From assembly GCA_018645325.1 (NCBI GenBank), contig JABGOU010000041.1, positions 1 to 34,327 of the forward strand: DNA of 34,327 bases. The letters run 5' to 3'. Within the stretch, counting starts at the first letter, position 1. Each line of letters opens with the position of its first letter. This DNA is from Desulfobacula sp. GTDB taxonomy: Bacteria > Desulfobacterota > Desulfobacteria > Desulfobacterales > Desulfobacteraceae. The translations under genes and the position numbers were made by a program. The notes beneath the pieces were generated by a model. It saw only the letters and a list, made by a program, of their open reading frames with translations. It ran no database searches and was not told where the DNA came from. Positions 1 through 34,327 of the stretch are shown in pieces.

Positions 1-390
1 ATCGGTCAATGTCTTTTCAAGCTTATGGATATCCACCTTTGATTCCACCCCCACAAGATAATAACCTTTGTTTTCAATTCCGCCCAGAACTTGATAGGTA
101 ATAATATAGTCTGAAGCATGGGGAAGCACCTGGCTGTAAAAAAAATCAAGGTTGGATGCAAAGACCTGTTTTGAAACAATTTTTGCAAAGGCATTTTGAA
201 CGGCAACCTTTAAGGCTTCATATACTGCATTTTGCTTTGCCTGCTGAAGATTTTGACTGGTAATCCGCCCTTTACCAGTGGTGACACCCATTAATATACT
301 TGAATCTTCAACAGCAGATGATGGCTCAGATATGAAGAGGACAGTGATGAATAAAACAATGAAACCAATGGAGCTTGTTTTTTTTAACAT
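1..390 (-). CDS. Secreted protein with FlgT-N-like domain, 3'-truncated by window edge
   Basis: Translating the minus strand from the ATG at 390 gives 130 codons open to the window edge. Residues 1-27 form a Sec-type signal peptide: two lysines after MLK, a hydrophobic stretch (IGFIVLFITVLFI), then a probable cleavage site at SSA|V. The mature part begins with a G-x-(A/G) start followed by regularly spaced alanines in an amphipathic helix (ARQ/AKQNAVYEALKVAVQ pattern). This resembles the N-terminal domain of flagellar assembly protein T and related secreted lipoproteins, in which a 'G.a....n...A...A...A' helix precedes a beta strand. It is the last gene of the htpG-rimO-prenyl synthase operon, 5 nt after the previous stop. 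A role in flagellar assembly is not shown; no flagellar genes are visible, so the domain call is tentative. Confidence 0.6.
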   Translation of the reverse strand, partial: MLKKTSSIGFIVLFITVLFISEPSSAVEDSSILMGVTTGKGRITSQNLQQAKQNAVYEALKVAVQNAFAKIVSKQVFASNLDFFYSQVLPHASDYIITYQVLGGIENKGYYLVGVESKVDIHKLEKTLTD

Positions 391-395
391 CTTTT

Positions 396-1379
396 TTATA
401 CCTTTCTTTCAATGGAATAATCTGCAATCAGACATAAAATCTGTTTGGAGGGGCAATCATTAAATTCCGCAAGGCATGCCTTGGCTTTGTCTACATGGTC
501 ACCTGCTTTTTCCTTAGTATATTCAATTCCCTTGTATATATATAATTTTTTTTTTAATTTTTCAAATTGTTCAGAATCAAATTGCTGTGCCGTGATAGCA
601 GCCCTCATCCACTCCCTGTCTTTTTGAGATGCATTGGCAAGGCTGTAGATTAACGGTAAAGTCAGTTTTCCCTCCCGCATATCTGCCCCGGGGTTTTTTC
701 CAAGCTCTTTGGCGCTTGCAGTGTAATCCAGAAGATCGTCCGCCATTTGAAAGGCCATTCCCAGATGGAATCCATAAAGATTTAAAGCATCCTGCTGTCC
801 TTTAGGTGCATTTGCAAGGATGGCACCACTTTTACAGGCACCCTGGAGCAAAACAGCAGTTTTTCTTTCAATGATCTTTAAATACTCTTTTTCAGAAAGA
901 TCAAGATTTCCTTTTTTTTCCAGCTGGTCTATCTCTCCTTCAGACATATCCCGGGTGATTTTTGCAATGACTGAAATAATATCCGGTTCTTTTGTTCTGG
1001 CTGCAATATCAAGGGCACGGGCCAAAAGGAAATCGCCTGTAAGAACCACTTTGGGAGCTGACCATTTTTTGTGGGCAGCTTTTTTACCCCTTCTTTTCTC
1101 TGCTTCATCCACTACATCATCATGTAAAAGGGTGGCTGCATGAAGGTATTCAAAAATTGTTGAAAACTCGATATCAAACGCATTATTGTAACCGCAAATC
1201 CTTGCACTGTTAATCATCAGAAGTGGTCTCAGCCTTTTCCCGCCACTGAAAAGAAGGTGGGAAGCAATCTGTTTTACCAGGCCTAAATTAGGTTTTAAAT
1301 GATGTTCAAGTGCGATTTCAATTTTTTCAAGATCAGGGGTCACCATTTCAACGATTTTTTGTTTTAACCCTTTTGTCAC
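396..1379 (-). CDS. Polyprenyl diphosphate synthase (long-chain trans-isoprenyl synthase)
   Basis: This 327-residue protein has all hallmarks of trans-isoprenyl diphosphate synthases. GGKRLRPLL is at residues 46-54, the first aspartate-rich motif DDVVD at 87-91, and the second DDLLD at 214-218. The family condenses IPP onto an allylic diphosphate to make the side chain of quinones, at the cytoplasmic membrane face. The residue five positions before the first Asp-rich motif is Ala82. A small residue there is typical of long-chain (C35-C45) enzymes rather than FPP/GGPP synthases, so the likely product is a menaquinone tail precursor (inference). The start is GTG, overlapping the rimO stop (GTGA), with GGAGA about 6 nt upstream inside rimO, which favours GTG over the internal Met12. 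Exact chain length cannot be read from sequence. Confidence 0.92.
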   Translation of the reverse strand: MTKGLKQKIVEMVTPDLEKIEIALEHHLKPNLGLVKQIASHLLFSGGKRLRPLLMINSARICGYNNAFDIEFSTIFEYLHAATLLHDDVVDEAEKRRGKKAAHKKWSAPKVVLTGDFLLARALDIAARTKEPDIISVIAKITRDMSEGEIDQLEKKGNLDLSEKEYLKIIERKTAVLLQGACKSGAILANAPKGQQDALNLYGFHLGMAFQMADDLLDYTASAKELGKNPGADMREGKLTLPLIYSLANASQKDREWMRAAITAQQFDSEQFEKLKKKLYIYKGIEYTKEKAGDHVDKAKACLAEFNDCPSKQILCLIADYSIERKV

Positions 1380-2716
1380 AAAATCTCTCCAGCAATATCA
1401 TATTCAAACGCCTCTGTGATTCTTACCTTAACAAAGGTACCTATTTCAAGTCCATTGGCATAAATAAATGTAACTCCGTCCACCTCAGGGGCCTGAAACT
1501 TTGTCCTGCCAATGTATACGCCTTTTTCCGGATTTTCTTCAACCAGGACTTCAAATGTTTTATCCACATGTTTTTCATTTATTGATACTGAAATTTTAGC
1601 CTGGGCTGCCATTAGCATGCCATGCCTTTTTTCAGCAATTTTTGAAGGTACATGATTTTTTAAAAGATGAGATTTAAGATCATCTGAATCCGAATAGGTG
1701 AATACACCTAAATGATCAAAGCGGATATCTTTAATAAAGGTCATTAACTGATCAAAATCAGCATCTGATTCACCGGGAAATCCTACAATAATAGTTGTTC
1801 TTAAAGCTGCGCCAGGATCTATTTTTCGGATTGTATTAAAAAGGGCATAAAGATCTTCAATGGTATAAGGCCGGCCCATTTTTTTAAGTATGGATGAAGA
1901 GGCGTGCTGGATTGGAACATCATAGTAGGAACAGATGTTTTTATGGTTTTTTACACTCTTTATGATCGACTCTGTCAATGTTTTGGGATGGGTATATAAA
2001 AATCGTATCCATGTATTGGCATTTGCATGTTCATTTTCAAGGGTTGCGGCGACAGAAGCAAGAACATGTTCAAATCCTTTTCCATCCTGGAAATCCTGCC
2101 CGTAATCAGTGGTATTTTCAGCCGTCAAAAGAATCTCTTTAACACCTGTCTTAACAAGAATTGCGGCTTCTTTACAGATATCAGCAACAGGTCTTGAGCG
2201 CTGAATGCCGCGAAGGCTCGGGATAATACAATAGGTGCATTTTCTATTGCATCCTTCTGATACTTTGATATAGGCAAGAAAATTATTTGTCAATTGCCTT
2301 TGTTCGGCAAGATCCTGGAATGGCCTGTTGACGGGATCAGGGAAAACAATTAAAGGCTTTTTGCTCTCATTCTCCACTGCCTCCACAATAAGATCTATTG
2401 CAGCAGTGCCTAAAAACGCATCCACTTCAGGCAGTGCAGATAAAAGGTTTTCATCTTCTTTATACCTCTGGGAAAGACATCCTGTGGCAATCAGTTTTTT
2501 ACAGAGGCCTGTTTTTTTTAATTTTGCCATTTCCAGAAGAACATCAACAGCCTCATCAGAGGCTGTTGATATAAATCCGCAGGTATTGACAATGATCACC
2601 TGGGCAAGATGCGGATCATCTGTTATCGAATGACCCGCAGCCACAAGTTTTCCCAGCATTATTTCACTGTCAACCCGGTTCCTTGAACATCCAAGGGTTT
2701 CAAGAAAAATGATCAT
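1376..2716 (-). CDS. rimO: Ribosomal protein S12 methylthiotransferase RimO
   Basis: This is a 446-residue methylthiotransferase. The UPF0004 domain carries the three auxiliary-cluster cysteines C10 (LGCSRN), C46 (NTCGF) and C80 (TGCLSQRY). The radical SAM core has canonical CX3CX2C at C156, C160 and C163 ([10 protein letters not shown]), and a C-terminal TRAM-like domain follows from about residue 375. The N-terminal form '[13 protein letters not shown]' and the modest length fit RimO better than MiaB, whose start usually reads 'T.GCQMN..DSE'. RimO adds a methylthio group to the conserved aspartate of ribosomal protein S12. The start ATG overlaps the htpG stop by 4 nt (ATGA), and the stop overlaps the next gene, so translation of the operon is probably coupled. 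Confidence 0.93.
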
Positions 2717-4635
2717 ATGGACTGGGCCATAAGGTCTCCCAGTTGTTTGGAAAATTTTGAAGGATTATCCAGTTTGCCGCCTTCACTGATGATGGCAATA
2801 TCAAATAGAAGATCACTATAGTCTTTTAAAACCGGGTTGGTGGTGTCAGTTTCAAAAAGTGTTTTCATCTTATCCATAACAGGATGGTTCACATTGACTT
2901 CCATCACTCTTTTCTGGTCCGGTGTTTTCTGGCCCGATGCCTTCATGATTTTTTCCATGTAGGCGCTCATGCCGTAATCATCTCCGGACAGACAGGAAAC
3001 AGAATCCTTAAGCCTGTTGGATACCACTACATCCTTGACCCTTTTTTCAAGCTTTCCCTTAAGAAAGGAGAGTAGGGCTGAATATTCATTTTTCTTTTCA
3101 TCATCCACTTTTTCAAGGTCAAGATCCCCTTTTTCAGCGCTCTTGAGTTTTTTCTCCTTGTATTCAGGCAAAGACTGTGTAACCCATTCATCAATGGGAT
3201 CTATCATTAAAATGACTTCATAGTCCCTGGCTTTCAAGGACTCCAGCAAAGGAGAATTCATTAAGGATGTCAGGCTTTCACCCGTCAGGTAATAGATCTC
3301 TTTCTGATCTTCCTTCATGTTTTCAATATACTCGTCCAGGCTCACATATTTGTCATCTGACTTTGTGGTCTTGTATCTCAAAAGGGATGCCAGTTTTTCC
3401 TTGTTTTCAAAATCAGTGGGGATACCGGCTTTAAGTGCCTGACCAAACTCATTGAAAAAGGCTTCATATTTTTCTTTATCCATGCCTTCCAGCACGCTGA
3501 AAATCTGTTTAACAAGATTTTTTTTGATATTTCTGACCAGGCGGTCTTCCTGAAGAATTTCACGGCTCACATTCAAGTTTAAATCCGGAGCGTCCACAAC
3601 CCCTTGAACAAATCCAAGATACTCAGGTAAAAGTTCCTTGCAGTCATCCATTATAAATACCCGTTTGCAATAAAGCTGCATTCCGTGCTTTCTTTCAGGT
3701 CTGAAAAGATCCATGGGAGCCTTTTCTGGCAGATACATCAAAACATCGTATTCTGTTACACCTTCAAATTTCTTGTGGATGATTTCAATGGGCTTGTCCC
3801 AGTTATGGCTGATGTGTTTGTAGAACTCTTCATGTTCTTTATCGCTCACATCCTCTTTGGCTTTTGACCAGATGGCTTTCATGGAGTTCAAAGTTTCATC
3901 TTTTCTGACTTTTTTGAAAGTATCACCAATGGGTTTGCCTTCTGAATCTTTGATAAGCTCATTTTCCGGAATGGGCTCACTTTTTTCAACATTCATCACT
4001 ACGGGATAGGTAACAAAATCAGAATGTTTTTTCACAATATGCTGGATGGTGTATTCTTCTGTAAAATTCTGTTCACCTTCCTCAGGATCTTTTAAGAAAA
4101 GTGTAATTGTTGTGCCGCGAGTGTCTTTTTCGATCTCCTGAACAGTGTAAGACCCTTTTCCATCTGATTCCCATCTGACTGCAGTATTTTCTCCCGGTGC
4201 TCTTGTTTCGAGCATGACCTTGTCGGCAACGATAAAAGCAGAATAAAACCCTACACCAAACTGGCCGATGAGTTCAGGCGAAAGTGTATTTTCCTTTTTG
4301 GAATTTTCAAGTGCTTTCATAAAGGCCGCTGTTCCTGACTGAGCAATAGTTCCGATATTATCATTGACTTCATCAAAGGTCATTCCAATACCATTATCGG
4401 AAATCTGAAAAGTTTTATTTTCAGAATCCAGGGATATACGAATATGATAATCATTATCATCAGCAAATAGATCCGGTTTTGTCTGCTCTTCAAATCTTGC
4501 CTTGTCAATGGCATCAGATGCATTTGAAATCAGCTCTCTAACAAATATTTCCCTGTTGGAGTATAAAGAGTTGATAATCAGATGCAAAAGCTGCTGCACT
4601 TCGGTTTTAAATTTACGTGTTTTTTTTGTACCCAT
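2713..4635 (-). CDS. htpG: Molecular chaperone HtpG (bacterial Hsp90)
   Basis: This 640-residue protein has the GHKL ATPase signatures of Hsp90. SNASDAIDK is near residues 40-48, DNGIGM near 80 and [11 protein letters not shown] near 125. The middle domain contains the catalytic-loop region '[10 protein letters not shown]', and a C-terminal dimerisation domain follows. Length is normal for bacterial HtpG. It is a cytoplasmic homodimeric ATP-driven chaperone for stress-labile clients. The start ATG follows a strong ribosome binding site (AGGAGG, 5-6 nt spacing, read on the minus strand at about 4640-4648). It is the first gene of the four-gene minus-strand operon. No CIRCE-type palindrome is evident in the divergent upstream region. 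Confidence 0.97.
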
Positions 4636-4797
4636 GTTTCCTCCTGTGTTTTTATTTTTTTAAATTCATATTTAAAATATTGTTCCATAATAATTGTTGC
4701 AAAAAACAAAATGTCAAGTGGGTTTCAATGGGGATTAAAAGGTGGTCAGACAAATTCAAGAAAGGTTAAAAAAATAAAAATTGGTCCTGAGGAAAAG

Positions 4798-5049
4798 ATG
4801 GGTATAAAGGAAAGACGGATACGACGAGAAAAAATCAGGCAGAAACAAATCCTTGATGCAGCTAAGAAATTGTTTTTTGAGCAGGGATTTGCCGCAACCT
4901 CCATGAATCAGATAGCCAAAAAAGTCGAGTTGAGCAAAGGTACGCTCTACCTGTATTTTAAAAATAAAGAAGAATTGTATATTTTAAATAAGAAATTATC
5001 CAAAGCGCTTATTGATAAAACAACCTGGCATGAAACATGGAAAAGGTGA
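4798..5049 (+). pseudogene. Truncated TetR-family regulator (DNA-binding domain only)
   Basis: From the ATG at 4798, preceded by GAGG at 5 nt spacing, the frame encodes 83 residues. They match the TetR N-terminal domain: a basic start, '[23 protein letters not shown]', then the recognition helix region '[16 protein letters not shown]'. TetR regulators are normally about 190-210 residues, with a C-terminal ligand-binding and dimerisation domain. Here the frame stops soon after the HTH and the intact convergent EamA gene begins 10 nt later, so the ligand domain is missing and not merely frameshifted nearby. It is most likely a deletion remnant. A functional mini-repressor is possible but unlikely, because dimerisation residues are absent. 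Confidence 0.8.
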
Positions 5050-5059
5050 AATACAGTTT

Positions 5060-5953
5060 TCAGGACCCCCTTTTTAAAAGCCGCCCATCAATAAGGACAA
5101 GGCCGATAAAAATCAAACCCATGCCTGCAAAGGCGTTCCATCCAGGGTTTTCTCCCAGCACAGCCATGCCTAAGAAAATAGCACTGACGGGAATTAAAAA
5201 GGTTACCAGTAAAATATTGGTGGCCCCGGCTTTTGAAAGCACATAAAAATAAATAATATAAGCCAGTGATGTTGAAATGGCGGCAAGCCCGAAAAGCGCG
5301 GCCCATGTTACAGGTGTGGGATCAAGTGCCAATGGCTGTTCCATGATAAACGCCATGGGAATCATAATGATGGTAGAGCCTGTAAGCATTCCTGCAGACA
5401 CTACCACAGGATCAATATCCTTGAATCTTCGAGCGAAAATGGCTGCAAATGCATAGAAAAGAGCGGCTCCTAACACTGCAAGCTGTCCTGCCATCTTCAT
5501 CCCTGCTCCATTTAAAGCGTCAATACCGATCAAGAGGGCCACACCACCCCATCCAAATAAAACACCGGCCAGCCTGTTTTTTGTCAGGGGCTCGTCTTTT
5601 GTTAAAAAATGCGCAAGAATAACACTGAAAACGGGTGCCGTTGCATTTAATATTGATGCCAGACTTGAATCGATATGGCTTTGCCCCCATGTGATGAGAG
5701 TGAAAGGAATCGCATTGTTTAATGCACCAAGGGCCAGGAAAGCACCCCAGATGCCAATGGTTTTCGGCATTTTACGCCCTGTCAGCCGAACAAAGGCCAG
5801 CAGGAGAAAAGCGGCAAAACCCACCCGGTATAATACAATTGTCAAAGGTGTCATCTTTTCCACAGCAATTTCTACAAAGAAAAAAGATGCTCCCCAGATA
5901 ATTGAAAGCAAGATGATCAAACACCATAATTTAATTCCCATGGCCTTATTCAT
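5060..5953 (-). CDS. DMT-superfamily EamA-type membrane transporter
   Basis: This is a 297-residue integral membrane protein with about ten hydrophobic helices arranged as two EamA repeats. The first repeat holds 'IIWGASFFFVEIAVEKMTPLTIVLYRVGFAA' and the second begins near residue 150 ('LAVLGAALFYAFAAIFARRF'). The late 'VTFLIPVSAIFLGMAVLGENP' element is a classic signature of the RhaT/YdcZ/EamA drug-metabolite transporter family. These proteins export or import amino acids and other metabolites; the substrate cannot be predicted. The ATG start has AAGGA upstream. It converges on the truncated TetR gene, which may once have belonged to a transport or efflux regulatory unit now partly deleted. 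Confidence 0.88.
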   Translation of the reverse strand: MNKAMGIKLWCLIILLSIIWGASFFFVEIAVEKMTPLTIVLYRVGFAAFLLLAFVRLTGRKMPKTIGIWGAFLALGALNNAIPFTLITWGQSHIDSSLASILNATAPVFSVILAHFLTKDEPLTKNRLAGVLFGWGGVALLIGIDALNGAGMKMAGQLAVLGAALFYAFAAIFARRFKDIDPVVVSAGMLTGSTIIMIPMAFIMEQPLALDPTPVTWAALFGLAAISTSLAYIIYFYVLSKAGATNILLVTFLIPVSAIFLGMAVLGENPGWNAFAGMGLIFIGLVLIDGRLLKRGS

Positions 5954-6132
5954 ATTTTGTATCCTTAAATATTTTTTAACAGACTTATAAACCTATTGAA
6001 TAATTTTCGCCACCCGAATCTTGCTGGATAGAAACCTTTTGTTCCTTATGTGTCAAACAATTTGATAAATGTCCCGCTAAAAATGGTTTGGTAAACGATT
6101 AGGCCAAAAAAGATTTGAGTCAAATCAACATA

Positions 6133-6161
6133 TTGAATTTTTTGATAATATCTGCTATTAA
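6133..6161 (+). promoter_or_regulatory. Candidate sigma-70 promoter for the radical SAM gene
   Basis: TTGAAT at 6133-6138 and TATTAA at 6156-6161 are separated by 17 nt, each matching consensus at four of six positions, and end 31 nt before the start codon. Two small inverted repeats lie just upstream and could be operator sites: TCAAA-3-TTTGA at 6053-6065 and ATTTGA-g-TCAAAT at 6113-6125. This is pattern-based only. Confidence 0.35.
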
Positions 6162-6192
6162 ATGGCTTTAAATTTTAAGGAATTTTAAAGCT

Positions 6193-7062
6193 ATGCACTA
6201 TGAAGGTATGATGATAAGGCCGCCAAGTGAGGCCGATAGTATCTTATTACAGGTCACTCTGGGCTGTTCCCATAATAAATGTACCTTTTGCGGGACATTC
6301 AGGGAAAAGCGTTTTAATATAAAAAAAGACGATATTATCTTTCAAGATATAGAATTTGCGAAAACACATTGCCAAAGGCAGGACAGGCTTTTTATCTGCG
6401 ATGGAGATGCCTTGATCGTTCCCCAGAAAAGACTTGTCAATATTCTAAAACGAATAAAAGAGCGATTGCCCTGGGTTAAAAGAGTGGGTCTTTATGCCAA
6501 CACCAAGGGTATTGCCATGAAGACGGACGAGCAGCTCAAAGAACTGCACGAACTTGGAGTCAAAATCGCTTATATGGGTCTTGAATCAGGAGATGATATT
6601 ATTTTAAAGGAGATTAAAAAAGGTGCTGATTCCTCTAAAATGATCAAAATGGGAAAACGGGTCAGACAGGCAAGTATCAAGCTGTCCATAACAGTGCTCA
6701 ACGGTCTGGGCGGTCGAAAAAATTCTAAACGTCATGCAATGGAAACAGGCAGGGTCTTATCTGCCATTGATCCTGAATTTGTAGGGGCTTTAAGCCTGAT
6801 GCTGGTACCTGGTACTGAACTTTTTGAACAGCATGAAAAAGGGGATTTTGAACTAATCAACCCTGAAGAAATGCTTGAAGAACTTGGCCTGATGATCGCA
6901 TCAACCCATCTTTCAAACGGGCTTTTCCATGCAAATCATGCATCCAACTATCTTCCCATAAGGGCAAAACTGCCCGAAGAAAAAGAAAAAACACTTGAAT
7001 TGATATCACAGGCACTCAAAGGAAATGTGGCCCTTAAACCGGAGCATATGAGAGCTTTGTAA
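6193..7062 (+). CDS. Radical SAM enzyme with CX4CX2C cluster motif
   Basis: This is a 289-residue radical SAM protein. The cluster motif is GCSHNKCTFC with cysteines at 25, 30 and 33, a CX4CX2C spacing rather than the usual CX3CX2C. A GGE-like element is replaced by 'CDGDA' near residue 76, and 'GLESGDD' near 135 and 'NGLGG' near 177 fit the SAM-binding barrel. There is no B12-binding or TRAM domain. Close relatives with 'CSHN.CTFC' occur in many anaerobes as uncharacterised radical SAM proteins of the Elp3/B12-like superfamily; the substrate is unknown. An alternative start at Met6 (4 nt after GAAGGT) is possible. It lies 31 nt before transketolase on the same strand, so co-transcription is plausible. 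Confidence 0.85.
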   Translation: MHYEGMMIRPPSEADSILLQVTLGCSHNKCTFCGTFREKRFNIKKDDIIFQDIEFAKTHCQRQDRLFICDGDALIVPQKRLVNILKRIKERLPWVKRVGLYANTKGIAMKTDEQLKELHELGVKIAYMGLESGDDIILKEIKKGADSSKMIKMGKRVRQASIKLSITVLNGLGGRKNSKRHAMETGRVLSAIDPEFVGALSLMLVPGTELFEQHEKGDFELINPEEMLEELGLMIASTHLSNGLFHANHASNYLPIRAKLPEEKEKTLELISQALKGNVALKPEHMRAL

Positions 7063-7093
7063 CATAAATTGAAAGATACAGGAGAATCAAACA

Positions 7094-9097
7094 ATGGCCC
7101 AAGCCCAGACAAACATTGATCAATTAACGATAACTACCATTAGAACCCTTTGTATGGATGCAGTTCAAAAAGCCAACTCCGGTCATCCTGGAGCACCAAT
7201 GGGTTTAGCACCTTGTGCATATGTTTTGTTTAAACGCTTTTTAAAACACAATCCTAAAAACCCTGCATGGATTGACAGAGACCGCTTTGTTCTTTCCGGG
7301 GGCCATGTATCTTCTTTAATTTACAGCTTGCTCTACCTGTTTGGTTATGGACTGGAAATAGATGATTTGAAAAATTTCAGGCAGTGGGGTTCAAGAACCC
7401 CGGGACACCCTGAATTAGGACATACACCAGGGGTAGAAACCACAACAGGTCCACTGGGTCAGGGAATTGCAAATGCAGTGGGTATGGCTGTTGCAGAACG
7501 TCATCTTGCAGCAAGATTTAACATGAAAGACAAAGAAATTATTAATCATCACACTTATGTGATGTGCGGTGATGGTGACCTTATGGAAGGAGTTGCTCTT
7601 GAGACGATATCCCTTGCAGGACATCTGGGCCTGGGAAAACTGATCTGCCTTTATGATGATAATTCCATTACCATTGAAGGAAAAACAGATATTGCTTTTA
7701 CAGAAGATGTAAGAGCAAAATTTGAAAGCCAGAACTGGCATGTTGTAACTGTTAATGACGGCAATGATCTTGAGGAAATCCAAAAAGCGATCCAGGCCGG
7801 TAAAGATGCGGTTGCAAGACCTAGCTTAGTACAGATCAAAACCCATATTGCCTATGGAAGCCCCAACAAACAGGACTCTTCAGATGCCCATGGAGCACCC
7901 CTTGGTGTGGAGGAAATTAAACTGGTTAAAAAGTTTTATGGTGCGCCGGTGGATAAAAACTTTTTTGTACCTGAGAATGTTCTTGAGAACTGCGGGAAAG
8001 CCCTGATATTTGGAGAAGGGTTTGAACAAAGTTGGCAGAACATTTTTAACGATTATAAAAAGCAATACCCAAAACTTGCTGCAAGCTTTGTTGATGCCAT
8101 CAGTGGATTTCTATCCGAAGGCTGGGATGCAAAGATTCCTCAATTTAATCCTGAAGACGGACCTGTAGCAACAAGAGCGGCTTCGGGCCAGGTCTTGAAT
8201 GCCATTGCAGACAACCTGCCTGAATTAATGGGGGGATCTGCCGACCTTGCTCCTTCAAACAAAACATATATCAATGGTGCAAGCGATTTCCAGAAAGATG
8301 CCTATGATGGTCGGAATATAAGGTTTGGTGTCCGGGAACATGCCATGGCTGCCATAATGTCTGGAATGTATCTTCATTCAGGCATTCGACCTTATGGCGG
8401 AACTTTCCTTGTGTTTGCCGATTATATGCGCCCTGCAATCCGTATGGCTACTTTGATGAAACTGCCGCTGATTTATGTATTTACCCATGACAGCGTTGCC
8501 GTGGGAGAAGATGGACCCACACACCAGCCCGTTGAACATCTGGCATCATTGCGGGCCATTCCCGGTCTAAACGTTGTGAGGCCGGCTGATGCCAATGAAA
8601 CAGCACTTGCCTGGAAACAGGCTTTAAAAACGGTTGATTCACCAACCGCATTAATACTTAGCCGTCAAAAACTGCCCACCCTGGATGTATCTCAGCGGGA
8701 CGGTGAGTTTAATTATGGGGCATATGCCGTGAAAAAGGTAATGGATCCTGATATGATTCTCATTGGAACGGGATCTGAAGTTCATATCTGTGTTGAGGCG
8801 GCAGGAATCCTTAAAAAAGATCATAACATAAAAGCGACGGTGGTATCCATGCCGTCCTGGGAGTTGTTTGCAAACGCGCCTGCACCTTACAGAGAAAGAA
8901 TTTTGCCAACCAGTATTACAAAAAGAATGGCAGTTGAAGCAGGCATCTCCATGGGATGGGAAAAATACACAGGTTCTGAAGGTAAAATTATCGGGATTGA
9001 TAAATTCGGTGCTTCAGCTCCCGGTGGAACCGTTCTCAAAGAGTATGGAATTTCTGTGGAAAATATTGTTGAAAAAGCCCTTGATCTTTTAAAGTAG
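7094..9097 (+). CDS. tkt: Transketolase
   Basis: This 667-residue full-length transketolase starts behind AGGAG. The N-terminal thiamine-diphosphate domain shows '[11 protein letters not shown]', '[14 protein letters not shown]' and the Mg/TPP-binding '[12 protein letters not shown]' near residues 155-166. The pyrimidine domain includes '[14 protein letters not shown]' (catalytic Glu), followed by '[28 protein letters not shown]' elements split over the active site. The C-terminal domain ends 'IVEKALDLL'. It transfers two-carbon ketol units in the non-oxidative pentose phosphate pathway in the cytoplasm, supplying ribose-5-phosphate and erythrose-4-phosphate. It is followed by a long perfect inverted repeat that may terminate transcription. 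Confidence 0.97.
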
Positions 9098-9126
9098 CAA
9101 TTTATTCAGCTCTTACGCTTGAAACC

Positions 9127-9195
9127 GCCCTGTCTGATGGATATTTTTTTCGAGGCTATTCGCTTAACCTCCTGCAAATATCCATCAGACAGGGC
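9127..9195. repeat. 20-bp perfect inverted repeat (large hairpin) after tkt
   Basis: The left arm GCCCTGTCTGATGGATATTT (9127-9146) is exactly complementary to the right arm at 9176-9195, around a 29-nt centre. The centre itself contains a small nested stem (GAGG...CCTC). A T-rich tract (AACTTTTTTT) begins 9-10 nt after the right arm. The structure could be a rho-independent terminator for tkt, but the arm is unusually long and GC-poor for one. A small palindromic mobile element or a folded RNA is an alternative. Confidence 0.6.
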
Positions 9196-9262
9196 TTTGA
9201 GAATAACTTTTTTTAAAGGGCTGAACAATTACTTTTTTATTTACAATAAAAGGAGAAAGGCT

Positions 9263-9655
9263 ATGCATATCAGTGTAAAAACAAATGCAAGAACCCAGAT
9301 GATCGATATTACATCTAAGGTTCAAACCGCTGTAAAAGAATCCGGAATTAAAAACGGTCTTGTCCATGTTTTTTCCATGCATACCACAGCTGCTGTAACC
9401 ATTAATGAGAATGCAGATCCTGCTGTTGAAGCAGATATTTTAAACACCATCAACAAGGTGATTCCATGGGATGATCATTTCAAACACATGGAGGGCAATT
9501 CTGCCGCTCACATAAAAGTCAGCCTGTTCGGCCCTTCAGAAATTATTCCTTTGGAAAATGGTTCCTTTGTTCTGGGCACCTGGCAGGGTATTTATTTTTG
9601 CGAATTTGACGGGCCGAGAAACCGGAGGGTGAATATTAAAATTATTCCAGGTTGA
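9263..9655 (+). CDS. YjbQ/UPF0047 family protein (secondary thiamine-phosphate synthase type)
   Basis: This 130-residue protein starts at the ATG at 9263, which follows AAAGGAGAAAGG. An upstream in-frame extension to 9119 exists but runs through the hairpin and has no ribosome binding site, so it is rejected. The family signature is clear: 'HTTAAVTINENADP' near residues 38-51, 'HMEGNSAAHIK' near 75-85, then 'LGTWQGIYFCEFDGPR' near the end. YjbQ proteins form small trimers with a His/Cys-rich pocket. Some complement thiamine-phosphate synthase deficiency, but the true substrate is unsettled. The gene converges on the DUF1178 gene with only 10 nt between stops and no visible terminator. Confidence 0.88.
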   Translation: MHISVKTNARTQMIDITSKVQTAVKESGIKNGLVHVFSMHTTAAVTINENADPAVEADILNTINKVIPWDDHFKHMEGNSAAHIKVSLFGPSEIIPLENGSFVLGTWQGIYFCEFDGPRNRRVNIKIIPG

Positions 9656-9665
9656 TCAGAGCATA

Positions 9666-10097
9666 CTAATTTAAATCATCTTTAGGTTTCTTTGTACTTG
9701 GAACTTTAAATACGGGCACACCTTCTTTGGCAAGAACTTTATCTTCTTCTTTTGTTGTTGTGCCTTTAATATTTCGATATTCTTCTGTTCCATAATGCAT
9801 TTTCAAGGCTTGTTTTGTAAAGCCCGATCCCACATCTTCAAAGTTTTTTTCAACATATTCAGCCACTTTCTCAGTTAATTCAGCCATGACTTCCTGTCTT
9901 GCCTGCAAGGCGTTATGACTTGTATTATGGGAGGATTTTTTAATGGCGATCAGGTGTTGTTTCTGCACGACAGATGTGGTTTCGCAGACAGGGCATGCTA
10001 AAATGCCCTGTTCCTGTTGCTTTTCAAGATCATCCTTGTCTTCGAACCAGCCTTCAAAGGTATGACCATTTAGACATTCAAGATCAAATACTATCAT
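9666..10097 (-). CDS. DUF1178 family protein
   Basis: This 143-residue soluble protein begins 'MIVFDLECLNGHTFEGWF', the hallmark of DUF1178. Next comes a zinc-ribbon-like half with C-x2-C in 'ILACPVCETT' (residues 33-41) plus the early cysteine at 8. The C-terminal half is helical, with 'YVEKNFEDVGSGFTKQALKMHYG', the conserved motif of the family. The biochemical function is unknown. It lies 1 nt downstream of the Na/phosphate symporter stop, so the two are one transcription unit. No membrane segment or signal peptide is visible. Confidence 0.85.
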   Translation of the reverse strand: MIVFDLECLNGHTFEGWFEDKDDLEKQQEQGILACPVCETTSVVQKQHLIAIKKSSHNTSHNALQARQEVMAELTEKVAEYVEKNFEDVGSGFTKQALKMHYGTEEYRNIKGTTTKEEDKVLAKEGVPVFKVPSTKKPKDDLN

Positions 10098-10098
10098 T

Positions 10099-11772
10099 TT
10101 AGATAATTCTGTTTACACCTGTGGCGATGTTATAACAACAGTCTCCCATTTTTTCATAATTTGTAACAAGGGCAATAAAGAAAACACCCACATCCACCTC
10201 GCATTTTCCATTCCTTAATCGTTCAATATGGTGATATCTCATATCCTCACGCATCTGGTCAATCAAATCTTCATGAGCTAATGCCTTCTGATAAAACCCT
10301 TCGGTTTTTTCGTGTAATTCTTTAATGATTAAAATTAAGAACTTGTCTAATTGTTCGGATATGGCCTTAAGGTCTTGTTTGGCGCTTTCAGTGAACGTAA
10401 AATTATTTTCATAAATTTTTTCAAGTATTTTAGACACATTCTCCATGCCATCGCCCAGTCTTTCAATATTATTGGCAATTCGCATCAATTCTGATATCTC
10501 TCTTGCCTCGGGCTCGTTCACTTCTCCTTGATAAATGGTTGTCAAATATTTGATAATAATTTTCTGGCAATCATCTATGTGTTCTTCTATGGCATCTCTT
10601 TCTCCAAGGATATCATCATCCCGTATCACAAGACAAGTTGATACTTTTTTTATATTCATATGAACAAATTCTATATTTTGTATGATTTCACCCTTAACCT
10701 TGGCAAGGGCACCGATGGGTGAATCAATAAATCCTGAATCAAACTCCGGCAGTCTGTATCTTTCTTTTGATTTTACAGGCTTAGGGGATATTAAAATGGT
10801 CAGTTGAACCAGCTTGGGAAGAAAAATCAGAAACACCATGGCATTTATAACATTGAAAATCGTATGGCCATTGGCAATATATCTTGCAACATTGACGTAT
10901 TCGCTGTTCATAGTATGGGTCACGGAACCGGCACCTAATTTTAAGGTGATAACCTCTACAAAATCAACAAACCATGGGAAAATCATCAGGATAATACCCA
11001 CCCCGATAACGTTAAAAATCGTATGGGCATTTGCCGTTTTATGGGCATCGGCATTGTTTGATCCCAGAGTGGATAATTGAGCAGTCACAGTGGTACCGAT
11101 ATTTTCTCCTAAAACAAGGGCAAGGGCCGTTGGAAAGGTTAAAAGGCCTGATGCGGCAAGCGTCATTGTCAAACCTACTGTAGCGGAAGAAGATTGAACA
11201 ACAACAGTCAGAATGGTTCCCATGAAGACACAAAGGAGAATACCACCAAAGCTTTCTGTGCTGAATGTTGTAAAAAACTCAATAAACTGGGGATCGGATT
11301 TTATGGGGGAAAGACCCATTTTCATGACGGTCATGCCATAAAAAAGCAGGCCGAATCCCAGAATAATATCACCTATATGCCGGTAACTTCTTTTTTTTGA
11401 AAAATATTTAAGACCAACACCAATGGCAATGGCCGGAAGAGCAAGTTTTGTTAATTTAAAGGCGATCATCTGACCTGTGATGGTGGTGCCGATATTTGCA
11501 CCGATGATCACACCCACTGCCTGCTCAAAAGCCATGATACCGGCACTCACAAACCCGATGAGCATGACAGTTGTTGCAGATGAGGATTGAATAACCGCAG
11601 TAACACCGGCACCTGTAGCGCATCCCATAATTCTATTGGAAGAGATGGCTTCCAGAATCCGCCTTATTTTTTGTCCAGCTGTTGCCTGAAGGCCTTCCGT
11701 CATCATTTTCATTCCAAGAATGAAGAGCCCAAGGCCGCCAAGGGTTTGAATTAATATACCTGCTAAGTTCAA
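10099..11772 (-). CDS. Na+/phosphate cotransporter (NptA/YjbB type) with PhoU-like C-terminal domain
   Basis: This 557-residue protein starts at a TTG codon with AAAGGA 6 nt upstream; no better ATG fits. The membrane half carries two inverted repeats, each with the QSSSAT signature ('VIQSSSATTVML' near 60 and 'VVQSSSATVGL' near 195). 'GANIGTTITG' and 'GENIGTTVTA' follow at the equivalent positions, as in the PNaS (NptA/SLC34) family. From about residue 340 to the end is a soluble helical region with 'EISELMRIANNIERLGDGMENVSKIL', matching PhoU domains. The protein should move phosphate with sodium across the cytoplasmic membrane; some relatives act as exporters. The PhoU tail suggests regulation by phosphate status, inferred from the family. 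Confidence 0.9.
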   Translation of the reverse strand: MNLAGILIQTLGGLGLFILGMKMMTEGLQATAGQKIRRILEAISSNRIMGCATGAGVTAVIQSSSATTVMLIGFVSAGIMAFEQAVGVIIGANIGTTITGQMIAFKLTKLALPAIAIGVGLKYFSKKRSYRHIGDIILGFGLLFYGMTVMKMGLSPIKSDPQFIEFFTTFSTESFGGILLCVFMGTILTVVVQSSSATVGLTMTLAASGLLTFPTALALVLGENIGTTVTAQLSTLGSNNADAHKTANAHTIFNVIGVGIILMIFPWFVDFVEVITLKLGAGSVTHTMNSEYVNVARYIANGHTIFNVINAMVFLIFLPKLVQLTILISPKPVKSKERYRLPEFDSGFIDSPIGALAKVKGEIIQNIEFVHMNIKKVSTCLVIRDDDILGERDAIEEHIDDCQKIIIKYLTTIYQGEVNEPEAREISELMRIANNIERLGDGMENVSKILEKIYENNFTFTESAKQDLKAISEQLDKFLILIIKELHEKTEGFYQKALAHEDLIDQMREDMRYHHIERLRNGKCEVDVGVFFIALVTNYEKMGDCCYNIATGVNRII

Positions 11773-11856
11773 TTTTTTCCTTTGTTATACTTATAATAGC
11801 TAATATTGTGTTAAAATAATTCCAGCAAAATTCTGACAGAGCAAAAGAGTTATATA

Positions 11857-13194
11857 TTAAATCTTCTGATTTTTCAATTGTGAAATACGATTTAGATCAA
11901 TGGTTGAAATTACACAGGGGAAAAGAGTATTATTTGTAAAAACAGGATGTTCTATAAGATTAAATTTGGAATTATTGACGGCAGTCTCCCACATTGCAGT
12001 GTGCGGGATCGGTGTATAATAGGCTAACACAGGCTGTATACCGGCCTGCTTTACAAGGTGCATGGACATTTGAACTTCATCAAGATTTTGATTGGGCAAG
12101 CCGCATAATAAATATGCACCCACCTGATCTTTTTTGAATCCAGCCGTTTTTAGATTTTCAACTGCATTAAAAAAATCATCATCTCCAACTTTTTTATCAT
12201 GGTTCCGGGTTTTAGAAAAATCAGTAGTTTCAAGGCCCAGGCGGATGGTTTTAAATCCTGCTTTAAACATCAATCGGGCGGCTTTTTTAGAAACAGCATT
12301 GATATGGACAGCGTTGGGGGTATGAAAAAACAATTCCATTTTTGAAGAGATTATTTTTTCAAATAATGGGAATGCATACTGGTTGGCACTCACCAGCAGA
12401 GCATCATCGTAAAAAGCAAAATTTTTAACCCCATGGTTCTTATGCCAATGTTCTATTTCCATGAACACATTTTCAGGGGATCTTCTTCTTAGCCTGGGCT
12501 CAAGATATGACGAAGCGCAATACTCGCATGAAAAAGGGCACCCCCTTGAGGTTAAAACAGGTGCGTAAGTAATTTTATGTTGAAGATCAAGTGCAGGAAA
12601 GGGTAATGCATCCAGATCTCCTGACAGGTCATGGTCATCCAGTTCAAATTTTGTAAAGGTTTTTATGATCTTTTTTAACCGTGGTTCAGCCGGCCCTTTT
12701 ATGACAAGATCTGCCAGGGTATTTTGCTGTGCATGTTCAAAGCAGAGGCTTGCATAAATTCCTCCAAGAACAATAGGTACATCAGGAAAGATTTTTTTTA
12801 CCGCTTGAAGGGTTTCACTGACGCCTGCAGCCCAGTAAGTCATCAAAGAGGTGACAAAAATAATGTCCGGTTTTTTTATCTGTTTTAAATCTGACTCAAA
12901 CCACTGGGGTTTTATACCATAGCGGGAAAATTTTTGGCCAATGTGTTCAAGACCTTGGGGCGGATCAATTTCAGTTTTTCTAAACGGTCCCCTTCCATCC
13001 CAGAGCACTTTAGCCTCCCTGGGTTCCCGTGGATGGAAACGGTCAAGGCAGTCAAGAAAGCTCACCTTTAACCCTTTTTTACGCAGAATGGCGGCAATAT
13101 ACAAAAGGCCTAAGGGTTTTGCCCAGAAATCAAAGGCTGCAAAATCATGAATCCAGGGGTTGATGCAGAGGATATGGGGGGGATCAGTCTTCAA
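11857..13194 (-). CDS. B12-binding domain radical SAM protein
   Basis: This 445-residue protein has an N-terminal cobalamin-binding-like Rossmann domain: 'ILCINPWIHDFAAFDFWAKPLGLLYIAAILRKKG' pattern, then 'PDIIFVTSLMTYW' and 'VPIVLGGIYAS'. The radical SAM core follows with canonical CX3CX2C ('SRGCPFSCEYC') near residue 215. The start is TTG at 13194, directly after an in-frame stop and overlapping the end of ahbB by 11 nt, so it is probably translationally coupled to ahbB. It is too long, and has the wrong domain set, to be AhbC or AhbD. The family contains methyltransferases and ring-forming enzymes and the substrate is unknown. Coupling to a siroheme decarboxylase subunit suggests a link to tetrapyrrole or redox metabolism (inference). 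Confidence 0.85.
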   Translation of the reverse strand: MKTDPPHILCINPWIHDFAAFDFWAKPLGLLYIAAILRKKGLKVSFLDCLDRFHPREPREAKVLWDGRGPFRKTEIDPPQGLEHIGQKFSRYGIKPQWFESDLKQIKKPDIIFVTSLMTYWAAGVSETLQAVKKIFPDVPIVLGGIYASLCFEHAQQNTLADLVIKGPAEPRLKKIIKTFTKFELDDHDLSGDLDALPFPALDLQHKITYAPVLTSRGCPFSCEYCASSYLEPRLRRRSPENVFMEIEHWHKNHGVKNFAFYDDALLVSANQYAFPLFEKIISSKMELFFHTPNAVHINAVSKKAARLMFKAGFKTIRLGLETTDFSKTRNHDKKVGDDDFFNAVENLKTAGFKKDQVGAYLLCGLPNQNLDEVQMSMHLVKQAGIQPVLAYYTPIPHTAMWETAVNNSKFNLIEHPVFTNNTLFPCVISTIDLNRISQLKNQKI

Positions 13195-13654
13195 AATATT
13201 TCATTGATGTTTTTTTAAGCTCTTTTCTGCTGAATAAAAGTTCATACTCATTTTCTCCCACAGCCTTAGAAATTTTTTTAACGATTGCATAACACTCGTC
13301 TTCATCAGATGCATGAACCATGGTATACAGATTATATTTCCAGCCAGGTGCTGGATTTCTTCTGTAACAATGGGTTATTTCATGAAAGGTGGCCATTATA
13401 TTCCCTGTTTTTTCAACCCTTTCTTCAGGAACTTTCCAGGCTACCATGGCATTTGCTTTAAACCCTGATTTCTGATGTTTCAATGTAGCGCCAAATCTTC
13501 TTATCAATCCTCTTTTGTCCAGATCTTTTAAAACACCTAAAAATTTATCTTCCGTAATTCCGATTTTTTCTGCCATTTCAAGGAATGGGCGTTTGATAAC
13601 CGGAATATCTGTTTGCATCAGGGTAATTATTTTTTTTTCTAAATCTGTCAGCAT
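13184..13654 (-). CDS. ahbB: Siroheme decarboxylase subunit AhbB
   Basis: This 156-residue Lrp/AsnC-like protein has an N-terminal winged helix (about residues 3-55). The ligand domain shows 'RRFGATLKHQKSGF', 'NAMVAWKVPEER', 'ITHCYRRNPAPGW', 'NLYTMVH' and the C-terminal 'RKELKKTSMKYF', which are diagnostic of AhbB rather than of true Lrp regulators. With AhbA it decarboxylates siroheme to 12,18-didecarboxysiroheme, the first step of the alternative heme route of sulfate reducers and archaea. The His-containing 'THCYRR' stretch corresponds to the substrate pocket. AhbA is not in this window, so the partner must be encoded elsewhere. The ribosome binding site is weak. The gene overlaps a B12-radical SAM gene downstream. 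Confidence 0.88.
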   Translation of the reverse strand: MLTDLEKKIITLMQTDIPVIKRPFLEMAEKIGITEDKFLGVLKDLDKRGLIRRFGATLKHQKSGFKANAMVAWKVPEERVEKTGNIMATFHEITHCYRRNPAPGWKYNLYTMVHASDEDECYAIVKKISKAVGENEYELLFSRKELKKTSMKYFED

Positions 13655-13687
13655 AATGGCTTATCTTTCTGCTATACAATGTTAATA

Positions 13688-13810
13688 TCAAGAATAATGT
13701 GAAACTTTTTTCATTGCATTGTCAAGGTCTTGTTTTAAATCATCTTTATCCTCAAGTCCAATGGATAACCTTAAAAGGGAATCTGTCACCCCTTTTGTTT
13801 GTCCGGGAAC
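13688..13810 (-). pseudogene. C-terminal relic of a Cys/Met-metabolism PLP enzyme
   Basis: In a different frame from mtnA, the minus strand reads GVTDSLLRLSIGLED then KDDLKQDLDNAMKK and stops at 13688. This is the conserved C-terminal end of the cystathionine gamma-synthase / O-acetylhomoserine sulfhydrylase / methionine gamma-lyase family ('G.TDgL.RLSVGiEd..DLi.DL.qAl'). Only about 35-40 residues remain, with no PLP lysine, and the upstream sequence belongs to mtnA. It therefore looks like the scar of a deletion that removed almost the whole gene and joined its tail to the end of mtnA. No start codon or ribosome binding site serves it. Confidence 0.75.
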
Positions 13811-14895
13811 AAAGACATAATATCTTTTTCCGTTGCCCGGCACACTCCTCTTTCAGTAATAAACCCTGTGACAAGTCTTGCCGGTGTGACATCAAAGGCG
13901 TGGTTGGCAGCCATGCTTGTTTCAGGTGGAACCAGCACTTTTTCAATTTTCCCCTGGCAAAGACCCTGGATATACCTTATTTCATCAGGATCTCTTTCTT
14001 CTATGGGAATATCTGCAATCCCGTCTGTAATATCCCAGTCAAAGGTGCTTGACGGTAAAGCAACGTAAAAGGGAATGTTATTGTCTTTGGCTGCAAGGGC
14101 TTTTAAATAAGTCCCTATTTTATTGGCCACATCTCCGGCTCTTGTGGTTCTGTCCGTTCCCACAATGACAAGGTCCACCATGCCATGCTGCATGATATGG
14201 CCTCCGGCATTGTCTGTAATAACGGTATGGTTCACCCCGTGTTTGCCCAGTTCCCAGGCCGTGAGCCGGGAACCCTGGTTTAAAGGCCTTGTCTCATCCA
14301 CCCAGACATGGACATCAATATCGTTGTCAAAAGCTGTATAAATGGGGGCTGTAGCCGTACCGTATTCAATACAGGCAAGCCAGCCTGCATTGCAGTGGGT
14401 AAGGATATTGACGGGTCCGCCGTTTTTTTGTTTACTGATTTCTTCTATAATAGGCATGCCATAGGCCCCTATTTTTTCACAATTGACTGCTTCTTCTTCT
14501 ACAATTGCCAGGGCTTCATCAAGGGCGGCTTTTACTCTTCTATCATAGTTTTGATATTTTAATGCTGTAGAAAGGACCCGATCAACTCCCCAGACAAGGT
14601 TCATGGCCGTGGGTCTGGCATCTTTGAGCCTGTTGCATTCAGACACAAGGTAATCATTGTCAGCGCCTTTGTTATTTTCCTGCACAAGACTGATAAAGAC
14701 ACCCAGTGCTCCTGATGCACCGATTAAAGGGGCACCCCTTACAACCATTTCTTTTATGGCGTGAATCGTATCATCCACATTATTTAAATTTTTTATGATC
14801 AGTTTGTGAGGGAGAAATCTCTGGTCTATCGCCTGAACAACCTGTGATGATTCATCAAACCAGATCGGCCGCATATTTTTTCCATCCACCTTCAT
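13786..14895 (-). CDS. mtnA: S-methyl-5-thioribose-1-phosphate isomerase
   Basis: This 369-residue MtnA of the eIF-2B-alpha-like family has a ribosome binding site GGAGA before the ATG. Visible signatures are 'VVRGAPLIGASGALG' near residues 51-65, catalytic Cys168 in 'ILTHCNAG', and Asp248 in 'VGTDRTTRAGDVANKIGTY', the usual general acid. It converts methylthioribose-1-phosphate to methylthioribulose-1-phosphate in methionine salvage; in some anaerobes it serves a MTA/isoprenoid shunt. No other mtn genes are present. Its 3' end coincides with a relic of a Met/Cys PLP enzyme, so the final residues (PDKQKG) may derive from the deletion junction. Confidence 0.93.
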   Translation of the reverse strand: MKVDGKNMRPIWFDESSQVVQAIDQRFLPHKLIIKNLNNVDDTIHAIKEMVVRGAPLIGASGALGVFISLVQENNKGADNDYLVSECNRLKDARPTAMNLVWGVDRVLSTALKYQNYDRRVKAALDEALAIVEEEAVNCEKIGAYGMPIIEEISKQKNGGPVNILTHCNAGWLACIEYGTATAPIYTAFDNDIDVHVWVDETRPLNQGSRLTAWELGKHGVNHTVITDNAGGHIMQHGMVDLVIVGTDRTTRAGDVANKIGTYLKALAAKDNNIPFYVALPSSTFDWDITDGIADIPIEERDPDEIRYIQGLCQGKIEKVLVPPETSMAANHAFDVTPARLVTGFITERGVCRATEKDIMSLFPDKQKG

Positions 14896-14915
14896 ATTAT
14901 TTTCTCCTGGATTTT

Positions 14916-15572
14916 TTAAAAATTATTAATAAAATTTTCAGCTTCTTTTATGGATATATTCATATCATTGATAAGTTTTGCAACCTCTTTTTCAATGGAC
15001 ACTATTTCTCCGCTTAACGATCCCACTGCCTTTGCATTCAGGTTATGTTTCAGATAAAGGACATAATCTTTTAGTTTGCTTAGAACAGGATACATTCCTT
15101 TTGTTGATTTGTTCATTATTGTTTCAAGTTTTTGATATTTTATTCTTGAATCCTTAAGTGATTTTTTACTGCTGCTTTTAAGCTTGGCATCGTTGATCTG
15201 AGTGATCTCTTCTTCCCATTCCTTGAACAGATCAGAGGCCACCTGCTCTACATCATTGATTCTTTTTTCAATCTGTTTGGCCCTGGAATCACAATCATCA
15301 TAACTATTTTTAAGTTTATCATAAAAGGTTTCAAGGTCTCCACCTTCAAAGGCATAGAGTTCTTTAATCCTTGTTAAGGCATCCTTGAATTCTTCCTGTG
15401 CTTTTTCCTGACTTTTTTGTACGTCTTCAACATTATCCACCAGGATATGTCTTTTTTCTTTACCGAATTTTTCCATGGCTGAATAATATACCGTGGTGCA
15501 GCCGGATATGAAAAGGAAGACCAGTGACACAAGGACCAGTCTGGTAATGGTTGTAGTGTTTGTTATGTCCAT
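14916..15572 (-). CDS. DUF2959 family lipoprotein
   Basis: This is a 218-residue protein from the Met at 15572. That start has AGGG about 9 nt upstream, whereas the ATG six codons earlier (15590) lacks a ribosome binding site. Residues 1-24 are a lipoprotein signal with lipobox LFISGC, so the mature protein should be lipid-anchored. The rest is highly charged and helical ('KSQEKAQEEFKDALTRIKELYAFEGGDLE' and later heptad-like stretches), matching DUF2959. The function is unknown; coiled-coil content suggests a structural or envelope role. It lies 20 nt upstream of mtnA and is probably the first gene of that unit. Confidence 0.8.
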   Translation of the reverse strand: MDITNTTTITRLVLVSLVFLFISGCTTVYYSAMEKFGKEKRHILVDNVEDVQKSQEKAQEEFKDALTRIKELYAFEGGDLETFYDKLKNSYDDCDSRAKQIEKRINDVEQVASDLFKEWEEEITQINDAKLKSSSKKSLKDSRIKYQKLETIMNKSTKGMYPVLSKLKDYVLYLKHNLNAKAVGSLSGEIVSIEKEVAKLINDMNISIKEAENFINNF

Positions 15573-15892
15573 GAAATTATTCCCTTTCATTATGTTTTTT
15601 GTTATGGTTTGCCCTGCTTAAAAACTCCTTATATCAAAAGTTCGCTGTTTTATTAATCCTTTTCTTTAGTCATATATAAGTGTTTTAGTTTTTGAGAATA
15701 ACATTTTCAGGTTTAATGTCCGGCCCAAATAAGGATAATCTGCCTGATAGTCTTATTATTGTGATGTGCTTAAATTTTTTAAAAATTGTCTTGTATATAA
15801 TCGCTCAATCTTTTGCTATACTTTATTTATTGTTTGAGTTTTTATCCGACCATTCGTTCTTAAAAAACTGACCAAATCAATTAGGAGGTAAT
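15573..15892. other. Divergent intergenic region between DUF2959 and ferritin-like genes
   Basis: No coding frame with a usable start is seen. The stretch is AT-rich. A good -10 element, TATAAT at 15796-15801, lies about 90 nt before the ferritin-like start, and TATACT follows at 15817-15822, but neither has a convincing -35 partner at 17 nt. It probably holds the promoters of both divergent genes. Confidence 0.4.
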
Positions 15893-16402
15893 ATGAATTC
15901 TGAAAAAATATTTATTGAGGCTTTGCAATATGAAATAAAAATTCGTGATTTATATGTTTCAGCCCAGGACATTGTGGATGATGAAAGGGGAAAAAAGATT
16001 TTCAATGCCCTGGCCGTTGATGAGCAGTCCCATGTTGATTTTATAGAATACAGCCTTGAAATTTTAAAAGCCCGGGGTCAAATAGATATAACAAAACTTG
16101 AAACTTGTATTCCTTCAAAGGAAAAGTTTGAAGATGAGATTGAAAAAATGAGAAAAAAGATTCCAGAAAGAATCCTTGGTGATGTCAAACGGGTTTTAAA
16201 TGCCGCCCTGAAACTTGAAATTGAAACAAGTCGATTTTATGAGGATGCCTGTGAAAAAACACAGGGTCCAATAAAAGAAATTTTTAATAAGCTTCTGGAA
16301 ATCGAGAAAAGGCATGAGGATGTAGTCCAGATTGAACTGGATCATGCATCAAACAATGGATACTGGTTTAATTTCATGGAAATAGATATGGAACATGGCT
16401 GA
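15893..16402 (+). CDS. Ferritin-like diiron protein (rubrerythrin-type four-helix bundle)
   Basis: This 169-residue protein starts behind a perfect AGGAGG. Two helix-pair repeats each supply iron ligands: Glu14 plus E44-x2-H47 ('DEQSH') in the first half, and Glu109 plus E138-x2-H141 ('EKRH') in the second. This is the rubrerythrin/ferritin-like arrangement. There is no C-terminal rubredoxin-like CX2C domain, so it is not a full rubrerythrin. Such proteins commonly bind a diiron centre and act in peroxide or oxygen detoxification or iron handling in anaerobes. Cytoplasmic location is expected because no signal peptide is present. The gene stands alone on the plus strand. Confidence 0.82.
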   Translation: MNSEKIFIEALQYEIKIRDLYVSAQDIVDDERGKKIFNALAVDEQSHVDFIEYSLEILKARGQIDITKLETCIPSKEKFEDEIEKMRKKIPERILGDVKRVLNAALKLEIETSRFYEDACEKTQGPIKEIFNKLLEIEKRHEDVVQIELDHASNNGYWFNFMEIDMEHG

Positions 16403-16403
16403 T

Positions 16404-16421
16404 ATTTGTTTTTAAACAAAT
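16404..16421. repeat. Small AT-only inverted repeat after the ferritin-like gene
   Basis: ATTTGTTT (16404-16411) and AAACAAAT (16414-16421) are complementary across 2 nt. The stem is too AT-rich and the loop too tight for a convincing terminator. It may be a protein-binding site. Confidence 0.3.
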
Positions 16422-16472
16422 CAATGCATATTCATTATAGAGTTACTTTTATAGTCGTTCCGGGATTTTTCA

Positions 16473-16500
16473 TTGCTTTCCATTTGGATATCATTATACT
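16473..16500 (+). promoter_or_regulatory. Candidate promoter for the DUF169/crotonase pair
   Basis: TTGCTT at 16473-16478 and TATACT at 16495-16500 are separated by 16 nt and lie 44 nt before the DUF169 start. The -10 hexamer matches consensus at five of six positions; the -35 is weak. Confidence 0.35.
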
Positions 16501-16544
16501 AAATAAACAATATTTCAACCCATCCAAACCATCAAAGGAGGAGC

Positions 16545-17378
16545 ATGGATAATCATCTCAAATCTGCCATTCCTGACTTTCTAAATACTTTAGGTCTGAC
16601 GGAAGAACCCATGGGAATGTTTTTTACGGATACAAAGCCTGACAAGGGATATTCTCCCAAACCCATGGAACTGCCCACCCGTGAAAAGGAAAAAGAAAAT
16701 CAAATCAACTGGCAGGATGTATTTGGTCGGTTTTCCTGTGTCATTGGCAATATATGGCTGGCCAGAAAAAAGAAAACATCTGCTTATTTTTCCTCAGAAC
16801 AGTTTGGCTGCCCCGGCGGCGCCTTCTGGCTTGGATTTAATAAACCCCAGAGTGAAACCATTATACATTACGTGTCCACAGGTGTCCCGGGCAGGATGGA
16901 AGGTGAACATTATTGTGATTCGCCTGATAATTTGCGACAGATTTTTGAATATGTTGATCCTGTGCCGGCTGCCAAAGAGTATTGTGTGTTTAAACCTTTA
17001 AACCAGTTTGCCAAAGATGAAATACCGCTATTGATCTCCTTTTTTACACGGCCTGAACCTTTAAACGGGCTCCACCAGCTTGCGACTTTTGTAACAAATG
17101 ATCCCGAGGTTGTGGCTTCTCCCTGGAGTGCAGCCTGCGGAAGCCTGGCTGTCTGGCCTTTGCATTATCTTGAAAAAGGTCAGCAAAGAGCTGTTGTCGG
17201 TGGATGGGACCCTTCTGCCAGAAAATTTTTTAAGACGGATGAGCTTTCATTTACCATTCCCTATGAAATGTTCATCCAGATGATTGACCGGTATAAAGAT
17301 TCTTTTTTAAAGACGAAAACCTGGGAAAATGTTCATAAAAAAATAAACAAGAGTAAAAAAGCGTGGAAGGAAATATGA
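16545..17378 (+). CDS. DUF169 domain protein
   Basis: This 277-residue soluble protein starts behind AAAGGAGGAG. The family is recognised from 'LGLTEEPMGMFFTD' near residues 17-30, the 'FGCPGGAFWLGF' motif near 88-99 and the late 'WSAACGSL' element near 193. DUF169 proteins are common in methanogens and sulfate-reducing anaerobes and have no settled activity. Conserved cysteines in the glycine-rich motifs (Cys90 and the Cys in SAACGS) could bind metal or react. It is followed after 36 nt by a crotonase-fold gene on the same strand, so a joint role in acyl-CoA metabolism is possible but unproven. Confidence 0.82.
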   Translation: MDNHLKSAIPDFLNTLGLTEEPMGMFFTDTKPDKGYSPKPMELPTREKEKENQINWQDVFGRFSCVIGNIWLARKKKTSAYFSSEQFGCPGGAFWLGFNKPQSETIIHYVSTGVPGRMEGEHYCDSPDNLRQIFEYVDPVPAAKEYCVFKPLNQFAKDEIPLLISFFTRPEPLNGLHQLATFVTNDPEVVASPWSAACGSLAVWPLHYLEKGQQRAVVGGWDPSARKFFKTDELSFTIPYEMFIQMIDRYKDSFLKTKTWENVHKKINKSKKAWKEI

Positions 17379-17414
17379 AAAGTTTAATCCGGATCAGAGA
17401 GGGGTTTTTATAAA

Positions 17415-18194
17415 ATGCTTGTGGTTGAAAAAAAAGACTTTATTGCTTTTCTGACAATTGATTATCCTGAAAAACGAAACGCTCTTACACCTGAACTGCT
17501 CCTGGACCTTCATAACACCCTGGAAGGATTTTCAAAAAATGATGATGTAAGGTGTGTGGTGATAAAAGGATCGGGAAACAAGGTGTTTTCTTCGGGCTTT
17601 GATATCAGTGCCATTCCAGTTGCTCCTTTGTCCGGTGCCAGGCAAAAAGCGCCGGAAACATTGTTGCAGGCTTTTGATACCATAAAAAACTTTGCCTATC
17701 CCACCATTGCCATGCTGAACGGGCATGCTTTTGGTGCGGGATTTAATCTTTGCGCATGCTGCGATATCAGGATTGCAGCAGATGATATAAAACTTGGGAT
17801 GACACCTGCCAGGCTTGGCGTGGCATATCATCCAAAAGGCATACAGCAGTTTATTGAAGCTTTTGGAATAGCCAGGACAAAGGAGATCTTTTTTACAGCC
17901 GGCATTTTCCAGAGCAAAGCACTTGTCCAGAAAGGCATAGTGAATCACATGGTTCCAAGGCAGGAGCTTGAAATGTTCACCCATGCCTATGCCAAAAAAA
18001 TTACCCAGAATGCGCCGCTTTCATTAAAAGGGATTAAAAAAATCATTACCATGTTTGAAAATGACATGGCTTTGAATCAAAAAAATTTAGACCAGGCAGA
18101 TCAATTGATGCAAAAATGTTTTCAAAGTGATGATTTAAAAGAAGGGCAGAAAGCGTTTCTCGAAAAACGGTCCCCTGAATTTACCGGGAAATAG
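17415..18194 (+). CDS. Crotonase-fold acyl-CoA enzyme, methylmalonyl-CoA-decarboxylase-like
   Basis: This 259-residue crotonase-superfamily member has oxyanion-hole elements 'FSSGFDIS' (58-65) and 'GHAFGAGFN' (103-111). The two catalytic glutamates of enoyl-CoA hydratase are absent: the positions hold Asn111 ('GAGFNLC') and Ala132 ('MTPARLGV'). The segment 'MTPARLGVAYHPKGI' strongly resembles that of methylmalonyl-CoA decarboxylase (YgfG/ScpB), including the Tyr (Tyr138) of that active site. 'EIFFTAG' and 'GIVNHMV' follow as in that enzyme. A decarboxylase or isomerase on CoA thioesters is therefore more likely than a hydratase. Propionate/methylmalonyl-CoA metabolism would suit a sulfate reducer (inference). 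The Shine-Dalgarno sequence is distant (GAGAGGGG about 12 nt upstream). Confidence 0.78.
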   Translation: MLVVEKKDFIAFLTIDYPEKRNALTPELLLDLHNTLEGFSKNDDVRCVVIKGSGNKVFSSGFDISAIPVAPLSGARQKAPETLLQAFDTIKNFAYPTIAMLNGHAFGAGFNLCACCDIRIAADDIKLGMTPARLGVAYHPKGIQQFIEAFGIARTKEIFFTAGIFQSKALVQKGIVNHMVPRQELEMFTHAYAKKITQNAPLSLKGIKKIITMFENDMALNQKNLDQADQLMQKCFQSDDLKEGQKAFLEKRSPEFTGK

Positions 18195-18213
18195 GTCAAT
18201 GACCATAAGTAAA

Positions 18214-18244
18214 GGGCATACCCAATAAAATAAAGGGTATACCC
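18214..18244. terminator. Possible bidirectional terminator between convergent genes
   Basis: GGGCATACCC (18214-18223) can pair with GGGTATACCC (18235-18244) apart from one mismatch, over an A-rich 11-nt loop. It sits between the crotonase and aminotransferase stops. A T tract (CTTTTT) comes about 10 nt later, so efficiency is uncertain. Confidence 0.45.
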
Positions 18245-18269
18245 ATATTGTACACTTTTTAATACTTTT

Positions 18270-19550
18270 TTAATCCACAAGAACCTTTTCAAGCTGTTTT
18301 ACCATAAAGTCCATTTCCTCTTCATTAATTATCAGGGGAGGGGAAATCCTTATGGTATGGCCGTGGCTGTCATTGACAATCAAGCCTAATTTTAAGAGTT
18401 TTCTGCAAAACTCCATGGCATTGTTTTCTTTGACTTCAATCCCGATGAAAAGCCCTTTTCCCCGTACTTCTTTGACATGGGGTGATTTTTTGGCAATGGC
18501 TTCAATCCTTTTTTTCAGTATCTTACCTTTTTTAGCTGACTGTTCTGCCAGTTTTTCTTCTTCAAACACCTTTAAAGCTGCTGTGCCTGCCACACATGCA
18601 AGGGGATAACCACCAAAGGTTGACCCATCTGAGCCTTTTGAAAATACCATATCCATAATTTTTGCATTGGTGATAAAAACAGAAAGGGGGATAAGGCCTC
18701 CTGAAAGCGCTTTGCCAAGAATCACACCGTCTGGAACAATATTATCATGCTCAAAACAAAATTTTTTACCTGTTCTTCCCATACCTACCTGGATCTCATC
18801 ACATATAAGCAGCAGATCATGTTCATCACACAGATTTCTAAGACCCTTGAGAAATCCTTTTGGGGGTATTTTCATTCCACCTTCTCCCTGCATGGGTTCC
18901 ACAAGGATTCCACAGGTATTTTTATTAATGGCCTTTTTTACCTGTTCAAGGTTGCCAAATTCAACAGATACAAATCCGGGTGTTAAAGGACCAAATCCCT
19001 GTTTGTATTTTTGATTGGATGAAAAAGAAACAATGGAGATGGTTCTTCCATGAAAATTTTCATTAAAGACAATGATCTCCTGGTTTCCATCGGCAATTTT
19101 CTTGTGCTTGAATCCAAAATACCGCATGGTTTTTACAGCAGTCTCAACAGATTCAACACCCCCGTTTTTGGGAAGCACCTTATTGCCGTAATTTCCAAAT
19201 CTTGGGGCCATCTGCGGTGCAAATTTTGCCGCCTCGGAAAGAAAGATCCCCAGAGGATCTGTGAACACGACATTTGACAATACCGAGGCATAGTTGCCGA
19301 TCAGGGCATCCATGACTGCATTGGTGATGGTGGGGTGATGGTGGCCTGAATTTGCAGCAGAGTAAGCTGCCAGGCAATCCAGGTATTTATTGCCTTTTTC
19401 ATCAGTCAGCCAGCATCCTTTTGCATGTCTGACAACAAGATTAATCCGGTCGTAATGGTGTGCGCCATAGTCTTCTTCAAGATTAAAAATGGCTTTGTCA
19501 TTTTCATTGGAAAATCCGCTGAAATAATGTATTTTTCTCATGGCAGTCAT
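18270..19550 (-). CDS. rocD: Class-III aminotransferase, probable ornithine--oxo-acid transaminase
   Basis: This 426-residue PLP enzyme has a ribosome binding site AAGAGGTG before the ATG. The fold-type I class-III pattern is complete: 'ANSGHHHPTI' near 67-75, 'VFNENFHGRT' near 161-170, the PLP-binding Asp251 in 'LICDEIQVGMGRTG', and the Schiff-base Lys280 in 'GVILGKALSGG'. 'KVLPKNGGVESVETAVK' and 'FGNLEQVKKAI' match ornithine aminotransferases better than acetylornithine or GABA aminotransferases. It would turn ornithine and 2-oxoglutarate into glutamate semialdehyde and glutamate. It is downstream of a TrmB-type regulator (12-nt gap), which probably controls it. Confidence 0.85.
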   Translation of the reverse strand: MTAMRKIHYFSGFSNENDKAIFNLEEDYGAHHYDRINLVVRHAKGCWLTDEKGNKYLDCLAAYSAANSGHHHPTITNAVMDALIGNYASVLSNVVFTDPLGIFLSEAAKFAPQMAPRFGNYGNKVLPKNGGVESVETAVKTMRYFGFKHKKIADGNQEIIVFNENFHGRTISIVSFSSNQKYKQGFGPLTPGFVSVEFGNLEQVKKAINKNTCGILVEPMQGEGGMKIPPKGFLKGLRNLCDEHDLLLICDEIQVGMGRTGKKFCFEHDNIVPDGVILGKALSGGLIPLSVFITNAKIMDMVFSKGSDGSTFGGYPLACVAGTAALKVFEEEKLAEQSAKKGKILKKRIEAIAKKSPHVKEVRGKGLFIGIEVKENNAMEFCRKLLKLGLIVNDSHGHTIRISPPLIINEEEMDFMVKQLEKVLVD

Positions 19551-19562
19551 CTTACACCTCTT

Positions 19563-20351
19563 TTAATTATCTTCTTTTATAATTTTGTAAATTCTTTTTT
19601 CATCGTCTGTGGGATCCTGGTGCTGATCCAGAATTTTTTCTAAGAAACAATGATAAAAATCATGGCGGAGGCTGTCCCGATTAGCCACTATAAACCATTG
19701 ATTTCTTGTCCAGTTTATGGCTGAACTATCTTCTTTGCCTGTTTCAAATATTCCCACAAGAGCTTCAGTCTTATCTGTAATAACTTCTATGGATCTTCCG
19801 CCGATGATTTCCTGCAGATGTTCAGGGTCCGGGTGTATGACCTGGATATCAAATTTTTTGGCAACATTTCCCATGGCGATATAACGGATTTTAACCCCTC
19901 TTTTGTCTGCCTGGATTAAATATTCATCCAGGTGACGACATGCTTTGGGAAACAGCCGGATATAAATTTCGTTTTCAGCATTTTCTATCATTTCCATGGC
20001 TTTTTCCATGACATTTTCATATCCCGTGATTGTCCAGACAAATTCAAAATCATTTTTTTTGGAAGCAGCTGCTATCTGATCTTCAAATGTTTTTATATTA
20101 CCGTCAAAATTTCTTTTCAGTCTTCTTACAACCTCATCTGCAGGCAAAGGCGCATACTGACCGGCGTTAACTTCAATCACATATCCTTTGGAAATAAGAT
20201 TTCGTACTACATCATAAATTCGTGATCTTGCAATCCCTGAAATTTTGCTCAGCTGGGAACCATTCACTGGATGATTGCCCACAAGAGCCATATAACAGGC
20301 TGCTTCATATTGTGAAAATCCAAGATCTTTTAAATTTGAATAAGTTTCCAT
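19563..20351 (-). CDS. TrmB-family transcriptional regulator
   Basis: This 262-residue protein has an N-terminal TrmB winged helix ('LGFSQYEAACYMALVG...GSQLSKISGIARSRIYDVVRNLISKGYV' pattern, residues 8-60). A short coiled segment follows, then a C-terminal sensor domain of the PLD-like TrmB type ('FVWTITGYENVMEKAMEMI' and 'EIYIRLFP'). TrmB proteins bind small metabolites and act as repressors or activators. It is the promoter-proximal gene of an operon with the ornithine aminotransferase. An 8-bp-arm palindrome 15 nt before its start suggests autoregulation, and hence control of ornithine/arginine catabolism (inference). The ribosome binding site is weak (GGAAT). Confidence 0.85.
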   Translation of the reverse strand: METYSNLKDLGFSQYEAACYMALVGNHPVNGSQLSKISGIARSRIYDVVRNLISKGYVIEVNAGQYAPLPADEVVRRLKRNFDGNIKTFEDQIAAASKKNDFEFVWTITGYENVMEKAMEMIENAENEIYIRLFPKACRHLDEYLIQADKRGVKIRYIAMGNVAKKFDIQVIHPDPEHLQEIIGGRSIEVITDKTEALVGIFETGKEDSSAINWTRNQWFIVANRDSLRHDFYHCFLEKILDQHQDPTDDEKRIYKIIKEDN

Positions 20352-20366
20352 AGTTTTATTCCAAAG

Positions 20367-20388
20367 TGTTGCTACCTTAATAGCAACA
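20367..20388. promoter_or_regulatory. Palindromic operator candidate of the TrmB-rocD operon
   Basis: TGTTGCTA (20367-20374) and TAGCAACA (20381-20388) form a perfect 8-bp inverted repeat with a 6-nt spacer. It is located 15 nt upstream of the TrmB start codon and within the TrmB/ssb divergent region. The size and symmetry suit a dimeric winged-helix regulator. The site would overlap the transcription or translation start zone of the operon, consistent with repression. Confidence 0.6.
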
Positions 20389-20537
20389 TAAACTTAAATT
20401 CAAAGACTGTCAATAAATTTAATTTTTGACTAACCTGTGAAAACATAAAAAAAATATCCCTTTGACACCGGGTTTTGAATCAGGTAAATATTTAAGAAAT
20501 TGAACACCTTTAAATTAATTCAAACAGGAGATAATAA

Positions 20538-21014
20538 ATGGCTGGCCTTAATAAAGTAATGCTGATTGGAAGATTGGGAAGAGATCCTGAAATCAGGTAT
20601 TCCCAGCAAGGTCTGGCAGTGGTGAATTTCTCCATTGCCACCAGTGAATATTGGACAGACAAAAACACGGGCGACCGTCAGGAAAAAACAGAATGGCATA
20701 ATATAGTTGTATTTGGCAAGCAGGCAGAGACCTGCGAAAAATATCTGTCAAAGGGCAGCCAGATTTATATTGAAGGGCGGCTGCAAACCAGTAATTATGA
20801 AAAAGAAGGCCAAACCCATTATATGACAAAAATCGTGGTATCGAACTTTCAATTCCTTGGTGGCAAACAGGATAACCAGGGCGGCGGCGGATATCAAGGT
20901 GGCGGTGGCTATCAGAAACCTAATTCAGGATCAGACAACCAGTTCCAGGGTCAGACAACTCCCGGAACAGCAGGTGGTCAGGCACCTATTCCAGATGATG
21001 ATATCCCATTTTAA
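20538..21014 (+). CDS. ssb: Single-stranded DNA-binding protein
   Basis: This 158-residue SSB starts at an ATG behind ACAGGAG. The OB-fold region (residues 1-110) begins 'MAGLNKVMLIGRLGRDPEIRY' pattern and includes 'WHNIVVFGKQAETCEKYLSKGSQIYIEGRL', typical of bacterial SSB. A glycine/glutamine-rich linker follows (GGGGYQGGGGYQ), ending in the acidic tip DDDIPF that recruits partners such as RecO, PriA and exonuclease I. It binds single-stranded DNA as a tetramer in replication and repair. It is monocistronic, with a strong hairpin terminator 83 nt downstream. Confidence 0.97.
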   Translation: MAGLNKVMLIGRLGRDPEIRYSQQGLAVVNFSIATSEYWTDKNTGDRQEKTEWHNIVVFGKQAETCEKYLSKGSQIYIEGRLQTSNYEKEGQTHYMTKIVVSNFQFLGGKQDNQGGGGYQGGGGYQKPNSGSDNQFQGQTTPGTAGGQAPIPDDDIPF

Positions 21015-21096
21015 TCGTTGACTCCTGCACTATGATCAAGAATATTGGCGGGTTTTGTCAGGGCACGATTGATACAAACTTCGTTTAAAAAAAACA

Positions 21097-21138
21097 AACC
21101 GCCTCAAGGGTTGTAATAGTATTACCCTTGAGGCGGTT
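21097..21138. terminator. Strong bidirectional rho-independent terminator
   Basis: AACCGCCTCAAGGGT (21097-21111) pairs perfectly with ACCCTTGAGGCGGTT (21124-21138) over a 12-nt loop that can itself pair partly (TAAT/ATTA). A T-rich stretch follows on the plus strand, and an A-run (AAAAAAAAC) precedes the left arm and reads as a U tract on the minus strand. It can end ssb from the left and the 79-residue gene from the right. Confidence 0.85.
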
Positions 21139-21154
21139 ATTTTAAAAAAATATC

Positions 21155-21394
21155 TTAGTTAAGCTGTTCTCTCATGGAAATATCATGTTTTCTTACCTGT
21201 AGCGGTTTTTTGGAGTAATTTTGTTCTTTTTCTTCTAAGTGGCTTGAAATACATACTTTTTTTAATTTTTCAATGTTATTTTCCAATTCCTGTCTTTCTG
21301 ATTCGGGTAAATCCGGGATACAACTATTATAATTTTTCTGACTTTTTATTTTAGCTTTAAACTCCTGGTGCCTTCTTAATGCTTTGTCTTTCAT
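21155..21394 (-). CDS. Small charged protein of unknown function
   Basis: This 79-residue frame has a good ribosome binding site (AAAGGAGCC, 6-7 nt before the ATG on the minus strand) and ends right at the bidirectional terminator, so it is likely real. The product is hydrophilic and lysine/glutamate rich, with a probable helical segment ('SERQELENNIEKLKKVCISS'), two cysteines, and no signal peptide or membrane helix. I do not recognise the family. It is the first gene of the accessory block before fic, separated from it by about 250 nt of A-rich repeat-bearing DNA. Confidence 0.55.
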   Translation of the reverse strand: MKDKALRRHQEFKAKIKSQKNYNSCIPDLPESERQELENNIEKLKKVCISSHLEEKEQNYSKKPLQVRKHDISMREQLN

Positions 21395-21515
21395 AATTCT
21401 GGCTCCTTTATAATAGTTTTTAAAAAATCTTTACAAAATATACTTTTTTAAATTGCCTTAAAAAGTGATATTTTTTACATAATTAAAGAATAAACACTTT
21501 AAAAGAGCTTGGCAA

Positions 21516-21560
21516 CCCCAAAATTATTCTCTCAAAAATTATTCACCCCAAAATATAGAA
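21516..21560. repeat. Three tandem 15-nt A-rich units downstream of fic
   Basis: CCCCAAAATTATTCT (21516-21530), CTCAAAAATTATTCA (21531-21545) and CCCCAAAATATAGAA (21546-21560) stand head to tail. They lie between the small gene's start and the fic stop, in a 250-nt stretch without a gene. Their core (CAAAA-ATTAT) resembles the repeats upstream of fic, suggesting binding sites for a shared protein. Confidence 0.5.
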
Positions 21561-21645
21561 AGCAGATCTGAACCAGGAGTGGGTGAAGGAATAAAGCGGA
21601 CTTTCTTTTTTTATCTAAAAATCCTTCGGCTTTTTTCATGTTCGA

Positions 21646-23160
21646 TTAGTCCGGCCGGTTGTAGCCTTTTTTAACAGCCTGCTCCATTAGCGATAGTTCT
21701 TCGTCGGTCAGGAAATCAAAATGAGCGGATCTTTTTCTGACAGAAAGGCTCCCATTGTTCTGAAGACACAGCTGGATGAACAGATCAATTAAACGGTCAG
21801 GCATGTCGATGATGTCCTGAATCGCTTTTTTGGTGTTATCATAGTTAGCAAGAAAGCTGAGTTCCTCCACAAGTTCTTCTTCAATGGTTTTGGCTATAAA
21901 CTCGTACAAAGCCTCTGCCTGCGCAGTCATATCCATATACTGATACCAGCAAGCAGTATCATTCTCGACGGTCATTTGCCCCATTTCACCCAGCCGATAA
22001 TCGATGAGTTGAAGTAAAGGCCGCGAGAAAGACTCCAGCGAAGCATCGTAATCCGCTGGATTCTTTAGCATGACTGCCGAAACTGGGAACATGAGTCCAC
22101 GCGGAACCATTCCCTGTAGTGAAAGAATGTTGTGTATCAGGAATCGATGAATTCGTCCGTTTCCATCTTCAAAAGGGTGAAGAAATACAAAGCCGTAGGC
22201 AATCGCCGCTGCATGGATGACCGGAGAAACGTTTCCCTCTTTCATCCGCTTGTGGGATTCAATCAGACCCAACATTAGATTTGGAAGATCATCAGGTTTC
22301 GGGCAAATAAAATGTATTACCTCCTTCTGGTAGGCGGCTGTTTGCCCTACATAATTTTGGCTGATCCGATAATCACTGTCTTTGAATCGAGGGTCAACAA
22401 TCCGGTTCTGAAGTTCTATCAGACGTTCCTTTTCGCAGAAGTCTTCTTTTCCGGCAAGCTCCAAAGATGTAATGAGTTTTTCAGTGCGGGATGCCTTGGG
22501 CTTTATGTGCTCAATTTCAAAGGATGACTTTGTTTCTTTTTTATAAAGGTAGCTCAGCGCCCGACGAAGAAGTTCCGGTGGATATTTGGTGACAATATCC
22601 TCACATTTTTTGCGCAGATCAGCTGAATCCAACTGGGCAAGTTTCTCTGTTCGTCGGATGATAGGACAGAAGGCGGCTTTGAGACCAAGGAGGTTGTTAA
22701 CTATGCGGTAGCGCTGGAATTTTCCCCCGTTCTGGACTGTGTAATATTTATTAGACTCCAATGCATCGACATAGTTGCCGGAAGTAATGTCATCAATGGG
22801 AAGCTGTTTTCCGGTCAGGAACTCATAGAAAAACCAGATCCTTCGAGCGTACTTTCCGATTGGCTTGGATTTGATGTACTCGGTGAGCTCTTCCTGAGGA
22901 ACATGCTCGAAGATGCGAACCAACAACCCTAGGTTGACGCCGTCATATTTCAGTGCAAACTCAAGATGGTCGCCGACTTTGTTTCCGGGCCAGTATTGAG
23001 TTCTGAAAACCTCATCAACAAAACTATCCTGAATCTTTGAATAGTTAGTGCCTGTGGTGGAAACCGATGACCCGTGCCAATTAGGCATGCCTGCAAGCGC
23101 AAACTTTTCCAGTAGGTATGTGTAACCTGCCGGGCGAAAATACAAACCGTTTGTTTCCAT
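21646..23160 (-). CDS. Fic-domain protein (probable AMP/NMP transferase)
   Basis: This is a 504-residue protein from the ATG at 23160 (GGGAG 8 nt upstream); an 18-codon in-frame extension to 23214 lacks a ribosome binding site. The central Fic core carries the complete catalytic motif HPFEDGNGRIHR at residues 328-339, with the essential His. An N-terminal helical region, including 'FLTGKQLPID', precedes it. At 213-218 is 'SFEIEH', which sits where class II Fic enzymes carry the inhibitory (S/T)xxxE(G/N) helix; the final G/N is His here. A C-terminal winged-helix-like tail follows ('SLSVRKRSAHFDFLTDEELSLMEQAVKKG'). Fic enzymes transfer AMP to Ser/Thr/Tyr of target proteins. The gene looks more GC-rich than its flanks, suggesting transfer. 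The target is unknown. Confidence 0.88.
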   Translation of the reverse strand: METNGLYFRPAGYTYLLEKFALAGMPNWHGSSVSTTGTNYSKIQDSFVDEVFRTQYWPGNKVGDHLEFALKYDGVNLGLLVRIFEHVPQEELTEYIKSKPIGKYARRIWFFYEFLTGKQLPIDDITSGNYVDALESNKYYTVQNGGKFQRYRIVNNLLGLKAAFCPIIRRTEKLAQLDSADLRKKCEDIVTKYPPELLRRALSYLYKKETKSSFEIEHIKPKASRTEKLITSLELAGKEDFCEKERLIELQNRIVDPRFKDSDYRISQNYVGQTAAYQKEVIHFICPKPDDLPNLMLGLIESHKRMKEGNVSPVIHAAAIAYGFVFLHPFEDGNGRIHRFLIHNILSLQGMVPRGLMFPVSAVMLKNPADYDASLESFSRPLLQLIDYRLGEMGQMTVENDTACWYQYMDMTAQAEALYEFIAKTIEEELVEELSFLANYDNTKKAIQDIIDMPDRLIDLFIQLCLQNNGSLSVRKRSAHFDFLTDEELSLMEQAVKKGYNRPD

Positions 23161-23188
23161 GGGCAAATCTCCCAAAACTATTATTTTA

Positions 23189-23370
23189 CTGCAAATATAG
23201 TTACAAATCAGCATTAAATCAACTAAAATAATTAAATTTGGTTATTTGTCCGCAAAAACAATTATTTAACATGGTGTGAGGATTACAATCTCAGGAGTTG
23301 CTGCAAAAATTGTTATTTCGCCTCAAAAAAGATTATAAATTAGCATTTTGCTGCAAAAATAATTATAAAA
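23189..23370. repeat. Cluster of five degenerate A-rich repeats upstream of fic
   Basis: Similar ~20-nt units begin at 23189 (CTGCAAATATAGTTACAAAT), 23250 (CCGCAAAAACAATTATTTAA), 23301 (CTGCAAAAATTGTTATTTCG), 23321 (CCTCAAAAAAGATTATAAAT) and 23351 (CTGCAAAAATAATTATAAAA). Start-to-start distances are 61, 51, 20 and 30 nt, all near multiples of one DNA turn. The cluster fills the gap between the methyltransferase stop and the fic start, so it is likely an operator array for fic, or an iteron/centromere-like site. Confidence 0.6.
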
Positions 23371-23405
23371 CCCGATATAATAAACAAATTAAAAAATAAA
23401 TGTGG

Positions 23406-24848
23406 CTATTTCCCATAACTTTTTTGTTTCAGCAGGAGAATATACCGACTGGTAACGCCTATGATTTTTTTCTTCTGCATGGCAGTTACAGCGATCGCAT
23501 TAAACCGTTCCGAGGACAATGGAGCCTGAATGATATGGGTCAATTCCCATCCTGCCGGCTCCAATATTTTATAATAATCCGTCAGCAGGATCGCGTTTTG
23601 CGTTTCTTCCTCTAAAGCAGGACAGCTTTGAAAGTCACGCCAGTCAGAATTGATTAAGGCAAGCCGGGTTGTTTTCTTGGTTGTTTTTTTAAGGAACCTG
23701 AAAAAATTATCCAGAAAGTTCAGGTATTCAAGCCGGGACATCCGGGCAATACTTTTCTCTCCATATTCGGAAGCTTTTTTCTGAAAATAGGGGGGATCAA
23801 AAATAATCAGGTCCGGCTTTTCCCTGCCTGCAAGAATCGTATCTTCCCATTTTTTAATCGCCATGTCCCAGTAATAGGGTTCAATTTCAGGACGAAGGTC
23901 TGCACGGTCTTCCATATCAAGGCTCCAGCATTTCCTGCCCAATGCCAGACAGGTATCTGCAGTTACACCACCACCTGCCATTGGATCGAAAATCAGGTCA
24001 TCAGGATGGGAAAAATAAAAAAGAATGTGTCCGATCATCTGGGCTGGAATACGGCCGGGCCAGTCATCTCCGAACCGGGAATCACAATCATTGAAGTTCC
24101 ACAAATCCCATGTGCGCAACCCCCAGCCCAAGGCTTTAAAACGCGCTTGATCACTCAGCCCCTCTAACGCCAGTGAATACAGCATGGGTTCGCTCCAGCC
24201 ATGCTTTTCAGCCACCTGGGGAACGGTTAATCCACTGGACAAATCCCTATTTGGGGATTTTGTTAATATTAACATTTTCCCCAAATAGTTTCGGATAACA
24301 TCTCTGGTCTCCCCCAAACGTCCGGCAATTCTTTCTTGAGGAATTCCCAGCCGGTTCATCCGCCATATTTTTCGATCAAGTTTAATGTGTTGAATTGCCC
24401 TTAGATCAGCAATATAATTGGCAATAGTCTGTCTGGTTCTGCCAATAAGCTTACCAATTTCAGAAGAGGTTAACTTGGGATTGTTTTGAAAAGCGCGTCT
24501 TGCCGTATATCTTGTTTCCTTTTCAGTGAGCTGTCTTGGGCCGATTGCCATTTTAGCAGCATAAAGCAAAGGATCAATTCCTTTTAAATCTTTAATAATT
24601 ACGGGTATATCAGTTAAACCCGACTCTTTATGAGCGTTCCATCTATGCACCCCATCCAATATCCGGTATTTTCCTTTTTTTTCAGGATGAATTTGAACTT
24701 CAATGGGGTCAAATTTAAAGCCCTCCCTTAAATTTTCAGAAAAAATATGGACACGCTTATGATCAATCTTTTCTCTTGGATAGATTGACTCATCCAATGT
24801 GACATCCAGGATAGCGATTTTATCGCCCACGTTATTGCGAATAGTCAT
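23406..24848 (-). CDS. ParB-like / HTH / DNA methyltransferase fusion protein
   Basis: This 480-residue protein has three parts. Residues 10-90 are a ParB/Srx-like domain ('YRILDGVHRWNAHKESGLTDIPVII' pattern, near 61-85). Residues 105-225 hold helix-turn-helix elements ('TSSEIGKLIGRTRQTIANYI' at 127-146 and a second HTH-like run near 208-225). Residues 270-480 are an amino-methyltransferase domain: SAM-binding 'FDPMAGGGV' at 287-295 precedes catalytic 'DPPY' at 351-354. It should methylate adenine N6 or cytosine N4. No restriction endonuclease is adjacent, so it is probably an orphan methylase of the type carried by phages and conjugative elements. It lies 245 nt upstream of fic on the same strand, separated by the repeat cluster. 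Confidence 0.87.
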   Translation of the reverse strand: MTIRNNVGDKIAILDVTLDESIYPREKIDHKRVHIFSENLREGFKFDPIEVQIHPEKKGKYRILDGVHRWNAHKESGLTDIPVIIKDLKGIDPLLYAAKMAIGPRQLTEKETRYTARRAFQNNPKLTSSEIGKLIGRTRQTIANYIADLRAIQHIKLDRKIWRMNRLGIPQERIAGRLGETRDVIRNYLGKMLILTKSPNRDLSSGLTVPQVAEKHGWSEPMLYSLALEGLSDQARFKALGWGLRTWDLWNFNDCDSRFGDDWPGRIPAQMIGHILFYFSHPDDLIFDPMAGGGVTADTCLALGRKCWSLDMEDRADLRPEIEPYYWDMAIKKWEDTILAGREKPDLIIFDPPYFQKKASEYGEKSIARMSRLEYLNFLDNFFRFLKKTTKKTTRLALINSDWRDFQSCPALEEETQNAILLTDYYKILEPAGWELTHIIQAPLSSERFNAIAVTAMQKKKIIGVTSRYILLLKQKSYGK

Positions 24849-25236
24849 TTTTATTATCCTGATTAAATAAGTTTTTATTTTTTTTAACGGATATTTTTTA
24901 GTCCCACAACTAAAAAATTTTCAAAGAAGCTTTACTTGATCATTATCGATTTTTCAAGTTATCAGAGCAAAAATATAGGATAATATAAGGTTTAAAAGGA
25001 AAAATTTAAATAAATTTTCCTGAATTATAAGTAGTTATACCTATTGACATAAAAAGCGCCATATGGTTTTAACTAAACATGACAGTCACATTAAAGACAG
25101 CCGGCCTGTAAAATTTATTTCTGGAAAACTTGTAAAAACTGTTAAAGGGCAATTTTAAAAAATTATAAAACGGGAATTACAAAAATCTTGGAGATCGTAA
25201 TAAAAAATTAAATCGTAGAAAATAAGGAGGCTTTTT
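24849..25236. other. AT-rich divergent region upstream of the cas operon
   Basis: No gene is seen in this 388-nt stretch. Inverted repeats occur at 24934-24959 (ACTTGA...TCAAGT) and 24998-25020 (GGAAAAATTTA...TAAATTTTCC). A possible promoter, TTGACA at 25044-25049, is followed after 17 nt by a weak -10 (TTTTAA, 25067-25072). The region probably carries the promoters of the methyltransferase gene (leftward) and of the cas operon (rightward). There are no CRISPR repeats here. Confidence 0.45.
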
Positions 25237-25239
25237 ATT
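25224..25239 (+). promoter_or_regulatory. Shine-Dalgarno AAGGAGG followed by ATT start of cas1
   Basis: AAGGAGG (25224-25230) is followed by CTTTTT and then ATT at 25237, in frame with Cas1. There is no ATG, GTG or TTG in frame between this ribosome binding site and the ATG at 25267, which is 36 nt away and too far to be served by it. The spacing of 6 nt to ATT is ideal. Confidence 0.65.
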
Positions 25240-26250
25240 CAAGTTGTAATAAATTCACCCGGCACGATGATCAAACAAAAAGATGAATGTTTTTTGTTTA
25301 AAAACCAAGATAAAAAACTTGATTTATCGCCAATGAAAGTCGAATCTATTATTATTTCAAATAAGGCCATGATAAGTACACAGGCCATATCACTTGCGCT
25401 TGAAAATAATATTGATCTGGTCTTTCTGGATCGGTACGGGTTTCCCATTGGCAGGGTCTGGTTTTCAAAAATGGGTTCAACTGCTCTGATCCGAAGAAAA
25501 CAACTTGATGCGGCGAACTGTGAGCTAGGGCTGAACCTTGTGCTTGATCTTATCAGACAGAAAGTCAATAACCAGCTCGCATTCCTGAAAAAACTCAAGT
25601 ATGCAAGACCGGACAAAAAAGAACTCTTCCAGGCACCGCTCAACACTATTGAGGGTTCTCTTGAAGCACTTGACCGTAACTTTAAGGACCTTGATGAATC
25701 CCGTTTAATCATCATGGGGCTTGAAGGTACAGCAGGCAGAGCATATTTTTCATGTATTTCAAAAATAATGCCGGAAAAATTCCGGTTTAAAGGACGTTCA
25801 AAAAGACCGGCAAAAAATCAGTTTAATGCTGTATTAAACTATTGTTATGGGGTGCTTTATTCCAGGGTTGAAAAAGCGTGTATCATTGCAGGCCTTGACC
25901 CTTTTGTGGGCTTTATGCATACAGATAACTACAACAAAAAATCCCTTGTCTTTGATCTGATAGAACCTTTCAGGATTTTTGCAGAACAAACGGCCGTCTA
26001 TCTTTTTACCGGCAAAAAAGCAAAAAACGAATATTTTGATATCAAAGAACATTCCTGTTCCCTCAATGACAAGGGAAAGCCAGTGGTCATTGAATCGTTG
26101 AACCGGCACCTGGAAGAAAAAGTCAGATACAAGAGAAGAAACGTGAAAAGAAAATATATTATCAGCCATGAAGCCCATAAACTTGCCAATATTCTTCTTG
26201 AGGATGAGGCAATGGCGCATCCGGAGTGGCTGGATATAAAGGAATTTTAA
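25237..26250 (+). CDS. cas1: Cas1 integrase (type I-B), apparent ATT start
   Basis: Cas1 forms the spacer-integration complex with Cas2. From ATT the protein has 337 residues and begins (M)QVVINSPGTMIKQKDECFL, matching the usual Cas1 N-terminus ('M..vIn.pGt.i...de.f.v'). Starting at the ATG at 25267 would remove the first ten residues, including the first beta strand. Metal-binding catalytic residues are visible in ATT numbering: Glu163 ('GLEGTAGRAYF'), His228 ('GFMHTDNYNK') and Glu243/Asp240 ('FDLIEPFR'). The fold is Cas1b-like, as in type I-B loci. cas2 follows after 1 nt. It is the first gene of the cas operon, an unusual place since cas1 and cas2 more often come last in I-B. Confidence 0.93.
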   Translation: MQVVINSPGTMIKQKDECFLFKNQDKKLDLSPMKVESIIISNKAMISTQAISLALENNIDLVFLDRYGFPIGRVWFSKMGSTALIRRKQLDAANCELGLNLVLDLIRQKVNNQLAFLKKLKYARPDKKELFQAPLNTIEGSLEALDRNFKDLDESRLIIMGLEGTAGRAYFSCISKIMPEKFRFKGRSKRPAKNQFNAVLNYCYGVLYSRVEKACIIAGLDPFVGFMHTDNYNKKSLVFDLIEPFRIFAEQTAVYLFTGKKAKNEYFDIKEHSCSLNDKGKPVVIESLNRHLEEKVRYKRRNVKRKYIISHEAHKLANILLEDEAMAHPEWLDIKEF

Positions 26251-26251
26251 T

Positions 26252-26551
26252 ATGGCTAAGATTCTTGCATGGATCATGTATGATATTGTTTCAAACAAAA
26301 TCAGAAACAGGGTGGCAAAAAAATGTAAAAAATATGGCATGACAAGGGTTCAGAAAAGCATTTTTCTGGGCAAACTGGATATCAATCGATTTGATGAGCT
26401 GGCAGAGATCTGTCTGGACGAAATAGACGAGGAAACTGACAGTGTCTATCTCTTTCCTTTCTGCCAGGAAGATTTCAGACGAATCAACGTGCTTGGCCAG
26501 GGATTTGATAAACGACTGGTAAATGATGAAATTTTGTCTAAATTTTTTTAA
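26252..26551 (+). CDS. cas2: Cas2
   Basis: This is a 99-residue Cas2 with the ferredoxin-like start 'ILAWIMYDIVSNKIRNRVAKKC', where the Asp after the first strand (MYDI) is the conserved family residue. 'YGMTRVQKSIFLGKL' and 'DSVYLFPFC' follow. Cas2 dimers bridge two Cas1 dimers during spacer acquisition, and the nuclease activity is not needed for that. The start is 1 nt after the cas1 stop, so the two are coupled. The 'MYDI' form is more common in type I-B/III than the 'AYDV' form. Confidence 0.95.
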   Translation: MAKILAWIMYDIVSNKIRNRVAKKCKKYGMTRVQKSIFLGKLDINRFDELAEICLDEIDEETDSVYLFPFCQEDFRRINVLGQGFDKRLVNDEILSKFF

Positions 26552-26572
26552 TCTATAAATGGTAAATTCTAA

Positions 26573-27238
26573 ATGAAGAAAGCAACTCTCTATTTTAATA
26601 ATATCAAACTCAATCCTTCCCAGATTAACAAATTGCGGGGATATGTGGGTAATGTGTTTGCCGAGCATGATCTCATCCACAACCATGACAATGTAACTGG
26701 GAAAAGTATATATCGGTATCCTTTGATCCAGTTCAAAATTATCGACAATACTCCGTGCATTATCGCCATGACAGAAAAAGCGGTTCAGATTTTTACCAAG
26801 ATTTTCATGGGTCTGGATGAAATTGTTATTGATGGAAGAAAGATTCCGATTAATGAAAAAGATTTAAAAATAGAAATAGTTGAGTTCGGCTTTTCCCAGG
26901 AAACATTCATGTATGAATTCATCTCCCCCTGGATAGGCCTTAACCAGAAAAATTTTGCCGTTTATATCAATCTGAAGAATCAGAAAGAAAAAAATGATCT
27001 ATTGAAAAGAATACTAATCGGAAACATCCTGTCCATGTCAAAGTACCTTAATCTTCAACTTGATCAAGATCAGAAGATCAATGTCGACTTACAGTTTCAA
27101 CAGACAAAAGTCACATTAAAAGGCAAGCATATGATCGGTTTTAAAGGAATGTTTAAAACGAACTTTATGATTCCAGACTATATGGGGCTGGGGAAGTCAG
27201 TATCCCGCGGGTTTGGAAGTGTCAAAAAAATCTTATGA
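26573..27238 (+). CDS. cas6: Cas6 pre-crRNA endoribonuclease
   Basis: This 221-residue Cas6-type RAMP protein ends with a glycine-rich loop, 'GLGKSVSRGFGSVKKIL', typical of Cas6. The N-terminal RRM-like domain starts 'ATLYFNNIKLN', and 'HDLIHNHDN' near residues 32-40 offers histidines for catalysis (inference). Cas6 cuts the transcript in each repeat and leaves an 8-nt 5' handle. The array repeat ending ATTGAAAC fits that handle. The ribosome binding site is weak (GGTAAA). It lies 21 nt after cas2 and 16 nt before cas8b. Confidence 0.88.
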   Translation: MKKATLYFNNIKLNPSQINKLRGYVGNVFAEHDLIHNHDNVTGKSIYRYPLIQFKIIDNTPCIIAMTEKAVQIFTKIFMGLDEIVIDGRKIPINEKDLKIEIVEFGFSQETFMYEFISPWIGLNQKNFAVYINLKNQKEKNDLLKRILIGNILSMSKYLNLQLDQDQKINVDLQFQQTKVTLKGKHMIGFKGMFKTNFMIPDYMGLGKSVSRGFGSVKKIL

Positions 27239-27254
27239 AATTAAGAGGTAGAGA

Positions 27255-28808
27255 ATGAGCCTGTCTTATAAATTATGGAAAATCGGCAGTGTACTTTCAC
27301 AAAAGGATATTAAGGACGTTATTAAGCTGAGTCCGGATGATAGTTTGAATGATGGAGATCAGCCCGAGTATATTAATCTTGATTTCAATATCAAGGATTC
27401 CGCAGTTGTTTCTCTGGAATTAAGAAGGGAAGCTATTTCTAAAAATAAAATGTTTTTTACAAAAAAAACGGGTGGGGCAGGAGGCGGAATTTATTACCTG
27501 TATCCAAACCTTCAATTAAAACTCAAGGAAAATGAAAGTCTTAAGACCAAACTTTTTCTTCTTATAAATACCATGAAAAAGAGTGTGCTTTGTTTTTCAG
27601 AAGGTCAGAATCAGGGGTTATCCCAGGCTATTATTGATTTTTTTGAGAATTGTGCTGACGATGAGGTCTTGGCCCTATTGGATGAAATCAAAGGTGGATA
27701 TTTCTGGCTCTGGATATCTGTAAACGGACAGTCACTACCGGAAAGCATGCCGGAAATTTGGACAAACTGGTATAAAACGCCTGTCAGCAAGCTGAAAGAA
27801 TCAGGAGTCGGGTATGATATTTTTACGAATCAGGAAGCCCTAGTCGGTTACCGTCCTGAATTCAAAATTTTTTCCTATGACCAGTATCATGATTCGTTAA
27901 ATTACAGGGTCAAAGAAAATCTTCCATTATCCCTTGAAAGCGCTGGAAATATAAAACTGGCATGGATCTATATCCTTGAAAAATTGGCTTTTTTTTATAA
28001 GGGACTGGAATATATTATTATTCCACACATGATAACTGATGATAAAAACGCCTTTCAAAAAGTTTTAAACCGGCTGGTCCGGGCCAATGTTGCAACAAAA
28101 AGAAAACCTGGGAAATTGGAGGTTCTTAGAAAAGAAGAAAAAAAATTAAAAAGAGATTTAGAAAAATTAAAAAAGACGAGAGATAGCAAAAAAAATATAA
28201 ATATAGGACAGGAAAGAGAAATTTCGGAAATGGACAAAGAATATAAAAAAACTATTGCCGAAATTGAAGTCCGGGACACTGGACTGATAACAGAATTTAA
28301 AGAACAGATAGACCATCTGGGAGATTTAAAAAATTCAGTTACCCTTGATTTTATCTTCACTGCAATAAACCGGACAAATCTTTCCTTTGAGGTGAAAGGG
28401 GCCATTGAAGATATCGTCCCCAGCAGACTGGCAAGGCTTGTGGATGATATGAAGTCAATTGGGATTGAAGATAATATTACATTGCATTCAAGGGACAGGG
28501 ACAAGGCTTATCTCCAGGATTATTTTAACCGGGATGAGCTCTATTTTGTTATCAATAAATCCCAAAAGCAGAACAAGAATCGTATTTTACAGGAAAGACT
28601 GCATCTGTCAAGGCTTATGCTCACGGATGAAACAATAACAATGGAAGATCTTCTGGCCCGATTTGAATTCCACAGGGAGACTGATTACGCCCATAAAAAA
28701 CGAATGAATAATGGAGTAAAGGATTGGATAAATTTTCCTGAAAATTATACCCGCCCGGAAAATAAATTACTGGAGTTTTTCCGTGCAATAAAAAAAATCA
28801 AGGAGTGA
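27255..28808 (+). CDS. cas8b: Cas8b large subunit (TM1802/Csh1-type), lacking its usual C-terminal region
   Basis: This 517-residue protein lies in the Cascade large-subunit position and has TM1802-like features: the 'MSLSYKLWKIGSVL' start, the 'SLELRREAISKNKMFFTKKTGGAGGGIYYLYPNL' pattern near 53-85, and 'WLWISVNGQSLPE' near 151-163. Residues about 285-340 form a very lysine/glutamate-rich coiled coil, an insertion-like stretch encoded by A-rich DNA. The protein recognises the PAM and holds the crRNA 5' region in type I-B. It stops at 'ENKLLEFFRAIKKIKE', before the helical C-terminal bundle expected in full Cas8b. That bundle appears to be supplied by the next gene, which starts 4 nt later. 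The ribosome binding site AGAGG precedes the ATG. Confidence 0.85.
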   Translation: MSLSYKLWKIGSVLSQKDIKDVIKLSPDDSLNDGDQPEYINLDFNIKDSAVVSLELRREAISKNKMFFTKKTGGAGGGIYYLYPNLQLKLKENESLKTKLFLLINTMKKSVLCFSEGQNQGLSQAIIDFFENCADDEVLALLDEIKGGYFWLWISVNGQSLPESMPEIWTNWYKTPVSKLKESGVGYDIFTNQEALVGYRPEFKIFSYDQYHDSLNYRVKENLPLSLESAGNIKLAWIYILEKLAFFYKGLEYIIIPHMITDDKNAFQKVLNRLVRANVATKRKPGKLEVLRKEEKKLKRDLEKLKKTRDSKKNINIGQEREISEMDKEYKKTIAEIEVRDTGLITEFKEQIDHLGDLKNSVTLDFIFTAINRTNLSFEVKGAIEDIVPSRLARLVDDMKSIGIEDNITLHSRDRDKAYLQDYFNRDELYFVINKSQKQNKNRILQERLHLSRLMLTDETITMEDLLARFEFHRETDYAHKKRMNNGVKDWINFPENYTRPENKLLEFFRAIKKIKE

Positions 28809-28812
28809 ATGT

Positions 28813-29259
28813 ATGCCGGAAAAGAAGAGTTCATTTAATGATTGTTTCCTTGTAAGAAAGGAAACAGATACTACAGGGTTTTATGGGAAATCTGCCATTC
28901 AAAAAGCCTATTTTATCGGGGCTTACGCCAAGGCAGTTATTAACCATTCTTTCTATTCTCCTGTAAGCAAGGGGAATACCACTTTTAAAAACTGGCTTTC
29001 AGGTCAGATTATCAATTACCGCAATCTGGACCGAATTTTTGAGATGGCTTTCAGATATGAGCAAAAACTCAAATTAAGGATTCGAAATGACTCTGAGGTA
29101 AGAAAACTTGCCCATGAAACTCCTGAATCCAAATCAAAAGGGATATCCGGCTCAAAAATTGCCTATGCCTTTGTTGCAGGATTTGACGATTACGGGAAAT
29201 TTTCAAAAGCAGAGCAGGCAAAAGAAGATGAAGAAAAAAATAAAGGAGAAAAAAAATGA
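28813..29259 (+). CDS. cas11b: Cas11-like small subunit (detached Cas8b C-terminal region)
   Basis: This 148-residue, mostly helical protein starts behind AGGAG that overlaps the cas8b stop, and its stop overlaps the cas7 start (ATGA). The order cas8b-this-cas7 is where a small subunit is expected. Its pattern resembles the C-terminal end of full-length Cas8b: 'AYFIGAYAKAVINHSFY', then 'TFKNWLSGQIINYRNLDRIF', a lysine-rich helix, and 'SGSKIAYAFVAGFDDY' recalling the 'sp.EiaFYFl.Gy' finish. In known I-B systems the small subunit Cas11b is made by internal translation from the cas8b mRNA. Here it appears as a real separate gene. The assignment is by position and pattern, not by a database match. 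Confidence 0.6.
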   Translation: MPEKKSSFNDCFLVRKETDTTGFYGKSAIQKAYFIGAYAKAVINHSFYSPVSKGNTTFKNWLSGQIINYRNLDRIFEMAFRYEQKLKLRIRNDSEVRKLAHETPESKSKGISGSKIAYAFVAGFDDYGKFSKAEQAKEDEEKNKGEKK

Positions 29260-30188
29260 ACAATTGTGCAAAACACAGTGAGCTGCTTTTTATTTGGGAT
29301 GCGAGAATGTGTAACCCCAATGGTGATATGGCAAGTGATAATGCCCCTAGATTTGATGATGTGGATGAAAAAGCTATTGTCAGCGATGTCCGCGTTAAAC
29401 GGACCATCCGGGATGATCTTCAATACCGGAAGCAGGAATTGATTTATATTAACAATGACGAAATCATTGCCCACGGGCTTAATGCTGAAGACCGGTTTAA
29501 GCAAATAAAAGATAAAAGTGATTTAAAAGAGCCTTTGGATGTTTTTCTTACCTGTATTGACAACAGGTTGTTTGGCGGAGTGGCTCCCAAAAGTAATATA
29601 CAGCTGGTCGGACCGGTCCAGTTTTCATGGACAAAATCATTGAATAAAACAGAAGCCATTCTTAAATCCGGCACGGGCGCCTTTGCAACAAAGGGAAAGG
29701 ATGGCGAAGCAAAATTTACAAAGACCTTTCGTGCGGATAATTATATCCCCTATGGGCTTTTTGCCATGTATGGCACGATCAACAGACTTCAGGCTCTTAA
29801 AGCAGGCACAACAGAAGAGGATATTCAGAAAATGTTGGATTCTCTCTGGTTCGGAACCAAACTGCTTAACACCAGGAGCAAGGTGGGACAAAAATCAAGG
29901 CTGCTCATCAGAATCACCTACAAGGAGGACAATAGCTATTTTATCGGTCTCTTGGACGAGCTAATCGGATTGGACAACGAAGATAGTGATCTGATCAGAC
30001 AGATCAGTGAAGCTGAGATTGATTTTTCAAATTTTATTTTGGCTGTTAACAAGGCAGAATCTTATATTGAAGCCGTTGAAATTGTCTGTGATGATTCATT
30101 AAAACAATACAAAAAAGAACTCGAACAAATCAAGAATGTGAAAATAATGGATGAAGTGGAATTTGCATCACTTGGTCATCAGGATTGA
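29256..30188 (+). CDS. cas7: Cas7 backbone subunit (Csh2-type)
   Basis: This 310-residue RAMP protein has the Csh2 signature 'ELLFIWDARMCNPNGDMASDN.PR' near the N-terminus, 'VSDVRVKRTIRDDLQ' near 41-55, and later 'DNRLFGGVAP' and 'TFRADNYIPYGLFAMYG'. Cas7 subunits line the crRNA spacer in the Cascade helix and contact target DNA. The ribosome binding site AAAGGAG precedes the ATG, which overlaps the small-subunit stop. A C-terminal helical extension ends 'SLGHQD'. Confidence 0.93.
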   Translation: MNNCAKHSELLFIWDARMCNPNGDMASDNAPRFDDVDEKAIVSDVRVKRTIRDDLQYRKQELIYINNDEIIAHGLNAEDRFKQIKDKSDLKEPLDVFLTCIDNRLFGGVAPKSNIQLVGPVQFSWTKSLNKTEAILKSGTGAFATKGKDGEAKFTKTFRADNYIPYGLFAMYGTINRLQALKAGTTEEDIQKMLDSLWFGTKLLNTRSKVGQKSRLLIRITYKEDNSYFIGLLDELIGLDNEDSDLIRQISEAEIDFSNFILAVNKAESYIEAVEIVCDDSLKQYKKELEQIKNVKIMDEVEFASLGHQD

Positions 30189-30203
30189 TAATGCGGGGTG
30201 CCT

Positions 30204-31079
30204 ATGTTTTGTTTTAAATTATGGAGTAACTTCGGTGTATTCAGGGATCCTCTGACCATTACCCAGAACCTTACCTTCCCTATTCCACCCAAAACAACAA
30301 TAGGGGGGATGATGGCATCAATACTGGGAATTGATTATAACGAATATTTCAATGACCCGGAATACTTTGATTTTAAATATTCTCTGGTGCTTGAAAAAGC
30401 GATCAGGAAAAAGAGTTTTACTCAGAATTATGTGGCTGATTATACAAAGAAGTCTGAAACGAAAATCACTGCCATGGGGAAATTTTTAAAAACCAGAAAA
30501 AAATACAATGAACTGGTTCAGGAAAAAGAACGGTTGAAAGATTGTTCTGACCCATCCAAAAAAGAAGAAACGTTTTTAATGGCGGCTGATCAGAAAATTG
30601 AAACCGAATTCAAAAAATTAGGGAAATCGGCAGATAATTGTTCAAAGGCATTCAATAACAGTTTCAGATCGCCAAAGCCAATTTTCCGAGAGCTTCTCAT
30701 TAACCCGGAATATTTTATCTTTGTAAAAGATTTTAAATATGAAGAACAAATTATTCCACTCCTTCAGACTCATTCCAGTGCATTTTACTTTTATATGGGG
30801 AATAGTGAATTTCCGGCTAACTACAGGTTGTTGGATTGTGAATGGGAATTGGAGGGATCGAACATCCTGAATTCTTTTACATCAAAACCCTCAAAAATCG
30901 TTTTTGAAGGCGGGAAAAAATACACAAATGTTTATATGGCCACCAAAACCATTGGGGAAAGAGAATACAGGGACTATAAAAGTTTTATTTTATGCGACAA
31001 GCCTATTCTGTTGAAAGATAAAAATCAGGCCATTGCTGTCAAAACCAATGCGGGAAAATATTATTGTGAATTTGTTTGA
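30204..31079 (+). CDS. cas5: Cas5 (type I-B)
   Basis: From the ATG at 30204 (GGGGTG just upstream) the protein has 291 residues; an in-frame GTG two codons earlier is less likely. The start 'MFCFKLWSNFGVFRDPLTITQNLTFPIPPKTTIGGMMASILGI' pattern is the classic Cas5 N-terminus, with the aromatic-Phe core and the 'PPKTTIGGMMASILG' turn. Cas5 caps the crRNA 5' handle and joins Cas8b to Cas7. A lysine-rich central insertion (about residues 90-150) is larger than usual. The stop lies within cas3's possible N-terminus, so translation is coupled. Confidence 0.9.
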   Translation: MFCFKLWSNFGVFRDPLTITQNLTFPIPPKTTIGGMMASILGIDYNEYFNDPEYFDFKYSLVLEKAIRKKSFTQNYVADYTKKSETKITAMGKFLKTRKKYNELVQEKERLKDCSDPSKKEETFLMAADQKIETEFKKLGKSADNCSKAFNNSFRSPKPIFRELLINPEYFIFVKDFKYEEQIIPLLQTHSSAFYFYMGNSEFPANYRLLDCEWELEGSNILNSFTSKPSKIVFEGGKKYTNVYMATKTIGEREYRDYKSFILCDKPILLKDKNQAIAVKTNAGKYYCEFV

Positions 31080-33348
31080 TATTGAAAAAAAATATTGGTC
31101 CCATCCGAACTATCCTGTTCAAAAACATTTGGACAATATCGCAGCCTCTTTTGTGGAGAATTCCCACAAGGAGGCTGCCTTTTTTCATGATACAGGGAAA
31201 CTTACAGATGAGTTTCAAAAATATATAAAAAATCCCGACCATGCAAGACGTACAACCCACGCCCTTGAAAGCGCCTTGATCTATTTGATGAATAAAAATT
31301 ATAAGATTACACCTGAATCATTTGCCATTTTTTATGCTGTTTTGAAACACCATGGAGATCTTGCAGATACGAATAATTTTTTGGATGACAAGCTGTCTTT
31401 CATAGATGATTTATTGGAAACATATCCTGATCTTGAAAAAAGATTAGAAAAGATTTGTGACAGAATCGATTTGTCATTAGACTTGGACCTGGAGGAATTT
31501 TGTAATTTATTTGATTTGGAGGACTTTGTAGAAGAGTATGATCTTGTAGCATTTGAAAATTATTTTTTAATTAAAGATGTTTTTTCCCGATTGATTTTTT
31601 CAGATAAATATGAAGCCATTTTTAAAGAATCTTATTCAGAAAAAAAATCGCATCAATGGAAAACATATATTTCAAATCTTGTTAAATTAATTGAATCAAA
31701 AAATAATAAAATGGCTTTTGTGAGAAATCAGGCACGAAAAGAAATCATCACCACCTACAAAAAGAATAAAGCTAAACGTATTTTTATAATTGGAGCACCC
31801 ACCGGAATCGGGAAAACATTTTCAGCACTACAACTTGCCCTTGAAATTTGTCATGATAAGAATAAAAAAAGAATAATTAATGCCTTGCCCATGACATCCA
31901 TAATTGATCAAACGCATGAAGAATATAGTTTAATTTTAGGAAATAATGATTTGCTTAAATTCCATCATTTAACCCATTCAAAAAGCTATATATCCCATGA
32001 TAATGAAGGAAGAAAAGAGAGAGAATCTTTGTCAAAGCAGCAAAATGATTTCACTGCCATGTCATGGTCTTCAGATGCGGTAATCGTGACCACTTTTAAT
32101 CAGCTTCTAAATATTTTTTATTCAAATAAAAACAGGGATCTTGTCAAGTTTTGGACAATTCGTGACTCTGTTATTATTTTGGATGAAATACAGGCGATAC
32201 CAAGGGTTTTAATTCAGGATTTGGCAAAGACCATAACCTACCTGTCAAAAAGCTTTAATATTGATTTCATTTTAATGTCAGCTACAATTCCTGGAATCAA
32301 ACAATTTATCCCGAAAGGCATAATGGCTGAGTTACTTGACAAACGATATTTTTCAATGGATTTCAATAACCGGTACTCGATTCAGATAAATACGCAGATC
32401 AACGATATGGAATCCCTTCTTTCGGTGGCAAAAACAAATTATAAAAACAATAATTCTTTATTATGTGTGGTAAATTCAAAAAAATTGTCATTGGATATCT
32501 ATAGCGAGTTAAAAGACAATTTGAGAAAAAACATTTCCTCTTCTGAGTTATTCTTTCTAAATACAAATATTATTCCAAAATGCAGGGCCAGTATAATCAG
32601 CACCATAAAAAAAAGGCTGCAAAAAAAACAAAAAACTCTCCTCGTTTCAACACAGGTTGTTGAAGCAGGCGTCGATCTTGATTTTGATTTTGGCATCAGA
32701 GAATTTGCTCCTCTTTACAGCATGATTCAAGCAGCCGGTCGTATAAATAGAGAAAACAGAGAAGGACTAAACAAAAGTGCTAAATTGATAGTAACTGGTA
32801 AAATAGGCTATTGCCCATATCACCCTACAGATTTGTTGAAAGAAGAGGTAATAGAATTATTTTCTTCAGAGATAAATGAGAACAGAATACTTCCACTCCT
32901 TGAAAAATATTTCCAGATCGTTATGGACAGGGTAGCTCCAGACCCATTATTATACCAGAATATGCAAAAACTAGACTTTGAAACAGTGTATCACATTTAT
33001 TTAAACAATTTCATGAAAGCGATTCCAAATGTTGAACCTGTTTTTGTTGAAATAGAAAAAGGTCTGCATCAAACATTTTTTTTGAGAATTGATACACTTC
33101 ACAAAAAAATGAAGCAACCGGGGAAATCCATGGAAGAAAAAATGGAATGCAGGAGCAAATTGAAAAGTATACTCAAAAAAATATCCCAATATGTTATCAA
33201 CGTTTCTAAAAATGAAACAGACGGATTGCAAGATTTACATGAAATAGTTCAGATCAAAGTCTGCCCATATGAATTTGTTAAAAATGGAACAAAATATTCC
33301 TGTGAAAAAGGTTGGTTAGGAGAAAAGACATTAACATTAAATTTTTAA
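31033..33348 (+). CDS. cas3: Cas3 HD nuclease-helicase
   Basis: Up to 771 residues from TTG 31033; ATG 31048 and GTG 31066 are alternative starts and none has a clear ribosome binding site. The N-terminal HD domain has its metal ligands: His32, HD at 52-53 ('FFHDTGKLTDEFQ'), His in 'RTTHALE' and 'KHHGD' near 106. The helicase part has Walker A GAPTGIGKT (254-262), DEIQ (384-387), SAT (416-418), 'VSTQVVEAGVDLD' and 'QAAGRINRE' as motif VI. It is recruited by target-bound Cascade and unwinds and cuts the displaced strand. All key residues look intact, so interference should be functional. The frame overlaps the cas5 end. Confidence 0.95.
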   Translation: MLSKPMRENIIVNLFDIEKKYWSHPNYPVQKHLDNIAASFVENSHKEAAFFHDTGKLTDEFQKYIKNPDHARRTTHALESALIYLMNKNYKITPESFAIFYAVLKHHGDLADTNNFLDDKLSFIDDLLETYPDLEKRLEKICDRIDLSLDLDLEEFCNLFDLEDFVEEYDLVAFENYFLIKDVFSRLIFSDKYEAIFKESYSEKKSHQWKTYISNLVKLIESKNNKMAFVRNQARKEIITTYKKNKAKRIFIIGAPTGIGKTFSALQLALEICHDKNKKRIINALPMTSIIDQTHEEYSLILGNNDLLKFHHLTHSKSYISHDNEGRKERESLSKQQNDFTAMSWSSDAVIVTTFNQLLNIFYSNKNRDLVKFWTIRDSVIILDEIQAIPRVLIQDLAKTITYLSKSFNIDFILMSATIPGIKQFIPKGIMAELLDKRYFSMDFNNRYSIQINTQINDMESLLSVAKTNYKNNNSLLCVVNSKKLSLDIYSELKDNLRKNISSSELFFLNTNIIPKCRASIISTIKKRLQKKQKTLLVSTQVVEAGVDLDFDFGIREFAPLYSMIQAAGRINRENREGLNKSAKLIVTGKIGYCPYHPTDLLKEEVIELFSSEINENRILPLLEKYFQIVMDRVAPDPLLYQNMQKLDFETVYHIYLNNFMKAIPNVEPVFVEIEKGLHQTFFLRIDTLHKKMKQPGKSMEEKMECRSKLKSILKKISQYVINVSKNETDGLQDLHEIVQIKVCPYEFVKNGTKYSCEKGWLGEKTLTLNF

Positions 33349-33383
33349 CACTGATCGGATAATTATATGATCAACAAGAAGTT

Positions 33384-33992
33384 ATGACTATTTTAAATCA
33401 CCCGAGAAATGCTATATCAATAACGCCCTCAATGCTCATTGAATATACATTCTGCCCTCGGTTTATCTATTTTATGTTTGCTTTGGATATTCCCCAGCGA
33501 GAAGAAAAGCGGTTTAAAGTCATTAAAGGGCGGAGAATTCATGAAGAAAAAGCAAATATCAATAAAGAATATTTGCGTAAGAAACTTGGTGTGGTTGAAA
33601 AGCAAAGCAATATTTACCTTTCATCAAGTCAATATCATCTCAGAGGAATAATTGACGAGATACTGACTTTTGCAGACAACACAATGGCGCCCCTTGATTT
33701 TAAATATGCAAAATACAAAGAGATAAATTATAAAACACAAAAGATACAGGCATTATGTTATTCTCTCATGATCGAAGATAATTACGGGGAAAAATCAAAC
33801 AGGGCATACATCGTTTATACACGATCAAAAAATAAATTCGTTGAATTGAAATTTAATGAAAAAGATAAATCGGAATTGAAAAAAAGTATCAAAGAGGTTA
33901 TTCACATTATTAAGACGGGTTTTTATCCCAAGCGGGCATCATCTATAAAGCGTTGTGCTGACTGCTGTTATAAAAATATTTGTGCAAACTGA
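33384..33992 (+). CDS. cas4: Cas4 nuclease/PAM-selection factor
   Basis: This is a 202-residue Cas4 of the RecB family. Iron-sulfur cysteines are Cys24 ('YTFCPR') and Cys191, Cys194 and Cys200 ('CADCCYKNIC'). Nuclease residues are Asp91 ('IIDEIL'), Asp105-Lys107 in 'PLDFKYAK' (Asp where many have Glu) and Gln122 ('KIQALCYSLM'). Cas4 trims prespacers and checks the PAM with Cas1-Cas2. It sits at the operon's end next to the array, far from cas1-cas2 with which it normally groups. The gap after cas3 is 35 nt. The initiator has no strong Shine-Dalgarno sequence. Confidence 0.92.
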   Translation: MTILNHPRNAISITPSMLIEYTFCPRFIYFMFALDIPQREEKRFKVIKGRRIHEEKANINKEYLRKKLGVVEKQSNIYLSSSQYHLRGIIDEILTFADNTMAPLDFKYAKYKEINYKTQKIQALCYSLMIEDNYGEKSNRAYIVYTRSKNKFVELKFNEKDKSELKKSIKEVIHIIKTGFYPKRASSIKRCADCCYKNICAN

Positions 33993-34085
33993 AAAAATGA
34001 TAAAATATGATATAAATACAATCTATTACCATCACTTTAATAACTTACAAATAACTCATAACTCAATAGTATTGGTTGAAATGTT

Positions 34086-34091
34086 TATAAT
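34086..34091 (+). promoter_or_regulatory. Candidate -10 element of the array promoter
   Basis: A perfect TATAAT lies 60 nt upstream of the first repeat, with TTTGAA not far downstream. The -35 position at 17-nt spacing reads TCAATA, a poor match, so another factor may assist. Confidence 0.4.
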
Positions 34092-34119
34092 ATGGATCTT
34101 TGAAAATTTGTTTAACCCT

Positions 34120-34144
34120 CTTAAAATCAAAGGGAAATTTTAAG
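34120..34144. repeat. Inverted repeat at the leader-repeat boundary
   Basis: CTTAAAAT (34120-34127) and ATTTTAAG (34137-34144) are perfect complements over 9 nt, ending 7 nt before repeat 1. It could mark the integration site or fold in the RNA. Confidence 0.5.
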
Positions 34145-34151
34145 AATAGAG

Positions 34152-34327
34152 GTCTGAATTCCATATCCAGAAAAACAAGGATTGAAACAAAAAGATTTAT
34201 GGATGCTGGAAGAACAACACGAAGGTCTGAATTCCATATCCAGAAAAACAAGGATTGAAACTCGAGATATCCATTCAAAAAACGGCTTGCACTATTTGTC
34301 TGAATTCCATATCCAGAAAAACAAGGA
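34152..34327 (+). CRISPR. CRISPR array (type I-B repeats), continuing past the window
   Basis: Three copies of a 37-nt repeat start at 34152, 34225 and 34298; the last is cut after 30 nt by the window edge. The repeat begins GTCTGAATTCC and ends ATTGAAAC. The two full copies are identical. Spacers are 36 nt each (34189-34224 and 34262-34297), giving a 73-nt period. The terminal ATTGAAAC is typical of the 8-nt crRNA handle of type I-B systems with Cas6. The first repeat is leader-proximal, so the two spacers shown should be the newest. Neither shows an obvious match elsewhere in this window. Confidence 0.97.

Follow-up and report, generated by a model that had tools for sequence, protein, structure and literature searches.

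In ordinary type I-B systems the small subunit Cas11b is translated inside the cas8b gene, as reported for Synechocystis PCC 6714 and Haloferax volcanii and inferred for Thermotoga maritima (PMC11096372, PMC11899642, PMC13199841). According to the description of the Synechocystis structure, the belly of the complex is made of the C-terminal portion of Cas8b, which is identical to Cas11b, and of three Cas11b subunits; the belly contacts the non-target strand, which is held by basic residues of Cas11b (PMC11096372). The account of the T. maritima system states that Cas8b failed to purify with the complex when Cas11 was missing, that the internal start was inactive in E. coli, and that Cas11 was supplied as a separate gene beside full-length Cas8b (PMC13199841). 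With respect to gene content, the 2011 unification (PMC3150331) and the 2025 classification (PMC12669027) state for such subtypes that the small subunit either is fused with the large one or has no gene, and in the 2026 T. maritima paper only types I-A and I-E are given a Cas11 gene of their own (PMC13199841). Literature searches limited to open-licence PMC papers showed no report of a stand-alone or split Cas8b/Cas11 in type I-B; reports elsewhere are possible.

Here we describe a locus in which the Cas11-like domain of Cas8b appears to have a gene of its own. We class it as a type I-B variant that is new, but not as a new type. The window, i.e. the whole stretch of DNA that was analysed, comprises 34,327 nucleotides of Desulfobacula sp. 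(contig JABGOU010000041.1), and its cas genes form a single operon in the order cas1, cas2, cas6b, cas8b, small gene, cas7, cas5, cas3 and cas4, followed by a CRISPR array (Table 1). Pfam, NCBIfam and PADLOC together recover the I-B set of Cas7/Csh2, Cas5, Cas6b, Cas3, Cas4, Cas1 and Cas2 in this one operon. The scores for the I-B-specific Cas5 model TIGR02592 (46.7, cut-off 97) and the I-B Cas1 model TIGR03641 (150.6, cut-off 304.1) lie under their cut-offs. The array contains two Rfam RF01320 matches (34152-34188 and 34225-34261). Beside the operon, on the opposite strand, there is a gene (23406-24848) whose single protein product combines a ParB N-terminal domain with an N6/N4 DNA methylase domain according to Pfam, and a Fic/DOC-domain protein of 522 residues is encoded near the locus, also on the minus strand (21646-23214).

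Table 1. Features of the type I-B operon and array. The start given for cas3 is the mechanically chosen first start codon.
Feature	Coordinates	Strand	Evidence
cas1	25267..26250	+	PF01867 E 6.7e-75; TIGR00287
cas2	26252..26551	+	PADLOC Cas2b E 2.1e-36
cas6b	26573..27238	+	PF17262 E 1.6e-42; PF17955 E 2.8e-24
shortened cas8b, 517 aa	27255..28808	+	PF09484 E 6.4e-14; Cas11-like C-terminal domain lacking; no CxxC pairs
Shine-Dalgarno AAGGAG of small gene (last two sense codons of cas8b)	28800..28805	+	sequence
putative stand-alone small-subunit gene (cas11b), 148 aa, ATG start	28813..29259	+	hhalign to Cas8b C-terminus with controls; kept in 6 genomes
cas7 (Csh2 family)	29256..30188	+	TIGR02590 217 bits, cut-off 171.55
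cas5	30198..31079	+	PF09704 30.4 bits, cut-off 23; TIGR02593 31.1 bits, cut-off 17.8
cas3 (HD-helicase)	31033..33348	+	TIGR01587 and TIGR01596 above cut-off
cas4	33384..33992	+	TIGR00372 E 2.4e-39
CRISPR array start	34152..34327	+	37-nt repeats, 36-nt spacers; contig end cuts third repeat

A sequence-only reading of the window had pointed to a 148-residue protein with its own ribosome binding site between a 517-residue Cas8b and Cas7, coupled to both, and had suggested that it resembles the C-terminal end of Cas8b and that the two genes represent a complete split. The reading frames are as it described, and the ribosome binding site is AAGGAG; the small gene begins after a gap of 4 nt behind the cas8b stop, and its own stop overlaps the start of cas7 as ATGA. 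The proposed resemblance was borne out by profile-profile alignment, in which the small proteins fall on the final ~120 residues of full-length Cas8b. Three small proteins compared with seven full-length Cas8b gave an hhalign E of 3.8e-5 (template 536-653 of 658); five compared with 26 scored 39.1, and 100 column shuffles reached at most 22.5; six scored 40.1 against the 26 whole proteins and 41.3 (E 1.5e-6) against the C-terminal domain alone. The controls for these six remained far lower, i.e. 15.2 for Cas8b minus the C-terminal domain, 15.7 for reversed Cas8b and 14.6 for Cas7. A 27th full-length gene (L068) is absent from the 26-gene profile sets. Note that the profile signal comes from one subgroup, g1, with 15 full-length genes; taken singly, three of the four subgroups had no match to the small proteins (5, 2 and 4 genes; scores of 20.1, 14.6 and 15.2). 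We take these profile alignments as showing homology between the small protein and the Cas11-like end of the full-length Cas8b proteins.

The neighbouring Cas8b shows the complementary picture. It matches PF09484 with 52.1 bits (cut-off 25.1) over positions 239-469 of 602 only, and when the five split Cas8b proteins are aligned with the 26 full-length ones by hhalign, the alignment is confined to 172-466 of 651. The last 130 residues of the split proteins, used alone, gave nothing past 466 of 651. The 517-residue protein thus stops aligning ahead of the C-terminal domain, and the full C-terminal bundle that the earlier reading had named as the observation that would speak against a split was not found in it. 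We conclude from the alignments that the shortened Cas8b lacks the Cas11-like domain and that this domain is encoded as a separate gene. A further difference concerns the CxxC...CxxC zinc-finger pairs, which are present in 26 of 26 full-length proteins, whereas none of the five split ones (window, L003, L036, L004 and L037; the split L067 and the full-length L068 were outside this count) contains any CxxC. Residues ~285-345 of the split Cas8b form, as judged by eye, a lysine/glutamate-rich, coiled-coil-like stretch. In the sixth split locus, L067, the PF09484 match to the genome runs through the stop to position 599; the L067 small protein alone has no Pfam match, therefore this read-through alignment was not counted as evidence.

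We regard it as quite probable, given the homology, that the small gene encodes a Cas11b that stands alone and, together with a tail-less Cas8b, makes up the entire belly of Cascade. Ribosomes that finish cas8b would start again on the small gene. Its basic, presumably helical product (pI 9.0-9.7 in five sequences) would be present in several copies along the filament of crRNA and Cas7, where it would hold the non-target strand, and one copy would fill, non-covalently, the place that is normally taken by the Cas8b tail. By homology, all belly positions, including the one next to Cas8b, would then be occupied by the product of the separate gene, and Cas8b would keep PAM recognition.

The spacing of the genes is in keeping with such a scheme. 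In all six split loci the small gene starts 4-9 nt past the cas8b stop, with a Shine-Dalgarno-like sequence within the final cas8b codons (AAGGAG in the window, L003, L036 and L067, AAAGGA in L004 and AAAGGGG in L037; the L067 site lies 12 nt upstream of the gene), so the small gene looks translationally coupled to cas8b. The anti-Shine-Dalgarno duplex energies in the window are -7.1 kcal/mol for cas8b, -8.0 for the small gene and -8.7 for cas7, and over five split loci they range from -6.4 to -7.1, -5.4 to -8.0 and -7.9 to -8.7, respectively. Compared with the site of cas8b, that of the small gene is weaker in L004 and stronger in the other four loci. These energies fit coupled expression but do not demonstrate independent tuning, and the idea of an independently tunable Cas11 stoichiometry, which the sequence-only reading had put forward, therefore found no support.

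The extent of the small protein equals that of the Cas8b C-terminal domain, and the spacing of the starts points to synthesis that is coupled and perhaps close to equimolar; both features would also suit a protein that is simply a detached tail, present in one copy per complex on Cas8b with no extra Cas11. We consider this improbable, in view of what the relatives seem to do. Published descriptions of types I-B, I-C and I-D report free small subunits besides the tail (PMC11096372, PMC13199841, PMC11899642, PMC12235044), and candidate internal starts are general among the full-length genes. Within a zone of 45 codons before a conserved KKAxFLxG-type motif, all 26 full-length cas8b genes (from loci L006-L034) contain an in-frame ATG, GTG or TTG preceded by a Shine-Dalgarno-like sequence of at least 4 nt (17.4 expected), and 23 of them have one of at least 5 nt, as opposed to 6.8 expected after synonymous shuffling. 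The site with the longest Shine-Dalgarno sequence in each gene lies 20-39 residues ahead of the motif. In the alignment, which is anchored on G36 of the small protein (placed on the G of FLxG), the start of the small gene lies 28 residues ahead of the corresponding position, i.e. the internal starts of the full-length genes are near the point where the split gene begins. The linker starts of L010 and L011 are of the TTG and GTG type.

A second alternative is that the small gene has no relationship to Cas11 and encodes some accessory or regulatory protein, inserted in the operon behind cas8b and ahead of cas7. The family libraries searched (Pfam, NCBIfam and PADLOC) give the small gene no name: PADLOC had no match, the only NCBIfam match was at chance level (E 0.078; 12 bits, where the cut-off is 625), Pfam had none for the small protein of the window or of L067, and over five split members Pfam returned four chance-level matches, the best being Csf1_C with E 0.047. 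The stand-alone Cas11 proteins of types I-A and I-E are Csa5 and Cse2, and the curated models of the stand-alone families of these types in the three libraries gave no significant match. Sequence searches of the PDB returned chance-level matches only, for instance DHX58 with E 0.07 for the small protein. An AlphaFold2 model made from three split rows was poor (pLDDT 63.9), and one made from a 20-row alignment was all-helical with six helices (pLDDT 79.7); as its rows were the five split sequences plus the tails of 15 of the 26 full-length Cas8b (all from subgroup g1), the better model is not independent of the homology claim. Foldseek comparison of the small-protein models with the PDB gave no match at E <= 0.001, and none was significant among viral structures. 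Among the 46 matches listed for the 20-row model, a TMq of at least 0.40 was reached in two only, both type I-C entries with a non-significant E: 9jhc chain A (112 residues, titled RacrIC1-Cascade; TMq 0.40, E 3.7) and 8g9u chain H (582 residues; TMq 0.47, E 6.5). From size and title these are presumably Cas11c and Cas8c, and they hint weakly at a Cas11-like fold. The lack of a significant family or fold match would agree with an unrelated insert, yet the small protein matches the part that is absent from this Cas8b, and the shuffled, reversed, truncated and Cas7 controls were negative. Moreover, the small gene is found in all six loci with a shortened cas8b, whereas the distance from the cas8b stop to the cas7 start is at most 39 nt in each of the 26 full-length loci examined, which leaves no space for an extra gene (two strongly negative gaps in this list are wrong start choices by the script). 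An unrelated insert is thus very unlikely.

The possibility that the small gene is joined to cas8b by a frameshift or stop read-through, so that a Cas8b of full length results, draws on L067, where the frames agree and only TAA and 9 nt intervene, but it is contradicted by the other loci. The small gene is offset from cas8b by +1 in the window, L003 and L036 and by +2 in L004 and L037, so that a single recoding event cannot join all six; in these five of six loci it is an open reading frame in a different frame and not an internal translation product, and each of the six has its own start with a Shine-Dalgarno-like sequence upstream. We give recoding hardly any weight.

The arrangement recurs in other genomes. 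When 389 genomes from the class of the window were surveyed with PF09484, 31 of them gave 35 match rows. These correspond to 33 genes, since in G641 and in G621 a single gene accounts for two rows. Six of these cas8b genes are split, namely those of the window, G582 (L003), G013 (L004), G628 (L036), G694 contig 180 (L037) and G621 (L067), and 27 are full length, reaching at least profile position 570 in one reading frame with 577-707 residues. The conserved order that the earlier reading had anticipated was found: all six split loci have cas6-cas8b-small-cas7-cas5-cas3 (cas6, cas5, cas3 and cas4 of the relatives were named by eye from their likeness to the window proteins). Five also have cas4 downstream, in L037 after another open reading frame, and L067 ends within cas3. 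The small proteins are 61-94% identical to that of the window and the Cas8b proteins 45-83% (five loci compared), which means that the small gene is conserved at least as well as the large subunit. The nearest named relative is a Desulfobacula metagenome-assembled genome (L003) with a small protein of 94% identity; between it and the window, a simple Nei-Gojobori script gave a dN/dS of 0.085 for the small gene (140 codons), 0.155 for cas8b and 0.071 for cas7. The small gene is under purifying selection, and although the genome is in fragments (157 contigs, with 90% completeness), an identical anatomy in six genomes down to 61% identity leaves a sequencing error or a decaying pseudogene with next to no probability.

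A survey of 395 genomes of the phylum found PF09484 in 10 and no further split beyond the window; one of its loci, L010, was already known. Three loci were inspected and set aside: L043 is a cas8b fragment at a locus end, L038 (G413) is a full-length-type cas8b broken by a mid-region stop far from the Cas11 boundary, and L045 contains masked bases; none of the three has the split pattern. An earlier class survey of 147 genomes had found PF09484 in 12, three of them split. With the small protein alone as query, 2 of 194 genomes of the order were matched. Within the genus the protein is present in 2 of 26 genomes and absent from G577 and G760, which have a full-length cas8b. A two-row profile of the small protein matched 2 of 395 phylum genomes, the window and G410 (L005, E 0.006); the latter match overlaps an unrelated-looking open reading frame of 418 residues and was dropped. 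L003 and L004 were the only loci recovered by a contig scan, which was limited to two short peptide patterns. With the PADLOC Cas8b model PDLC01343, which missed the window itself, no further split was apparent in 389 genomes. No relatives were found in IMG/VR, nor any of the small protein or of the split Cas8b on plasmids; the nearest plasmid Cas7 (36%, Deferribacter) stands beside an unsplit TIGR02556 cas8b. One genome, G694, holds both a full-length I-B cas8b (L019) and a split system (L037). Extra small open reading frames are seen between cas2 and cas6 in L037 (4757-5179) and L004 (3283-3564), and ahead of cas4 in L037 (12725-13048). By eye the two in L037 resemble PIN-domain and nucleotidyltransferase genes, possibly toxin-antitoxin parts in the cas operon.

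A Cas7 tree was built from 39 rows, namely the six split loci, 26 loci of the class and 8 of the phylum, minus the fragment L033. The split systems form one clade in it (support 100/100), and the stem of this clade is long, with 2.2 changes per column. The same single clade is obtained with five split rows; the root is arbitrary, and the tree gives the stem no firm position among the full-length groups. A single origin of the split arrangement is likely from this tree. Putting these results together, we somewhat favour the view that the split systems are a deep-branching, separate I-B variant, so far seen in one class only, which builds an I-A-like Cascade from a minimal Cas8b with neither tail nor zinc finger and a belly supplied entirely by the cas11b gene. 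As part of the same reading, and with the same reservation, we would place the variant where encoding of the small subunit by two genes borders on the gene-within-gene mode. Two routes to this state can be envisaged. A stop codon may have been placed ahead of an internal start, which then became the start of a gene, or the lineage may retain an older two-gene state and the internal-start genes would have arisen by fusion.

A stand-alone Cas11b in type I-B is of interest for several reasons. The lineage would be an exception within type I-B to the published rule on separate Cas11 genes, as that rule is worded in PMC13199841. As mutations can be made in the small subunit while cas8b stays intact, the locus offers a natural test of the purpose of the covalent link between Cas8b and Cas11, and it may also serve as a natural template for a heterologous I-B Cascade.

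It is useful to compare the split locus with the systems that come closest to it. In subtype III-H, as outlined in the 2025 classification, the tail of the large subunit was likewise lost in favour of a separate small subunit, a diverged Cas11 that apparently took the place of the Cas10 C-terminal domain (PMC12669027). That system is of type III and its Cas11 is a diverged one, whereas the small subunit of the window is a homologue of the very domain that its Cas8b is missing. Types I-A and I-E share with the window a small subunit with its own gene, as stated in PMC11899642 and PMC13199841. They differ in that no sequence-family match links them to the window's protein, the gene set of the window is that of type I-B, and its small subunit is a homologue of the I-B Cas8b tail. 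The closest counterpart is the I-B Cascade with an internal Cas11b. As far as it is described, it shares with the window the Cas8b core, Cas7, Cas5, Cas6 and Cas3, and a small subunit that corresponds in sequence to the Cas8b C-terminal domain, but the Cas8b of the window stops before that domain, has a separate small gene behind it and lacks the CxxC pairs of its PF09484 relatives. The split locus would thus represent a second way to build a known machine, in which a part that is normally encoded within cas8b is encoded separately and Cas8b does without it.
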